Below, piece by piece: positions 1-61,403 of a stretch of 61,403 nt of DNA (the first letter of the stretch is position 1; every line of letters begins with the position of its first letter). The notes beneath the pieces were generated by a model, which saw nothing but the letters and a program-made list of their open reading frames with translations, had not been told where the DNA came from and did no database searches. The DNA lies in assembly GCA_012728235.1 (NCBI GenBank), contig JAAYFL010000016.1:71341-132743 (forward strand), in the 5' to 3' direction. This DNA is from Synergistaceae bacterium (GTDB lineage: Bacteria > Synergistota > Synergistia > Synergistales > Synergistaceae). The translations under genes and the position numbers were made by a program.

Positions 1-957
1 ACAGCAGGAGATACCTTGGGTATAAAGGGATCTCATCTGCAGTTCAGAAAAATTCAATTTCCCAAACCTGTTTACAGCGTTGCAGTTATGCCAAAGAGCC
101 GAGCCGATGAAGATAAGCTAGGCAACGCAATATCAAGGATGTTAAAAGAGGATCGCACAATATCTTTTGATAAAAATCCAGAAACAGGTGACGATGTGCT
201 TTCTGGTATGGGAGATATGAATATAGACATTGTTCTTGCAAAAATTAAAGAAAGATACAAGGTCGAGCTTGAAACACGTACTCCTAAAGTCCCTTACCGC
301 GAAACAATAAGGAAAAAGGCGACGGGACAGGGGAAGCATAAGAAACAGTCAGGAGGTCGCGGCCAGTATGGAGATGTATGGTTTGAACTCTCTCCACTGG
401 AAAAGAACGCTGGCATTGAATTTATAGATAGAGTCGTTGGCGGAGTTGTCCCAAAAAACTATATTCCAGCGGCAGAAAAGGGACTAAGAGAGGCCGCCCA
501 AAAAGGTTACTTGGCTGGATTCCCTGCTACAGACTTTGCTTGTGCAATATATGATGGTTCATACCATGAAGTCGACTCTTCAGAAATGGCTTTCAAAATA
601 GCCGCATCTTTGGCTTTTAAAAAGTGTATGGAAACAGCGATGCCTATTTTGATTGAACCGATAATGAATGTAGAAGTAACTGTTCCTGAAGAGTGTTTGG
701 GTGACGTTATGGGGGATTTTAACAGCCGTAGAGGACGTATTATGGGAATAGACGGAGAAGGCAAATTACAAGTAGTAAAAGCACAGTGTCCTCTCTCCGA
801 ATTGTTTAGATACGCGATAATATTACGTTCAATGACGTCAGGTAGGGGGACATTTTTTATGGAACATTCACATTATGAAGAAGTCCCTGCAGATGTTTCA
901 AAAAAGATAATTGAGCAAGTTGCCAGTGAAAGAGAAGAAGAGGGTAAGGAAGAGTAG
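1..957 (+). CDS. Elongation factor G-like GTPase, C-terminal part (5' end outside window)
   Basis: The reading frame is open from base 1 (it begins TAGDTLG, typical of the end of EF-G domain II), so the gene starts upstream and about 318 residues are seen. They cover domains III to V. The segment with KKQSGGRGQYGDVWFEL is the start of domain IV, and IMNVEVTVPEECLGDVMGD followed by NSRRGRI is domain V. EF-G drives ribosomal translocation and, with RRF, ribosome recycling. The KHKKQSGGRGQ form resembles the second, EF-G-like paralogues (EF-G2 type) rather than canonical FusA, so I leave out a symbol. The GTPase domain is not visible. A hairpin terminator follows 29 bases after the stop. Confidence 0.9.
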   Translation, partial: TAGDTLGIKGSHLQFRKIQFPKPVYSVAVMPKSRADEDKLGNAISRMLKEDRTISFDKNPETGDDVLSGMGDMNIDIVLAKIKERYKVELETRTPKVPYRETIRKKATGQGKHKKQSGGRGQYGDVWFELSPLEKNAGIEFIDRVVGGVVPKNYIPAAEKGLREAAQKGYLAGFPATDFACAIYDGSYHEVDSSEMAFKIAASLAFKKCMETAMPILIEPIMNVEVTVPEECLGDVMGDFNSRRGRIMGIDGEGKLQVVKAQCPLSELFRYAIILRSMTSGRGTFFMEHSHYEEVPADVSKKIIEQVASEREEEGKEE

Positions 958-985
958 TTTTGTATCAATAGAATTATTAGACAGT

Positions 986-1030
986 GTTAATGCGGCTGTT
1001 AGAAACTAAACGGCCGCATTAACTTTAATC
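986..1030 (+). terminator. Hairpin terminator after the EF-G-like gene
   Basis: An inverted repeat, 986-1000 against 1009-1023, forms a 15-bp stem (one G-U pair) with an 8-base loop. It is followed by a short T-rich stretch (TTTAATCT). It lies just past the EF-G-like stop codon and before the next gene. The T tract is weak, so termination may be partial. Confidence 0.7.
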
Positions 1031-1161
1031 TCGTAAATATCTCTATTATTTAACTGGATGTTTATTTTTGAATTAAGCAAAGTAATAGGGGTAGTTTGAG
1101 ATGTGTTTAAGAATAAAAGAATGTAAGCATAAGAATATATTATCTATAAGGGATCGTAAAA

Positions 1162-2142
1162 TTGAACAATAAAACAAACATCAAAGTCTTATCTGGCATG
1201 TTAATAGCATTGGGTGTGCTGATTCCATATCTCTTGGGACATGCCTTTGGTCTAAGAGGTGTATTCCTTTTGCCCATGCATTTCCCTGTACTTGTTTGTG
1301 GTTTAACGTGCGGGCCATTATATGGGCTTCTTTGTGGGATTATAACACCGGTTTTATCTAGTGTGTTAACAGGAATGCCTTCTGCATTTCCAATGCTTCC
1401 GGTGTTAATATGTGAACTGGCCATATTGGGTTTTGTTAGTGGTTGGACTTATAGAGTTAGGCAATCTTCAATTTATTTATCTCTATCTCTTTCAGTAATG
1501 TTGGGTAGGATCGCTAATGGGTGTTTGCTCGCTTTTTTATTAAGTTTTAAAAATGGAGAATTAGTTATTTTAACAGCTATCTATTCAGTTTTAAAAGGAA
1601 TACCTGGAATAATAATTCAGTTAATTACAGTGCCTTTTTTGGCAAAACTGATTGAAATAAAGATAAATAAATTTACTGGAATTCAAGAAAAAGATTCTTT
1701 ATCCTTATCCCCGCTTCTGCTTGAGCAAGTTCGCAATAATATTACTTCAGGGGTAAGTGACTGTATCTTAATAAAAAACAATGAGATAGTCGATGAAGAA
1801 AAGGGAAGAGGCATTTCCCCTTTAATCACTATTTATAAAAAAAGAAAGAAAAATTTGCGAGAATCTATCGTAGTAGATAAAGTTATAGGAAAGGCAGCAG
1901 CAATGATATGTGTTTCTGCGGGAGTAAGAGAAGTTTTTGCAGAAGTAATAAGTGTCCCCGCAGCAAGATTTTTAAAAGAAAAGAATGTCCCCAGAAGTTG
2001 GGATATTTTGTCTCAAAATATAAAAAATAGAAAGGGAGATGGGATTTGTCCCATGGAGTTTTCGGTTTTAGATGAAGATAATACGAAAAAAGGTGTAAAT
2101 AAAATCTTAGCTACATTCGAGAAAATTAATAAGTTAAAGTAA
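1162..2142 (+). CDS. ECF transporter S component fused to a C-terminal DUF1893 domain
   Basis: This 326-residue protein has two parts. Residues about 8-165 are hydrophobic, with five to six membrane segments, and contain the LPMHFPVL and GIITPVLSSVLTGMP stretches seen in ECF-type vitamin transporter S components (substrate-binding membrane subunits that share an energising module). Residues about 195-305 match the soluble DUF1893 family: CILIKNNEIV, VVDKVIGKAAA (237-247) and GDGICPMEF (292-300, Cys296). The start is TTG at 1162, with AAGGGA about 9 bases upstream. No ECF ATPase or T-component gene is adjacent, so it would have to use a shared module. The substrate cannot be told from sequence. 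The soluble domain could be an enzyme or sensor acting on the imported compound; this is inference. It stands alone between a terminator and fprA. Confidence 0.8.
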   Translation: MNNKTNIKVLSGMLIALGVLIPYLLGHAFGLRGVFLLPMHFPVLVCGLTCGPLYGLLCGIITPVLSSVLTGMPSAFPMLPVLICELAILGFVSGWTYRVRQSSIYLSLSLSVMLGRIANGCLLAFLLSFKNGELVILTAIYSVLKGIPGIIIQLITVPFLAKLIEIKINKFTGIQEKDSLSLSPLLLEQVRNNITSGVSDCILIKNNEIVDEEKGRGISPLITIYKKRKKNLRESIVVDKVIGKAAAMICVSAGVREVFAEVISVPAARFLKEKNVPRSWDILSQNIKNRKGDGICPMEFSVLDEDNTKKGVNKILATFEKINKLK

Positions 2143-2259
2143 ATACAAAAAAATGCATATTGTACCGATGTATTATTTTTTTTTGTTATGTTATTTTTAT
2201 ATTATGTATTTTTAGAATAAAAAATTGTAGAAAATAAAATAAGGAAGGTGTGAACTATA

Positions 2260-3453
2260 GTGAAAAAACTGATTAAAAATAATGTTTCTTGGGTTGGCAA
2301 GGTAGACTGGGAACTTCTTAAATTTCATGGTGACGACTATTCGACACATAAAGGATCAACATACAATTCCTATCTTATAGAAGAAGAGAAAACAGTATTA
2401 ATAGATACAGTATGGCAGCCTTTTGCAGAGGAGTTCGTTTCCAATTTACAAAAAGAAATTAATCTTGAAGATATCGACTATATTGTTATAAATCACGGTG
2501 AAGTTGACCATAGCGGTGCTCTCCCGGAATTAATGAAATTGATTCCAGATAAACCGATATATTGCACTGCGAACGCAGTGAAATCGCTTAAAGGACAATA
2601 TCACCAAGATTGGAATTTTAATATAGTTAAAACTGGAGATAAGTTAGATATAGGAAACGGCAAGGAATTAATATTTGTAGAAATGTCTATGTTGCATTGG
2701 CCTGATAGCATGGCAACTTATCTTACTAGGGACAACATCTTATTTAGTAATGATGCATTTGGACAGCATTATGCGACAGAAAAACTTTATAACGATCTGG
2801 TTGACCAATGTGAGTTAAATGGCGAGGCAATAAAATATTATGCAAATATTTTGGCTCCCTTTAGCCCAATTCTAAAAAGAAAACTAAGTGAAATTTTATC
2901 TTTAAATTTGGACATAGATATTATTGCGACAAGCCACGGTGTTATTTGGAGAGAAAATCCAATGCAAATAGTGGATCTTTATTCTAAGTGGTCAGACAAT
3001 TATCAAGAGAATCAAATAACTATCATATATGAAACAATGTGGGGTGCCACTAAAACCTTGGCAGAGAAAATAGCTGAAGGGATAGAATCCGTAGATAAAG
3101 ATGTTACTGTCAAGCTCTTTAATTTGGCAAAGAATGACAGCAACGATTTGATTACAGAGGTATTTAAGTCAAAAACGGTGCTCATAGGCTCCCCCACTGT
3201 AGGGAACAACGTACTTCATAAAGTAGCTGGTTTTATACAGCTAATGAAGAGTCTTAAATTTAAAAATAAGAAAGCTGCTGCATTTGGATGTTACGGATGG
3301 AGTGGGGAGGCTACAAAAGTCATTTCTGAGTCGATGCGAGATGCAGGGTTTACTTTAATTGATGAAGACGGATTGAAAAATAATTGGAATCCTGATGAAA
3401 ATGTAAAGAGTGAAGCCTTAAACTTCGGGATAAAAATAGCAAAAGCACAGTAA
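2260..3453 (+). CDS. fprA: FprA-family A-type flavodiiron protein
   Basis: Cytoplasmic flavodiiron proteins reduce O2 to water and/or NO to N2O in anaerobes. The N-terminal metallo-beta-lactamase-like domain carries the full diiron ligand set: H79-x-E81-x-D83-H84, H146 (MLHWPD), D165 (SNDAFGQH) and H226 (TSHGVIW). The C-terminal flavodoxin domain starts near residue 253 (IIYETMWGATKTLAE, the FMN phosphate loop). The length of 397 residues is typical. The start is GTG, preceded by AAGGAAGG about 10 bases upstream. hcp follows after 31 bases in the same direction, which suggests a joint role in nitrosative/oxidative stress defence. No rubredoxin domain is fused, so a separate electron donor is needed. 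Confidence 0.95.
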   Translation: MKKLIKNNVSWVGKVDWELLKFHGDDYSTHKGSTYNSYLIEEEKTVLIDTVWQPFAEEFVSNLQKEINLEDIDYIVINHGEVDHSGALPELMKLIPDKPIYCTANAVKSLKGQYHQDWNFNIVKTGDKLDIGNGKELIFVEMSMLHWPDSMATYLTRDNILFSNDAFGQHYATEKLYNDLVDQCELNGEAIKYYANILAPFSPILKRKLSEILSLNLDIDIIATSHGVIWRENPMQIVDLYSKWSDNYQENQITIIYETMWGATKTLAEKIAEGIESVDKDVTVKLFNLAKNDSNDLITEVFKSKTVLIGSPTVGNNVLHKVAGFIQLMKSLKFKNKKAAAFGCYGWSGEATKVISESMRDAGFTLIDEDGLKNNWNPDENVKSEALNFGIKIAKAQ

Positions 3454-3484
3454 TTTAAAATAATCCAAAGAGAGGAGAATTTTT

Positions 3485-5113
3485 ATGAGTATGTTTTGTT
3501 ATCAGTGTCAAGAGACCGTAATGAATAAAGGTTGCACAGTGACCGGGGTTTGCGGAAAAAACGAGGAGGTTGCAAATCTTCAAGATTTATTGATTTATAC
3601 CTTAAAAGGAGTTTCTGATATAGTTGTAAAAGGCCAAGTCGTAACAGCAGACATTCCTGAGACAAATCATGAAGTTCTAAGAAGTCTTTTCATGACCATT
3701 ACAAACGCTAACTTTGATTCAGAGGCGATAGAAAGACAAATTACAAAAATGTTATTACTTAGAAACACATTAAGAGATAAGGTGCAAAGTGATAAATTGC
3801 ATGATTCAGCTCTTTTTGAGTCAGATACAAAAGAGTCCATGTTGAAAAAAGCAACAACTGTAGGCGTCCTGGCTACTGAGAATGAAGATGTTCGTTCCTT
3901 AAGAGAACTTGTGATTTATGGATTAAAGGGTATGGCCGCATATTTGGAACATGCTCTTAATATAGGTAAAGAAGATCTTTCAATAAATTCTTTCATATAC
4001 GAAGCACTCGCGGCGACTATAGATGACAACTTAGGTGTAGATGAACTTGTAGCTTTAACACTTAAAACAGGTGAATATGGTGTAAAAGCAATGGCTTTAC
4101 TTGATGAGGCTAATACCTCTAAATATGGTAATCCTGAGATTACTAATGTTAACATTGGGGTAAGAAAAAACCCTGCCATTCTAATTTCAGGTCATGACCT
4201 TACTGATTTAGAGCAATTGTTAGAGCAAACAACTGGTACAGGAGTAGATGTATATACTCACGGTGAAATGTTACCTGCTCATTATTATCCGGCTTTTAAG
4301 AAATATGATAACTTCGCAGGCAATTATGGAGGTTCATGGTGGCAGCAGGTTTCAGAATTTGAATCTTTTAATGGTCCTATTCTTTTTACAACAAATTGTA
4401 TAGTTCCTCCAAAAAAAGAAGAGGTTAAAAAACGAATCTTCACAACAGGGTCCGCAGGATTCCCAGGATGCGAACATATTCTTACAGATGTTTCTGGGAA
4501 AAAAGATTTTTCTGCAATTATTAAAATGGCTAAAACCTTGCCGGCCCCGAAAGAAATAGAAACAGGACACATCGTTGGTGGGTTTGCCCATAACCAGGTT
4601 TTTGCTGTAGCGGATAAAGTAGTTGAAGCAGTTAAATCTGGTGCTATTAAGAAGTTTTTTGTTATGGCTGGCTGTGATGGCAGAATGAAATCAAGAGAAT
4701 ACTATACAGATTTTGCAAATAAACTACCTAAAGACACAATAATTCTTACTGCCGGTTGTGCAAAATATCGTTATAATAAACTTGATCTTGGCGATATCGG
4801 AGGTATTCCCAGAGTCCTCGATGCTGGACAGTGCAATGATTCCTATTCTCTTGCACTAATAGCCTTAAAACTAAAAGAAGTATTCGGGCTTGATGATGTG
4901 AACAAACTTCCTATCGCGTATAATATTGCTTGGTATGAACAGAAAGCTGTCATCGTCTTACTGGCCCTTCTATATCTTGGAGTTAAAAATATACACCTTG
5001 GTCCTACGCTTCCTGGATTTTTATCTGCCAACGTGGCTAAAGTGTTAATCGAAAACTTTGGTATAGCTGGAATTGGTACGGTTGAGGATGATGTTGCCAT
5101 GTTTATGGCATAA
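3485..5113 (+). CDS. hcp: Hydroxylamine reductase / hybrid cluster protein
   Basis: Hcp holds a cubane Fe-S cluster and a hybrid Fe-S-O cluster. It reduces hydroxylamine to ammonia in vitro and has been proposed as an NO reductase. The N-terminal cysteines C5, C8, C17 and C23 (C-x2-C-x8-C-x5-C) match the form found in strict anaerobes. [24 protein letters not shown] and [13 protein letters not shown] are the hybrid-cluster ligand regions, and the length of 542 is full. ATG is preceded by AGAGGAG. It probably shares a transcript with fprA (31-base gap). It ends at a hairpin shared with the convergent nfn genes. Confidence 0.97.
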
Positions 5114-5136
5114 AAAGTATAGAAGCAATTTAAAAT

Positions 5137-5179
5137 AAAAATAGGAGTGATTGCAGTCTGGCATCTCCCTCCTATTTTT
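5137..5179. terminator. Bidirectional terminator between hcp and nfnB
   Basis: A perfect 11-bp stem (5137-5147 against 5169-5179, AAAAATAGGAG and its complement) with a 21-base loop lies between two convergent genes. The A-rich left arm and T-rich right arm give a T tract on either strand, so it can end transcription from both sides. Confidence 0.75.
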
Positions 5180-5190
5180 ATTTAATCAGA

Positions 5191-6609
5191 CTATTTATTA
5201 GTTTTTTTGTTTTTAATATATTCATCTATCGCAATAGCTGCAGTTTTACCAGCACCCATGGCAAGAATAACAGTAGCTGCTCCCGTTACAATATCCCCAC
5301 CCGCATATACTCCTTGGACAGATGTAGCTCCAGTTTTCGGATCAGCTTTAATATAGCCTTTTTTATTTAACTCCAACTCAGGGAAGGTGTCTAAAAGGAC
5401 CTTATTTGCTCCTTGACCAATTGCCTCAATCACACAGTCTACTTTGAGAGAGAACTCACTATCTTTGATTGGGATAGGTCTTCTCCGTCCGGATTCATCC
5501 GGCGTCCCAAGTTCCATTCTAATGCATTTAATGGAAGCAACCTCTCCCTTCCCATTGTCAGAATATTCTATTGGATTAGTGAGCCAGCTAAAGCGTATTC
5601 CTTCTTCAACGGCATGAAAGTATTCTTCAATTCGAGCCGGCAATTCATCAAGCGTACGGCGATAGAATACAGTAACGTTCTTTGCTCCAAGCCTTTTGGC
5701 ACAACGTGCCGCGTCCATTGCAACGTTTCCTCCTCCTATAACTGCGACGTTTTTAACCATTTTTACAGGAGTATCGTAAAGAGGAAATTTATAACTATGC
5801 ATAAGATTTATTCTGGTTAAATATTCACTTGCTGAGTATATCCCATTCAGATTAGTCCCTTTGATCCCTTGAAAAAGGGGAGTGCCTGCCCCCACGGATA
5901 TGTAGCAAGCGTCAAATTTTTGCATTATTTCTTGCATTGTAATTGTTTTACCGACCAATACATTACATTCTATTTTCACGCCAAGTTTTCTCATTGCAGA
6001 GATTTCAGTTTCTACAATTTTTTGGGGCAATCTAAATTCTGGTATGCCATATGTTAAAACACCTCCCGCGTAATGAAGTGCTTCAAAAACTATTACTTTA
6101 TAGCCAAGTTTTGCCAAATCACCTGCAACTGTTAACCCTGAAGGGCCGGAACCTATTACTGCCACGTTTCCTTTTTTAAAAGAATTTTTTATATTTTCAC
6201 TTTTAGATGTTTTTTTATTAGTATATTTCCAATCCGCCACTAGTCGTTCAAGCTTCCCAATTGCTACTGGTTGGAAACCCTTTATTTTGCCAACAGTACA
6301 AACACCTTCACATTGTGATTCTTGAGGGCAAACTCGCCCGCATACTGCAGGTAAATTTGTGTATTTATCTATCGTAGTAGCAGCAGCCTTTAAATCGTTC
6401 TCTTTGATTTGTTTTATAAAAGTGGGAATGTCTATAGAAACAGGACAAGCGGAAACGCAAGGTTTAGTTTTACAATTTATACACCTTGTTGCTTCTAACA
6501 TCCCTTCATGCAATGAATATCCCAGACAAACTTCTTCAAAATTCTTTATTCTTAAATTGGGATCCTGTTCTTTTATGGGGGTTTTATCTTTTGAAAAATC
6601 TAAAGCCAA
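5191..6609 (-). CDS. nfnB: NfnB/GltD-type NAD(P)H oxidoreductase large subunit (glutamate synthase small-subunit family)
   Basis: This 472-residue FAD protein has the N-terminal bis-[4Fe-4S] region: CINCKTKPCVSACPVSIDIP, then CGRVCPQESQCEGVC. Two nucleotide-binding sites follow, VIGSGPSGLTVAGDLA (FAD) and VIGGGNVAMDAARCAKRLG (NAD(P)H). The family includes GltD, the SudA subunit of sulfide dehydrogenase, and NfnB of the electron-bifurcating NADH-dependent ferredoxin:NADP+ oxidoreductase. The gene directly upstream is a DHODB/NfnA-type small subunit, so the NfnAB/Sud assignment is preferred over glutamate synthase; no large GOGAT gene is present. The start is TTG, overlapping the end of nfnA by 10 bases, with AGGTG upstream. 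Confidence 0.88.
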   Translation of the reverse strand: MALDFSKDKTPIKEQDPNLRIKNFEEVCLGYSLHEGMLEATRCINCKTKPCVSACPVSIDIPTFIKQIKENDLKAAATTIDKYTNLPAVCGRVCPQESQCEGVCTVGKIKGFQPVAIGKLERLVADWKYTNKKTSKSENIKNSFKKGNVAVIGSGPSGLTVAGDLAKLGYKVIVFEALHYAGGVLTYGIPEFRLPQKIVETEISAMRKLGVKIECNVLVGKTITMQEIMQKFDACYISVGAGTPLFQGIKGTNLNGIYSASEYLTRINLMHSYKFPLYDTPVKMVKNVAVIGGGNVAMDAARCAKRLGAKNVTVFYRRTLDELPARIEEYFHAVEEGIRFSWLTNPIEYSDNGKGEVASIKCIRMELGTPDESGRRRPIPIKDSEFSLKVDCVIEAIGQGANKVLLDTFPELELNKKGYIKADPKTGATSVQGVYAGGDIVTGAATVILAMGAGKTAAIAIDEYIKNKKTNK

Positions 6610-7445
6610 GGATGTTCACCTACTTCTGATAAGTATTTTTCAGAGGATTTATTTTCTTCTGTTTTATATTGCTTAAGCCTATTCATTAGTTCATTCCAAT
6701 CGACTTTTTGGCCGTCAAACTCAGGTCCATCTACACAGGTGAAGAGAATTTTGCTATCAATGGAAACACGGCAACATCCACACATTCCTGTTCCATCCAC
6801 CATTAAGGAATTTAAAGAAACATAGATTGGGAGATTAATTTCTTTGGCTGTTAATGAGCAGTATTTCATCATTATTGTTGGGCCAATACACCATGAATAG
6901 TCAAAATTTTCTCCATTTTAAATGAGAGCTCTTATTGCATCGGTTACAACCCCTTTAGTGCCTTCAGATCCGTCATCAGTTGTTATTATTAATTTATCGG
7001 AGTATTTCGCACATTCATCCTTCATTATAACGTGATCAGAAGTTCTGCCCCCCAGAATTGTAATTACTCGATTATTTTCTATTTTGAGTGCTTTTATTAT
7101 GGGGTAAAGAGCTGCAATTCCAACCCCGCCGCCAATCATTAAAACAGAACCATAGTTTTTAATTTTGCTTGGGGTTCCTAGCGGACCCAAAATATCCAGA
7201 ATGCTTTCTCCTATGTTCAGCATTGACATTTTTGCTGTAGTCTTTCCTACGACTTGAAATATAAATCTAATTAAGCCTTTATTCTCATCACTATCGGCTA
7301 TTGTTAGAGGAATTCTTTCTCCAGATTCATCAAGTCTCAGAACAGCAAATTGCCCTGCTTTTGCTTGTTGTGCAATTCGTGGAGCTTTGATCCAAATATC
7401 AAATTCACTCGGAGCAATACTCTCTTTAGAAACAATGGTAAACAT
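6600..7445 (-). pseudogene. nfnA: NfnA/SudB small subunit (FAD/[2Fe-2S]) with one in-frame TAA
   Basis: Two open segments, 7445-6918 and 6872-6600, lie in one frame and together make a normal 282-codon gene interrupted by a single TAA (bases 6920-6918, minus strand). The first part has the ferredoxin-reductase fold: IPLTIADSDENKG, LDILGPLGTPS (FAD), VLMIGGGVGIAALYPI (nucleotide loop). After ALI-stop the frame continues as NGENFDYSWCIGPTIMMK and on to MVDGTGMCGCCRVSI, the [2Fe-2S] cysteine cluster, and VDGPEFDG. This is how intact homologues run. A sense codon one base from TAA (GAA, AAA or CAA) would restore it. Explanations are a recent nonsense mutation, a sequencing error, or readthrough. 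There is no credible ribosome-binding site to restart the second half. Because nfnB follows with overlap, loss would disable the complex. Confidence 0.8.
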
Positions 7446-7595
7446 GACGAACCTCCTTGGATTTCAAAACATAATGTGTTTAATTATAAATGATAAATTA
7501 GGTTTTTTTTCGTGCGTAATAGTTAATTTAGGCTATAATAAAAAAATAAATATAATTAATATAATCAAAAATATAAGCACAAAGGAGAGAATGCA

Positions 7596-7838
7596 ATGTC
7601 AGTTATCGTTTATTCAACAAAAACTTGTCCATGGTGTGTTAAAGCAGAGGAGTATCTTACTTCACTCGGAGTTTCTTTTGAGGTAAAAAATGTTGCGGAA
7701 GACAAAGAAGCTGCAATGTTTGTAGTAAAGAAAACCAATCAGATGGGTGTTCCAGTTGTTCAAATAGGGGAGAAATTCATAGTAGGTTTTAATGCTGACG
7801 AAATTAAGAGTACCCTTCAAGAGCAAAAAATTATCTAA
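7596..7838 (+). CDS. Glutaredoxin-like (NrdH/Uxx-star type) thiol protein
   Basis: This 80-residue thioredoxin-fold protein has the redox motif CPWC near residue 12, the cis-Pro segment GVPVVQIG and the C-terminal GFNADEIKSTL helix typical of small glutaredoxins and NrdH-redoxins. It would reduce disulfides or support an anaerobic reductase; its own reductant is not visible. ATG is preceded by AAGGAGAG. It is transcribed divergently from nfnA, and the 150-base gap between them is AT-rich, with a TATAAT at 7534-7539 that could be a -10 element. Confidence 0.85.
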   Translation: MSVIVYSTKTCPWCVKAEEYLTSLGVSFEVKNVAEDKEAAMFVVKKTNQMGVPVVQIGEKFIVGFNADEIKSTLQEQKII

Positions 7839-7929
7839 TAAAGAATAATAGCCTGCTTACCAGGATATATCTTTTCATATACATTTTAAGATATTCTGAA
7901 ATAGTGTTTGATATATTCAGGAGGTAGAA

Positions 7930-9294
7930 ATGAACGATACTATTATAGAATTTAATTTTGGCTCTGCACTAGGCACTTCCAACGTGTCTTTTGAAAAACT
8001 CAATAAAACATATAATACCATTTGTATTAGAGCACTTGATTCCTTAAAAGGACAGGATTCTGATCTTAGTGGTTATGGTTGGCTTTCACTTCCCGAAAGC
8101 AATCTGACCACTATTAAAGCGATGGGAGACTGGCTTAAGGGTTATGACTCTATAGTGCAGGTCGGGATTGGCGGTTCTTCATTAGGTTCTCTTATGCTCA
8201 ATCAGGCAATTTTAGGTGACTATTTTAATGATTTAGAAAATCACCCTAAGTTTTACGTAGCCGACAATCCTGACCCTGTAAAAATGATTTCCATCTGGAA
8301 TAAAATAAAAAAAGGTAGCGTTGCTCTTGTAGGAGTAAGTAAATCTGGTAATACCGTAGAAACTACAGCACAATTCTTGTGGTTTAGGGAAAAAATGAAG
8401 ACCCTCGATTTTGTGCGGGGGGACGTAGATAATAATATATTAGTTATAACTGATCCCAATGACGGTATGTTTAGGGATTTCTCTAAGGAGTGTAGTTGTA
8501 AGGTTATTGACTTGCCATCATCAGTAGGCGGGAGATACTCTGTATTATCATCAGCAGGGCTCGTAACGGCACATGCGATGGGAATTAATATAGACAACTT
8601 ACTTTTTGGAGCGGAAAAAATGAGCAAGTTCCTTTTTTCGTCTGATTGCGACCTTAATCCAGCTTGTATTTTGGCAAAACTAAATTGTTTTCATGAAAAG
8701 TCAGGCAGACATATATCTGTAATGATGCCTTACTCCAGTAAGATGTTATTTTTTACAGAGTGGTTTGCTCAGCTTTGGGGTGAGAGCTTGGGTAAAGAGA
8801 GAAAAGGGACCACCCCTCTGCGTTCAATTGGTGCAACTGATCAACATTCACAGCTTCAACTATATTTGGATGGCCCAGAAGACAAGTTTTTTACAATTAT
8901 TACGATAAAAAAACAAGATGAAGAGATTTTTATTCCCAGCACTGATATAAAGGCCTTCTCTTCGCTTTCATATCTTAATTCTATGGAGATAGGAGAGATG
9001 TTGAAATTAGAAGCGATTAGCACTGTTGCTGCTTTAATAAAATCAGAACGTCCTGTAGTGCTAATTGAGCTAGAAAGATTGGACGAAAAAACACTGGGAG
9101 CTCTAATCTTTTTTTATCAGTTTTTAACAGCTCTCACTGGGAAAATGAAAGATATAAATCCTTTCAATCAGCCTAGTGTTGAGCAGGGGAAGCGGTATAC
9201 GCGCGGACTTATGGGTTGTAAAGATTTTACAGATGATGTAAAAGAAGTAAAAGAATATATTACAAAACTTAAAAACAAATCTATAAAATTTTAA
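7930..9294 (+). CDS. pgi: Glucose-6-phosphate isomerase
   Basis: This enzyme interconverts glucose-6-phosphate and fructose-6-phosphate in glycolysis and gluconeogenesis. Visible family motifs are VGIGGSSLGSLML, GVSKSGNTVETTAQF (sugar-phosphate SIS domain), VGGRYSVLSSAG and DQHSQLQLYLDGP with its catalytic-region His. The 454-residue length fits the shorter bacterial form. AGGAGG sits 6-7 bases before the ATG. It ends 8 bases from the end of a convergent small gene. Confidence 0.96.
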   Translation: MNDTIIEFNFGSALGTSNVSFEKLNKTYNTICIRALDSLKGQDSDLSGYGWLSLPESNLTTIKAMGDWLKGYDSIVQVGIGGSSLGSLMLNQAILGDYFNDLENHPKFYVADNPDPVKMISIWNKIKKGSVALVGVSKSGNTVETTAQFLWFREKMKTLDFVRGDVDNNILVITDPNDGMFRDFSKECSCKVIDLPSSVGGRYSVLSSAGLVTAHAMGINIDNLLFGAEKMSKFLFSSDCDLNPACILAKLNCFHEKSGRHISVMMPYSSKMLFFTEWFAQLWGESLGKERKGTTPLRSIGATDQHSQLQLYLDGPEDKFFTIITIKKQDEEIFIPSTDIKAFSSLSYLNSMEIGEMLKLEAISTVAALIKSERPVVLIELERLDEKTLGALIFFYQFLTALTGKMKDINPFNQPSVEQGKRYTRGLMGCKDFTDDVKEVKEYITKLKNKSIKF

Positions 9295-9302
9295 CCTTTA
9301 GA

Positions 9303-9491
9303 CTAGTAAGATATAGTAAGTTTTATAAATTGTCCCTGTAAATTCCAACTTTTCTCAATTACATTCCCTTTTTCTCCCGGCTGTTTCCAGGGGATCATAT
9401 TGGCTTCCCCGAATGCGTCAACGACCGTTATGTATCTTGCTCCGCTATCGTCAATATATAAGTATACGCCTTCGTCCTGCTGTTTTGCCAT
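9303..9491 (-). CDS. Small protein of unknown function (62 aa)
   Basis: No family is recognised. The 62-residue product is soluble, without a signal peptide or membrane segment, and looks beta-rich (VYLYIDDSGARYITVVDAFG). Support for it being real: a strong ribosome-binding site (CGGAGG about 8 bases before the ATG), a promoter-like pair further upstream (9518-9546), and a position convergent to pgi without overlap. It could be a lineage-specific small protein. Confidence 0.6.
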   Translation of the reverse strand: MAKQQDEGVYLYIDDSGARYITVVDAFGEANMIPWKQPGEKGNVIEKSWNLQGQFIKLTISY

Positions 9492-9517
9492 ATAAAGAAA
9501 CCTCCGAAAATACTATA

Positions 9518-9546
9518 ATATTAGGTCTATATACATGTTACTACAA
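9518..9546 (-). promoter_or_regulatory. Candidate promoter of the 62-aa gene
   Basis: On the minus strand TTGTAG (complement of 9541-9546) lies 17 bases from TAATAT (complement of 9518-9523). It sits 27 bases before the ATG and just ahead of the GGAGG site. The match is moderate and the surroundings are AT-rich, so a chance match is possible. Confidence 0.4.
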
Positions 9547-9770
9547 CAAAGCTTAATGAGCTAGTAACAAAACAAAAACTTAGTAATTTAGTTAAAACTA
9601 AAAATATATAATAAACATAATTAGAATATTTTGGATAATAAATATACTATTTGCCAATTTATATTGCTTGTTTTAGCTGGTATAATATATCTATAAGGTT
9701 ATATTAAAAATAAAGTATATGAAGAAGATAAAGCTTGAAATTCTCTCAATATCAGATTATAAATAGTAGT

Positions 9771-9802
9771 AAAAAAGCGATTTCGAGATCTCGAAATCGC
9801 TT
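9771..9802 (-). terminator. Terminator of tRNA-Val (28-bp perfect palindrome)
   Basis: Bases 9775-9802 form a perfect 28-bp palindrome (AAGCGATTTCGAGA and its complement). On the minus strand it is followed by a run of T (complement of 9771-9776). It lies 10 bases past the 3' end of tRNA-Val, as expected for an intrinsic terminator. The rest of 9547-9770 is AT-rich and shows nothing else I can support. Confidence 0.85.
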
Positions 9803-9812
9803 AATAATTGTC

Positions 9813-9887
9813 TGGTGGGCGATAATGGGTTCGAACCATCGACTTCCACCGTGTGAAGGTGATACTCTACCGCTGAGTTAATCGCCC
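9813..9887 (-). tRNA. tRNA-Val (CAC)
   Basis: The minus strand reads GGGCGATTAACTCAGCGGTA at its 5' end and closes with ATCGCCC plus ACCA. The anticodon loop TTCACAC gives anticodon CAC (valine, GUG codons). The T arm contains GGTTCGAACC, and CCA is encoded. The length is 75 bases. It has its own promoter (9905-9933) and terminator (9771-9802), so it is a single-gene unit. Confidence 0.95.
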
Positions 9888-9904
9888 TAAAATAAAGCAA
9901 AGAA

Positions 9905-9933
9905 AGTATACTAGTTAAACTGTTTTTTATCAA
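9905..9933 (-). promoter_or_regulatory. Promoter of tRNA-Val
   Basis: On the minus strand TTGATA (complement of 9928-9933) lies exactly 17 bases from TATACT (complement of 9905-9910). This predicts transcription starting around 9898, about 10 bases before the mature tRNA. Spacing and position fit a housekeeping sigma-70 promoter. Confidence 0.7.
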
Positions 9934-10253
9934 CTGTTAATCACATTAAAGAGTTTTTTAAATTACTATAAAGCGTATTAAATTTATATAGGTTATATGT
10001 TACACTTAGTAACTAATTGAGTATATATATTATATAGCAAAGGACTCTTTAGTGTTTCTAAAAAAGTAATTTTTTCTATTTTGCATTAGTATTAATGTGT
10101 AAAACTAATTTAAAAAAACATTTGACTATCAAAAATCATAAAGAGTTAGGAAAAGTTTCTATGTTCACTGTGAATATAAACATTTGTGTTTTTGACTTGT
10201 GTACAAATTGAGTTAAATAATTATTGATATAATATATTGGAGGTTATATAGAC
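9934..10253. other. AT-rich intergenic stretch before lepB
   Basis: This 320-base non-coding stretch is very AT-rich and has many short A/T runs. I see no tRNA, no riboswitch signature and no convincing hairpin. A TATAAT at 10228-10233 lies only 20 bases before the lepB ATG and overlaps the region needed for the ribosome site (GGAGG at 10240), so I do not call it the lepB promoter. Confidence 0.4.
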
Positions 10254-10769
10254 ATGCCGAAACCATGGTGGCGTGAAACAATTGAAACTGTTTTTTGGGC
10301 TTTGATATTAGCTCTTATATTAAGGACTTTTGTTATCCAAGCTTTTTGGATTCCAAGCTCTTCTATGGTCCCAACATTAGAAATAGGGGATCGAGTACTT
10401 GTTTTAAAGTTTTGGTATTCTTTACCAAAAACAGAGCCTGAAAGAGGACAAATAGCTGTATTTAAGTATCCAGTTGACCCCAGAAGGGATTTCGTGAAAA
10501 GAATAATCGGGTTACCCGGAGAGAAAGTCGAAATACGCGATGGTACAGTCTACATAAATGAGAAAGAATTATTTGAACCCTACGTTAAAAATACAGATAC
10601 ATACGACATGGAACCTATAGAAGTCCCAGATAAAAAATATTTTTGTTTGGGAGATAATAGACCCAATTCTCAAGACGGACGCTTCTGGGGATTTGTGCCC
10701 AAGAAATTTTTGAGAGGTCCCGCTGTTTTTAGATATTGGCCAATAACGAGGATTGGATTAATTAAATAA
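10254..10769 (+). CDS. lepB: Signal peptidase I
   Basis: This is the membrane-anchored serine protease that removes signal peptides from secreted proteins. One N-terminal membrane segment (about residues 13-30) precedes the catalytic-Ser motif PSSSMVPT (Ser37), and DFVKRIIGLPGE supplies the general-base Lys82. GDNRPNSQDGRFWGFV is the conserved box E. At 171 residues it is the short form. GGAGG is upstream of the ATG. It heads a tightly packed run (rbgA begins directly after the stop) with the Firmicutes-like order signal peptidase, YlqF, RnhB. Confidence 0.96.
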   Translation: MPKPWWRETIETVFWALILALILRTFVIQAFWIPSSSMVPTLEIGDRVLVLKFWYSLPKTEPERGQIAVFKYPVDPRRDFVKRIIGLPGEKVEIRDGTVYINEKELFEPYVKNTDTYDMEPIEVPDKKYFCLGDNRPNSQDGRFWGFVPKKFLRGPAVFRYWPITRIGLIK

Positions 10770-11603
10770 ATGGGCCGTACAGTTTGGTACCCTGGCCATA
10801 TGGCAAAAGGCAAGAGACAGTTAGAAGCACTTGCCAATACAATAGATTTTATAATTGAGGTTCGGGACGCTAGGGCCCCGAACCTTTCTTCGTCCCCCTT
10901 ATTAGATATTTTTGAAAATAGAATTCAAATAATAGTGGTTCTTTCAAAAGCAGATTTGTCTGAAAAAAACGTATCTAATGAATGGGTTCGTTTTTTAAAT
11001 AAACAAGGCATGATGGCACAATCCTTAGACCTAAGAAAAGGGAATGTAAGTAAACTAAAAAAAGATATAACGAGAAAGAAGCCTTATTACAGAGATCTGA
11101 GATTGGCGGTTGTGGGCATACCTAACGTTGGGAAATCAATCCTAATTAATCAACTTGTTGGACGTAAAGCAGCATTAGTAGGGGGAGTCCCAGGTGTAAC
11201 AAAAGGTGTCTCGTGGTTTAGAGGTCAAGGATTCCTATTGGCAGATTCCCCGGGGATACTTGATCCGCACAGTGACAAAAGAGCTCATAGAATTCTTTCT
11301 TGGATTGGATCATCAAAAGGACAAGTAATAGGTAGTTACGAAGAACACGCAAAAGAGTGCATATCTTTTATGATTAAAAAAGATATTTGGTCTGGATTAG
11401 AGAAAACATGGGGTATAAAACCTGAAGGTACAACTTCAGATATATTAAAAAATATTGGGAATAGGTTGGGAAAACTATTACCCGGTGGTGTTATAGATTT
11501 GGAAACTTCAGGCAAGATTTTTCTAGAAGCCTTTGCTACAGGAAAATTTGGATGTATGAGTTTGGAAAAACCCAATGAGCCTCCTCTATGGGAGCTTCTT
11601 TAA
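10770..11603 (+). CDS. rbgA: Ribosome biogenesis GTPase YlqF/RbgA
   Basis: This is a circularly permuted GTPase for late 50S subunit assembly. The motif order is G4 first (SKAD, 59-62), then G1 (GIPNVGKS, 116-123), then G3 (DSPG, 159-162), as in YlqF/RbgA. The N-terminal WYPGHMAKGKRQL and the C-terminal RNA-binding tail are family features. The length of 277 is typical. Its ATG follows the lepB stop with no gap, so translation is probably coupled. Confidence 0.95.
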   Translation: MGRTVWYPGHMAKGKRQLEALANTIDFIIEVRDARAPNLSSSPLLDIFENRIQIIVVLSKADLSEKNVSNEWVRFLNKQGMMAQSLDLRKGNVSKLKKDITRKKPYYRDLRLAVVGIPNVGKSILINQLVGRKAALVGGVPGVTKGVSWFRGQGFLLADSPGILDPHSDKRAHRILSWIGSSKGQVIGSYEEHAKECISFMIKKDIWSGLEKTWGIKPEGTTSDILKNIGNRLGKLLPGGVIDLETSGKIFLEAFATGKFGCMSLEKPNEPPLWELL

Positions 11604-11605
11604 TT

Positions 11606-12205
11606 ATGCTGGGGCATATTCCTGTAATAGCTGGTACTGATGAAGTTGGACGCGGTCCTTTAGCAGGTCCTGTTGTTGCAGCAGCAGTAATTATAAATAA
11701 ACGCCAACACGCTATTCTTCTAGGAGAAGGACTGCGCGATTCAAAAAAAATCTCTCATAAAATAAGAATGAGGCTTTTTTTACGATTGTCAGAACTAGGA
11801 GTTGTTTGGAGGGCACAGGCTGCATCTCCCCAAAAAATAGATAGTATCAATATATTACAAGCATCATTGTGGTGCATGAGAAGAGCCATTGAAAAACTTC
11901 CTATTGTTCCGGACTTAGTTCTTGTTGACGGGAATCAGAACATTCCTAATGTATCTATAAAACAGAAATGTATTGTCAAAGGAGATGACAGGGTTCCGGT
12001 GATAGCTTTAGCATCAGTGATAGCAAAAGTATTACGCGATAATGCAATGATTGAATTAGATAAAATCTATTCTGAATATGGCTTTGCATCTAATAAGGGA
12101 TATCCCTCCTTAAAACATAGAGAAAAATTAAAAAAAATTGGCCCCTCTCCAATACATAGGATGTCTTTTAGAGGTGTGCTCATTTCTGAAGAAAATGTCT
12201 CTTGA
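11606..12205 (+). CDS. rnhB: Ribonuclease HII
   Basis: RNase HII cuts RNA in RNA-DNA hybrids and removes single ribonucleotides from DNA. The acidic active site is visible: D and E in GTDEVGRGPLAG, D in LVDGNQ, and the ASVIAKVLRD helix with its Asp. I chose ATG 11606 because GGGAG lies 11 bases upstream and the usual short lead-in to the DEVGRG motif is kept. ATG 11588 (six residues longer, overlapping rbgA) is the alternative. It overlaps yraN by 11 bases. Confidence 0.93.
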   Translation: MLGHIPVIAGTDEVGRGPLAGPVVAAAVIINKRQHAILLGEGLRDSKKISHKIRMRLFLRLSELGVVWRAQAASPQKIDSINILQASLWCMRRAIEKLPIVPDLVLVDGNQNIPNVSIKQKCIVKGDDRVPVIALASVIAKVLRDNAMIELDKIYSEYGFASNKGYPSLKHREKLKKIGPSPIHRMSFRGVLISEENVS

Positions 12206-12650
12206 GAGAGCACTTGAACTTTATATTAAAGAGCATGCAGTAAAGAAGAGAGATATAAAAGAAACTGAAACTATTTCTCTTCCAAAACATTTACGTCTAG
12301 GTAGAATGGGAGAAGATATCGCGTGCGAGTATTTGGTATCTAACGATTATGAAATAATCGATAGAAACGTCAGGTATCGTTGGGGCGAAATAGATATCAT
12401 TGCAAAAGACAGTGAAACCTGTGACTTAGTTTTTGTAGAAGTTCGAACGAGAACGATTGGCAAGATAATGCCCCCTGATAAAACAGTAGGACCAGAAAAA
12501 CTCAAAAAACTTATTCGATCGTGTAGGACTTGGGTAGAGAACAAACAATACTCCGCTTTTTGGAGAATAGACCTTCTGGCAATTACGGTAAAAGAAGATA
12601 ATTCTTACGATACTGAACACATAAAAAATATCACGGAGGCGATACTGTGA
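12195..12650 (+). CDS. yraN: UPF0102 (YraN-like) endonuclease-fold protein
   Basis: The YraN family has a restriction-endonuclease-like fold. The core reads RLGRMGEDIACEYLVSNDYE, then RYRWGEIDIIAKD and FVEVRTR, with the E/D...E-x-R pattern of a nuclease-like site. The cellular role is not firmly established; it is typically found beside rnhB and comM, as here. ATG 12195 is preferred over an upstream in-frame ATG at 12138, which would lie deep inside rnhB. About 30 residues of extra N-terminal sequence precede the domain. Confidence 0.88.
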   Translation: MSLERALELYIKEHAVKKRDIKETETISLPKHLRLGRMGEDIACEYLVSNDYEIIDRNVRYRWGEIDIIAKDSETCDLVFVEVRTRTIGKIMPPDKTVGPEKLKKLIRSCRTWVENKQYSAFWRIDLLAITVKEDNSYDTEHIKNITEAIL

Positions 12651-14161
12651 ATTATGTTTCCGGAATTACATTGCGCGGAATACAAGCCATTCCAGTGGAA
12701 GTGGAAGTTGAAACAACAGGGGGGCTATTTCAAATATCAGTAGTAGGGTTACCGGATACTGCTGTTAAAGAAGCGCGAGAAAGAGTTAGAGCAGCTCTGA
12801 GGAGTGTAGGCATAAACATCAAAGGGAGAGTGGCCATTAATCTTGCTCCGGCAGATATACCCAAAGAAGGAGCACTATTAGACTTGTCAATGGCAGTTGG
12901 TATTGCCTGTTCACAGGGGGGGGTAAAAGTAAAGAACCCCTCGTTATTTCTAGGAGAATTAGCATTAGATGGGCGGCTGAGAAAGGTAAAAGGAGCAGTA
13001 CCTGCTGCTTTTTTAGCAAAAGAGAAAAACTTTGATTTGTATATACCTGAAAAAAATGCCGATGAAGTAGGGCTCATAGAGGGAATAAGAGCATACAAAG
13101 TCTCAACTTTGAACGACTTATTTGAACATTTGAAGGGTAAGAAGGAACTACCTCTGGTTGAGCACACTTTTATAAACGATATAGAGCCGGAAGCAAATCC
13201 CGATTTTTCAGATATAAAAGGACAAACCGTAGCTAAAAGAGCACTAGAAATTGCTGCGGCCGGACATCATAATATTCTTTTTGTAGGGTCGCCAGGTTCT
13301 GGAAAGACAATGTTGGCCCGGGCTTTAAAGAGCATTTTGCCACCTCTTTCGTATGAAGAATTAATAGAGGTACTCTTGCTAAAAAGTACGGCAGGAGTAG
13401 ATTTTTCAACTTTGCAGGAAAGGCCCTTTCGATCAGTGCATCACACCGCGAGTGCCGTTGCACTATGTGGCGGAGGAGTGCATCTACGTCCAGGAGAAAT
13501 AAGTTTGGCTTCGAGAGGAGTTCTTTTTCTTGATGAATTTCCTGAGTTTACACGGGATGTTTTGGAGTCCCTTCGCCAACCGTTGGAAGATGGACATATA
13601 ACGGTAAGCAGAGCCGCTGGAAGTGTAGTTTACCCCGCCAAGGTTCTTATGGTTGCAGCATGTAATCCATGTGCATGTGGGTACTACGGAGATCCTGTTG
13701 AGCGGTGCAGCTGTTCTCCTTCTGCATTAGATCGTTATAGAAGGCGTTTATCCGGTCCTATATTAGATAGAATTGACTTGCACATATCAGTTCCAAGACT
13801 TATGCCGGAGGAGCTTGTATCACTAGAAGGCAAAAACGGTGAAAGTAGTTTTGATGTTAGGAAAAGAGTAAAAGAGGCTCGTTTACGTCAGGAAAAAAGA
13901 TGGAATAAATTAGGATTTCAGTGTAACTCAGAAATACCAGAAAAAATTCTTCGTCATCATGTGCAAATTAAACCCGAAGTAAGAGAATTTTTATTGAAAT
14001 CACTTAATAGAGTTAGACTTTCGGGTAGAGGTCTTTCTAGAGTGCTTCGTGTTTCACGTACGATAGCAGATCTTGAAGATACAGAGCGAATAGAAATACA
14101 ACATGTCGCAGAGGCGTTAAGCTATAGAGAAGGAGAAGCTCTTTCGTGGATGAGGTCCTAA
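12647..14161 (+). CDS. comM: ComM/YifB-type Mg-chelatase-like AAA+ ATPase
   Basis: ComM is a hexameric AAA+ helicase implicated in branch migration during natural transformation. The N-terminal domain (VEVETTGGLFQISVVGLPD) belongs to the ComM/Lon-like family. Walker A is VGSPGSGKTMLARAL, and Walker B is GVLFLDEFPEF. CNPCACGYYGDPVERCSCS is the conserved cysteine segment, and the C-terminal domain is present, for 504 residues in all. GTG start with GGAGG upstream; it overlaps yraN by 4 bases. dprA follows with overlap, making a DNA-uptake pair. Confidence 0.95.
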   Translation: MNYVSGITLRGIQAIPVEVEVETTGGLFQISVVGLPDTAVKEARERVRAALRSVGINIKGRVAINLAPADIPKEGALLDLSMAVGIACSQGGVKVKNPSLFLGELALDGRLRKVKGAVPAAFLAKEKNFDLYIPEKNADEVGLIEGIRAYKVSTLNDLFEHLKGKKELPLVEHTFINDIEPEANPDFSDIKGQTVAKRALEIAAAGHHNILFVGSPGSGKTMLARALKSILPPLSYEELIEVLLLKSTAGVDFSTLQERPFRSVHHTASAVALCGGGVHLRPGEISLASRGVLFLDEFPEFTRDVLESLRQPLEDGHITVSRAAGSVVYPAKVLMVAACNPCACGYYGDPVERCSCSPSALDRYRRRLSGPILDRIDLHISVPRLMPEELVSLEGKNGESSFDVRKRVKEARLRQEKRWNKLGFQCNSEIPEKILRHHVQIKPEVREFLLKSLNRVRLSGRGLSRVLRVSRTIADLEDTERIEIQHVAEALSYREGEALSWMRS

Positions 14162-15243
14162 AAGCACTACTTTTGTTAAATAAAGCGGGCTTAGATGTCC
14201 GGGCTTGGGAAAAGATAATAGCAAAAAAAATGAGTCCTGAAATGCTATGGAAAAGCAGCATTGAAAAAGTTAAGGAATTAGGATTTACTGAATCTGCATT
14301 AACAAAAATAAGAGAAGACGAAAAAAGGGGATGGGCTGAAAGAGAAATTGAAAAAAGCCAAAAACTTGGTATAAAAATAACGACATTTCTCGATAACAAC
14401 TATCCAGAAACTCTTTCTGTTCTAAAAGATGCGCCATTACTACTTTATTGGAAGGGACATACAACAAACATTTCTTTTAAGACCATTGGCGTCGTAGGAA
14501 CAAGGAAATCAACAGTATACGGGCAAAGAATAGCGGAGCGCATTGGAATGTGTTCTGCACAAGCAAACATATCTTTAATAAGTGGGGGAGCATCAGGTAT
14601 AGATGAATTTGCTCACTCCGGTGTTTGTAAAATTAATGGTAGAACTTTTGCTATTTTAGGAAATGGAGTAGATATAGATTATCCTCGCTCAAATTCAGAG
14701 CTTTTTGCTAGAATCCGTGAAAAAGGTGCGTTAATTTCAGAGTTCCCGCTAGGAACAAAAGGGGAACCGTGGAGATTCCCTAGAAGAAATAGGATAGTAG
14801 CTGCTCTTTCAGAGAAGCTTATAGTGGTAGAAGCCCCTATAAAAAGTGGAGCTATGATCACGGCCCGGATCGCCATAGATCTAGGCAAGGAGGTTTGGGC
14901 TGTTCCCGGCCCTATAAATATGCAAGTTTCAGAAGGCTGTAACAGGCTTATTTTTGATGGTGCATATCCTTATATCAACGATGATGTTTTTTGGGGTATC
15001 CAAGAGCATTTTGAATCTGTTTCTAATGTGTCAGACAAATTGAAAAAAATAAATATAGAGTCCCTGTCTTCAGAAGAGATAACAGTAGTGCATTTTCTAC
15101 TTCGTTCAGGTGGGCACACTATAGACAATATCGCAAATGAAGTTAAGATGGACGCCGCAAACGTATTAAAAACGATTGCGATTTTATCTGCAAAAGAAAT
15201 AGTTTACACATCAGCTCCCGGCAGGTATAGCGTAAATATCTGA
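14146..15243 (+). CDS. dprA: DNA-processing protein DprA (Smf)
   Basis: DprA loads RecA onto incoming single-stranded DNA. The Rossmann-like core is clear: GVVGTRKSTVYGQ, ISGGASGIDEFAHSG, GNGVDIDYPRSN, FPRRNRIVAALSE. An N-terminal SAM-like region (1-85) and a C-terminal winged-helix-like region (EVKMDAANVLKTIAILSAKE) flank it. The start is GTG at 14146 within the comM end (16-base overlap), with AAGGAG upstream. comM-dprA suggests transformability, but no other competence pilus genes are in the window apart from a comF homologue at 43.4 kb. Confidence 0.95.
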   Translation: MDEVLKALLLLNKAGLDVRAWEKIIAKKMSPEMLWKSSIEKVKELGFTESALTKIREDEKRGWAEREIEKSQKLGIKITTFLDNNYPETLSVLKDAPLLLYWKGHTTNISFKTIGVVGTRKSTVYGQRIAERIGMCSAQANISLISGGASGIDEFAHSGVCKINGRTFAILGNGVDIDYPRSNSELFARIREKGALISEFPLGTKGEPWRFPRRNRIVAALSEKLIVVEAPIKSGAMITARIAIDLGKEVWAVPGPINMQVSEGCNRLIFDGAYPYINDDVFWGIQEHFESVSNVSDKLKKINIESLSSEEITVVHFLLRSGGHTIDNIANEVKMDAANVLKTIAILSAKEIVYTSAPGRYSVNI

Positions 15244-15257
15244 AAGAGGTGTCATAT

Positions 15258-17399
15258 ATGACTACAAAAAAAGATGTAGAAATTAAAACTAAAAAAATTG
15301 CTCCTAAAAAGACAAGCAAGAAGACAGCTAAAAAGGGGAGCGTAAAAGTTTCTGATTTTGAGGGGAAAAAACTCGTAATTGTTGAGTCTCCTGCCAAGGC
15401 AAGAACTCTAGAGAAAATATTAGGAAATGAATATAAGGTTTTAGCCAGCATTGGACATGTAAGAGATTTACCTAAAGCACGATTGGCAATTGATATCGAA
15501 AACAACTTTGACCCCGAGTATATTAATGTAAGAGGAAAAGCGCAGTTAATTAAAGAGCTTAAAAACGCATCATCTGTAAGTAAGACGACATTCTTAGCAT
15601 CGGACCCTGACCGCGAAGGAGAAGCCATTTCATGGCATCTAGCAACATTGCTTGAGTTAGATCCAAGAACAAAGTGTAGGATAAGGATGCATGAAATTAC
15701 AAAGAATGGAGTAATAGGAGCTATATCTAAACCAGACACAATTGATATGAACAGGGTGGATGCACAACAAGCACGCAGGGTGTTGGACCGTTTAGTCGGT
15801 TATCAACTTAGCCCATTGCTCTGGAATAAGGTGCAAAAAGGACTTTCTGCCGGTCGAGTGCAATCAGTAGCCCTAAAAATAATTTGTGCCAGAGAAGACG
15901 AAATAAACAAGTTTATTCCTGAAGAATACTGGCTGATAGATGTTAATGCGAAGTCGGTTGATGGAGAAAATAGACACTATCTTTTACGGGTTGATAAATA
16001 TAAAGGTAAGTCCTTAAAAATTAAGAATGCCGACGAGGCAAAAAAAATAGAGACAGAAATAAAAGACAATATTCTAAAAGTAGATAATTTCTCAAAAAAG
16101 AGCACGACAAAATCAGCGTTGCCTCCATTTAAGACAAGCACCCTGCAGCAAGAGGCTTCACGCCGTTTCGGTTTCGGCTCAAAAAGAACGATGAGAATAG
16201 CACAATCTCTTTATGAGGGAGTAGAGATGCCAGGAAGAGGTCCTACTGGATTGATTACCTATATGAGAACAGATAGTTTAAGGATCGCACCAGAAGCGAT
16301 TAGTGCGGCTCGAGAATATATAGAGAAAGAATTAGGCAAAGAATATTTGCCAACAAAAGCTAATGAATACAAGGATAAAGCTAACATACAGGATGGACAT
16401 GAAGCGATAAGAGCAACGGACCCATCTTTAACACCAGAATCTATAAAAGAATTTTTATCTCCCGAACAATATAGTTTGTATAATCTCATATGGAGTCGTT
16501 TTATAGCTAGTCAAACAGAAGCTGCACGCATATCTCGATCTACAATCACATGTAGTAGTGGAGACTATACTTTGAAACAGGCAGGAATTGTAGTGGACTT
16601 TGATGGGTGGGGAAAACTTTATCCTCTGGGAGTAAAGAGCACAATTATAGAAACGGCAGTAGATGGTGAGCCCTTACAAGTTATAGATATAAAGAAAGAT
16701 CAGAAATACACAAAACCACCAGCACGTTACTTAGAAGCAGGATTAATAAAAGTGCTTGAAGAAAAGGGGATAGGACGTCCTTCTACTTATGCGGTAATAA
16801 TAGACACGTTATTTACACGTAGATATGTCGAATTTGCTGAAGAAGATAAGAGGTTAATCCCAACTAAACTAGGATTATTGGTAAATAAGTTTTTAATAAA
16901 ATATTTTTCTGATTTTATCAATGAAGACTTTACGGCTGAAATGGAAGAAGAATTTGATAAGATTGAATCGGGTAAAAAGCAGTGGCGTGAAATAATATCT
17001 TCGTTTTGGAGTGGTTTTAAGCCAATATTAGATGATGTGGCAAAAAATGCCGAGAATATGCATCCTGAACCTGAGTTTATTGGCGAAAAATGTCCCGACT
17101 GTGGAAACGAGCTGATTATAAAGCATGGCAGATTTGGGGAATTTATTGCGTGCACTGGGTATCCTGACTGTAAATACACAAGAAAAATAGTCCGAAGCAT
17201 TGGAATCAAATGTCCTAAATGCGAAGAGGGAGAACTTGTAAGAAGAAGAGCCACAAAAGGCAAAGTTAAGGGACGTTTTTTCTACGGTTGTTCGAGATTC
17301 CCTGACTGTGACTATATAACGTGGCAAAACCCCAAATTAAAAGCGAACAAAAACGGGGCAGAAGGTTCTGCTTTAACAAAGAAAATTGAGTCAGACTAA
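15258..17399 (+). CDS. topA: DNA topoisomerase I (type IA)
   Basis: TopA relaxes negative supercoils. The TOPRIM domain has VIVESPAKARTLEKIL and SDPDREGEAISWHLA. The active-site tyrosine lies in TYMRTDS. Two C-terminal C4 zinc fingers are seen (CPDCGNE...CTGYPDC and CPKCEEGE...CSRFPDC). The first about 35 residues are lysine-rich and non-conserved. I chose ATG 15258 (AGAGG 8-9 bases upstream) over GTG 15249. It is part of the dprA-topA-trmFO run. Confidence 0.96.
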   Translation: MTTKKDVEIKTKKIAPKKTSKKTAKKGSVKVSDFEGKKLVIVESPAKARTLEKILGNEYKVLASIGHVRDLPKARLAIDIENNFDPEYINVRGKAQLIKELKNASSVSKTTFLASDPDREGEAISWHLATLLELDPRTKCRIRMHEITKNGVIGAISKPDTIDMNRVDAQQARRVLDRLVGYQLSPLLWNKVQKGLSAGRVQSVALKIICAREDEINKFIPEEYWLIDVNAKSVDGENRHYLLRVDKYKGKSLKIKNADEAKKIETEIKDNILKVDNFSKKSTTKSALPPFKTSTLQQEASRRFGFGSKRTMRIAQSLYEGVEMPGRGPTGLITYMRTDSLRIAPEAISAAREYIEKELGKEYLPTKANEYKDKANIQDGHEAIRATDPSLTPESIKEFLSPEQYSLYNLIWSRFIASQTEAARISRSTITCSSGDYTLKQAGIVVDFDGWGKLYPLGVKSTIIETAVDGEPLQVIDIKKDQKYTKPPARYLEAGLIKVLEEKGIGRPSTYAVIIDTLFTRRYVEFAEEDKRLIPTKLGLLVNKFLIKYFSDFINEDFTAEMEEEFDKIESGKKQWREIISSFWSGFKPILDDVAKNAENMHPEPEFIGEKCPDCGNELIIKHGRFGEFIACTGYPDCKYTRKIVRSIGIKCPKCEEGELVRRRATKGKVKGRFFYGCSRFPDCDYITWQNPKLKANKNGAEGSALTKKIESD

Positions 17400-18723
17400 A
17401 ACAGTAATAGTTATAGGTGGGGGTTTGGCTGGAACAGAAGCTGCCTGGCAATTAGCAGAGCGAGGCATTCATGTGCATTTATATGAAATGAGGCCAAATA
17501 AAACAACTCCGGCACACACAACTTCTTTTTTAGGAGAACTTGTTTGTAGCAATTCTTTTGGCGGAGAAAATACAACAACCCCAGCAGGGATCTTAAAGGA
17601 AGAATTAAGGACACTTAACAGTCTGCTCCTTCAATGTGCAGAGAGAACAAAAGTCCCTGCTGGGAATGCACTCGCTGTTGATAGAGATCTATTCTCAGAA
17701 TTAGTTGAGAATAAAATAAGCAATCATCCCAAAATAAAGATAATACGAGAAGAGCAAATTTCAATGCCGTCGTTACCTACAATTATAGCGACCGGTCCTT
17801 TAACTTCACCAGCCTTCGCAAAAGAATTAAAGAGAAAAGTAGGAGCAGATTTTCTTTATTTTTATGATGCGGTTGCACCTATAATTACCTATGAAAGTAT
17901 CGACAGAAAATTGTCTTTTAAGGCTAATAGATATGGGGACAAGGGCGATTATATTAATTGTCCAATGGATGAACAAACATATCATGAGTTCTGGGAAGCT
18001 TTGACGGAGGCTGAGACGGCGCAGAGACATAGTTTTGAAGAAGAAATTCACCATTTCGAAGGATGTTTGCCGATAGAAGTGATAGCAAAAAGAGGAGTAC
18101 AAACTTTACTTTTTGGTCCATTGCGTCCGGTCGGATTAACTTCTGCAATAGATAATAATAAAAAAGTTTGTGCAATTGTACAGCTACGGCAAGATAATAA
18201 AGATGGCACACTCTATAATATGGTAGGGTTTCAAACAAATTTAAAGTGGGGAGAGCAGGAAAGGGTTTTTCGTTTAATTCCAGCACTTAAGAATGCAGAG
18301 TTCGTACGTAAGGGCGTTATGCACAAAAACCTATTTGTTTGTGCACCTAAAGTACTTGACCGCTTTTTACGTTTGTCTAACGAGGAACCGCTGTATTTAG
18401 CGGGTCAAATAACAGGCGTTGAAGGCTATGTTGAAAGTATTTCAACAGGGATGGCTTCAGCTATTTTTATGTTTGCACATATTATGGGGCATGAAATGCC
18501 TGTTTTCCCTCCAGAGACAGCCATGGGATCTCTTTTATATTATTTATACTCTGCTCTTCCAGAGACCTTTCAACCAATGAATGTCAACTTAGGCATCTTT
18601 CCCAAATTACCTGGGAAAAAAATTTACAAGCGGACGTTGCGTTGTGAAGCTTACGCAAAAAGATCTAAGGAACATATTAATAGATTTATTAATACGTATA
18701 AGCATCTTTTTGTCTCAGATTGA
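17386..18723 (+). CDS. trmFO: Methylenetetrahydrofolate-tRNA-(uracil-5-)-methyltransferase
   Basis: TrmFO makes 5-methyluridine at position 54 of tRNA, using methylene-THF and FAD. The FAD site is VIVIGGGLAGTEAAWQLAE. Family motifs include RPNKTTPAHTT, LVCSNSFGG, YDAVAPI and GDYINCPMDEQTYHEFW. The length is 445. The start is TTG at 17386, overlapping topA by 14 bases; no good ribosome site is seen, so coupling to topA translation is likely. Folate-dependent TrmFO is typical of Firmicutes and some diderms that lack TrmA. Confidence 0.95.
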   Translation: MSQTKTVIVIGGGLAGTEAAWQLAERGIHVHLYEMRPNKTTPAHTTSFLGELVCSNSFGGENTTTPAGILKEELRTLNSLLLQCAERTKVPAGNALAVDRDLFSELVENKISNHPKIKIIREEQISMPSLPTIIATGPLTSPAFAKELKRKVGADFLYFYDAVAPIITYESIDRKLSFKANRYGDKGDYINCPMDEQTYHEFWEALTEAETAQRHSFEEEIHHFEGCLPIEVIAKRGVQTLLFGPLRPVGLTSAIDNNKKVCAIVQLRQDNKDGTLYNMVGFQTNLKWGEQERVFRLIPALKNAEFVRKGVMHKNLFVCAPKVLDRFLRLSNEEPLYLAGQITGVEGYVESISTGMASAIFMFAHIMGHEMPVFPPETAMGSLLYYLYSALPETFQPMNVNLGIFPKLPGKKIYKRTLRCEAYAKRSKEHINRFINTYKHLFVSD

Positions 18724-18812
18724 TTTTGAACAAGTATTTAGAGTTTTTAATGCAATCAAGTAAAAACACTCCTTTTATCTTTAAGTTACTACATCCCTAC
18801 ACAATAAATTTA

Positions 18813-18840
18813 TTGAAATTTGTGCTATAACTGTTAAAAT
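18813..18840 (+). promoter_or_regulatory. Candidate xerC promoter giving a leaderless transcript
   Basis: TTGAAA (18813-18818), a 16-base spacer and TAAAAT (18835-18840) end 6 bases before the xerC ATG, which has no ribosome-binding site. The predicted start point falls on or next to the ATG. An overlapping alternative -10 (TATAAC, 18826-18831) lacks a good -35. Confidence 0.45.
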
Positions 18841-18846
18841 CATAAT

Positions 18847-19737
18847 ATGTCTAACAATATTCTTTCTCATATTGATTCTTTTATAAACTACTTACAAGCA
18901 AGAGGTCGTTCTGAGAACACACTTGTCAATTATTCTGTGGACCTAAAGCAATTTTCAGAATATTTAGAAAAGCAAGGTATAGGCGACATAAAAGATATAG
19001 ACTTAGAAGCAGTAAGGATTTTCTTAAGCAATATAATAGGCATCGGAATTTCAAAAACATCTGCTGCTAGGAAACTTTCGGCAGTTAGAGGGTTCCTAAA
19101 ATGGCTCACTATAAGAGGGTTTTTATCATCAAATCCTGCAGCACCTCTGAAAGGACCGAAATTACCTTCTTCTTTGCCCAGGGCCCTTTCATATGAGGAT
19201 ACAGATAGACTTTTAACAGAAGGGCCAAGCTTGGGCAAAAATTATGATAGGGATAGGTTAATTCTCGAGCTTATGTATGGTTCCGGTCTGAGAGTTTCTG
19301 AATTGGTTGAATTAAATTGGGAAATGATTGATCTGGAGACAAGGACTCTTCGAATTATGGGTAAGGGTTCGAAAGAAAGGATAGTTCCTTTTAGTAAGAA
19401 AACATTGGGTTTGTTAGAAGATTGGTCTCTAATAAACAACACGACACAAAAAGGCCCTTTGTTTACATCAAAAAAAAGCAACGCAGAAAGATTAACAGTA
19501 AGAACGGTGCACAGAGTTGTCTTACGTTCAGCTACTAAAATTGGTCTGCATGGGGTATCACCTCATACGTTAAGACATTGTTTCGCAACACACATGCTTG
19601 AAAACGGAGCTCCGCTTCGAATCATTCAGGAGCTTTTAGGACATGAGAGCATAGCAACAACCCAGAGATACCTTACTATAACTGTTGAAGAGGCGAAGAG
19701 GAGTTATATGTCGGCCCACCCAAGAGCAAATGAATAG
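18847..19737 (+). CDS. xerC: Tyrosine recombinase XerC (CodV-like)
   Basis: This site-specific recombinase resolves chromosome dimers. All catalytic residues are present: R149 (GSGLRVSEL), K173 (MGKGSKERI), H240 and R243 (SPHTLRHCFATH), H266 (LLGHES) and the nucleophile Y275 (TQRYL). The N-terminal SAM-like DNA-binding domain covers residues 1-95, and 296 residues is typical. It lies directly upstream of codY, as codV does in Firmicutes, but without hslV and hslU between them. Confidence 0.95.
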   Translation: MSNNILSHIDSFINYLQARGRSENTLVNYSVDLKQFSEYLEKQGIGDIKDIDLEAVRIFLSNIIGIGISKTSAARKLSAVRGFLKWLTIRGFLSSNPAAPLKGPKLPSSLPRALSYEDTDRLLTEGPSLGKNYDRDRLILELMYGSGLRVSELVELNWEMIDLETRTLRIMGKGSKERIVPFSKKTLGLLEDWSLINNTTQKGPLFTSKKSNAERLTVRTVHRVVLRSATKIGLHGVSPHTLRHCFATHMLENGAPLRIIQELLGHESIATTQRYLTITVEEAKRSYMSAHPRANE

Positions 19738-19763
19738 AACTTAAGGGGATAAGGGGGATTTTT

Positions 19764-20612
19764 ATGGAGACGCCAAAGGAATTAATGGAAGCACGGCCAA
19801 AAATAGATAGCCCAGCAGCGATGCAAGATCTTTTGGAGAAAACCAGGATTGTAGGGCGGGTTTTACAATCAAACAAAAATGTAGGTGCACCTGATTATCC
19901 TAAACTTGCAAGGCTTATGTCCGATTTATCCGTAGCTAATGTTTATGTAATGAGTAAGGACGGAACTTTGTTAGGATATGCTTGGATTAGTGAATATAAC
20001 TGTTCTATTATGAATGACATCCTCTTAGCAGAATCAATGCCTAAATCCTACGTATATAAAATGAATAATATACAAGAATCTGTTTTAAACTACACAGATC
20101 ATGGATTATGTGCATATGCAGATCAACCTTGTACTTATTCAAATAAAAATGTTCTTATAGTGCCGATTAATGGTTCCGGTGAACGTCTCGGCACTTTGAT
20201 ATTAGCACGGTTTGGCCATCAGTTTGACACTAGAGATCTTGTTTTAGCTGAGTATCTCTCTACTGTATTTGCGCTTGAAATTTTAAATGACAGAGGGCGC
20301 CTAATAGAGAAACATAGTAGAGAGCTTCTTGTTGTCCAGATGGCAATGAAAGTTCTTTCATATTCAGAGATTGAGTCAATTCGACACTTGTTAAAAGAGT
20401 TGGGTGCTACCGAAGGGGTTATCGTTGCCAGTAAAATAGCAGATAGAGTTGGTGTTACCAGAAGTGTAATTGTAAATGCATTAAGAAAATTAGGTAGTGC
20501 CGGCATACTTGAAAGCAGCAGTTTGGGTATGAAGGGAACGTATATAAAAGTTATCAATCCCTTATTTCTTGAAGAATTAGGAGTCGTTTTTGAAAATAAA
20601 AGGAGAATATGA
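19764..20612 (+). CDS. codY: CodY-type global nutrient regulator
   Basis: CodY represses stationary-phase and amino-acid genes when branched-chain amino acids (and GTP in some species) are abundant. The N-terminal GAF domain spans about residues 20-170. The C-terminal winged helix carries the nearly invariant DNA-binding stretch ASKIADRVGVTRSVIVNALR followed by SLGMKGTYIKV. The length is 282 against about 260 in Bacillus, the extra being an N-terminal extension. AAGGGGGAT precedes the ATG. It is flanked by xerC and a response regulator. I saw no clear CodY box in nearby intergenic regions by eye. Confidence 0.93.
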   Translation: METPKELMEARPKIDSPAAMQDLLEKTRIVGRVLQSNKNVGAPDYPKLARLMSDLSVANVYVMSKDGTLLGYAWISEYNCSIMNDILLAESMPKSYVYKMNNIQESVLNYTDHGLCAYADQPCTYSNKNVLIVPINGSGERLGTLILARFGHQFDTRDLVLAEYLSTVFALEILNDRGRLIEKHSRELLVVQMAMKVLSYSEIESIRHLLKELGATEGVIVASKIADRVGVTRSVIVNALRKLGSAGILESSSLGMKGTYIKVINPLFLEELGVVFENKRRI

Positions 20613-20977
20613 TGAATAAAAAAATTTTAATAGCGGAAGCATCTGCTCATAATAGAAATGTTCTTAAGGAAATTCTTTCGCAAAATTCTTATGAGGTTGT
20701 TGGAGAAGCAACAAGTATAGAAGAAGCTCTGGATAAAATTAAAGTGTTATCTCCTGATATTTTAATATTGGACATGTTACTGCCTGGGATAAACGGAGTC
20801 GATTGCATAAAGTCGTTCAAATCCGTACAATCAGAAATTGATATAATTTTGTTGAGTATATTGGGACAACAGGAGATGGTCCTAGAAGGAATAGTAGCTG
20901 GTGCTAAAGATTTTCTTATAAAACCATTTCAGACTGATGACGTAAATCTTGTCCTAAAAAAAATATGTATTAAATAA
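20609..20977 (+). CDS. Stand-alone CheY-like receiver domain protein
   Basis: This 122-residue single receiver domain has the phospho-acceptor D55 (ILILDMLLPG), S83 in place of the usual Thr/Ser switch residue, and K105 (LIKPF). The N-terminal acidic pair (normally DD) reads E10-A11, so one metal-binding acid is missing. No output domain is present. It overlaps codY by 4 bases (ATGA), so the two are translated together. No histidine kinase is nearby. The receiver is probably real, but its phosphorylation may be altered. Confidence 0.88.
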   Translation: MMNKKILIAEASAHNRNVLKEILSQNSYEVVGEATSIEEALDKIKVLSPDILILDMLLPGINGVDCIKSFKSVQSEIDIILLSILGQQEMVLEGIVAGAKDFLIKPFQTDDVNLVLKKICIK

Positions 20978-21086
20978 AAAAACATTATAAATTGTGTCAA
21001 ACGTGTTTTTATATGGTAAAATCCAACGTTGACAGTAAAATGATTTTTTTAAAAACAAAGATAAAATTTGGAGGTTTGAACCGCAA

Positions 21087-21509
21087 ATGGAAGAAAAATC
21101 GTCAACAGTTGTAGTTGGTGACGTCCTCACAGGAACAGTTGAGCATATAGCTCCATACGGGGCTTTTGTGAGGCTTGAATCTGGTCAAAAAGCAATGATT
21201 CATATTTCAGAACTTTCTCACGGGTACGTAAAAAAAGTTGAAGACATTCTTGAAATAGGACAAAAAATAAAAGCAAAAGTCATAAAAATAGATGAAAAAA
21301 ATAGAATTGACCTTTCAATGAAGATAGCTCAGCAAAAAGAAACAGAACCCGTTGTTCCGCAGCAGAGAGAGGAAGATTTTGAAAAAAAATTAAGCAACTT
21401 CTTAAAGTTTAGCGATGAAAAAATGGCTGATTTAAATAACAAAATAAAAGATTCTCGTGGAACGAAACGACGCGGAGGGGGAAGCGTTTCTGCTAAAAAA
21501 CCTAATTAA
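21087..21509 (+). CDS. S1-domain RNA-binding protein
   Basis: Residues 8-80 form an S1/OB-fold domain (VGDVLTGTVEHIAPYGAFVRL, MIHISELSHGYV, GQKIKAKVIKIDEKNRIDLSMK). A charged tail ending in a basic, glycine-rich segment (GTKRRGGGSVSAKK) follows. It resembles YugI/GSP13-type general-stress or ribosome-associated proteins. GGAGG is upstream of the ATG. It is followed directly by the DUF501 gene. Confidence 0.88.
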   Translation: MEEKSSTVVVGDVLTGTVEHIAPYGAFVRLESGQKAMIHISELSHGYVKKVEDILEIGQKIKAKVIKIDEKNRIDLSMKIAQQKETEPVVPQQREEDFEKKLSNFLKFSDEKMADLNNKIKDSRGTKRRGGGSVSAKKPN

Positions 21510-22127
21510 ATGAATTCTAAAAACGAGAGCTCTTATTATTGTCCAGGAGAATCTTGTTCAATTCATTGGACTCCCTTAACCCAAAATGATCACAAAATTC
21601 TTTTAAAGCAAAATAGGGGACGTAATTTTCATTTGTCTTACATTGTTGCGGTTGCAAAACGTTGTACTTTTGGCTATCCACAAGTATTAGTTTGTAGTCC
21701 TTTACCTTTAGAAAAAATCCTATTTCCCACGGTCTTTTGGTTGACATGTCCATTCTTAATAAAAAAATGTGGGAGGCTTGAATCTGCTAAGCAGATTAGT
21801 AATTTGGAAGAAATATTCCGAAGCAAGCCAAAGGAAGTAGAAGAGTGGCATAAAGCCTATTCTAGTTTACGAGAGAAGCTTATAACCATAAAGCCCATAA
21901 ATAGTACTAGTAGTACGAAAAAAATACCAGATAAGGCAATGGAATATTTACTCAGTAAAGGGGTTGGAGGAATAGACGTTAAACACGCTCCTTTTGCAGT
22001 AAAGTGCCTTCACTTACAAGTGGCTACATGGCTAGGTATGAGGAAACACCCTGCTGCTCAATGGTTAAACGATAAAATTGGAGTTTTAGAATGTGCGGAA
22101 GCTTTTTGTGACCCGAATAAATTATGA
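21510..22127 (+). CDS. DUF501 family protein
   Basis: The core (LSYIVAVAKRCTFGYPQVLV, TVFWLTCPFLIKKCGRLES, GVGGIDVKHAPFAVKCLHLQ) matches the DUF501 family, whose function is unknown. The length of 205 includes about 30 extra N-terminal residues. Conserved Cys and His (CLHLQVATWLG) could bind metal; this is inference. Its ATG abuts the S1 gene stop and has no clear ribosome site, so coupled translation is likely. Confidence 0.82.
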   Translation: MNSKNESSYYCPGESCSIHWTPLTQNDHKILLKQNRGRNFHLSYIVAVAKRCTFGYPQVLVCSPLPLEKILFPTVFWLTCPFLIKKCGRLESAKQISNLEEIFRSKPKEVEEWHKAYSSLREKLITIKPINSTSSTKKIPDKAMEYLLSKGVGGIDVKHAPFAVKCLHLQVATWLGMRKHPAAQWLNDKIGVLECAEAFCDPNKL

Positions 22128-22153
22128 AAAACTTTAAATTTTTGACTAAACTA

Positions 22154-22181
22154 TTGACATTTTTGCAATAAACTGTAGAAT
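22154..22181 (+). promoter_or_regulatory. Promoter of the tRNA-Lys-Glu-Thr operon
   Basis: The consensus TTGACA (22154-22159), a 16-base spacer and TAGAAT (22176-22181) predict a start near 22188, 15 bases before tRNA-Lys. It is one of the best promoter matches in the window. Confidence 0.82.
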
Positions 22182-22202
22182 TACCCATCGTGTAGTTAGC
22201 GT

Positions 22203-22278
22203 GAGCCGTTAGCTCAGTCGGCAGAGCACCGGACTTTTAATCCGGGTGTCTCGGGTTCAAGTCCCGAACGGCTCACCA
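22203..22278 (+). tRNA. tRNA-Lys (TTT)
   Basis: The acceptor stem GAGCCGT pairs with ACGGCTC. The anticodon loop CTTTTAA gives TTT, which reads AAA and AAG. The T arm is GGGTTCAAGTCCC, discriminator A, CCA encoded. The length is 76 bases. It is first of three tRNAs in one transcript. Confidence 0.96.
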
Positions 22279-22285
22279 TTTACGC

Positions 22286-22361
22286 GGTCCCATCGTCCAG
22301 AGGCCTAGGACACCGCCCTTTCACGGCGAAAACAGGGGTTCGAATCCCCTTGGGACCGCCA
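22286..22361 (+). tRNA. tRNA-Glu (TTC)
   Basis: The acceptor GGTCCCA pairs with TGGGACC, discriminator G, CCA encoded; the layout matches E. coli tRNA-Glu. The anticodon loop is CTTTCAC (TTC). The anticodon stem 27-31 CCGCC faces 39-43 GGCGA, leaving a C27-A43 mismatch where homologues have C-G. It lies 7 bases after tRNA-Lys. Confidence 0.95.
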
Positions 22362-22370
22362 AATTATTCT

Positions 22371-22446
22371 GCCAGCGTAGCTCAGTTGGTAGAGCAGCGC
22401 ACTCGTAATGCGCAGGTCTCCGGTCCGAGTCCGGACGCTGGCTCCA
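22371..22446 (+). tRNA. tRNA-Thr (CGT)
   Basis: The acceptor GCCAGCG pairs with CGCTGGC. The anticodon loop CTCGTAA gives CGT (reads ACG). The discriminator is T (U73), and CCA is encoded. The U73 matters for the T-box at 54.9 kb, whose TGGA bulge can pair with UCCA. It is last in the tRNA operon, before a strong terminator. Confidence 0.96.
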
Positions 22447-22455
22447 GTGATAATT

Positions 22456-22492
22456 AAGGTCTCCGATTATTATATCGGGGATCTTTTTTTTT
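22456..22492 (+). terminator. Intrinsic terminator of the tRNA operon
   Basis: The arm AAGGTCTCCGAT (22456-22467) pairs with ATCGGGGATCTT (22474-22485), and a run of nine T follows to 22492. It begins ten bases after tRNA-Thr. Confidence 0.88.
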
Positions 22493-22701
22493 AGAAAAAT
22501 TTATTTATTCTATAAAATATAAATAATAAATTGTATTTATAAAGATTTTTTTCAAACATCTCCCTCGTTATAAACACAGTAGATACAAAGTTAGATTTTG
22601 AGCTCCCTAGAATTAGTTATTTTATAGTTATATATGTTAAAATTGTTTAAAATGCGTGATGAAAAGACTATCAAAACGTTTAGTTGTGGAGATATCACAA
22701 A

Positions 22702-23319
22702 ATGAGCGAAGATCATAACAACGAGCAAACATTAAAAAAAATAAAAGAAAAACATGAAGCAGACTTATGGATGGCTTGTTCTAACGGTGATGATGAAGCT
22801 AGAGAAGAGTTAATACTTTCTTACAGGCCAATGGTTTATTGGCTTGCGAAAAACTACAAGGTTTCATATAGTTCTTATCCAGACATGATACAAGAAGGCA
22901 TGCTGGCACTTATTAAAGCCGTAGATGGTTTTGATATTAGTAGAAATAACCGTTTTTCTACATATGCATATTATAAAATAAAGGGTAGCCTTATAAATTT
23001 TCTACAAAGAGTTGAGGGTAAGGCCCCGGTTCCTGCAGATGAAGTCGCGTTTATAAAAAAGAGCATGAGACAGTCTCTGTTATCCAATGATGCTATATCC
23101 GCCGAATGGAGCGTTGATTTGGAAAAAGCGATAGCAGATTTGTCGAAAAAGGAATCCGATATATTAAAGGCTTTGGTTTTAGACCAAAGGGCTGCAAAAG
23201 AAGTTGCTTCTGAAATAAAAATAGATGTCAGCCATGTATATAGAATACGTAGAAATGCATTATCTAAATTAAGGCAGTGGCTAGAAAATGAGGTGCTAAA
23301 AACCACTTCTACTCCTTAA
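22702..23319 (+). CDS. Sigma-70 family RNA polymerase sigma factor (short, regions 2 and 4)
   Basis: This 205-residue alternative sigma factor has region 2 at about residues 25-100 (LILSYRPMVYWLAKNY, DMIQEGMLALIKAVDGFD, NRFSTYAYYKIKGSLINFL) and region 4 at about 145-200 (LSKKESDILKAL, helix-turn-helix VASEIKIDVSHVYRIRRNAL). Region 3 seems absent or very short. It is nearest to FliA/SigH-like factors but does not match one clearly. ATG 22702 has GGAG 10 bases upstream; an in-frame TTG at 22684 is less likely. A one-membrane-segment protein follows after 49 bases, then the outer-membrane operon. This suggests an envelope-linked regulon (inference). Confidence 0.87.
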   Translation: MSEDHNNEQTLKKIKEKHEADLWMACSNGDDEAREELILSYRPMVYWLAKNYKVSYSSYPDMIQEGMLALIKAVDGFDISRNNRFSTYAYYKIKGSLINFLQRVEGKAPVPADEVAFIKKSMRQSLLSNDAISAEWSVDLEKAIADLSKKESDILKALVLDQRAAKEVASEIKIDVSHVYRIRRNALSKLRQWLENEVLKTTSTP

Positions 23320-23368
23320 CCTGTGATAATGTTATGATTCTTATTCTTTCGGATAGAGGCGACAAATT

Positions 23369-24019
23369 ATGAAAAAGAAAATTATAAGATTGAGGCGTTG
23401 GTTGGATAGACTGTCAAGAGCCTGTGAAGGCAAACAGTGGTCTTCCGCTGTGGCTGCTTCTGATTGTCTAAACGCGGAAGCTCGTGAATTGAGAGAAGAA
23501 TTATATGGAATTCTTATAGAAGATTCACATGATTTTAGATTCCAAAAAATATTATCTACAATACCCTTGCATATAAAAACAATTGGTATAGCTTTGTTGA
23601 TTGTCTCCTTAACTAGTATCCCGATAGCAACAGAATCAGAAAACATGACAGTAGTTTCAAAAGTGTCTAGTGAAAATAGTTTCAATATAAAAAATTTAAG
23701 CTGGTTATCAAAAGAAGAGGCAGAATTGTTGACGGTTTTTCGTTCTAATTTTGCTGAAGGTTCAAGTATGGCATTGACGCCTCTTAAGACAAACGTCAAT
23801 ACATCTGTTAATCATAAAAATAATGCCAAGCAAAGTGACCAAAAAGAACAGGGAAATAGCAAAGAAGAGTTGTTTGATGACAATCTAAAGAGTAATGCCC
23901 AGGAAAGTAAAAATAAGTCATTTGTAAAAACCACAGTTCAAGATGATTTGCTCTCATTAATACAGGTTGGAGAGAGAGCCTTAAGAGGAGATTCGTTCGG
24001 AATTAAGGTTGTAAAATAA
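23369..24019 (+). CDS. Single-pass membrane protein, candidate anti-sigma factor
   Basis: No family is recognised. The 216-residue protein has a basic, helical cytoplasmic N-terminus (1-69), one membrane segment (about 70-88, IKTIGIALLIVSLTSI), then a hydrophilic, low-complexity outer part rich in Asn, Lys, Gln and Ser. The short C-terminal end VQDDLLSLIQVGERALRG may be helical. Size, topology and position directly after a sigma factor are those of a membrane anti-sigma factor. No zinc-finger (HxxxCxxC) or RskA-type domain is seen, so the role is inferred from context. GAGG precedes the ATG. bamA starts 60 bases later. Confidence 0.62.
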   Translation: MKKKIIRLRRWLDRLSRACEGKQWSSAVAASDCLNAEARELREELYGILIEDSHDFRFQKILSTIPLHIKTIGIALLIVSLTSIPIATESENMTVVSKVSSENSFNIKNLSWLSKEEAELLTVFRSNFAEGSSMALTPLKTNVNTSVNHKNNAKQSDQKEQGNSKEELFDDNLKSNAQESKNKSFVKTTVQDDLLSLIQVGERALRGDSFGIKVVK

Positions 24020-24079
24020 TATTATTACCATAATAATATGTCTAGGAATTAAATAAGATTACCAAGAGGAGTGGTTCGT

Positions 24080-26002
24080 TTGCATCTTCGCCTAAAAGAC
24101 GTTTTTTTGTTAGGTGTACTTTTTTTATTTGTATTTTTTTCAACATCCCAAGCATCTGAAGATGCTATTTTAGGGGAGAATATACGAACGGCACAAAACC
24201 TTGTGCAAACTGATACGGCCAATATCGTTCCTCATGAAAATGAGAGTGTAAAAGCAACCGACACAGATCAACAGGAAATACCTAATCTTCCGGGTCCCAA
24301 AGTGATTTCGATTGAAATTGAAGGAAATAAAGAAGTAGTTACTCAACATATACTTAGTGCTATAACGACGAAGATTGATGAACCAGTAGACGAAGAAAAA
24401 CTTCGTAAAGATGCTGAATCTATATTTGAACTAGGCTTCTTCGCGGCCGCCGATTATAAAGTAAAAGACCAAGACGGAGGAGTGGAAGTTGTTTTTGTTG
24501 TGCAAGAGAACCCTATCGTAGGATCAATAAAATTCGAAGGAAACACGGTATATTCATCAGAGAAACTTTTAGATTTAGTTTTTACAAAACCCGGAATGAT
24601 TTTTAACAGAACATTTTTCCGCAATGATATCCAGAGAATTAAAGAAAAATATCAAAAAGACGGTTATGTAATGGCTAATATCGCTGATGTAAAAATAAGT
24701 GGAAACGAAATAACTGTCATTATAGTAGAGCCAAAAATAGAGCAAATTATTATACAAGGAAATAAAATAACGAAGCAATATGTTGTACGACGGTATATGA
24801 AAATAAAAGAGGGTGAATTATTTAATTCAAATAAACTTCGCCTTACTTTGAATAGGTTACAGGCTGTGGGCTTTTTCAGTGACGTTAATGTCAACTTCGA
24901 ACCAGGTGAAAAGGCGGACGAAGTCATATTGATTTTGACTGTTGAAGAGGGAAAAACTGGTCGCCTTGGATTTAATGTAGCTTATGGAACAGAGAGTGGT
25001 TTTGGTGGCGGGATGAGCTACGAAAACACAAATATTGGAGGAAAGGGTTATAAGCTGGGCACAGGATTTGAGTTGGGTAACAGATCAGAATATTGGATAA
25101 CTTATGAGCAACCCTATATGAGCGGCAAGGTTACAGCTTGGAGAGTAGGAGCCTATAAGCGAGCCTGGAATAATTTGGGTTACTACATTAAGGGAAATAC
25201 CTATCCCGATGGATTCAAGTATGACAGGGATAAAAAAGGAGCCTATTACGGATTTGGTCGTAAATTTAGTGACACTTCAAAATATAACTGGTACTTTACG
25301 CTGGACTGGCATACTGTTGAAAATGTCCCTACTGACGGATTGATTTTCGATGATGTCAAGGACAGAATAAATGATAAGGGAAGAAGGGTAATTGATGACC
25401 TGGGTGAAGGTGATTATTACTCGGGATTACTATCTTTCCGCCGACTAAACATAGATGAATACCTTCCTTATAGTAAGGGAGATGTTCAGATTCTGAACCT
25501 CCAGTATGGCAGAGCAACTGTAAATAAAAAGGATTTTAATTATTTTAAATATTGGCTAGAAACCAAATACTATTTGCCGGTAGGGCACTTATTTAAAAAC
25601 TTCTTTGAGTCTTCTATTTTTACAAATACTCAAGACAGACCACCGATGTTTGCAGCTAGATTGATGCTCGGTTCGGCTTCTGGTGATGTCCCTTACGAAG
25701 AAATGTATGCAATAGGCGGAGATACAACTTTACGTGGTTATAAAGATGAAGAGTTTCGTGGTGAAGACATGCTGCTTGCTAATTTAGAGCTGCGAATTCC
25801 AATAGAGAAAGCCTTTGGATTTGTCGTATTCTATGATATTGGTAGATCTTGGCGCAGAGATACAAATATAAGCTTGGGAAGTGATATAGGGTCTGCTCCA
25901 GGGTTTGGTGTTCGTTTAAATACGCCTCTTGGCAATATGCGTCTTGATTACGCTTCTGGCAGTGAAGACAGGTTCCATTTTGGTTTTGGAGAATTATTTT
26001 AG
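24080..26002 (+). CDS. bamA: Outer membrane protein assembly factor BamA (Omp85)
   Basis: BamA inserts beta-barrel proteins into the outer membrane. A signal peptide is followed by an acidic spacer, then about three POTRA repeats (beginning near VISIEIEGNKEVV, VGSIKFEGNTVYS and IEQIIIQGNKITK). The Bac_surface_Ag barrel follows, with GGDTTLRGYKDEEF (L6-type loop) and an end in GFGELF with terminal Phe. E. coli BamA has five POTRA domains. TTG 24080 is chosen because AAGAGGAG lies 8 bases upstream; GTG 24071 overlaps that site. It heads the run bamA to lptF/G. Confidence 0.94.
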   Translation: MHLRLKDVFLLGVLFLFVFFSTSQASEDAILGENIRTAQNLVQTDTANIVPHENESVKATDTDQQEIPNLPGPKVISIEIEGNKEVVTQHILSAITTKIDEPVDEEKLRKDAESIFELGFFAAADYKVKDQDGGVEVVFVVQENPIVGSIKFEGNTVYSSEKLLDLVFTKPGMIFNRTFFRNDIQRIKEKYQKDGYVMANIADVKISGNEITVIIVEPKIEQIIIQGNKITKQYVVRRYMKIKEGELFNSNKLRLTLNRLQAVGFFSDVNVNFEPGEKADEVILILTVEEGKTGRLGFNVAYGTESGFGGGMSYENTNIGGKGYKLGTGFELGNRSEYWITYEQPYMSGKVTAWRVGAYKRAWNNLGYYIKGNTYPDGFKYDRDKKGAYYGFGRKFSDTSKYNWYFTLDWHTVENVPTDGLIFDDVKDRINDKGRRVIDDLGEGDYYSGLLSFRRLNIDEYLPYSKGDVQILNLQYGRATVNKKDFNYFKYWLETKYYLPVGHLFKNFFESSIFTNTQDRPPMFAARLMLGSASGDVPYEEMYAIGGDTTLRGYKDEEFRGEDMLLANLELRIPIEKAFGFVVFYDIGRSWRRDTNISLGSDIGSAPGFGVRLNTPLGNMRLDYASGSEDRFHFGFGELF

Positions 26003-27254
26003 CTACATTATTAAATATATTAAAAGCTGGGTTGCGGCATTTTTCATTGCCGCAACTCTTACTGTCTGCATATCCCCTGCTTATTCTTATTCTGTTAACG
26101 TAGAAGGGTTGTCCGGTTGGCAAGAGAAAGCCGTTAGCCGGAGTTTAAACGCTGTGGCTCAAAAACTATCGTCAGGAATGAACAGTACAGAGTTGATTGC
26201 AGTGTTTACTGCTGTTTCAGAAAAGTTATTCAAAGGTTATAGACTAGATACAATAAATGTTGACTCACAAATAGTTTCTTTAAAATTCATAGCAGATCAG
26301 CCACCCAATAATTGGGCTTTAGAATTTAATGAACCACAGATAAAAGGAGCACCCTTAGAGTGGTTTAAATCCGATTTAATTAAAGCTAAGAGGGTAATAG
26401 AATTATTAGTAGAGGGTTTGCCATTAGAATCGCTTGCCTGGTGTGATATTGTGCTAAAAGAAGAAATAGAAAAAGAATTGACTCATATCTTACCTGGCTG
26501 GCGAACGTCTTTTGTTGTTTTTTCCAAAGAAGAGTTACCAACGTTAGAAGTAACTTTCTCGCCGGAAATGCCAGTAATTTTAGCTTTTAATTCTAGTTTT
26601 ATATCAAATTCCCTTCCTACACTTTTGCAAGGTGATGTAAAACAAGATTTGATGAAGGAATTTTCTCTTTTTATAGGGCTTCCGGTATTATGGGTACAGC
26701 TTCATTCCAAAGAAATAAATAATTGGGCGGAAAATTTTCTCCAAACGAGAGGAATTGTAGAAAAAACGGCATCTTTCTCAAAAGTAGAGTTTAAAGCAGC
26801 CCCTCTTTCGCAAATGAATGTTAAACTAGAAAGTCGACGCTATTCGATAGGGGCATGGGCTTCTGTATATGCAGGGACTAAGGAAAAATCAGCTGAGTTT
26901 GGTGTACACTTAGGGAAAAGAGTTGAAGTGATTCCAAACTGGATAATGGAAGTGTATGGGGAGGGAATTATTCAGTTACAAGATTGGAATCCTGAAGGGC
27001 GCTTAGGAGTTAGATGGTCCCCGTGGGGAGATATATGGTTAGGTGGAGAATGGTCATCAAGAGATGATTTATGGTGGGTAAGATTAAATATTGACCCTCG
27101 TTTACGCAAACCTTATGCATGGGTTAGAATTAGAGAAGATGGCGAGTTAAACACTGCTTTAGGCTGGAAAGCTACAGAATATATATCCTTTGAACTTCAT
27201 TATGATTCACGCGACTCAAATATGTTAGGGTTAAGAATTTTGGGAAATTTATAG
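25986..27254 (+). CDS. Uncharacterised envelope protein in the skp position (predicted beta-rich C-terminus)
   Basis: No family is recognised. About 422 residues: a signal-like N-terminus (WVAAFFIAATLTVCISPAYS), then a POTRA-like alternation (YSVNVEGLSGWQ, helices, FKGYRLDTINVD, IVSLKFIAD). The last about 160 residues show short alternating strands rich in Trp/Tyr (YSIGAWASVYAG, WIMEVYGEGIIQL, GRLGVRWSPWGDIWLGGEWS, ALGWKATEYISFELHYD), as in a small beta-barrel. The TTG at 25986 gives a 17-base overlap with bamA; other starts are possible. It lies between bamA and lpxD, where many diderms carry the chaperone skp. A role in outer-membrane biogenesis is inference. Confidence 0.7.
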   Translation: MENYFSYIIKYIKSWVAAFFIAATLTVCISPAYSYSVNVEGLSGWQEKAVSRSLNAVAQKLSSGMNSTELIAVFTAVSEKLFKGYRLDTINVDSQIVSLKFIADQPPNNWALEFNEPQIKGAPLEWFKSDLIKAKRVIELLVEGLPLESLAWCDIVLKEEIEKELTHILPGWRTSFVVFSKEELPTLEVTFSPEMPVILAFNSSFISNSLPTLLQGDVKQDLMKEFSLFIGLPVLWVQLHSKEINNWAENFLQTRGIVEKTASFSKVEFKAAPLSQMNVKLESRRYSIGAWASVYAGTKEKSAEFGVHLGKRVEVIPNWIMEVYGEGIIQLQDWNPEGRLGVRWSPWGDIWLGGEWSSRDDLWWVRLNIDPRLRKPYAWVRIREDGELNTALGWKATEYISFELHYDSRDSNMLGLRILGNL

Positions 27255-27273
27255 ACTTTTAGGGAGATAAGTT

Positions 27274-28305
27274 ATGGCTAAAAAACTAAAACTTAAAGAA
27301 ATTTTAAGCATGACAGGTGGCGTTCTCAAAGGGAATCCAGAACTTTCAATAAACAGCATAACGTCTATCGATAAATATAAGGTCGGGTCTATTTCTCCAC
27401 TATGGGAAAGTAAATTTGTTCCTTTAGCAACATCTAAAATGGTATTGCTTACAAAGCCAGGTTGGATCCCCGAAGGGGCTTCTGGCGTAGAAGTGGAAGA
27501 TCCTCGTCGTGCCCTGGTCTTTTTGCTTGAATATTTTGATTCTTTCATAATAGAAAAACCCTTTGTATCAAAAAGTGCGTTAGTGTCGGGGCATTCGACT
27601 ATAGGTGAAAATGTTTATATTGGTCCAAATTCTGTAGTTTCAGAAGGATCTGTATTAAGTGATGATGCTGTACTTCTTGGAAATGTTTGGATTGGTAAGC
27701 ATGTAACTATAGGTAAAAACACAATAATTGAACAGGGTGTAGTAATACATGATTTCGTAACAATTGGGGAAAATTGTATTATTCATTCAAATGCAGTAAT
27801 AGGTTCTGATGGGTTTGGCTTTATGCCAGATGGAGAAAAAGGGTTGTTAAGAATTCCACAAATAGGAAACGTTGTAGTAGAAGATAATGTAGAGATAGGG
27901 TCTTGCAGTTGTATTGATAAGGCGACTTTTGGAGAAACTCTAATTTCTAAGGGAACTAAGATTGATTCCCTCGTAAAAGTAGGACACAATTGTCGTATTG
28001 GTGCTAATTGTATCCTTGTTTCACAATCGGGCATAGCAGGTAGCACTATTTTAGAAGAAGGCGTAACAATTGCGGCACAAGTAGGGATAGCCAATCACGC
28101 CACAATCGGAGCAAGGACAACAATAGGAGCTAGAGCGGGTGTTATCAAAGATGTCCCTAAAGATAAAATATATTCAGGATTCCCCGCACAAGAACATAGG
28201 GAGGAGCTTCGTCAACAAGTAGCATTAAGAACCCTTCCGAAATTGATAAAAGAAATTAAAGAACTAAAAGAAAAAATAGAAGGACTTACACAAAAAGACG
28301 ATTAA
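27274..28305 (+). CDS. lpxD: UDP-3-O-acylglucosamine N-acyltransferase
   Basis: LpxD adds the second (N-linked) acyl chain to lipid A precursor. The N-terminal uridine-binding domain (1-95) is followed by left-handed beta-helix hexapeptide repeats, with IIHSNAVIGSDGFGF, IDSLVKVGHNCRIG (catalytic His region) and AAQVGIANHATIG. A helical C-terminus (LIKEIKELKEKIE) closes it. At 343 residues it is full length. TAGGGAG lies upstream of the ATG. lpxC follows after one base. Confidence 0.95.
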   Translation: MAKKLKLKEILSMTGGVLKGNPELSINSITSIDKYKVGSISPLWESKFVPLATSKMVLLTKPGWIPEGASGVEVEDPRRALVFLLEYFDSFIIEKPFVSKSALVSGHSTIGENVYIGPNSVVSEGSVLSDDAVLLGNVWIGKHVTIGKNTIIEQGVVIHDFVTIGENCIIHSNAVIGSDGFGFMPDGEKGLLRIPQIGNVVVEDNVEIGSCSCIDKATFGETLISKGTKIDSLVKVGHNCRIGANCILVSQSGIAGSTILEEGVTIAAQVGIANHATIGARTTIGARAGVIKDVPKDKIYSGFPAQEHREELRQQVALRTLPKLIKEIKELKEKIEGLTQKDD

Positions 28306-28306
28306 A

Positions 28307-29125
28307 ATGAAAACGATAAAAAATGAAATTAATTTTAAGGGAACAGGCCTTCATTCAGGTAAAAAAAACGAATTAACACTGTCCCCATCTGATGTTTACG
28401 GCATCAGATTTAAAACAAAAAACGGTCTATATAATATTGTAGATGCCGTTGTAGAAGAGGACTCCCGCTTAACATCTTTTCGTCTTCCTGACGGTTCAAT
28501 CGTAAGAACTGCGGAGCATTTACTGGCTTCCATCGTTGGAATGGAATTAGATGCAGTAATAATTGTTTTAGACGGAGATGAAGTGCCTATTATGGACGGG
28601 AGTGCTCATTTGTTCGCCAAAGCGATTGATGAGACAGGCTATGTCGAAATAGAAGGGGTGACACCAAGGAGAGTTATTTCTATGCCACTTGTGATAGAAC
28701 ATAAAGATGAAAAAATAATCTCTGTTTTTCCATCAGAAATACTCAAAATGACATATATTATTGATTATCCTGGAACACCAATAGGATTACAAAAAATAAC
28801 ATACGAAATAAACAGAGAAAAATTTTTAGGTGTAATTTCTAAAGCACGAACTTTTGGTTTGACTTATGAACTTGATTTTCTCAAAAAAGCCGACCTTGCG
28901 AAAGGAGGAACATTAGATAACGCACTGGTTTTTGATAAAGATAAGCTCCTCAATGAGGGAGGCTTGCGTTTGCCATTTGAATGTGCCACACATAAGATAA
29001 TAGATCTTTTGGGAGACTTAGCCCTTATGGGGCCGATTCCTACGGGACACTACTTAGGTATATGCAGTGGTCATGGACTTCATAGAAAACTTGTAGAAAG
29101 ATTAAAAAAAATATATATGCGATAA
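28307..29125 (+). CDS. lpxC: UDP-3-O-acyl-N-acetylglucosamine deacetylase
   Basis: LpxC catalyses the committed, zinc-dependent deacetylation in lipid A synthesis. Zinc ligands and active-site motifs are present: TAEHLLASI, HKIIDLLGDLALMG (His and Asp) and CSGHGLH. It has the N-terminal LHSGKKNELTLSP segment and MDGSAHLF. The length is 272, slightly shorter than in E. coli. It is in the same operon as lpxD, fabZ and lpxA. Confidence 0.96.
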   Translation: MKTIKNEINFKGTGLHSGKKNELTLSPSDVYGIRFKTKNGLYNIVDAVVEEDSRLTSFRLPDGSIVRTAEHLLASIVGMELDAVIIVLDGDEVPIMDGSAHLFAKAIDETGYVEIEGVTPRRVISMPLVIEHKDEKIISVFPSEILKMTYIIDYPGTPIGLQKITYEINREKFLGVISKARTFGLTYELDFLKKADLAKGGTLDNALVFDKDKLLNEGGLRLPFECATHKIIDLLGDLALMGPIPTGHYLGICSGHGLHRKLVERLKKIYMR

Positions 29126-29160
29126 AATACTTATTTGTATTAATTAGAGGAGGCGAAGAT

Positions 29161-29637
29161 TTGGAATTAGATATTAATCAAATATTAAAATGTTTACCTC
29201 ATAGATATCCTTTTCTTTTGGTAGATAGAATAGAGGAAGTAATCGATGAACCAGACATTAAGCAAGTAACAGGGTATAAAAACGTTACTTATAATGAGCC
29301 TTTTTTCCAAGGCCATTTCCCTGACGAACCAGTTATGCCTGGAGTTCTAATTCTGGAAGCAATGGCACAGATAGGAGCAATTTTACTGAGTTTCCAAGGA
29401 GATTTTCGTGGAGAACAAAGAAGCTTGGCCTATCTAACTTCAATTGACAAAGCAAGATTTCGTAAGCCGGTTAAACCTGGAGATCAGCTTAAAACAGTAG
29501 CTACTTTGATTAAAAGAAAAGGCTTAGTGGGTAAATTTAAATTCACAGCCACAGTAGATGGTGAGATAGTTACAGAAGCAGTCATGGGTTTTGTCATATC
29601 TTCGGGTTTAACATTAAAGACGGAGAATAAAAGATGA
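29161..29637 (+). CDS. fabZ: 3-hydroxyacyl-[ACP] dehydratase FabZ
   Basis: This hot-dog-fold dehydratase of fatty-acid elongation competes with LpxA for 3-hydroxyacyl-ACP. The motifs are LPHRYPFLLVDRI, the catalytic His in GHFPDEPVMPGVLILEAMAQ and its Glu. The start is TTG with GGAGG about 7 bases upstream. The length is 158. It overlaps lpxA by 4 bases (ATGA), as in many diderms. Confidence 0.96.
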   Translation: MELDINQILKCLPHRYPFLLVDRIEEVIDEPDIKQVTGYKNVTYNEPFFQGHFPDEPVMPGVLILEAMAQIGAILLSFQGDFRGEQRSLAYLTSIDKARFRKPVKPGDQLKTVATLIKRKGLVGKFKFTATVDGEIVTEAVMGFVISSGLTLKTENKR

Positions 29638-30437
29638 GTATAAACATACATCCCACAGCAATAGTGTCCAAAGAGGCGGAAATTGGCAATAATGTGACTA
29701 TTGGTCCTTATGCTATTGTTGAAAAGAAAACGAAAATCGGAGACAGAACAGTTCTAAGAGCAAATTCTCATGTATGTGAATTTACCGAACTAGGAGAAGA
29801 CTGTGTGTTATACGAACACTCTGTAATAGGCGGATTACCACAGGATCTTAGCTACGAAGGAGAAGAGACCTGGGTGCGTATTGGCAATAATGTTGTTTGT
29901 CGTGAATTTGTTACTGTTAATAGGGCAACAGGTGAAGGAGAAATCACGCGTGTCGGTGACAATGCATATATCATGGAAGGTGTTCATATAGCTCACAACG
30001 TAAGAGTTGGATCATTTTGTACAATAGCAAACAAATCGGGGTTATCCGGATATGTACATATTGGCGATCATACTGTTGTGGGTGGGATGTGTGGGTTCCA
30101 CCAGTTCGTGCATGTCGGAGATTATTCTATGGTGGGAGGCTTCTCAAAAATCATACAGGACATTCCCCCCTACTGCTTGGCTTCAGGGAATCCATGTAGA
30201 GTTTACGACATTAATAGAATTGGACTTAAAAGACAGGGATTTAATGCGGAAACTCGTCGTATTTTACGTGATATATATAGAATCATATATAACTCAGGAT
30301 TGGGAATAAAAGATGGTATTGCTCAAGTCGCTGCGCTATATGGAGAGTTGTCTGAAGCTAAGCTAATAGTGGACTTTGCTGCAGCAACGAAACGCGGTTT
30401 CGCATCAAGAATTACACAAGACTGGCATAGCAAGTAG
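29634..30437 (+). CDS. lpxA: UDP-N-acetylglucosamine acyltransferase
   Basis: LpxA performs the first acylation of UDP-GlcNAc in lipid A synthesis. It has hexapeptide beta-helix repeats from residue 1, the catalytic-His segment VHIAHNVRVG, GGMCGFHQFVHVG and the C-terminal helical domain (INRIGLKRQGFNAETRRIL). The length is 267. No lpxI or lpxB follows; kdsC is next. Confidence 0.96.
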   Translation: MSINIHPTAIVSKEAEIGNNVTIGPYAIVEKKTKIGDRTVLRANSHVCEFTELGEDCVLYEHSVIGGLPQDLSYEGEETWVRIGNNVVCREFVTVNRATGEGEITRVGDNAYIMEGVHIAHNVRVGSFCTIANKSGLSGYVHIGDHTVVGGMCGFHQFVHVGDYSMVGGFSKIIQDIPPYCLASGNPCRVYDINRIGLKRQGFNAETRRILRDIYRIIYNSGLGIKDGIAQVAALYGELSEAKLIVDFAAATKRGFASRITQDWHSK

Positions 30438-30453
30438 GGAGATATTTATAGTT

Positions 30454-30927
30454 ATGATAAAACTGTTTGCTTTAGATATCGATGGGACTTTAACTGACGG
30501 TGGCGTATATATGGATGGTTTAGGGAATGAATACAAACGATTTAACACTCAAGACGGATACGGTTTGACATCTCTTATTAAGTCGGGGGTCAAAGTGGTC
30601 TTTATAAGTGGAAGATATTCACCCGCAACTCAGAGACGAGCCCAAGAATTAAACATAACCGTTTGTATAAATGGGACTAATGATAAGCTTACAGAATTGA
30701 AAAAAATTGCTATTGAATACAAAATATCAAAAGAAGAAATAGCCTATGCAGGAGATGATATCCCTGATTTAGAGTGTATAAAGTGGGCTGGTGTAGGAAT
30801 CGCCACTAAGAACTCTGTTGTTGAAATTAAGGAGTCTGCTGATTGGTGTACAGAACAATCTGGTGGAAATGGTGCAATAAGAGAGTGTGCAGAATATATA
30901 CATAAAATAAATGGTGGCAGTCTGTGA
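30454..30927 (+). CDS. kdsC: 3-deoxy-D-manno-octulosonate 8-phosphate phosphatase (KdsC type)
   Basis: This cap-less HAD phosphatase makes KDO from KDO-8-phosphate. The motifs are DIDGTLTDGGVYMDG (nucleophile Asp), FISGRYS, NDKLTELKKI and AGDDIPDLECI. The length is 157. ATG 30454 is preferred over an upstream in-frame ATG at 30376 inside lpxA; GGGAG is about 12 bases upstream. It overlaps the next gene by 4 bases. Confidence 0.93.
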   Translation: MIKLFALDIDGTLTDGGVYMDGLGNEYKRFNTQDGYGLTSLIKSGVKVVFISGRYSPATQRRAQELNITVCINGTNDKLTELKKIAIEYKISKEEIAYAGDDIPDLECIKWAGVGIATKNSVVEIKESADWCTEQSGGNGAIRECAEYIHKINGGSL

Positions 30928-32060
30928 TAATTCAAAACAAGAAATTTCTCAGTCTTTTAAGAATGAAGCCATTAGATAAGTTTATTTTAAGAGAGCTAAT
31001 GGGTCCGTTTCTATTTGGGATAATGTCTTTTACTATAATATTAATAGCCGGCAGCCTATTATTCCAAATAGCTGATCTCGTTATACAAAGAGGGGTTTCT
31101 GTCTGGGTTGTTATACGCTTATTTATATATTATTTGCCAAAATTAATGACATACACTATCCCAATGAGTTGTTTGTTAGCTACGCTTACTGGTTTTGGAA
31201 GGATGTCTGCAAATTCTGAATTGATTGCTCTTAAGGCGGCTGGTTTGTCTTTTAGTAGGATTGTTAAGCCTGTAGTTTTCGCTACTTTTATTATATCAAT
31301 TACAGCTTTTTTTATAAACGAAACGATTGTACCGTTGACTGAGAGAGCAGCTTCTAACGTAATGCTCTTTGAAGTATGGAAACAGTCTCCACCTCAGTTT
31401 CACGAGAAGATTTTTATAAAAGAAGAGAGTGGTGGAGTTTTAAAAAGAGTTATATATATAAATAAAATGGAAATAAAAAACGGAGACATGTCTCAAGTAG
31501 TCGTTCAAGAGTTTGAGGATGGTCGTCTAAGTAGAATAAATTCGGCTAAATCAGCGAACTGGATAGACGGTAGTTGGTGGTTAAATAATGGGAATGTTTT
31601 TGAAGTAAATAAAAATGGACTTGTAAGTCTTTTGTTCAAATTTGAGAAACAAAAGATTAATATAAATATGAATCCCGACGAAATAGCAAAAGCATCGACG
31701 CAACAGCCCGAACAAATGACAATGAAAGAACTTTTAGCAACTATAAAATTAAATGAAAAGAGCGGGATAAACTCTTCTAAGTTGTGGATGATGTTTCACC
31801 TGCGTATTTCTGTCCCGTGGGCATGTATGGTGCTCGCACTTGTAGGAGCAGCTCTTGGAAGTCGCCCACAACGTTCCAGCTCAAGTCTTGGTCTTGGTCT
31901 AAGCGTAATAATTGTCTTTGTATACTATGTAATTTTATCCCTGACACAGTCGCTTGGTGAAGCAGGATATATTCCCTCCTATATCGCAGCGTGGATAGCG
32001 AATATAGTATTCCTAATAATAGGTCTTTTAATGTGTAAGAATGCGAATAAGCTGGGTTAA
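30924..32060 (+). CDS. LptF/LptG-family LPS export permease
   Basis: YjgP/YjgQ family: membrane segments near residues 25-50, 65-90 and 105-130, a periplasmic beta-jellyroll region (about 145-280), then three membrane segments near the end (ISVPWACMVLALVGAALGSRP, LGLSVIIVFVYYVIL, AAWIANIVFLIIGLLM). It moves LPS from the inner membrane to the Lpt bridge. Only one such gene is seen here, so it may act as a homodimer or with a partner elsewhere; F or G cannot be told. GTG 30924 overlaps kdsC. Confidence 0.9.
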   Translation: MIIQNKKFLSLLRMKPLDKFILRELMGPFLFGIMSFTIILIAGSLLFQIADLVIQRGVSVWVVIRLFIYYLPKLMTYTIPMSCLLATLTGFGRMSANSELIALKAAGLSFSRIVKPVVFATFIISITAFFINETIVPLTERAASNVMLFEVWKQSPPQFHEKIFIKEESGGVLKRVIYINKMEIKNGDMSQVVVQEFEDGRLSRINSAKSANWIDGSWWLNNGNVFEVNKNGLVSLLFKFEKQKININMNPDEIAKASTQQPEQMTMKELLATIKLNEKSGINSSKLWMMFHLRISVPWACMVLALVGAALGSRPQRSSSSLGLGLSVIIVFVYYVILSLTQSLGEAGYIPSYIAAWIANIVFLIIGLLMCKNANKLG

Positions 32061-32128
32061 AATATCAAGAATACATATAAGCTTTTACTAATTATAAAAG
32101 TAAAGTGGGAATGGCATAATTTGTTTTT

Positions 32129-33142
32129 TTAATTTAACCGCAAGTGTTTTACGTCTGAAGCAAAAAACAGATTTTCCTTGCCGTTAATGCGAACAATAAG
32201 TGCACCTTGGCTGGAAATATTTATTGCGTCTCCAATGAGCGTTACGTCGTCCTGAATAATCATTACTTCTTTTCCTATAGTTGAACAAATATTTCTGTAT
32301 TCTTCTATTATTCTTTTTATTCCATCTTTATTATCAAATAATTTCAAGGTAGAAGAAAATTTTTCTAAAATTTCAACAAGAAGGTTTGAGCGAGAGATGC
32401 TTTCTAATGAATTTGATTCAATTAAAAGAGAGGTTGCATCGTTTTTTATATCATCATTAATTTTTGTTTTCGACATATTCACGTTTATTCCGACGCCAGT
32501 TAAAATATAGTGTATCTTATCCGAATCACAAGCTGCCTCGCTAAGAATTCCACACACTTTTTTATTTTTTATTAAAATATCATTAGGCCATTTTAGTTCA
32601 GTCTTAATGTTATACTTTTCAATTAAAATTGATCGTATTGCAATTCCCACTGCAAGATTTATTAAGTTAACATATTAAGGGTCAAAATTTGGTCTAAAAA
32701 GGCAGGAAAATAAAAGATTTTCCCCTTTGGGACTATACCATAAACGCCCCTTTCTTCCTCTCCCGGAATATTGAAGATCTGAAATTATTACAAGACCTTG
32801 AGGGACTCCATCTTGAGCATATTTTTTAATAACTTCTTGGGTAGATCCTACTTCATTAAAATATATAAAATCATTAAAAAAAGTATTTTCTTTTAACAAA
32901 AATTTTATATAAGACGGCGAAATTTTTTTTATTTCAGATACGTTGGAAAGCATATAATTCCCGTCAGACGTGAAGTCTATAGTTAATCCTTCATTTCTTA
33001 AAAAATTAATTTGTTTATATATTATTTCTTTTGTAATGCCTAATTCTCTTTCTATAAACAAAGAGGGAACAAGCTTATTCTGGTTTTCTAAAAGTATAGA
33101 AAGCAGGTCCAATTTAAGCTGAGTTTTCTCATCATTTCCCAT
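32129..33142 (-). pseudogene. birA: Biotin-protein ligase BirA with one in-frame TAA
   Basis: BirA attaches biotin to carrier proteins and, with its N-terminal helix-turn-helix (residues 1-65 here), can repress biotin genes. The reading frame continues through a single TAA (32677-32675, minus strand) with no length change. Before it: SGRGRKGRLWYSPKGENLLF and FRPNFDP. After it: YVNLINLAVGIAIRSILIE, then KWPNDILIKNKKVCGILSEA and GVGINVNM, as in intact ligases. A codon one base from TAA would restore 337 residues. ATG 33142 has GGAGGG 10 bases upstream. As birA is normally essential, sequencing error or readthrough must be weighed against true loss. Confidence 0.8.
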
Positions 33143-33262
33143 TTTAGAGTAACCCTCCAATTAAAATATAGATTGATTTTCAATAGGTAAAAAAACTATT
33201 ATACTTTATACTCTTGAAGCATATAATAAAAGCAACGTTTAATTATTAGGAGGGTTTATGAA

Positions 33263-34367
33263 ATGATAGATCTTTCAGTTACATCTGTCATGATGAACTT
33301 GCACTCGTCTTATGACGAACTGCGTGGAAGTCTTTGACCTTGCCACAATTGAGAAAAGAATAGAAGAGCTTCGTAAAATTGCAGAACAGCCTGACTTTTG
33401 GAAACTAAAGGATGCTCAGGATATATCTAAAGAGACAGTAATGCTTCAAAATAAAATAAATAAATTGAATGCTGTCAGCGGTGAAATAGAAGAGTTAGAG
33501 ACATATGCAGAGCTTTTAAATGAGCTTGAAGACGTTGAACTACAAAAAGAATTTTATAGGCGTTCCTCTTTGTTACAAAAAAACATAGAAGAATATCAGA
33601 CGCTTATTTTATTAGATGGAGCATATGATACCGCCGGAGCAATCTTAAGTGTACATGCCGGAGCAGGCGGACTTGACTCTCAAGACTGGACTGCAATATT
33701 GTACCGGATGTACATTAGATGGTCAGAATCTCATAATTATACTGTAAAACTAATAGACGAGATAACAGATCAAGAAGCTGGTATTAAAAGTGTAACAGTG
33801 TCTATAAATGGAGACTATGCTTATGGTTTTTTAAGAGGCGAGCAAGGAGTTCATCGGTTAATCAGGATATCACCTTATGATTCGGCTAAACGTAGACATA
33901 CTAGCTTTGCTTCTGTTGAAGTCACCCCTATTCTTCCTGATAACGTTGAGTTAGCAATTAAGCCGGAAGATCTAAAAATAGATACGTTTCGCTCAGGGGG
34001 TGCAGGAGGACAGCATGTTAATATGACGGATTCTGCTGTGAGAATTACACATATACCTTCCGGTATTGTTGTTAGTTGTCAGGCAGAACGCTCGCAGCAC
34101 ATGAATAGAGCTACGGCCATGCAAGTTCTTCGGTCTCGATTATATGAAAGAATGCTGGCAGAGCGTCGAAATCATATGGATGATCTTCAAGGTGAAAAAC
34201 GTGAAATTTCATGGGGTAGTCAGATTCGCTCATACACGCTCCATCCTTTCCAACTAGTAAAAGACCATCGTTCTTCATATGAAACAGGCAATACACAGGC
34301 TGTCCTTGATGGGGAGATAGATGATTTTATAATGAATTATTTAAGATTTCAGAAAACGACCGGTTAA
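33263..34367 (+). CDS. prfB: Peptide chain release factor 2 (programmed +1 frameshift)
   Basis: RF2 ends translation at UGA and UAA. A 24-codon first frame starts at ATG 33263 (AGGAGGG 8 bases upstream) and stops at TGA 33335-33337. The rest continues in the +1 frame from 33336 (DLATIEKRIEEL). The GGQ peptidyl-hydrolysis motif is in SGGAGGQHVN. The stop-codon tripeptide, normally SPF, reads SPY here (ISPYDSAKRRHTSF, Tyr codon 33876-33878). The whole protein is about 367 residues. It is divergent from birA and followed after 20 bases by an S55-family gene. Confidence 0.95.
33326..33338 (+). promoter_or_regulatory. prfB +1 frameshift site
   Basis: The junction reads GGAAGT-CTT-TGA-C. CTT (33332-33334) is followed by the in-frame stop TGA, and slipping by one base gives GAC and the long frame. 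CTTTGAC is the classic autoregulatory RF2 slippery site. The upstream Shine-Dalgarno-like element is weak (GTGGAAG against AGGGGG in E. coli). Confidence 0.92.
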
Positions 34368-34387
34368 TTTATATAGGAGTGAAAACA

Positions 34388-36373
34388 GTGAAGAGAAAAT
34401 ATTATATACTGACGTTTATTTTTTTACTATTACTTTATTTTACGGGTGACACTGTTGCCAGTGCTCATACATTTAATCCGTCATCGCCTATAATGCCGAT
34501 CGATAAAATAAAATCTGGAATGAAGGGTAAAGCATATACCGTTATTTCCGGGACAGAAATTACACCATTTGAGGTAAGCATATTAGGAGTTCTTCCCCGT
34601 AAAACGAGTCCTAAAAACCTTATACTATTTAAAATTGAAGATAAGGAGGTAAATGCTAACGGTGGTATTGCTGCAGGAATGAGTGGTTCTCCTATTTATA
34701 TAGACGGGAAACTAATAGGAGCTATAGGATATGGGTGGTCATTCTCAGAAAAGAGTTTGGGGCTTGCTACTCCAATAGAAGACATGATTTCAGCTTTAGA
34801 CTGGCCGGAGCGTATCCCCGGTTTTGAAATACCACAAATTGTACCAACATCACCCCTCAGTCCAGATTTGGTGGAAACTGATAGTGCTGAAAAACATAAA
34901 ACTAAAAAAAACAATGGCACAGACGATGTAAAACGTAATTCAAACATCCAAAATAAATATTCAAGTAGGCGTGACGAAGATTTATTTGAAGAAATAAATT
35001 TAACAAAATTCCTAGCCTTAAGGGATAATGATAAGCTCGAAATATTTAGCAAAAGGGAACTAATCCCTTTAAATATGCCGGTTTTAGTGGATGGGATGTC
35101 ACCGGAATTAGTAAAAGATTTAGAGAAAAAAATTGGATGTACGATGCTTCCTTACGGGTCTACCTCGACATCAAGTTTTAATGCAAAGAGCAATAACATT
35201 CTCAAACCAGGGGCCGCTATAGGAGTTGCTTTAGCCTGGGGTGATATTCAAATGGGTAGTATAGGGACATTAAGTGCAGTGGATAAAGATGGGAGATTCC
35301 TAGCTTTTGCACATCCAATGCTTAATGCCGGAGCCGTTTCTTATCCAGCAACAGAAGCTTCTATTATCAAAATTATCCCTAGACTTGACAATACATTTAA
35401 GTTAGGCAGTTTGGGGAACATCATAGGAACTGTAACGCAGGATAGGCCGGTAGCAATAGCTGGAAAAATTGGACAATATGCACCGGCTTCTAGTTATGTA
35501 CTAAAATTTCATGATAAAGACACGGGGAATGACGTTTTGAAGCGCTTTCAAACTCTCTCAGATTCATTTACAGGTCCTGCAATAGGTGCTTCTGGGATAA
35601 AAGCACTAATTGAAAATGAATGGGGACGAAAAGGTGAAGGGACGGCGACAGTTAAGCTCAGATTTTCAGGCGGAAATATGAAAGAGAGTTGGAAGAGAGA
35701 GAATATTTTCTTTTCAAGTAATTCGCTTGTTGATGCAATGACTGAAGAATTAGAAGGTTTAACAAAAGTTTTTTCTTTGAACCAATTTCAAGAAATACGT
35801 CCTTTTGGTGTTAGCGTTGAAGTAAGTGTAACAAGAGATCCCAAAATTATCTTTATAGAAAAACTTGAGCTAGTAGATTCAAAAGACACTTATGCACCGG
35901 GAGAAAAGCTAGAATTAGATGTAACAACGAGAATTTGGCGCCAACAGGCTAGAAAAAAACGTATTTCTTTGGCTATTCCCAAAGATGCCGCAATGATGTG
36001 CGAAATTTCAGTTCGTTCCGGCAGAGAAAGTGCAAAAGAAAATAATTCTAAATCAAATAATGGACTTTCATCTATAACAAATATTTCTGATTTATTGCGG
36101 GAGCTAGATGCAGTTGAAAAAAATAATCAGATAATAGCAGAGATAAATGCACCGGTTGCTGGTAAAGCGAAAAATAAAGGAGAATCTGGACCTGATTTGC
36201 CTAGTAATATGACAGACTCTCGCTTGAATTATGAAATACAGCAAGAAAAAATAAAAGAAGGAACTCTCGTAGTAACTGATACAGAGTACTTTGTTGAGGG
36301 GAGTTTAAGGAAATTCGTAAAGATAAGTGATGTACCACAGATAGAAAATAATGAAAAGAAGAAAGACAACTAG
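34388..36373 (+). CDS. SpoIVB (peptidase S55) domain protein
   Basis: A signal anchor (residues 4-24) is followed by an S55-type serine peptidase domain. MPIDKIKSGMKGKAYTVISG opens it, and AAGMSGSPIYIDGKLIGAIG holds the presumed catalytic Ser. A second conserved block (GSIGTLSAVDKDGRFLAFAH, HPMLNAG) lies near residues 290-320. About 660 residues in all, with a long C-terminal extension of unknown fold. SpoIVB in spore formers activates an intramembrane protease. Here, with no sporulation genes visible, an envelope role is likely (inference). GTG 34388 is preferred (TAGGAG 8 bases upstream) over GTG 34379. Confidence 0.85.
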   Translation: MKRKYYILTFIFLLLLYFTGDTVASAHTFNPSSPIMPIDKIKSGMKGKAYTVISGTEITPFEVSILGVLPRKTSPKNLILFKIEDKEVNANGGIAAGMSGSPIYIDGKLIGAIGYGWSFSEKSLGLATPIEDMISALDWPERIPGFEIPQIVPTSPLSPDLVETDSAEKHKTKKNNGTDDVKRNSNIQNKYSSRRDEDLFEEINLTKFLALRDNDKLEIFSKRELIPLNMPVLVDGMSPELVKDLEKKIGCTMLPYGSTSTSSFNAKSNNILKPGAAIGVALAWGDIQMGSIGTLSAVDKDGRFLAFAHPMLNAGAVSYPATEASIIKIIPRLDNTFKLGSLGNIIGTVTQDRPVAIAGKIGQYAPASSYVLKFHDKDTGNDVLKRFQTLSDSFTGPAIGASGIKALIENEWGRKGEGTATVKLRFSGGNMKESWKRENIFFSSNSLVDAMTEELEGLTKVFSLNQFQEIRPFGVSVEVSVTRDPKIIFIEKLELVDSKDTYAPGEKLELDVTTRIWRQQARKKRISLAIPKDAAMMCEISVRSGRESAKENNSKSNNGLSSITNISDLLRELDAVEKNNQIIAEINAPVAGKAKNKGESGPDLPSNMTDSRLNYEIQQEKIKEGTLVVTDTEYFVEGSLRKFVKISDVPQIENNEKKKDN

Positions 36374-36469
36374 ACAAAAAACATAAACTTGTTTGACGGG
36401 TAATAAAAATTAGATGAGGAATAAATGTTTTAATTTTTGTTTATTATTTCTTAGTAAAATTTTAATTAT

Positions 36470-36498
36470 TTGCTCAAAATAACCTAGTAGACTATAAT
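36470..36498 (+). promoter_or_regulatory. Candidate ileS promoter
   Basis: TTGCTC (36470-36475), a 17-base spacer and a perfect TATAAT (36493-36498) give a leader of about 65 bases before ileS. No T-box motif or terminator hairpin is found in this leader. Confidence 0.6.
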
Positions 36499-36571
36499 AA
36501 GCGGTTGTCATAGTTATTCATTTATGTTACACACAATAAAATCATATTTTAAATAAGCAGGAGGCAGTTTT

Positions 36572-39349
36572 ATGCAAAAAGATTATAAAGATACTTTGTT
36601 TCTCCCACAAACTTCTTTTCCAATGCGTGCGAATTTGGCACAGAGGGAACCGGATTTATTAAAATATTGGGAAGATATTAATTTATATGAAGAGCTGAAA
36701 AAGAAAAACAAAGGTAAAAAAAGCTTTATACTGCATGACGGCCCCCCTTATGCAAATGCAGGCATACATATTGGCACTGCTACAAATAAAATATTGAAGG
36801 ATTTTGTTGTTAAGTATAAATGGCAGAGAGGCTATTTTTCTCCTTTTGTTCCGGGTTATGACACACATGGGTTGCCTATTGAATTAAAAGTTCTCAAGGA
36901 GCAGGGGATCGATAGAGATAAAATTGCTTCGGTAGAACTTCGAGATAAGTGTGCAGAATATGCTCGAAAGTTTGCTAAAGTACAAACCGAACAATTTAAG
37001 AGGCTTGGAGTAATTGCGGATTGGGAAAATCCATATATGACACTCGTCCCTGCATATGAAGCAACCCAACTTGAAGGGTTTTCTGAGATGGTGCAGAAAG
37101 ATTTGGTGTATAAAGGTCAGAAAGCTATCTATTGGTGTACTGACTGTCAAACAGCTTTGGCTGCTGCAGAGATAGAATATTCGGATGAAACGTCTCCGTC
37201 CATATTTGTAGCATATAAATATGAAGGTGCAGCAAAACTTTTTCCTGAACTAAAAGATAGAGATGTAAACGTAATTATTTGGACAACAACGCCTTGGACA
37301 ATCCCGGCTTCTATGGCAATTGCTCTTAATCCTCATTTTAACTATGGCTTTTATGAAGCTAATGGCAAAGTATATCTTCTTGCAGAAGATATGAGAGATT
37401 TCGTCTCACATGCAACAGGGTTAAAGTTTACTAATCCTATAATACTTTGTAAGGGATTACAGCTTGAAAATTCGGAAGCGAAACATCCATTTTATGACAG
37501 GATAACACCCCTCGTATTAGCCAACTATGTGACTCTTGAATCAGGGACAGGATGTGTTCATACCGCTCCTGGACATGGAACGGATGACTATGAAACAGGG
37601 ATGAGATATGGGATCGATATCTATAACCCCGTAGATGAAACGGGTCATTATTATAAAGATACGCCAATATTTGCAGGAATGTCATTATCTGAAGGTGGGA
37701 AAAAAGTATTAGAACTTTTGACTGAGTCCGATAGGTTATTAGGACATCAAAAAATTTCACACTCATATCCACATTGTTGGCGCTGCAAAAAACCGGTAAT
37801 TTTTAGGGCAACTGATCAATGGTTTGTGGCCGTAACGAAATTTAAAGAAAAAGCTCTTAGTTGCATAGATAAGGTCCAATGGATACCAGAATGGGGAAAA
37901 GAGCGTATGTCAAATATGTTAAAGGAGCGTTCTGATTGGTGCATTAGCCGTCAAAGGATTTGGGGAGTGCCCATCCCAGCATTTTATTGTGAGGATTGCG
38001 GAGAGGTTATCCTTTCCAAAGAAACAGTATTGTGCGTAGCAGAAAAAGTCCGAGAATTTGGAAGTAATTGTTGGTGGAACTTATCAGTAGAAGAACTTAT
38101 TGGCAACTTGGCCGTATGCCCTAAATGTAAAAGTAAAAAACTGAAAAAAGAGACAGACATAATGGATGTATGGTTTGACTCAGGTTCAAGCCACTCAGCC
38201 GTATTAGATAACTGGGAGGACCTTAGTTGGCCAGCAGATCTCTATTTGGAAGGCAGTGATCAACATAGAGGTTGGTTCCAGACATCATTACTTAATAGTG
38301 TAGCAACCCGAGATTTGGCTCCTTATAAAGCAGTTCTAACTCACGGTTTTATAATGGCGGGAGATGGAAAGAAAATGTCTAAATCTCTCGGAAATGCCAT
38401 GACTCCTGAAAAGATAATTGATAAAAATGGAGCAGATATCCTTAGGCTTTGGGTGGCTTCCTCCGACTACCGGGGAGATGTTCGCATATCAAACGAAATA
38501 TTTGAAAACTTAATTGAATCTTATAGAAGAATTAGAAACACAGCTAGATTTCTTCTTGCTAATCTTAAAGAATTTAATCCATCTACTGATATTGTTAAGC
38601 CTGAAGAGCTTTCGGATATAGATAAATATATTATGACAAAGCTTAACAAAATAAGGGAACGTGTTACCAAGGGTTTTGATGAATACGAATTTCATCAGCC
38701 AATGATAGCTATACATCAATTCTGTGACTTTGAGTTAAGCTCTTTTTATATAGACATAAATAAAGATTGTCTTTATGCAGATTCCAAAGACTCATTATCC
38801 AGACGTTCTGTAAGAACTGTAATGTGGACAGTTCTTAAAATGCTTGCTCAAATGATATCGCCAGTGCTTTCATTTACCGCAGAAGAGATATGGCAACATT
38901 TAAGAGAAATGGATTCGACATTATCAAAGAGTGTGTTTCTTAACGATTGGCCCTTAGAGAACGAGTTCGTGTTTGATGACAATATTGAAAAGACATGGGA
39001 CTGTGTTATGGATGCAAGACAATCAATACTAAGAGGCCTTGAGTCTGCGAGAAGTTCAGGCGAAATCGGACACCCTCTTGATGCACACATCCAAATTATG
39101 TTGAGAAATGAATATGAACACTTAAAAACAAAAATAGCTATTGCTGATTGGGAGAAAGTATCAATCGTGTCTTCTTGTGAGATTGTAAGTGAAGTGAAAA
39201 ATGCGAATGTGCTTTATGAAGATCCCAATACAGGGATATCTATTGGAGTTACAAAGTCTTCTCATGAAAAATGCCCGCGCTGTTGGAAAAAAAGACCTGA
39301 GGTTTTGCTTAACGGCATCTGTCATCGTTGTAAGGATGTCGTTGGATAA
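36572..39349 (+). CDS. ileS: Isoleucyl-tRNA synthetase
   Basis: Class I synthetase: HIGH-type motif in GIHIGTATNKILKDF, KMSKS in GKKMSKSLGN, and the editing domain (WTTTPWTIPASMAIALN, GTGCVHTAPGHGTDDYETG). The C-terminal zinc site is CPRCWKKRPEV...CHRC, typical of the shorter bacterial type. The length is 925. AGGAGG lies upstream of the ATG. Its last 14 bases overlap rluD. Confidence 0.97.
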   Translation: MQKDYKDTLFLPQTSFPMRANLAQREPDLLKYWEDINLYEELKKKNKGKKSFILHDGPPYANAGIHIGTATNKILKDFVVKYKWQRGYFSPFVPGYDTHGLPIELKVLKEQGIDRDKIASVELRDKCAEYARKFAKVQTEQFKRLGVIADWENPYMTLVPAYEATQLEGFSEMVQKDLVYKGQKAIYWCTDCQTALAAAEIEYSDETSPSIFVAYKYEGAAKLFPELKDRDVNVIIWTTTPWTIPASMAIALNPHFNYGFYEANGKVYLLAEDMRDFVSHATGLKFTNPIILCKGLQLENSEAKHPFYDRITPLVLANYVTLESGTGCVHTAPGHGTDDYETGMRYGIDIYNPVDETGHYYKDTPIFAGMSLSEGGKKVLELLTESDRLLGHQKISHSYPHCWRCKKPVIFRATDQWFVAVTKFKEKALSCIDKVQWIPEWGKERMSNMLKERSDWCISRQRIWGVPIPAFYCEDCGEVILSKETVLCVAEKVREFGSNCWWNLSVEELIGNLAVCPKCKSKKLKKETDIMDVWFDSGSSHSAVLDNWEDLSWPADLYLEGSDQHRGWFQTSLLNSVATRDLAPYKAVLTHGFIMAGDGKKMSKSLGNAMTPEKIIDKNGADILRLWVASSDYRGDVRISNEIFENLIESYRRIRNTARFLLANLKEFNPSTDIVKPEELSDIDKYIMTKLNKIRERVTKGFDEYEFHQPMIAIHQFCDFELSSFYIDINKDCLYADSKDSLSRRSVRTVMWTVLKMLAQMISPVLSFTAEEIWQHLREMDSTLSKSVFLNDWPLENEFVFDDNIEKTWDCVMDARQSILRGLESARSSGEIGHPLDAHIQIMLRNEYEHLKTKIAIADWEKVSIVSSCEIVSEVKNANVLYEDPNTGISIGVTKSSHEKCPRCWKKRPEVLLNGICHRCKDVVG

Positions 39350-40352
39350 AAAAAACTCAGATGTAAATTATAACTCGAAGAAAATGTATCCCCAGCTCCG
39401 TGGTGGAGAGCGAGATAAGGATACGCTTGTAGAGTTTATTGTTAAAGAAGAGGAGTCCGGTCACAGGTTAGATTTTGTAATTTCGCAAGAAGTAGCTGTT
39501 AGTAGAGGGCATGCTCAAAGGCTAATTAAAGGAGGCAGAGTAAAACTTACTCCTCAGAGATACATAAAACCATCGATTAAGGTCAATAAGGGAGATATTG
39601 TAAGCGTTAATATGTTTGCAATAAAAGAGACAGAATTAATTCCGACAGAAGTTGACTTTGAAGTGCTTTTTTTTGATGACAGTATTGTTGTTATAAACAA
39701 ACCCTCGGGCTTGGTGGTACATCCATCTAAAGGCCATTGGGACAGAACTTTGGTACATGGACTTTTATATAGATTCCCTGATATTGCAAATATAAACGGT
39801 GTAAATAGGCCTGGAATAGTTCACAGACTAGATAGAACAACTTCAGGCCTAATGGTCGTGGCTCGCAATGGTCTTGCACAGGAAACACTGTTTAGAGATT
39901 TTAAAGCGAGCCGTGTAAACAGGGAGTATATCGGGCTATGTTACGGTACCCCGAAAAACCTTATAGGAGAAATCTCACTACCTATAGCGAGAAATCCGTA
40001 TAATAGATATAAAAGAAGTATTGTAGAAGATGGAAGGGATGCGAGAACAGGCTACAATGTCATTTGGAGTAATTCTGGTTTTTCCCTTGTACATTTCACT
40101 TTACACACTGGAAGAACACATCAAATAAGAGTCCATATGAATGCCATAAATCACCCCCTTGTTGGAGACCAACTCTACGCACCTGGAAGACATTCATCGT
40201 TTGACAGTTGTAATAGAGTGTTTCTTCATTCGTGGAAGCTAGGTTTTAAACATCCCAAAACCCGAGAGACGATTTGTTTTGTAAGCCCTCTTACTCAAGA
40301 TCTTGTGAGTTTTTTAAAAGATATTTCTCCCAAAAATCACTGCCCACATTGA
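39336..40352 (+). CDS. rluD: RluD-family 23S rRNA pseudouridine synthase
   Basis: An N-terminal S4 RNA-binding domain (GHRLDFVISQEVAVSRGHAQ) precedes the RluA-family catalytic domain with HRLDRTTSGLMVVAR (catalytic Asp) and LHTGRTHQIRVH. Uridine targets are probably in 23S rRNA helix 69, by analogy with RluD/YlyB. Start choice: ATG 39336 or TTG 39342; AAGG at 39332-39335 is better spaced for the TTG. An upstream in-frame ATG lies inside ileS and is rejected. Its 3' end overlaps the convergent rqcH by 62 bases. Confidence 0.93.
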   Translation: MSLDKKNSDVNYNSKKMYPQLRGGERDKDTLVEFIVKEEESGHRLDFVISQEVAVSRGHAQRLIKGGRVKLTPQRYIKPSIKVNKGDIVSVNMFAIKETELIPTEVDFEVLFFDDSIVVINKPSGLVVHPSKGHWDRTLVHGLLYRFPDIANINGVNRPGIVHRLDRTTSGLMVVARNGLAQETLFRDFKASRVNREYIGLCYGTPKNLIGEISLPIARNPYNRYKRSIVEDGRDARTGYNVIWSNSGFSLVHFTLHTGRTHQIRVHMNAINHPLVGDQLYAPGRHSSFDSCNRVFLHSWKLGFKHPKTRETICFVSPLTQDLVSFLKDISPKNHCPH

Positions 40353-41946
40353 GAGTTTTAAATTCGCGGTAAGTAACGCCGGCAATTTCTGAATTAATAG
40401 GCGACACATATTTTCTTAATGTATAATCTACTCTCACCTTACCGCAATCTTTTGACTTGCTGTAATAAACAGCAAGAGACGCACAAAAACTCAGTAGCTG
40501 ATTATCATTAAATATCTCTCCAATGTTGTTATTGCGCAAAATGACATGTGCTCCAGGAATGTCTTTAGCATGAAACCAAATATCGTTCGACCTTGCAAAT
40601 TTAAAAGTGGCATACCTATTACCTTTAGCTGAAAGGCCTATCAATATAATTGAGTCACCCAACATAATGCGCTTGTGTGGTGGAAATTGTTTTTCGTTAG
40701 GAACCTTGCTTATTCTTGCTTTTGTTCTATTTATTTTCAGTTCTTTTTCAATCGTAGAAAGAGATTCATCGTCATTTATACACATTGCAAGAAGTAAATC
40801 TTCATTTAAATCTTGCATCTCATTCATAACTTTTTCTAGTATTTTACTGGCTCGTTCTTTTGAAGCTGTAATTTTTTTATATTTTTTAAAATATAAATCT
40901 GCATTCTCTGTGGCAGTTAAAGCAGGATTGAGGGGGATTTCTTTTGTTTCGGGTTCGCCAGCCTCAGTATAACTAGTTAGTGATATTCTATCTTCGCCAC
41001 GTCTTATATTTTGAATGTTATTTAAAATTATATTGCCATAATTTTTATAAGTTAGAGAATTGTCCTGTTTTAGAAGCTTGGATATGTCTGAAATTTGTTT
41101 TTCTCTTCTAGCTATTTCTTTCGTTAAAAAAAGATTTATAACCCTTTTCCTTTGATCCGCATTTTTATTTAAAATAGGATCTAAAACTAATTCAGTAGAG
41201 GAAGCAAGTAAGTTGTTATATACAGTGGCATTTTTTAAATTAACAGGAAAAGGGAAAATATATCTGTTTAGTTTCTGAATTTTCATTGTATTTTTTGTAT
41301 TGGAATAAAATGAACTAAGATGTTTTTTTTGTTCGTTTAACGGCATTTCAAAAATAGTCTTTAGTAAGGGGGCTCCAATACCTTTTATATTTTTAAGTGA
41401 TTCTTGTCTTGGTTTTTCTAACCATTCTTCTAATGTTATGCCTTTATACTCAGCTGGAAATATATATTGGTGTCCTGAGGCAATAATACGTTCTCTGTTC
41501 TCTGATGGATATATATGTTTTGCAGCTTCAATAATTGTCCCGTCATCTTCTATAAGAATAAAATTGCCGTGGTTCTGTATTGCTTCTAGAACAAGATGTT
41601 TTTTGTTATGAAATCCAGCTCCAAAAGTTTTTTTAAAAGTGAGCATTAGGATTCTATCTCTTTTAATTTGTTGCGAGGTAAGGAGTTCCGTGCCGTGTAA
41701 ATGTCTCTTTAGAGCCCCTATTATTGGATGGGTCTGTTTTACTGTACCTATAAGTTTTTTACGATTATCATTATTAATAAAAGTTATGCCACAATTTTGA
41801 ACTTTCCATGAAAGCAATAATGTGATAGTAGAAGAAAATGAAAGTGTACACCAGCTGCATCCTCCATAAATTTTTTGTACTTTATGGTTATAAATTGTTT
41901 CAAGCATTTTGTTCCATTCATAAACTAGTTCGGGCCCAAAAGACAC
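40291..41946 (-). CDS. rqcH: Rqc2/RqcH-type NFACT protein (fibronectin-binding A family)
   Basis: RqcH binds stalled 50S subunits and recruits tRNA-Ala to add C-terminal alanine tails in ribosome quality control. The C-terminal NFACT-R domain has the family signature DIWFHAKDIPGAHVILR. A central coiled coil and the N-terminal NFACT domain (ILMLTFKKTFGAGFHNKKHLVLE region) are present. GTG 41946 is chosen: GGGAG lies 8 bases upstream, and the protein then starts MSFGPELVYEWN, aligning with usual starts. Upstream ATG 41961 lacks a site. 551 residues. Confidence 0.88.
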   Translation of the reverse strand: MSFGPELVYEWNKMLETIYNHKVQKIYGGCSWCTLSFSSTITLLLSWKVQNCGITFINNDNRKKLIGTVKQTHPIIGALKRHLHGTELLTSQQIKRDRILMLTFKKTFGAGFHNKKHLVLEAIQNHGNFILIEDDGTIIEAAKHIYPSENRERIIASGHQYIFPAEYKGITLEEWLEKPRQESLKNIKGIGAPLLKTIFEMPLNEQKKHLSSFYSNTKNTMKIQKLNRYIFPFPVNLKNATVYNNLLASSTELVLDPILNKNADQRKRVINLFLTKEIARREKQISDISKLLKQDNSLTYKNYGNIILNNIQNIRRGEDRISLTSYTEAGEPETKEIPLNPALTATENADLYFKKYKKITASKERASKILEKVMNEMQDLNEDLLLAMCINDDESLSTIEKELKINRTKARISKVPNEKQFPPHKRIMLGDSIILIGLSAKGNRYATFKFARSNDIWFHAKDIPGAHVILRNNNIGEIFNDNQLLSFCASLAVYYSKSKDCGKVRVDYTLRKYVSPINSEIAGVTYREFKTLNVGSDFWEKYLLKNSQDLE

Positions 41947-42124
41947 AAATATCACTCCCATCACAATTAAATATATACAAATTACCACAATCTATTATTT
42001 CTTACTATTAAATAAAAAAGTACTTTGAAATGCGTATACACAATTATAAATCTAGGTTAAAATGCTAGAAGGATTAGAATAGTTGTTTAAGAAGTATATC
42101 AAAATATAATGGAGGTGTTTGAAA

Positions 42125-43327
42125 ATGAGCAAAGAAAGGATTTTAATTTCGTCTGAATCTGTGACGGAAGGACATCCTGACAAACTCGCTGATCAAATAT
42201 CTGATGCAGTCCTTGATGCGATTTTACAAGAAGACCCAGATGGCAGAGTAGCGTGTGAAACTCTTGTAAGCACGGGACTTATTGTTGTAGCAGGAGAAAT
42301 TACTACAAATTGTTACGTTGACATTCCGAAAATAGCACGAGAAACAGTAAAGGAAGTAGGATATACAAGGGCAAAATATGGATTTGATGGTGAAACTTGT
42401 GCTGTTATAACGGCCATAGATGAACAATCTCCAGATATCAAGCAAGGAGTTGATTTGGCAAAAGAAGCTCTAGATAATTCTGATGACGAGAATGATAAAA
42501 CTGGAGCTGGAGATCAAGGACTGATGGTGGGTTACGCATGTGATGAAACAGAGGAATTAATGCCGATGCCTATTTCCCTTGCACACAAACTTACTCGCAA
42601 ACTTACTGAAATGCGTAAAAATAAAACAATCCCTTACCTTCGCCCTGATGGGAAGAGCCAAGTTACATTGGAGTATATAGATGGAAGACCCCAAAGAATA
42701 GATACTGTTGTCATAAGCACTCAACATCACCCTGCAGTTGCACTTTCGCAGATAAAAGCAGACATTGAGGAGCATGTGATAAAAGATATTATTCCAACTA
42801 ACCTAATAAAAGATGATTTTAAAATTTTCGTTAATCCTGCAGGAACTTTTGTCAGAGGAGGCCCTCAAGCAGATTGTGGTCTAACTGGACGAAAAATTAT
42901 CGTGGATACTTACGGTGGTGCAGTGCCCCATGGCGGAGGAGCTTTTTCTGGGAAGGATCCAACAAAGGTGGACCGTTCTGGTGCTTATATGGCGAGGTAT
43001 GCCGCAAAAAATGTAGTAGCTGCGGGCATAGCCTCTAAGTGTCAGGTTCAGGTGGCTTATGCGATAGGAGTAGCAAATCCTGTTTCAATAATGGTCGAGA
43101 CCTTTGGTACAGGGAAAATTCCAAATGAACAAATAACTCGTTTATTACGCGAACATTTTGATTTCCGTCCTAGAGCTATAATAAAAAATCTTGAATTATG
43201 CAAGCCCCAATATAAAAGAATCGCGGCTTATGGGCATATGGGACGGATTGATATCCATCCGATGCCAGCATGGGAGAAAACAGACAAGGCAGAGATTCTT
43301 AAAGAAGCATCTCAAAGGTTTATGTAA
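42125..43327 (+). CDS. metK: S-adenosylmethionine synthase
   Basis: MetK makes SAM from methionine and ATP. The motifs are [34 protein letters not shown] (ATP/flexible loop region), [16 protein letters not shown] and [20 protein letters not shown]. The length is 401. ATG 42125 has GGAGG 9 bases upstream; TTG 42119 is too close to that site. No SAM riboswitch is seen in the 130-base leader. A hairpin follows the stop. Confidence 0.97.
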
Positions 43328-43333
43328 AACTCA

Positions 43334-43372
43334 AAAGTCCGTTTATGTAATTTCTTGACGGACTTTAATTCT
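43334..43372 (+). terminator. Hairpin after metK
   Basis: A perfect 9-bp stem, AAAGTCCGT (43334-43342) and ACGGACTTT (43358-43366), with a T-rich tail (AATTCTT). It ends 13 bases before comF, so it may be a partial terminator or attenuator between the two genes. Confidence 0.6.
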
Positions 43373-43378
43373 TAAGTT

Positions 43379-44077
43379 ATGCATACAGCATTGTTGTTTA
43401 AAGAAATAAAGAGAATACTTACACATCTTGTATGGCCTCAGGTTTGTCCAGTTTGTGGGAAAATAGTTGAGTCGTATTGTTTTGAGTGTATAGAGTCCAT
43501 AATTGACCCGTTACCTCCTTTTTGTCTTGAATGCGGAGGAAAGTATGGCGTTCCCTGCTGTAAGGACTCTGTTCCATGTTTTGCAGCAACAATACATGAT
43601 GGGTTGCCCCGAGATTTGCTCCTAAGACTAAAATATAAAAATATAAAATCTTTAGGTGTTATACTGGGGAAACTTGTGGCACAAAATGCTTGTTTACCAT
43701 CGGCGGATTTAATTGTACCTATTCCTCTACATAAAAGGTCTACAAGAGAATATAATCAAACAAGCCTTATAGGCCAAGGAATATCAGAGGCACGTAAAAT
43801 AAAGTTAGATGACTCTATCTTGGTTTGGAAAAAGAATAGACCTAATCAAACTGATATGCATGGAATTCAGAGAGCAACCTTACCGTTAGATTCAATTATT
43901 TCAAAATCATCTGTACGTAATAAAAAAATAATATTGGTTGATGATGTTTATACCACAGGAGGAACCATGCGTGCTGCAAAAGCGGCAATAGAGGATAGCG
44001 GTGGTTCAGTAGTTGCAGCCTTATTATGGTCAAGGAGAATATCTTCTTCAGAAAATGAACTTTCATGGTTTGTATAG
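43379..44077 (+). CDS. comF: ComF-family phosphoribosyltransferase-like protein
   Basis: An N-terminal zinc-binding segment (VCPVCGKIVESYCFEC, FCLECG) is followed by a type I PRTase domain with the PRPP loop IILVDDVYTTGGTMRAA and PIPLHKRSTREYNQT. ComFC/GntX proteins take part in DNA uptake in competent bacteria; the biochemical reaction is uncertain. The length is 232. No strong ribosome site precedes the ATG. It fits with comM-dprA at 12.6-15.2 kb. Confidence 0.9.
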   Translation: MHTALLFKEIKRILTHLVWPQVCPVCGKIVESYCFECIESIIDPLPPFCLECGGKYGVPCCKDSVPCFAATIHDGLPRDLLLRLKYKNIKSLGVILGKLVAQNACLPSADLIVPIPLHKRSTREYNQTSLIGQGISEARKIKLDDSILVWKKNRPNQTDMHGIQRATLPLDSIISKSSVRNKKIILVDDVYTTGGTMRAAKAAIEDSGGSVVAALLWSRRISSSENELSWFV

Positions 44078-44270
44078 CTATTTATTAAAATTTTTTCTTA
44101 AATCAAATTGTAAAGTTACAATATAACTTTCAAAAACTAGATTGATGTTAAATACTACAGTATAATAAACTTGAAGGCACTTGTTGCTTGCATCGCATCT
44201 TTCGTTTTTCCCTTTTAACTCATTAATTTTGTGCTAGAATCATAAGTCGAAGACAGGTGGTCGACTCTTT

Positions 44271-44714
44271 ATGAAAATATCTGATAATTCAACTAAAATA
44301 TTATTTTTCCTCGTAGCAATTTCAATTTTATTTTTAATAATATTATGCCCATTAAGTATAAAATGTGATTTTTTTGGAAATACCTTAAAAATAGATAAAG
44401 CATTTATATGTCAAGAATTAGGGGATAATAGAGAGCCGTTGTCCGTAAGCTCAAGCATAAAATATGGAGAGCGACAAATATGTCTTTGGTTTCGATATTC
44501 TTCAATTCAAGAAGAAAATTATATAAGAATTTCGTGGTATTTGAATAACGAATTAGTATTTGCTGAACAACATAAATTAATAGATAAAGAAGGGATAAAG
44601 GCATTTTATCTTCTTAAAGAAGACGGGTTGCCTCTTCCGGAGGGATTTTATAAAGTTTCAATATCGTCTCCCACGAGAACGTTATCGGAGATACCATTTA
44701 TAAAAAATAAATAA
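44271..44714 (+). CDS. Membrane-anchored or secreted protein of unknown function (147 aa)
   Basis: No family is recognised with confidence. An N-terminal membrane segment (residues about 9-27, ILFFLVAISILFLIILC) is followed by about 115 residues that look like a small beta-sandwich (ERQICLWFRYSSIQEENYIRI, ELVFAEQHKL, KAFYLLKEDGLPLPEGFYKV). The end resembles Ig-like envelope domains that close with a PxGxYxV strand. AGGTGG precedes the ATG. An extended -10-like TGCTAGAAT lies about 34 bases upstream. rho follows after 21 bases. Confidence 0.68.
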   Translation: MKISDNSTKILFFLVAISILFLIILCPLSIKCDFFGNTLKIDKAFICQELGDNREPLSVSSSIKYGERQICLWFRYSSIQEENYIRISWYLNNELVFAEQHKLIDKEGIKAFYLLKEDGLPLPEGFYKVSISSPTRTLSEIPFIKNK

Positions 44715-44735
44715 TTTAATTTGGAGGAATGAAAC

Positions 44736-46454
44736 TTGCCAAGAGAAAAAAACATCTCAACTATTGAAAATGAAGTTGCTGCAGCAGTAGAAAGTAATAG
44801 TCAGGACAGTAGCTCTGAAATAGAGATGGCTGAGAGAAAAGATCTGGTCTCTGCATCAAAAGATCTAGTAGATAAAACAACTAAAAAAACTGCTAAAAGT
44901 AACAAGACAAAAACTTCTTCTGGACTGGGCTCATCAGCAAAAAAAACAAAAGCAGCTACAATTAAAAAGAGTAGTTCGAAGAAAAGCTTAGAGCAAGAAG
45001 AGAAGGTTGCTAAATCAGCAAAGACAACAGAAAAAAACAAAAAAGCAGCAGAAGAAGCATCGAAAATAGAAGTTAAAGAAGAAGTTGCTGCTGAGGATAA
45101 AATCAACAAAATTGTAAAGAAACAGGAAGTTCGCAAAACAGCGAAAAAACACACATCTAAATTAATAGAACAAGAAAGCAAAGATACTACCCACAAACAT
45201 TCACATCCCAAACAAGGTTTTAACTCTCTTAACTCAAAGACAATAACTGAATTAAAAGAAATTGCAAAAGAGTTAGAGATATCCTCAGTTACTACTCGAA
45301 GAAAAGATGATTTAGTAGTCGACATATTAAAAAAACAGGCAGAGATGATGGGATACCGCTTTAATGGGGGGACCTTAGAGTGTTTGCCGGATGGTTATGG
45401 TTTTTTACGTCCGTCCGGGTTACTTCCCAGCAATACAGATATTTATGTTTCTGCTTCCCAAATTCGGCGTTTTGGACTAAGAAATGGAGACGTTGTGTGG
45501 GGCATAATAAGGCCTCCCAAAGATCAGGAACATTATGAGGCTCTTTTACGAGTAGAAAATGTCAACTTTACAGACCCAGAAGAATCGAGGCATAGACCTC
45601 ATTTCGAAAATTTAACCCCAATTTTCCCTGAAGAGAAATTGAATCTTGAAATAAAAAATCACATTATAGCAACTCGTGCAGTTGATCTTTTTGCCCCCAT
45701 AGGGAAAGGACAAAGAGCTCTTCTAGTTTCCCCTCCCAAAGCAGGAAAAACAACACTCTTAAAAAATATTGCAAAAGCAATAACAACAAACCATCCGGAA
45801 GTAATTTTAATGGTTTTGCTTATAGATGAACGTCCAGAGGAAGTAACAGATATGAAAAGGTCTGTAGATGGTGAAATTATAGCATCTACATTTGATCGTC
45901 CGGCAGAAGAACATCTAAGGGTTTCCGCACTTGCTCTTGAAAAAGCTAAAAGATTGGTAGAGGCGTCTAAAGATGTGGTTCTACTATTGGATTCAATTAC
46001 GAGATTAGCTCGTGCTTCAAACTTAATTGTCCCTCCATCTGGAAGAACGCTTTCAGGCGGAATGGATCCGGCTGCCTTGTATTTCCCTAAAAAGTTTTTT
46101 GGTTCGGCTAGAAACATAGAAAATGGAGGAAGCCTTACCATTATAGGGACATCTCTTGTTGAAACTGGAAGTCGTATGGACGATGTAATTTATGAGGAAT
46201 TTAAAGGTACCGGGAATATGGAAGTACACTTGTCTCGAAAAATATCAGAGCAACGCATCTTCCCCGCTTTTGATATAACTAAATCTGGAACTAGAAAAGA
46301 AGAATTATTGGTTTCTGAGGAAGATTTAAGAAGAATATGGGCTTTACGTCGAAAAATTGCAGGAATGGATGAGGCAGAAGTCCTAAACTTAATACTTGGT
46401 AAGCTGAAAAGCACCACGACAAACGAAGAATTTCTTTCTACAATAAAGATATAG
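44736..46454 (+). CDS. rho: Transcription termination factor Rho with long charged N-terminal extension
   Basis: Rho is the hexameric RNA helicase that ends transcription. Residues about 1-160 are low-complexity, Lys/Ala/Ser/Glu-rich. A Rho_N-type domain follows ([17 protein letters not shown]), then the cold-shock RNA-binding domain ([20 protein letters not shown]), Walker A ([12 protein letters not shown]), Walker B ([14 protein letters not shown]) and the C-terminal ATPase motifs ([20 protein letters not shown]). At 572 residues it is well above the 419 of E. coli. TTG start with GGAGG 8 bases upstream. Confidence 0.95.
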
Positions 46455-46523
46455 AATAAATTTTAAATAGCTATAGAAAATATTTATACAAACACCTTAA
46501 AGGTTCTACGGAGTTGCTAAATT

Positions 46524-47930
46524 GTGATGTTTAAACGATTAAAAAAAATACCTGAAAATAAAAAAATATTATTGTCTTTTGTCTTGCTATTCTTGATGTT
46601 GTTACTGATAGCTCTTATTCTTGCTTCAATCGTGGCAGCAGGGAGAAAAGATGTGTATTGGACAACTATAAATAATTTAAACACGTCTGAAGAAGAAATA
46701 AATGACAAGGGTTTTTTTATGGCCGATGTATCTGATTTATTATTAGTAAGTGGATTAAGAGAAGGAAAATCTAAGACGGAAAGTGAATCCGTCCCTCTGG
46801 CCATAGGCCCTGGACCCTCTCTTGCGCCACTTACACCAGAGGAAGTAAAACTATATGGTGTCTTATCTAAATCAGATGGAATATTAACGGATGAAACAAC
46901 TGGTGAGCTAGATGAAAATATTTATTGGCAGGAAGTTGTACTCAAAAAAAGAGACACCTTGGAATCTATTGCAAAAGCGTTTGGGGTTTCAGTAGAAGAT
47001 ATAAGACGAGCGAATAACATGAAAGAAAATCAAAATCCAACATATTCTGAAGTTTTATATATTCCGGATAGTGGTCAGTATGTTCAAGCCACTTTAGATT
47101 TTGTTAAAAAAATGGAACAAGCAGCAATAGAAGCGTCCAAAAAAGAGAAACCCTTATCAATTTTCTATTACACGGTTAGTGAAGGAGATTCTCTGTGGAC
47201 GATAGCAGATAAGTTTGATTTAAAAGTTGATACAATAGTTGGTTCTAACAAGTTAAGCGATATAAATATTTTAAAAATAGGCATACAGTTGCGTATACCC
47301 AACCAAGATGGAGTTTTCGTAAAGTATGAAAAAAATACAAATATAGATAAATTTGCAGACAAATATGGTTCTACAAAAGATGCAATTTACATTGCAAATA
47401 AATTAAATGAAAAATCAAAAATAAATATTGGACAAGAACTATTTCTACCGGGAGGAAGCATTGCTTCTTCTGTTGAAGCACCCTCAAAAGTTCAGAGGCG
47501 AACAAGTATTTCTAGGATAGGGAAGGCTAAGCCCAAGATGGCAACAGAACACTTCGGTTGGCCGGTGTTTGGCAGGATTTCAAGTTCATTTGGTTGGAGA
47601 AGAAGTCCTTTTGGAAAAAGAAGGGTATTTCATGCAGGAATTGATATAAGAGCTCCGAAAGGGAGAAATATTGTTGCAGCACAGAGTGGACGAGTGGTAC
47701 ATTCTGGTTGGATGGGTGGCTATGGTTACACAATCGTGCTAACACACCCTTCAGGAGTTTCTACTCTATATGGACATTGTAGTGCCTTATTAGTATCGAA
47801 AGGTACACACGTAAACAAGGGACAGCTAATAGCACGAGTTGGAAGCACCGGACGTTCTACCGGGAACCATTTGCATTTTGAAGTGCGTCAAGGCGGTTCA
47901 CCTGTAAACCCAATGAGATTTTTAAGATAA
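46524..47930 (+). CDS. LysM and M23-family peptidoglycan endopeptidase
   Basis: An N-terminal membrane anchor (residues about 13-38) is followed by LysM-like repeats near 145-190 (KKRDTLESIAKAFGVS), 215-262 (YTVSEGDSLWTIADKFDL) and 270-312. A C-terminal LytM/M23 metallopeptidase domain has zinc ligands in VFHAGIDIRAP and GNHLHFEVRQGG. It probably cuts peptidoglycan cross-links or activates amidases in the periplasm, like NlpD/MepM. GTG 46524 (CGGAG 10 bases upstream) or ATG 46527. 468 residues. Confidence 0.9.
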   Translation: MMFKRLKKIPENKKILLSFVLLFLMLLLIALILASIVAAGRKDVYWTTINNLNTSEEEINDKGFFMADVSDLLLVSGLREGKSKTESESVPLAIGPGPSLAPLTPEEVKLYGVLSKSDGILTDETTGELDENIYWQEVVLKKRDTLESIAKAFGVSVEDIRRANNMKENQNPTYSEVLYIPDSGQYVQATLDFVKKMEQAAIEASKKEKPLSIFYYTVSEGDSLWTIADKFDLKVDTIVGSNKLSDINILKIGIQLRIPNQDGVFVKYEKNTNIDKFADKYGSTKDAIYIANKLNEKSKINIGQELFLPGGSIASSVEAPSKVQRRTSISRIGKAKPKMATEHFGWPVFGRISSSFGWRRSPFGKRRVFHAGIDIRAPKGRNIVAAQSGRVVHSGWMGGYGYTIVLTHPSGVSTLYGHCSALLVSKGTHVNKGQLIARVGSTGRSTGNHLHFEVRQGGSPVNPMRFLR

Positions 47931-47960
47931 GAGCTAGAAAGGTTCAAAGGAGTGTTTGAT

Positions 47961-49568
47961 ATGGCAAAGTATGTTTTTGTTACAGGTGGGGTCGTTTCAT
48001 CTCTGGGGAAGGGGATAACTTCAGCATCGTTAGGAACCTTGCTTAAAAGAAGATGGTTCAATGTAAGTATAATGAAGATGGATCCCTACATTAACGTTGA
48101 TGCTGGAACGATGAGTCCTTTCCAACATGGGGAGGTATTTGTAACTTGGGATGGAGCACAGACAGATCTTGATTTAGGGCATTATGAACGTTTTATTGAC
48201 GAAAATATTTCTGGAGTTAATAGTTGTACGACAGGTAAGGTTTATTCCTCTGTCATACACCGTGAACGTCAAGGGGGATATAGTGGTGGAACAGTTCAGG
48301 TTATTCCACATATAACAAATGAAATACAAAATCGCATATTAGCCGTAGGAGAAGATAAGGACATAGTAATAGCAGAAATTGGTGGAACAGTGGGAGATAT
48401 TGAGGGATTACCCTATCTTGAAGCAATAAGACAGTTGCCACAAAGAATAGGGAGAGAAAATATACTTTACTGCCATGTGACTCTGGTACCATATGTTGCT
48501 GCATCAGGAGAATTAAAAACAAAACCTACACAGCACAGCGTGAACGAGCTAAGGAGAATTGGAATTCAACCAGATATAATAGTCTGTCGTTCTCAATTTC
48601 ATGTAAACGCAGAGCTTAGGGAAAAAATAGGATTATATTGTACTGTGTCGCCTGATTGTGTATTTGAAGCAAAAGATACAAGCTCAATATATCAAATGCC
48701 ATTTGAACTAAATAAACAAAAGTTCGACACTACTGTTTTAAAAAAATTAAAATTAAACGCAATAAAAGAACCGGATATGCAAGATTGGCGTGAATTTTTA
48801 GACAAATTAAAATCGCTAGATAAAGAATTAAATGTTGCGTTAGTAGGGAAATATACTGAAAATAAAGATGCTTATTTAAGTGTAAATGAGGCTCTTATTC
48901 ATGCCGGGATAGTTAACAGCATAAAAGTGAATATTCACCCTGTTGCAGCAGAAGATTTAGAAATAAAATCTCCAGACTATTTTTTTGATAAAATAGATGC
49001 TATTGTCGTACCTGGAGGCTTTGGTTTAAGAGGAGTAGAAGGAATGATTGAAGCAGCCAAATATGCCAGAGAAAATGATATTCCTTATTTTGGATTGTCT
49101 CTTGGTATGCAAGTTGCTGCAATAGAATTTGCACGCAATGTTTTAGGATTAAAAGATGCAAATAGTGTTGAAATGGCAGAAGAAACAAAAAATGCAATTA
49201 TATGTTCAAAGGGAGAAAATAATAATATAGAAAATTTAACTGAAACTTCGCGCTTAGGATCGTTTCCATGTAAACTGATAGCAGGCTCAAAATCGTCAGA
49301 AATATATGGAAAAGAAATGGTAAGCGAACGTCATCGTCATCGTTTTGAATTTAATAATGAGTATATAGATTTATTTGAAAAAAATGGTATGAAAGTTGCA
49401 GGAGTCTGTCCAGATGGGAATCACGTGGAAATAATAGAGAATACAAATAATACTTGGATAATAGGTGTTCAGTTCCATCCTGAATTTTTGTCCAGACCGG
49501 TAAGACCACATCCATTATTTATTGATTTTATTTCCGCAGCAATAAGAAAAAAAATAAAAAAGTTTTAA
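47961..49568 (+). CDS. pyrG: CTP synthase with Cys-to-Ser change in the glutaminase site
   Basis: CTP synthase aminates UTP to CTP using ammonia from glutamine. The synthase domain is intact: [59 protein letters not shown]. In the C-terminal class I GATase domain the His and Glu are present (VQFHPEF), but the nucleophile motif, normally GxCLGMQ, reads FGLSLGMQ. Residue 380, equivalent to E. coli Cys379, is Ser (TCT, 49098-49100). If real, the enzyme should not hydrolyse glutamine and would rely on free ammonia. ATG 47961 has AAAGGAG 8 bases upstream. 535 residues. Confidence 0.96.
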
Positions 49569-49581
49569 AGGAGGTCACGTA

Positions 49582-50595
49582 ATGAAAAAATATATTTTAC
49601 TTTTAGCTATTGCATTCATTTTGCTTTCGTCCCCAATATTAAAACCAGTTTTTGCTGAAGAATCTGTTGATAACTTGGATAAAGTGGTTTTTCAAACTCT
49701 TGAAAGAATAGAGACAATCGTATATGGAGGGCCGCAGACAGGAGGTCTTCTTCCAAGATTAAGTAGAGCGGAAAAGGATATTTTTGGCCGTGAACTACCA
49801 GGGAGCTTGACAGAAAGGCAAACTGCGATAATAGAGTTCCTCGAAAAAGAAACAGCAACCCAACCTTCTTTGCTCTTTAAACTAGCTGTAGCAGAATGGG
49901 CTGTTTTAAGAAAGACATACCCAATCTGGCCTCTTTCTAGAAGAGTCGAACAATTGGAATCGATTACGGATGGGCTTAAAGGCGATGGAGCATTGTCTGG
50001 TCGATTAGAAAAACTTATTACGAAAATTCTACCAGAAGGGGTTTTAGCTAATACAATAACTCTTCCAGCAGCTACCATAGTCAAAGCATCTTTAACAAAG
50101 ACACTTTCTGTAAAAAATATAAAACTGGACGATAAACTTGTCCTTAACTTACTTGAAGACATTTTGTTTGATGGGAACCTAGTTGCACCCAAAGGAAGTA
50201 GAGTGTTAGCACATATATCAAAACGCAAACCACCAAGAAGCTTTGGTAGAGGTTCTGAGATAGAAATAGAGTTTGATTATCTCGAATCCATAGGTCCCGC
50301 TAATATAGCATTAGTGTTAGGAGATTCAGCAAAACAAGCTATGGAAGCAGATGCTGCTATGTATGGGGCTGCGGGCGCAAGTATAGCCGGAGCAGCGATA
50401 CTTGGTCCGTTAGGTTTAGTTGGTGGTTTTTTGATAAGAGGTTCAGATAATCAAGTTAAAGAAGGAACTGTTTTTTATATAGAGACAGAGTCAGAAGTTA
50501 ACGTGAATGCATATAAAATACCTGGGCAAATCTCTTCTATCACAACATCTGGAGATGTTGTGGCACCGCAAGGGAACATTCCCTCTAATTCTTAG
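49582..50595 (+). CDS. Secreted glycine-zipper protein of unknown function
   Basis: No family is recognised. Signal peptide (residues 1-25, ending PVFA-EE), then a helical region with PQTGGLLPRLSRAEKDIFGR and a repeat-like second copy (GDGALSGRLEKLITKILPEG). A beta-rich segment follows (APKGSRVLAHISKRKPPRSF, EIEIEFDYLESIGPANIAL) like those of periplasmic TraB/VirB10-type folds. A glycine-zipper stretch (GAAGASIAGAAILGPLGLVG) near the end could insert in a membrane. AAAGGAGG precedes the ATG. It lies between pyrG and lptC, so an envelope role is likely. Confidence 0.75.
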   Translation: MKKYILLLAIAFILLSSPILKPVFAEESVDNLDKVVFQTLERIETIVYGGPQTGGLLPRLSRAEKDIFGRELPGSLTERQTAIIEFLEKETATQPSLLFKLAVAEWAVLRKTYPIWPLSRRVEQLESITDGLKGDGALSGRLEKLITKILPEGVLANTITLPAATIVKASLTKTLSVKNIKLDDKLVLNLLEDILFDGNLVAPKGSRVLAHISKRKPPRSFGRGSEIEIEFDYLESIGPANIALVLGDSAKQAMEADAAMYGAAGASIAGAAILGPLGLVGGFLIRGSDNQVKEGTVFYIETESEVNVNAYKIPGQISSITTSGDVVAPQGNIPSNS

Positions 50596-50615
50596 CTGTA
50601 ACAGCATTATTTAAG

Positions 50616-51161
50616 ATGAACTTTATCAATAAAAATACAAAGAAACATCTCATAAGCATCGTGTTCCTTATTGTCACGGTGCTTGTTGTATATTTATGGA
50701 AAGACCTACATCTTAATGATGCCGATAAAATTGTCCTACCCGATATTGTAGTTGAGAATATAGATGTAATTAGGGAAATTAATGGACAATATTGGAGATT
50801 AAGGTCCCCCCAAGTAGAACATAAGGATAATGTTATATATGCAAAATCACTTGATATAGAGACTATCAATGATGACAATTCAGACATTAAAATAAAAGCT
50901 GAAAGTGGCATTTTTCTAAGAGAATCTAATAATTTTAATTTAACAAACGCTATAGGAACGATGTCTAAAAAAACAGATAAGGGTTATAACCTAATAAGTG
51001 GAAAAGTGTACTATGAATCGAAAACTGAAATCTGGAATTTTTCTGAAGATGTAACTCTTTCTGATGACAAAACGCAAATAAATGGGCCGACAGGTGTATA
51101 TGACACTAAAAATGGCGATATCTTTTTGCCAAATGGAGGCATAATAAAATGGAGAGATTAG
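50616..51161 (+). CDS. lptC: LptC-family LPS transport protein
   Basis: Inner-membrane anchored: a membrane segment at about residues 10-27 (HLISIVFLIVTVLVVYLW), followed by a periplasmic OstA-like beta-jellyroll that continues the LPS bridge from LptF/G. The pattern RLRSPQVEHKDNVIYAKSLD, IKAESGIFLRESNNFNLTNA and NGPTGVYDTKNGDIFL is LptC/LptA-like. 181 residues. It overlaps the lptD-like gene by 13 bases. Confidence 0.82.
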   Translation: MNFINKNTKKHLISIVFLIVTVLVVYLWKDLHLNDADKIVLPDIVVENIDVIREINGQYWRLRSPQVEHKDNVIYAKSLDIETINDDNSDIKIKAESGIFLRESNNFNLTNAIGTMSKKTDKGYNLISGKVYYESKTEIWNFSEDVTLSDDKTQINGPTGVYDTKNGDIFLPNGGIIKWRD

Positions 51162-52957
51162 CCTCTAAAGAAAAATTCAGAATTGTTTATTTTTTTTGTT
51201 TCTTATTTTTTTTCTTTCTTTTGTCTCCAACATGTAAGACGGAGGCTAATCATACTGAAATATTAAAATTTGAAGATATATTATTATCATCAAATGATGC
51301 GGAGTTGGAAGTTGATTTTAACAGTGATGTATGGTCTCCCCCTACAGAGGATTCTGTTATTTCTGATGATTTAGTTATAAACGACACTATTACAGATCCG
51401 TTACAAATTGATGCAGATATAATTGAATACAATGAGCAGTCAGGGGTGGCAACAGCCAAGGGCAACGTTAAGGTAAAAAATAAAAACCTGATTTTAACAT
51501 CCCCATATGTTGAATATGAGTTGACCAATGCAATCATAGACGCGGTTTCTGATGAGAACAACAGAGTAACGATTGCAACAGGGAAAGACCATCTTGTAGG
51601 CGATCATCTGAGGTACAACTTAAATACGAGACAAGGTGTCTTAACAAAAGCTTCGGGAAAAGCGGAAGCTCTCTTTATGCGTGGAGAATCTGTTTATATA
51701 ATGTCGTCTGATGAAGCCAAAAAGCAAGGTATAATTTCAACTAAAAAGGGACGTTACACAAAAGACGAGAATATCGCTAAATGGATGAATGTATCAAGTA
51801 CAACTTGTGATTTTGACACTCCACATTACAGGTTGGAAACAAAAAGAGCTGTAATTATCCCAAATCAAAAGATAATAATGAAACGTCCCAAATTCTATAT
51901 GGGAAAATCAAAACTTTTTACCTATCCATTTGATTTAATAATAGCGTTAAAAAAACGAGAACAAAGCATTATGCCATTTTTGTTATTTGATACGTACACG
52001 GGACTAGGTGCAGGAATAAGAGGCAATTTGGATTTCGATAAATACGGAGAATTAAATATTGCCGCTATTGGTTGGACAAAAGGTGAATGGGAAGCAAAAG
52101 TAAGATACCAAAAAGAAATAGTAGATCGTTTATGGCTATTCGCTCAGTCAGACCGACTTTATAATAGGGATGAGAAAGTTACTCTCTGGCGACCTCAATG
52201 GGGTGCTGAATATGCAACGAGAAGTGGTTGGAATGCAAAACTTTTATTCAGTCAAAGAGAGCTTATTGAGACGACTATGCGTCCGGGGGTAGACCAGAGA
52301 TTTAACGTATGGAAGGACCCAGAAATTAGGCTAACATCTCCTTGGTATGGTCCTAATTTTTCTAAATTAAGTTTTTCAGCCGTTCATGGAAGGTACCAAG
52401 ATAATACGTACATTACAAATCCTTGGGTAAAAAGATATGGATTAATTGCTGATATGAGAGGCAATCCAGATGTAAGCTGGAATAATTTTAAACCATATTA
52501 TGGAGCTCGCTACACATATTATGATTATGATTCAGGTGTTAGAAAACAGAAGATTACTGACGCATGGGCAGGAATGCGCTGGAACATAGGATCTTTTAAA
52601 TTTGTTAGTCAATATGCACAACGTTGGGTAGACGGTGATTCCAGTTTGACTTGGGATAGATACGCAAAAAGGCGAGATTTTTATCAATTGGTATCCTTTC
52701 CTCTTCCAATCGGGAAGTCATGGGAAAAGTGGGATTTCTCTGTTGCGGGGACATATAGTCTTGAGACTGAACAGATAGCAGAAGTATTTTACAGACTTAA
52801 TTACAACAAGCACTGTGTAACTTGGCAATTCTGGGTGAGAGATAAAGTGGCTAGTAATGAAAAGCAGATGGGGCTGACTTTTTTTATCAACGCTTTCCCT
52901 GAGTATAAAATAGGACTTGGTTCTGATGCTTTAGGTAGTAGGTCTACAGGGTTTTAA
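51149..52957 (+). CDS. lptD: LptD-like outer-membrane LPS assembly protein with OstA domain
   Basis: A signal-like N-terminus (FRIVYFFCFLFFFFLL) and an acidic linker precede an OstA/LptA-type jellyroll (about residues 85-220: DPLQIDADIIEYNEQSGVAT, AKGNVKVKNKNLIL). A beta-barrel region follows to the end (YELNIAAI-like alternation, GWNAKLLFSQRELIE, YYGARYTYYDYDSG, WAGMRWNIGSFKF). LptD places LPS in the outer leaflet. At 602 residues it is short for LptD (784 in E. coli). I do not see the paired cysteine set of E. coli LptD. GGAGG is 8 bases before the ATG. Confidence 0.83.
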   Translation: MERLASKEKFRIVYFFCFLFFFFLLSPTCKTEANHTEILKFEDILLSSNDAELEVDFNSDVWSPPTEDSVISDDLVINDTITDPLQIDADIIEYNEQSGVATAKGNVKVKNKNLILTSPYVEYELTNAIIDAVSDENNRVTIATGKDHLVGDHLRYNLNTRQGVLTKASGKAEALFMRGESVYIMSSDEAKKQGIISTKKGRYTKDENIAKWMNVSSTTCDFDTPHYRLETKRAVIIPNQKIIMKRPKFYMGKSKLFTYPFDLIIALKKREQSIMPFLLFDTYTGLGAGIRGNLDFDKYGELNIAAIGWTKGEWEAKVRYQKEIVDRLWLFAQSDRLYNRDEKVTLWRPQWGAEYATRSGWNAKLLFSQRELIETTMRPGVDQRFNVWKDPEIRLTSPWYGPNFSKLSFSAVHGRYQDNTYITNPWVKRYGLIADMRGNPDVSWNNFKPYYGARYTYYDYDSGVRKQKITDAWAGMRWNIGSFKFVSQYAQRWVDGDSSLTWDRYAKRRDFYQLVSFPLPIGKSWEKWDFSVAGTYSLETEQIAEVFYRLNYNKHCVTWQFWVRDKVASNEKQMGLTFFINAFPEYKIGLGSDALGSRSTGF

Positions 52958-53022
52958 TTTTTAAAACGTGGGACATTATTAGTATAATTCATTAAAGATA
53001 ATAAATCTCGGAGTTGATTGAT

Positions 53023-53964
53023 ATGAAAGTTGTTGTAGTGTGTGGCGGAACCAGTCCGGAAAGAGAAGTTTCTTTAAAGTCCGGCAGTACAGTATACGAA
53101 AAACTTAATGAAGTTGGCTTAGACGCTATAAAAATAGATGTTACATCTCCTTCCAAATTTCTAAAAGAATGGAGATCTTATCAAGCAGAAGGGGTTTATA
53201 TTGCTTTACATGGAGGTTGGGGAGAAAACGGTTACATTCAGGCTTGTTTAAACTTATTTGGCATACCTTATACTGGTTCTGGTCCTGAAGCATCAATGTA
53301 TGCAATGGATAAAAGCACTGCTAAATTATTCTTTGAAAGAGATGGAATTAATACACCCGAAGGTGTTTCTTTGCTTAAAGGAGAACAAAATACTGAGTTG
53401 GCCATAAAACTGCTTGAAAAATATGGAGAAATAATTGTAAAACCCAATAGTGGTGGAAGCACTGTTGGTGTAACAAAATTAACGAATACAGAGGAAATCT
53501 TACCCGCACTTAATTTGGCTTGGGAAAGCGAAGAAAAAGCGTTAGTAGAGGCGTACATTCCCGGGAAAGAAGCTACTGTAACGGTATTTGAGAAAGAAGA
53601 TGCCACTGTAATAGCGTTACCCACCATAGAAATTAGACCAAAAGAAGGATTTTACGATTACACGAATAAATATACAGCAGGTTGTACAGAGTACCTATGC
53701 CCAGCGACGTTTCCAAAAGATATAGATAAAGAAATGTTTAATATGGCAGTCGCTGCCCATAAAAGTTTAGGCTGTAGAAGTTTTAGCAGAGTAGACTTTA
53801 GGGTAACTGAAGAAGGAACTCCTTACGTATTAGAAGTCAACACGATTCCAGGTATGACGTCAACGAGCTTAGTTCCTATGGCAGTTAAAGCATATGGCAT
53901 GGACCTTCCCGAGTTTTTAAGTGAAGTAGTAACAACATCATTTAAAATAAACAGAGCTATATAA
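53023..53964 (+). CDS. ddl: D-alanine--D-alanine ligase
   Basis: Ddl makes the D-Ala-D-Ala end of the peptidoglycan stem peptide. ATP-grasp motifs: VVVCGGTSPEREVSLKSG, YIALHGGWGENGYIQACL, IIVKPNSGGSTVGVTK, VEAYIPGKEATVTVF and VLEVNTIPGMTSTSLVP. 313 residues. ATG 53023 has CGGAG 10 bases upstream. It ends at a hairpin shared with convergent greA. Confidence 0.96.
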   Translation: MKVVVVCGGTSPEREVSLKSGSTVYEKLNEVGLDAIKIDVTSPSKFLKEWRSYQAEGVYIALHGGWGENGYIQACLNLFGIPYTGSGPEASMYAMDKSTAKLFFERDGINTPEGVSLLKGEQNTELAIKLLEKYGEIIVKPNSGGSTVGVTKLTNTEEILPALNLAWESEEKALVEAYIPGKEATVTVFEKEDATVIALPTIEIRPKEGFYDYTNKYTAGCTEYLCPATFPKDIDKEMFNMAVAAHKSLGCRSFSRVDFRVTEEGTPYVLEVNTIPGMTSTSLVPMAVKAYGMDLPEFLSEVVTTSFKINRAI

Positions 53965-53976
53965 CTATAGTAAAAA

Positions 53977-54018
53977 TGAGTTGAATCCGGGATACAAACA
54001 TCTCCCGAATTCAACTCA
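53977..54018. terminator. Bidirectional terminator between ddl and greA
   Basis: TGAGTTGAATCCGGGA (from 53977) pairs with TCCCGAATTCAACTCA (54003-54018), a stem of 15-16 pairs with one mismatch and a short loop. The A-run to its left serves as the T tract for greA on the minus strand. Termination of ddl has a weaker T tail. Confidence 0.75.
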
Positions 54019-54042
54019 CATTTACAAAAATATTAGTTAAAA

Positions 54043-54534
54043 TTAAGCAAGGCTTATTTTTAAGATTTTAAGATGTCTTATACCACGAGGTGTTCTCGCA
54101 ATAACCTCGCTGCCATTTTTTTGTCCAAAGACTGCTTTACCTACTGGGCTTGATGCGGAAATTCTATTTTCCTTAATATCTGCTTCTTCTGTGCCTACTA
54201 AGGTATAGGTGTATGTTTTTTTGTTGTCTAAGTCTTTTAAGGTAACAGTAGTGCCAATATTAGCTGTACTTGTATCAATATTTTTAGAATCTATTATTTG
54301 AGCTTTACTTAGCTGATACTCAAGTAAGAGAATTCTGGTTTCAAGTTTACCTTGTTCATCTTTCGCTGCATGATACTCGGCATTCTCGCTTAGGTCACCA
54401 AATCCGCGTGCTTCTTCTAAACTAGCAGCTATGTTTGCCCGTCCTTCTCCACGCAATTCTATTAGCTCAGCTTTTAATTTATCATATCCCTGTCTGGTCA
54501 TTATGACCTTATCTTCTGAAGGCTTTGTTATCAT
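54043..54534 (-). CDS. greA: Transcript cleavage factor GreA
   Basis: GreA rescues backtracked RNA polymerase. The N-terminal coiled coil has MTRQGYDKLKAELIELRGEG and the acidic-tip motif GFGDLSENAEYHAAKDEQ; the C-terminal FKBP-like domain ends SPVGKAVFGQKNGSEVIART. The length is 163, with a short N-terminal extension. GGTGG precedes the ATG on the minus strand. It is transcribed divergently from the T-box operon. Confidence 0.95.
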   Translation of the reverse strand: MITKPSEDKVIMTRQGYDKLKAELIELRGEGRANIAASLEEARGFGDLSENAEYHAAKDEQGKLETRILLLEYQLSKAQIIDSKNIDTSTANIGTTVTLKDLDNKKTYTYTLVGTEEADIKENRISASSPVGKAVFGQKNGSEVIARTPRGIRHLKILKISLA

Positions 54535-54689
54535 AATAAAAACACCACCAATGTATAATTATTTATTAAATATAGTTTTGCTTGATTATTTATAATGCAG
54601 CGAGCATTCTAGCAGAAAACGGGAAAAATATCAAACCTATTTTATACATCTAGAAATTAAGGTGATTTTTATATTTATCTTTATATAAC

Positions 54690-54718
54690 TTGACAATATA
54701 AAAACGTAGTAGTATAAA
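54690..54718 (+). promoter_or_regulatory. Promoter of the T-box/thrC operon
   Basis: The consensus TTGACA (54690-54695), a 17-base spacer and TATAAA (54713-54718) place the start near 54725, just upstream of the T-box leader. Confidence 0.82.
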
Positions 54719-54748
54719 TACACAAGCGTATAAAAGCATATCTTTGCA

Positions 54749-54994
54749 ATGATGGGGCCATTTAAGAATATCGGTGTATATCAGAGATGGATTCTCGACT
54801 TAAGGTCGGCTGTAAGGGATTCTTATTCATCTTTCTTAATAACCACCCCGGAGCAGTTGTCGAAGCCACCAAAGGATAAGGCAACGGGAGGTGCCCCTTA
54901 TAGCACAATGAGGGTTGAGTTTTTTTCAACTAATTTGGAGTGGAACCGCGGATAATCAAGTCGCCTCCTGAAATTATTCAGAGGCGACTTTTTT
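54749..54994 (+). promoter_or_regulatory. Threonine-specific T-box leader (tRNA-sensing riboswitch) with terminator
   Basis: The T-box sequence GGAGTGGAACCGCGG (54937-54951) is followed by a strong terminator: AGTCGCCTC (54959-54967) pairs with GAGGCGACT (54981-54989), with T run 54989-54994. GGAG (54937-54940) can instead pair with CTCC (54965-54968) as antiterminator. Stem I is supported by TTAAGAA (54762-54768) with TTCTTAA (54833-54839) and GGGG (54754-54757) with CCCC (54846-54849). Between these 3' arms lies ACC-A (54842-54845), read as a Thr specifier plus the conserved purine. The bulge TGGA complements UCCA, i.e. a U73 tRNA, as in the tRNA-Thr at 22371. Uncharged tRNA-Thr should switch on thrC-thrB-lysC-asd. 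Confidence 0.9.
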
Positions 54995-55017
54995 CTATAA
55001 TTTAAGGAGGAATTTTT

Positions 55018-56058
55018 ATGGGAGTAATACAAAAATTTAAAAATCTATTACCTATAACAGAAAAGACTCCAAGAATAACTTTAGGCGAGGGTTCTACGCC
55101 TTTTGTTCATCTGGATGCAATTAGCAGCCTGCTTGAAATAGAGCTTTGGGGTAAGCTAGAAGGTTCAAATCCCTCGGGCTCATTTAAAGACAGAGGCATG
55201 GTAATGGCAGTTGCCAGAGCTCTTGAAGATGGAGCCAAAGCAGTAGTTTGTGCTTCTACAGGGAACACATCTGCTTCTGCTGCAGCATATGCAGCTGCAG
55301 CAGGAATTCCTTGTTTTGTCATACTTCCGGCAGGTAAAGTTGCCACGGACAAATTGTCTCAGACGTTAATGTATGGTGCTACAGTAATTGCACTAAGAGG
55401 AAACTTTGACAGAGCTTTAGTAATGGCACAGGAAGCCGCCGAAAGGGTAGGTTATACTGTTGTAAACTCAGTTAATCCTTATAGGCTTTGGGGCCAGAGA
55501 AGTGGAGCATGGGAAATTTGTGATGATCTTGGTAGAGCTCCAGATTGGCATGCAATACCTGTTGGAAACGCAGGAAATATATCTGCTTATTGGGCAGGAT
55601 ACAAACAGTATAAAGAAATTGGCAAAATAGATAAATTACCTAGAATGATGGGTTTTCAGGCTGCCGGAGCATCACCTCTTGTTACCGGTGAACCCTGTTT
55701 GCACCCTGAGACTATTGCAACAGCAATAAGAATAGGGAATCCTGTAAATGCAAAGTTTGCAAAAGCAGCCACATCTGAGTCTAATGGAGGGTTTTATTCT
55801 GTAACTGACGATGAAATTCTTTCCGCGCAAAGACTTCTTGCTTCTAAAGGCGGTCTTTTTGCTGAGCCAGCTTCATGTGCTCCTCTTGCTGGTCTTGTAA
55901 AGCTAAAAGAGCAGGGACTCTTGCCAAAGGGCATTACAACAGCAATGATACTTACTGGAAACGGATTAAAGGATCATGCTACAGCTATGTCTCAAATTTC
56001 AGAACCTATTACTATTGACGATAATATAGAAGAACTACTAGAGGTGATAGATAGTTGA
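55018..56058 (+). CDS. thrC: Threonine synthase
   Basis: This PLP enzyme converts O-phosphohomoserine to threonine. The PLP lysine is K57 in SGSFKDRGM; ASTGNTSASAAAYAAAAG is the phosphate-binding region and MILTGNGLKD the C-terminal PLP loop. 346 residues, the short (type 2) form. AAGGAGG lies upstream of the ATG. It is the first gene after the Thr T-box and overlaps thrB by 4 bases. Confidence 0.96.
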   Translation: MGVIQKFKNLLPITEKTPRITLGEGSTPFVHLDAISSLLEIELWGKLEGSNPSGSFKDRGMVMAVARALEDGAKAVVCASTGNTSASAAAYAAAAGIPCFVILPAGKVATDKLSQTLMYGATVIALRGNFDRALVMAQEAAERVGYTVVNSVNPYRLWGQRSGAWEICDDLGRAPDWHAIPVGNAGNISAYWAGYKQYKEIGKIDKLPRMMGFQAAGASPLVTGEPCLHPETIATAIRIGNPVNAKFAKAATSESNGGFYSVTDDEILSAQRLLASKGGLFAEPASCAPLAGLVKLKEQGLLPKGITTAMILTGNGLKDHATAMSQISEPITIDDNIEELLEVIDS

Positions 56059-57017
56059 ATCCATTGATAACTCTAAGAATACCTGCAACCAGTGCAAACC
56101 TCGGCTCTGGTTATGATGCCATCGGTATGGCACTCTCTCTTTATAATATTTTTAAAGTTATGGAGATTTTACCATCAGACGAATTTAAAATTGAAGCTGA
56201 TGGCGAAGAAGCAACAACTTTAGTTAATCCTGATTTAAACTTAGTAATTACATCTTATAAAAAGACCTGTGAACGTTGGGGGGTTAAGGGGCCCGGATTC
56301 TCGTTGTGGAGTCATAATATAATTCCCTTATCGAGAGGGCTTGGTAGCTCTGCAGGCGCAGTTTGTGCTGGAGTACTAATAGCAAAACACCTTACAGGTT
56401 ACAAAGCAGATAACGAAGAATTATTAAGAGCTATGACTGTCATAGAGGGGCACCCAGATAATGTTGCTCCTTGCTTTTTAGGTGGAATGGTAGTCAGTTG
56501 TTGGGACGGAACAGATTTAAGATATATTAGACTACCCGCATTACCTCCAGAGATTCTTTGTGTTGTTGCTGTACCAGAAGAAAAAGTAAGTACAACTGAA
56601 GCGCGCAACGCTTTACCTAAAGTTGTTCCTTTTGAAGATGCAGTATTTAATCTGGGCCGAGCTGCATTGCTTACTGCAGCATGGGCAACAGGTAAGTGGA
56701 GATATTTAAAATGGGGGATGGATGATAAACTTCATCAGCCTTATAGAATAAAGCTTTTCAGTGGTGGAGAAGTTATTTTTTCTCGTGTTCATGAACTCCC
56801 TGAGTGTATAAGTGTTGCTATCAGCGGCTCAGGTCCAAGTGTAATAGCATTTGTTGAAGGGCAAACACATCGAGTTGCAGAAGCAATGTGCCGAACTTTT
56901 ACAGAATTTGGAGTAAGATCCCAATTTTTTGTGATTGATGGAAGTGAAGAAGGAGCTAGGGTTGAAATAGGATCCTCTCTAAAAAAAGCATTATTGGAAG
57001 TGAGTTGTAACAAATGA
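56055..57017 (+). CDS. thrB: Homoserine kinase
   Basis: GHMP kinase that phosphorylates homoserine. The motifs are RIPATSANLGSGYDAIGMAL, the ATP loop PLSRGLGSSAGAVCAGVLIA and SGSGPSVIAF. 320 residues. The start is TTG at 56055, overlapping thrC. It shares 4 bases with lysC (ATGA). No hom (homoserine dehydrogenase) is in this operon. Confidence 0.95.
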   Translation: MNPLITLRIPATSANLGSGYDAIGMALSLYNIFKVMEILPSDEFKIEADGEEATTLVNPDLNLVITSYKKTCERWGVKGPGFSLWSHNIIPLSRGLGSSAGAVCAGVLIAKHLTGYKADNEELLRAMTVIEGHPDNVAPCFLGGMVVSCWDGTDLRYIRLPALPPEILCVVAVPEEKVSTTEARNALPKVVPFEDAVFNLGRAALLTAAWATGKWRYLKWGMDDKLHQPYRIKLFSGGEVIFSRVHELPECISVAISGSGPSVIAFVEGQTHRVAEAMCRTFTEFGVRSQFFVIDGSEEGARVEIGSSLKKALLEVSCNK

Positions 57018-58246
57018 ATTGGAAAGAATGTCCGTTAACTGTTTTAAAATTTGGAGGTTCTTCTGTCGCAGATGCAGAAAGAATGAGGCATGTAGCTCAG
57101 GTAATAAAAAAAGTTCGTAATAGTGGATACCGAGTAGCTGTAGTTGTTTCTGCTATGGGAAATATGACAGATGACCTTTTGGAGCTTGCAGGAAGCGTTT
57201 CTGAATACAAAAATGGAAGAGAAATTGATAGATTATTGGCAACAGGAGAGCAGCAGAGTGTAGCTTTACTTGCACTTGCACTTCAAAATTCTGACATCCC
57301 TGCACAATCATTTACATCACGACAGGCAGGTATTTTTGCGAAAGGGTTCCCTATGGAAGGGCGCATAAAAAGAATAGATCCTTCTGCTGTTGAAAAAGTC
57401 CTAGATGAAGGAATTGTTGCTGTAATAACCGGATTTCAGGCTGTGACAGGAGAAGGCGACATAATCACTTTAGGCAGAGGCGGATCTGATTTGTCTGCAG
57501 TAGCATTGGCTGCTGCTTTAGAAGCGGAGTCTTGCCAGTTGTTAAAAGATGTGGCTGGAATTATGACGTGTGATCCAAAAATTGTGAAAAATGCACAAAA
57601 AATTGATGAAATAAGTTTTGACGAATGCATGGAAATGGCTGTTCAAGGAGCAAATGTAATACAAGCTAGAAGTGTTGAAGTTGCGGCAAGATATGACGTG
57701 CCGCTTTATGTCGGTTCAAGTTTTACTGAAGAGGAGGGAACTTGGGTTATGAGCAGACCAGTGACAGAAGGTCTTATTATAAAGGCTGTAACGGTAGATA
57801 CGAAAATCACAAAAGTAGTACTTCATGGAGTTCCAGACGTGCCCGGTGTTGCCGCAAAATTATTTACGAACCTTGCAGATAATGGCGTAGGTACAGAAAT
57901 GATTTTACAGAACAACATGAGAGGCGGGGTAAATGATATAGGTTTTCTTGTAAAAAAAGAGCACTTAGAAACGGCAATAAAAGTTTGCCGAGACCTGTGT
58001 CATGAAATAGATGCCCAAGGGGTTTCATATGACACAGAAATTGCACGCGTAACAATTATTGGAGCAGGTATAGCAAATCATCCCGAAGTTCCTTCAAAAA
58101 TGTTTAACGTATTGGCAAAAGAAAATATAAACATAGAAATGATAGCATCAACTGCTTTAGCTTTAACATGTGTTGTTGACTCCAAAAGATCTGATGAAGC
58201 TGCACGGGTATTGCACAATGCATTTATCGGAGAGGAGGCAGTCTAA
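57014..58246 (+). CDS. lysC: Aspartate kinase
   Basis: First enzyme of the aspartate family pathway. The N-terminal kinase domain has VLKFGGSSVADAERM, ATGEQQSVALLALAL and ITLGRGGSDLSAVALAAAL. Two C-terminal ACT domains (from about 265, VVLHGVPDVPGVAAKLF, and about 345, VTIIGAGIANHPEVPSKMF) point to feedback control by amino acids. 410 residues, single-function. It lies in the Thr T-box operon, so it may be tuned to threonine supply. Confidence 0.96.
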   Translation: MNWKECPLTVLKFGGSSVADAERMRHVAQVIKKVRNSGYRVAVVVSAMGNMTDDLLELAGSVSEYKNGREIDRLLATGEQQSVALLALALQNSDIPAQSFTSRQAGIFAKGFPMEGRIKRIDPSAVEKVLDEGIVAVITGFQAVTGEGDIITLGRGGSDLSAVALAAALEAESCQLLKDVAGIMTCDPKIVKNAQKIDEISFDECMEMAVQGANVIQARSVEVAARYDVPLYVGSSFTEEEGTWVMSRPVTEGLIIKAVTVDTKITKVVLHGVPDVPGVAAKLFTNLADNGVGTEMILQNNMRGGVNDIGFLVKKEHLETAIKVCRDLCHEIDAQGVSYDTEIARVTIIGAGIANHPEVPSKMFNVLAKENINIEMIASTALALTCVVDSKRSDEAARVLHNAFIGEEAV

Positions 58247-58247
58247 T

Positions 58248-59252
58248 TTGGCAATGAAAAAAATAGCAGTCCTTGGTGTAACCGGTCTTGTAGGACGTGA
58301 AATATTAAAAACCTTAGAGCGTAGAAAATTTCCCGTTTTAAAGTTAATAGCTCTAGCTTCACCACGTTCTGCCGGAACAAAGATAGAATATGCAGGAGAA
58401 GAGATTACAGTTCAAGCTGTAGATGAGAACTCATTTGATGGAGTAGATATAGCACTCTTTTCTGCCGGTGGTTCAACTTCTAAAAAATGGGCACCTATAG
58501 CAACAAAAGCCGGGGCAATAGTTATAGACAATAGTTCTGCATGGCGAATGGATACTGATGTGCCACTGGTAATTCCTGAAATAAACCCAGATGATGCACT
58601 AAATCATAAAAAAGGAATAATAGCTAATCCAAATTGCTCGACAATTCAGGCTCTGATGGCAATCTGGCCATTACATAAAGAAGCTTCGGTAACGTATATG
58701 AACATTAGTACTTATCAGTCTGTTGCAGGAACAGGGATTAGTGCTGTTCGAGCATTGGAAGAAGAGACAGCAAACTTCCTTCAGGGTAGAAAAACATCTG
58801 ATACCGGAGTATACCCGCATCAGATCGCATTTAACCTCCTTCCTCATATTGGCTCCTTTGATGAAGAAGGCATCTCAGAAGAAGAATGGAAAATGGTACA
58901 CGAATCAAGAAAGATTATGCATCTTCCTGATCTAAAGGTAAGTGGAATAACGGTTCGTGTCCCAATATTTCGCTGTCATGGAGAAAGCATAACCGTTCAA
59001 TTTAAAAATAAATTAACACCGCAACGAGCAAGAGAAGTACTAGCCAGCTCTCCAGGTATTATCGTTGCGGATGCTCCTCAAGATAACATATACCCACAAC
59101 CAATTTTGGTTGCAGAAAAAGATGAAGTCTATGTTGGGCGTATCCGCAGGGACACAGGGCTAGATAATGCACTTGCTATGTGGGTTATCGGAGATAACCT
59201 GTTAAAAGGTGCCGCTCTTAACGCAGTACAAATCGCTGAGCTTTTTGTTTAA
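58248..59252 (+). CDS. asd: Aspartate-semialdehyde dehydrogenase
   Basis: It reduces aspartyl phosphate to the semialdehyde. The NADP site is IAVLGVTGLVGREILKTLE, the catalytic Cys is in NPNCSTIQ, and ALFSAGGSTSKKWAP and TGVYPHQIAFNLLPHI are family motifs. TTG 58248 is chosen (GAGGAGG 9 bases upstream); ATG 58254 would be 15 bases away. An in-frame upstream start inside lysC is rejected. 334 residues. Last gene of the operon, followed by a hairpin. Confidence 0.96.
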   Translation: MAMKKIAVLGVTGLVGREILKTLERRKFPVLKLIALASPRSAGTKIEYAGEEITVQAVDENSFDGVDIALFSAGGSTSKKWAPIATKAGAIVIDNSSAWRMDTDVPLVIPEINPDDALNHKKGIIANPNCSTIQALMAIWPLHKEASVTYMNISTYQSVAGTGISAVRALEEETANFLQGRKTSDTGVYPHQIAFNLLPHIGSFDEEGISEEEWKMVHESRKIMHLPDLKVSGITVRVPIFRCHGESITVQFKNKLTPQRAREVLASSPGIIVADAPQDNIYPQPILVAEKDEVYVGRIRRDTGLDNALAMWVIGDNLLKGAALNAVQIAELFV

Positions 59253-59261
59253 TTCCTTATA

Positions 59262-59300
59262 GGGGGGCGACTAAATCTGACGCCCCTTACATTACCTTTT
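59262..59300 (+). terminator. Terminator after asd
   Basis: GGGGGGCG (59262-59269) pairs with CGCCCCTT (59281-59288), two G-U pairs included, with an 11-base loop and a moderately T-rich tail. It fits the end of the thrC operon. Confidence 0.65.
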
Positions 59301-59386
59301 ATTTTGTAGATAACAATGAATAATATTCAATGTTGTCTATTAAAAAGGTGCCAACTTTCATTACTCTCATTTTAGGAGGGGATGTT

Positions 59387-60172
59387 ATGAAGCTAGATGA
59401 TATTAAGAATATAATAAAAAGAAGAATTCCTACAGAATGGGCAGAAGATTGGGACAATACAGGTCTTTTGATAGGAGATCCGACTTCAGATATAAAAAAA
59501 ATAGCTGTTTCGCTTGATTTTACAGAAGATTCAGTTAAACAAGCAGTTTCGAACGAATGTCAAATGATGATTACTCATCATCCCGCAATTTTTCATCCTT
59601 TAAAATCTATTGTTTTGTATAAATCAACACAAAAAGCTATCGCTCTTGCTATAAAAGAGGATATTGCAGTTTATGCACTACACACTAATTGGGACTCTTC
59701 CCATGAAGGTGTTAATTTTTGTTTAGCCCAAAAAATAGGATTAACAAACATAAAACCGCTTCTAAGCCCTAATATTAATAATGGTGCTTGGGGTCTTGGA
59801 GCTGTGGGTGAATTGCAAGGGAAAATAAGCATGAAAAAATGTATGGAATTATTAAAAGATAAATGGAAAATTACAGAATCTACAGGATTCGGAGATATCT
59901 CCAGAGAAATTAAAAAGATTGCAATAGGTGGAGGAGCTTGTGGAGATTTGTGGGAGTATGCTTTAGGAGAAAAAGCGGATGTATTTATCACTTCTGATGT
60001 GTCTTATAACTTAAGATTGGATATACTGAGCATGGGGTTAAATTTGATTCTTGCTGACCATGGCGAAGTTGAAAGAGTTTCACTTTCACCCTTGGCAAAA
60101 ATAATAAAAGAAGAGACATCTCTACCGGTGATTGTTTTAAAAGAAAAAGACTTTGATCGCATCACAATTTAG
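59387..60172 (+). CDS. Nif3-like dinuclear metal centre family protein
   Basis: Formerly labelled GTP cyclohydrolase I type 2 (YqfO/YbgI family); a firm cellular role is lacking. Metal-ligand motifs: AEDWDNTGLLIGD, MITHHPAIFHPLKSI, LHTNWDSSHEGVN and the C-terminal ADHGEVERV. 261 residues, without the inserted PII-like domain of larger members. ATG 59387 has AGGAGGGG 5-6 bases upstream; the earlier in-frame TTG is rejected. trpS follows after 26 bases. Confidence 0.92.
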   Translation: MKLDDIKNIIKRRIPTEWAEDWDNTGLLIGDPTSDIKKIAVSLDFTEDSVKQAVSNECQMMITHHPAIFHPLKSIVLYKSTQKAIALAIKEDIAVYALHTNWDSSHEGVNFCLAQKIGLTNIKPLLSPNINNGAWGLGAVGELQGKISMKKCMELLKDKWKITESTGFGDISREIKKIAIGGGACGDLWEYALGEKADVFITSDVSYNLRLDILSMGLNLILADHGEVERVSLSPLAKIIKEETSLPVIVLKEKDFDRITI

Positions 60173-60198
60173 AAATACAGAAAGAGAAGTGGAACAAA

Positions 60199-61197
60199 AT
60201 GAATAAACAAAAAAGAATATTTAGTGCAATGAGACCAACAGGAAAGTTACACTATGGCCATATGGCAGGTGCTCTCAGTAACTGGGTAAATCTTCAAGAC
60301 GAATACAGCTGTTTTTTTGCCATTGCAGATTGGCATGCCCTAATGTCAGATTATTCAGATCCATCAAATATAAAAGCTAATTGTAAAGAAATTCTCTTAG
60401 ACTGGTTGGCGGTTGGAATAGATCCAGAGAAAGCGGCCATATTTGTTCAATCACATATAAAACAACATGCTGAACTACATCTTGCCCTTTCTATGATTAC
60501 CCCTTTAGGATGGCTTGAAAGATGTCCAACCTATAAAGAGCAAATATTGAATCTAAAGAACAAAGATCTCTCAAATTATGCCTTTTTGGGCTACCCTGTT
60601 TTGATGGCGGGGGATATATTGCTATACAAATCTTTTGCAGTTCCGGTTGGCGAAGATCAAAATGCACACCTCGAACTCACGCGAGAAGTAGTTAGAAGAT
60701 TTAACTATTTATATGGAGACGTTTTTATTGAACCGGAAACATTATTAACTAAAACAGCAAAAATGCCTGGTCTTGATGGCCGAAAAATGAGTAAATCTTA
60801 TAATAATGCACTAAATATTGCAGATGATATGGATACTGTATGGAATAAGTTGCGAACAATGACAACTGACCCTGCACGTGAGCGGAGAACTGATCCAGGT
60901 ACCCCAGAGAAATGTCCTGTATGGGATGTACATAAATTTTTTAATAAAAATCAAAATGAATTGCTCGAGTTAGACAAGGGGTGTCGTAATGCAACTATTG
61001 GTTGCGTAGACTGTAAGAAAAAACTTATGGCTCATGTTAAAGAAACAATGGATCCAATATTGGCTCGTCGCGCAAAATTTGAAAATAAAGATGATGATTT
61101 AAAACAAATACTTGAAGCAGGAGCATTAAGAGCAAAGAAAGTGGCAGAGGCAACTATGGATGAAGTGTTTACAGCCATGGGGCTATTACGTCGGTGA
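60199..61197 (+). CDS. trpS: Tryptophanyl-tRNA synthetase with [4Fe-4S] cysteine motif
   Basis: Class I synthetase: HIGH-type motif in KLHYGHMAGAL, KMSKS in GRKMSKSYNN. C239, C262, C269 and C272 give C-x22-C-x6-C-x2-C, the spacing described for the Fe-S cluster in Thermotoga maritima TrpRS, placed near the anticodon-binding part. 332 residues. The start is ATG 60199 with AGAGAAGTGG upstream. The TGA stop is followed closely by scpA. Confidence 0.96.
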   Translation: MNKQKRIFSAMRPTGKLHYGHMAGALSNWVNLQDEYSCFFAIADWHALMSDYSDPSNIKANCKEILLDWLAVGIDPEKAAIFVQSHIKQHAELHLALSMITPLGWLERCPTYKEQILNLKNKDLSNYAFLGYPVLMAGDILLYKSFAVPVGEDQNAHLELTREVVRRFNYLYGDVFIEPETLLTKTAKMPGLDGRKMSKSYNNALNIADDMDTVWNKLRTMTTDPARERRTDPGTPEKCPVWDVHKFFNKNQNELLELDKGCRNATIGCVDCKKKLMAHVKETMDPILARRAKFENKDDDLKQILEAGALRAKKVAEATMDEVFTAMGLLRR

Positions 61198-61201
61198 TAA
61201 T

Positions 61202-61403
61202 TTGAAAAAAGAAGATGATTTGTCTGTTCTGACAACAGAGTTAGAATCTGAGAATTTCGAAGTTCAATTAGGATCATTTTCGGGTCCTTTGGATTTACTT
61301 TGTCATCTTGTTGAAGGCAGAGAAATGGATCCCGCTAAACTTAATATTACGGAACTTGTGTCACAATACGTGAATTTTTTACTCAATAGCAAAAGGACAT
61401 CCC
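61202..61403 (+). CDS. scpA: Segregation and condensation protein A, N-terminal part (cut by window end)
   Basis: ScpA is the kleisin of the SMC-ScpAB condensin complex. The start is TTG at 61202, five bases past the trpS stop. The first 67 residues include the family opening VQLGSFSGPLDLLCHLVEGRE and the segment LNITELVSQYVNF. The rest lies outside the window. Confidence 0.85.
   Translation, partial: MKKEDDLSVLTTELESENFEVQLGSFSGPLDLLCHLVEGREMDPAKLNITELVSQYVNFLLNSKRTS

Follow-up and report, generated by a model that had tools for sequence, protein, structure and literature searches.

The CTP synthase (PyrG) encoded in the window, a stretch of 61,403 nucleotides on contig 16 of a Synergistaceae MAG (G000), has serine where the glutaminase domain should carry its nucleophilic cysteine. 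The nucleophile is lost from four of the four nucleotide-synthesis amidotransferases found in this genome (serine in PyrG, glycine in GuaA, serine in PurQ, and Cys1 to Ser in PurF). We put the probability at about 0.85 that the PyrG serine is real, that its glutaminase is inactive, and that PurF, PurQ, GuaA, and PyrG are all fed by ammonia in the G000 lineage. A broader reading also seems probable to us: that one bacterium has given up glutamine as the nitrogen donor for the whole of nucleotide synthesis, with PurF, PurL/PurQ, GuaA, and PyrG using free ammonia and carbamoyl phosphate arising without CarAB, and that some relatives have gone part of the same way independently.

The pyrG gene (47961..49568, plus strand) encodes 535 amino acids, begins with ATG 3' of an AAAGGAG ribosome-binding site, and ends with TAA. 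A genome search found it as the only pyrG in G000, a fragmented assembly of 1.57 Mb with 96% completeness and 2.4% estimated contamination. The translation scores 753 bits against TIGR00337 (cut-off 463) and has the order of domains expected of a CTP synthase, a CTP_synth_N synthase domain and, after it, a class I glutamine amidotransferase (GATase) domain, both above curated cut-offs. The synthase (ammonia ligase) domain (47967..48755, plus strand; PF06418, 401.9 bits) keeps 92 of 95 near-invariant positions, the departures being G33W, E68Q, and F227Y. The GATase (glutaminase) domain (48867..49535, plus strand; PF00117, 130.9 bits) keeps its fold, lacks the nucleophile, and is predicted to be catalytically dead.

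In the assembly, the codon at 49098..49100 (plus strand) is TCT, read as serine within the frame F-G-L-S-L-G-M-Q, and in an alignment with the E. coli enzyme this serine falls exactly on Cys379. The initial annotation had placed a serine here, one base away from TGT, and both statements are borne out; TGT is the codon found in G001, a relative of the same genus whose PyrG is 80% identical. That annotation had also described the remainder of the GATase domain as conserved and the synthase domain as well conserved. For the GATase domain, this holds for the triad His515-Pro-Glu517 (49476..49484, plus strand, in VQFHPEF), for the oxyanion strand and lid L11 (49011..49046, plus strand) with the PGGFGxRGVEG loop, and for Gln383, Glu403, and Arg470. 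It does not hold for the near-invariant Gly436 and Gly437, which have become TE, one of the two changes being common to G001. The description of the synthase domain likewise stands apart from the three substitutions named above. PyrG of G000 thus has the His/Glu and oxyanion loop of a glutamine-hydrolysing class I GATase but not the cysteine of its G-x-C-x-G motif, and it has the features of a former amidotransferase of the CPS1 kind, in which the GATase fold is kept, the nucleophile is lost, and the synthetase is intact.

The GATase domain of G000 PyrG shows a mild excess of change: its ratio is 2.58 against 1.79, which places it 15th of 59 branches in the PyrG tree. Given this mild excess and the three odd synthase residues, pyrG by itself would not prove relaxed selection. 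Strong relaxed selection on this domain was dropped as a proof, the excess being neither large nor distinctive; the mild acceleration is consistent with a recent loss, without proving it.

Our survey of PyrG covered 151 Synergistota sequences and 70 from other phyla that reach the Cys379 column. The cysteine is kept in 148 of the former and in all 70 of the latter. The three exceptions are all Synergistaceae: G000 with serine and G002 and G017 with glycine. Beside C379G, the G002 enzyme has lost the catalytic histidine (H515L) and reads PSG for PGG, a change that it shares with G017. In G006 and G024, the cysteine is present, but PGGFGxRGVEG has become PGGAEHKNLNG, the catalytic histidine is glutamine, and ERHRHR is ERHSRH. 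On the PyrG tree, these lesions lie in at least three separate places, with G000 beside the intact G001, G002 with G006 and G024, and G017 elsewhere; G002 and the G006/G024 pair are neighbours, and their lesions are different. From these separate placements, the predicted loss of PyrG glutaminase is rare yet repeated within the Synergistaceae. A lineage-wide trait is ruled out, as G001 of the same genus keeps its GATase cysteine. The initial annotation had set a cysteine in all relatives against its own reading; most relatives do have it, but in several lineages the glutaminase appears to be lost, through lesions that differ among them. In another family of Synergistota, many members have HGE, HSE, HAE, or HCE in place of the HPE of PyrG, with the triad His and Glu kept (L139, L144, L145, L191-L248).

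A genome-wide survey of G000 by family searches extended the observation to the other amidotransferases, and the weightiest evidence comes from there, beyond the window. GuaA (G000:C113:6143-7657; L388:6095-7657, plus strand) has glycine for the catalytic cysteine; compared with the family, GICYGMQ has become GIGYGMT and the oxyanion SGGP has become TGDM. The GuaA of G001 also has glycine (AVGSGMQ). In the GuaA tree, the ratio of GATase to synthetase branch lengths is 6.35 for G000 and 6.38 for G001, the highest of the terminal branches, against 2.27 for the whole tree. PurQ (G000:C16:39735-40373; L327:7667-8389, minus strand) has serine for the catalytic cysteine in LLGISNGFQ. The GISNGFQ of G000 (codon AGC) corresponds to GIANGFQ in G001 (alanine, codon GCT) and to GICNGFQ in 38 other PurQ or PurQ-like domains. 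The PurF of G000 (L327:2956-4341, minus strand) begins MSGIFG and has also lost Arg73 (to Ser) and Asn101 (to Asp) of the glutamine pocket, while its PRPP loop, DDSIVRGTT, is intact.

Searching G000 with the class I GATase model returned PyrG and GuaA as the sole PF00117 proteins; with PurQ, all three are predicted to be dead, and no spare class I GATase beyond them was found by the family searches. GlmS retains its cysteine (MCGIMG), so the loss is selective, and HisH retains its cysteine in relatives. G000 also encodes a type III-like glutamine synthetase, from which we take it that glutamine is made for other uses and has not itself been lost. PyrG, GuaA, PurQ, and PurF of G000 all score above NCBIfam equivalog cut-offs and are accordingly named as ordinary glutamine-dependent enzymes. 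G000, being a MAG, may lack a few genes or contain a few from other organisms. The PyrG change is, judging from the sequences, one of a set larger than the initial annotation stated. Its proposal that glutamine hydrolysis was lost and free ammonia needed gains support, by inference, from the missing nucleophiles of GuaA, PurQ, and PurF and from the independent losses in PyrG.

Two pieces of guaA elsewhere in G000 (contigs C133 and C124; L392:3-140, L393:2419-2553) encode C-terminal tails of 45-46 amino acids. They lie at the ends of contigs or close to them, next to genes that resemble mobilisation and transposase genes, and neither is a second complete GuaA. By eye, an AIPR-type phage-resistance-like gene lies just downstream of guaA (L388:7692-9530). 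Judging from these neighbours, integration may take place at the 3' end of guaA.

In fourteen Synergistaceae genomes, a Cys1 copy and a Ser1 copy of PurF are encoded a short distance apart within the pur region (L359-L378, L344, L310/L325, L320/L326). Every Ser1 copy has Asn101 changed to Asp. G001 has such a pair, and G000 has the Ser1 copy alone. The single PurF of other genera is intact in nine genomes, has Gly1 in G017, and is badly degenerate in G006 and G024. The arrangement of the tandem pair is that of the archaeal PurF' of Crenarchaeota and of Methanocorpusculum (Mlab_0150, with Ser), a cysteine-less PurF paralogue near purF, for which the proposed role is that of a PRPP aminotransferase dependent on ammonia (PMC3261824). 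The G000 protein resembles PurF' in lacking Cys1, in its intact PRPP loop, and in its position between purC and purM. It differs in its company: the archaeal protein, whose role is only proposed, accompanies an intact PurF, as does the Ser1 copy in the 14 relatives including G001, whereas G000 keeps the Ser1 copy without one.

On contig 16 of G000, the pur genes lie together in a single run (purS, Q, L, C, F, M, N, H, D), in which Q, L, F, M, and D were confirmed by NCBIfam and purS was assigned by position and sequence without an NCBIfam match. Since the cluster is otherwise complete, its enzymes are presumably in use. The pyrB, pyrC, and pyrF genes are present (L385:7961-11048, G000:C16), and together with the pur cluster and the 92 of 95 conserved synthase residues of PyrG they indicate that these genes are not simply pseudogenes. 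Neither CarA nor CarB was found by family searches in G000 or G001. With pyrB, pyrC, and pyrF present and carAB absent, carbamoyl phosphate must have another source in G000, and perhaps carbamate kinase or arginine breakdown supplies it.

Different lesions occur in other lineages of the family. GuaA of G002 has 425 amino acids owing to a deletion that takes out most of the GATase domain, and the GuaA proteins of G006 and G024 (329 and 326 amino acids) have no GATase domain. PurF lacks the cysteine in G006 and G024, where the start is a degenerate MGGFFG, and in G017 (Gly1). CarB occurs without a detectable CarA in G002 (L394), G003 (L395), G006 (L379/L396), and G024 (L380); the G002 CarB has just 939 amino acids, the C-terminal part of the model being missing. 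Losses in PyrG and GuaA coincide, with both in four genomes, one alone in one genome each, and neither in 34 (p = 0.0003); counted by genus, which corrects partly for kinship, the Fisher p is 0.004. G006 and G024 have a long single-chain PurL with an open frame of 1234 amino acids (L279/L280, L322/L323, L328/L329), and it is possible that these two gained PurF, the long PurL, and GuaA horizontally, in an already ammonia-dependent form, perhaps from other gut anaerobes. A GuaA of 344 amino acids without the GATase domain, resembling that of G006, was also seen in G034 (contig C76, L330), a bin with 7% estimated contamination.

From the substitutions, we infer that these glutaminases have lost activity, that ammonia is used in vivo, and that an ammonium-rich life is the cause. 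PyrG of G000 would amidate UTP in its intact synthase domain independently of glutamine, with free NH3/NH4+ entering at the GAT domain and passing along the ammonia tunnel already there. With PurF, PurQ (serving PurL), GuaA, and PyrG lacking the cysteine and CarAB absent, the nitrogen of the nucleotides would come from ammonia, and the glutaminase modules would be dead remnants. Excess ammonia could plausibly arise from amino-acid fermentation, which fits the known lifestyle of the Synergistaceae. The ammonium transporter is uninformative on ammonium-rich life: G001 has one, G000 has none, and neither do most Synergistaceae, for which reason its absence was rejected as a marker.

Characterized enzymes behave as this mechanism would require. 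The lid mutant G352P of E. coli CTP synthase has no activity with glutamine and nearly full activity with NH4Cl; the proposed way in for exogenous NH3 is through the GAT domain (PMC9138612). CTP synthase inactivated with DON still uses NH4+ (PMC11211670), and replacement of the PurF cysteine by Ser or Ala in E. coli abolishes the use of glutamine and preserves that of ammonia (PMC3261824). GMP synthetases accept external ammonia (PMC10526850).

The serine could have been caused by a sequencing or assembly error, TGT having been read as TCT in the gene for an ordinary glutamine-dependent enzyme. The MAG is fragmented, cysteine is one base away, and the sole relative of the same genus has TGT. 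The three other nucleophiles are missing from G000 by different codons, however (AGC in PurQ, glycine in GuaA, and serine with pocket losses in PurF), and both Gly436 and Gly437 of PyrG are changed, one of them as in G001, while PyrG losses recur independently in the family. A single base error cannot explain the whole set; as the whole story it is ruled out by the predicted death of GuaA, PurQ, and PurF, and we consider an error at this codon highly improbable. Serine acts as the nucleophile in other hydrolases, and the G000 enzyme might still hydrolyse glutamine with it, perhaps slowly, given that the enzyme keeps His515, Glu517, and the residues that bind glutamine. Against this stand the E. 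coli PurF, in which the change of Cys to Ser ends glutamine use (PMC3261824), and the CPS1 line, which lost the cysteine and is ammonia-only (PMC7657897). The glycine of G000 GuaA cannot be a nucleophile, and triad positions in other lineages are occupied by Gly, Leu, or Gln. A working serine nucleophile is for these reasons very unlikely.

Drift in a small genome could also have eroded the domains, with ammonia delivered in trans by a separate, dedicated glutaminase and not by the environment. Genomes with a dead PyrG are indeed small among those at least 90% complete: they measure 1.3-1.6 Mb, where the median is 2.3 (p = 0.001, a value that ignores relatedness). On the other side, the family searches turned up no spare class I GATase subunit in G000, where the two PF00117 proteins and PurQ are all apparently dead. 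The synthase domains have been retained, as has the pur cluster, and the cysteine is kept in GlmS and, among relatives, in HisH. We regard this explanation as unlikely. That pyrG itself is decaying, with CTP obtained by salvage of cytidine or cytosine, would fit the changes at G33, E68, and F227, but the gene is full-length and single-copy, all other near-invariant synthase positions are unchanged, and pyrB, pyrC, and pyrF accompany it; we find this scarcely credible. The preferred reading remains that the G000 amidotransferases are supplied with free ammonia.

Parts of this picture are already known. Vertebrate CPS1 has, like G000 PyrG, kept a class I GATase domain whose cysteine is lost, and it works on free ammonia in a compartment rich in it (PMC7657897, PMC4655335). 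The resemblance is one of kind, as homology is limited to the GATase fold. CPS1 is one animal enzyme of the urea cycle under NAG allostery, whereas in G000 PyrG, PurQ, GuaA, and PurF are affected jointly in one bacterium, with no allosteric replacement known. Compared with the glutamine-hydrolysing CTP synthase (TIGR00337), G000 PyrG has the same domains, length, synthase residues, His/Glu, oxyanion loop, and score class and differs in having Ser for Cys379 and in the changes at Gly436 and Gly437. Single-domain NadE and the GMP synthetase subunits that consist of the ATP-PPase only are amide ligases that use free ammonia (PMC3376133, PMC10526850), and the GuaA proteins of G006 and G024 are similar to these. 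NadE without a glutaminase is thought to be ancestral, in contrast to the Synergistaceae, whose glutaminases would have been lost secondarily. Loss of the GATase cysteine with a switch to ammonia, as in CPS1, and a cysteine-less PurF, as in the archaea, have precedents; the present case resembles them but would be a shift of the whole pathway. A literature search, with most subscription journals outside its scope, returned no report of a natural CTP synthase lacking the nucleophile or of a genome in which all nucleotide amidotransferases are dead, and no paper on Synergistetes in that context.

Standard teaching makes glutamine the universal nitrogen donor in the synthesis of purines, GMP, and CTP and regards the use of ammonia as a curiosity of in vitro work. 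Curated models still label the G000 proteins as glutamine-hydrolysing, so the trait is hidden by annotation. If the preferred reading is right, control of nucleotide synthesis by glutamine is predicted to be lost in this organism, GTP activation of CTP synthase to be altered or absent, and these steps to be naturally resistant to the glutamine analogues DON, acivicin, and azaserine. The question of PurF' function would gain a concrete test in G000, whose sole PurF has no cysteine. A pathway retained with every amidotransferase found in it apparently dead would amount to a natural experiment on what glutaminase modules are for, the suggested answer being life at low ammonia. The dependence of nucleotide synthesis on glutamine would then be dispensable in ammonium-rich niches, and within the Synergistaceae its loss would be a recurrent event.
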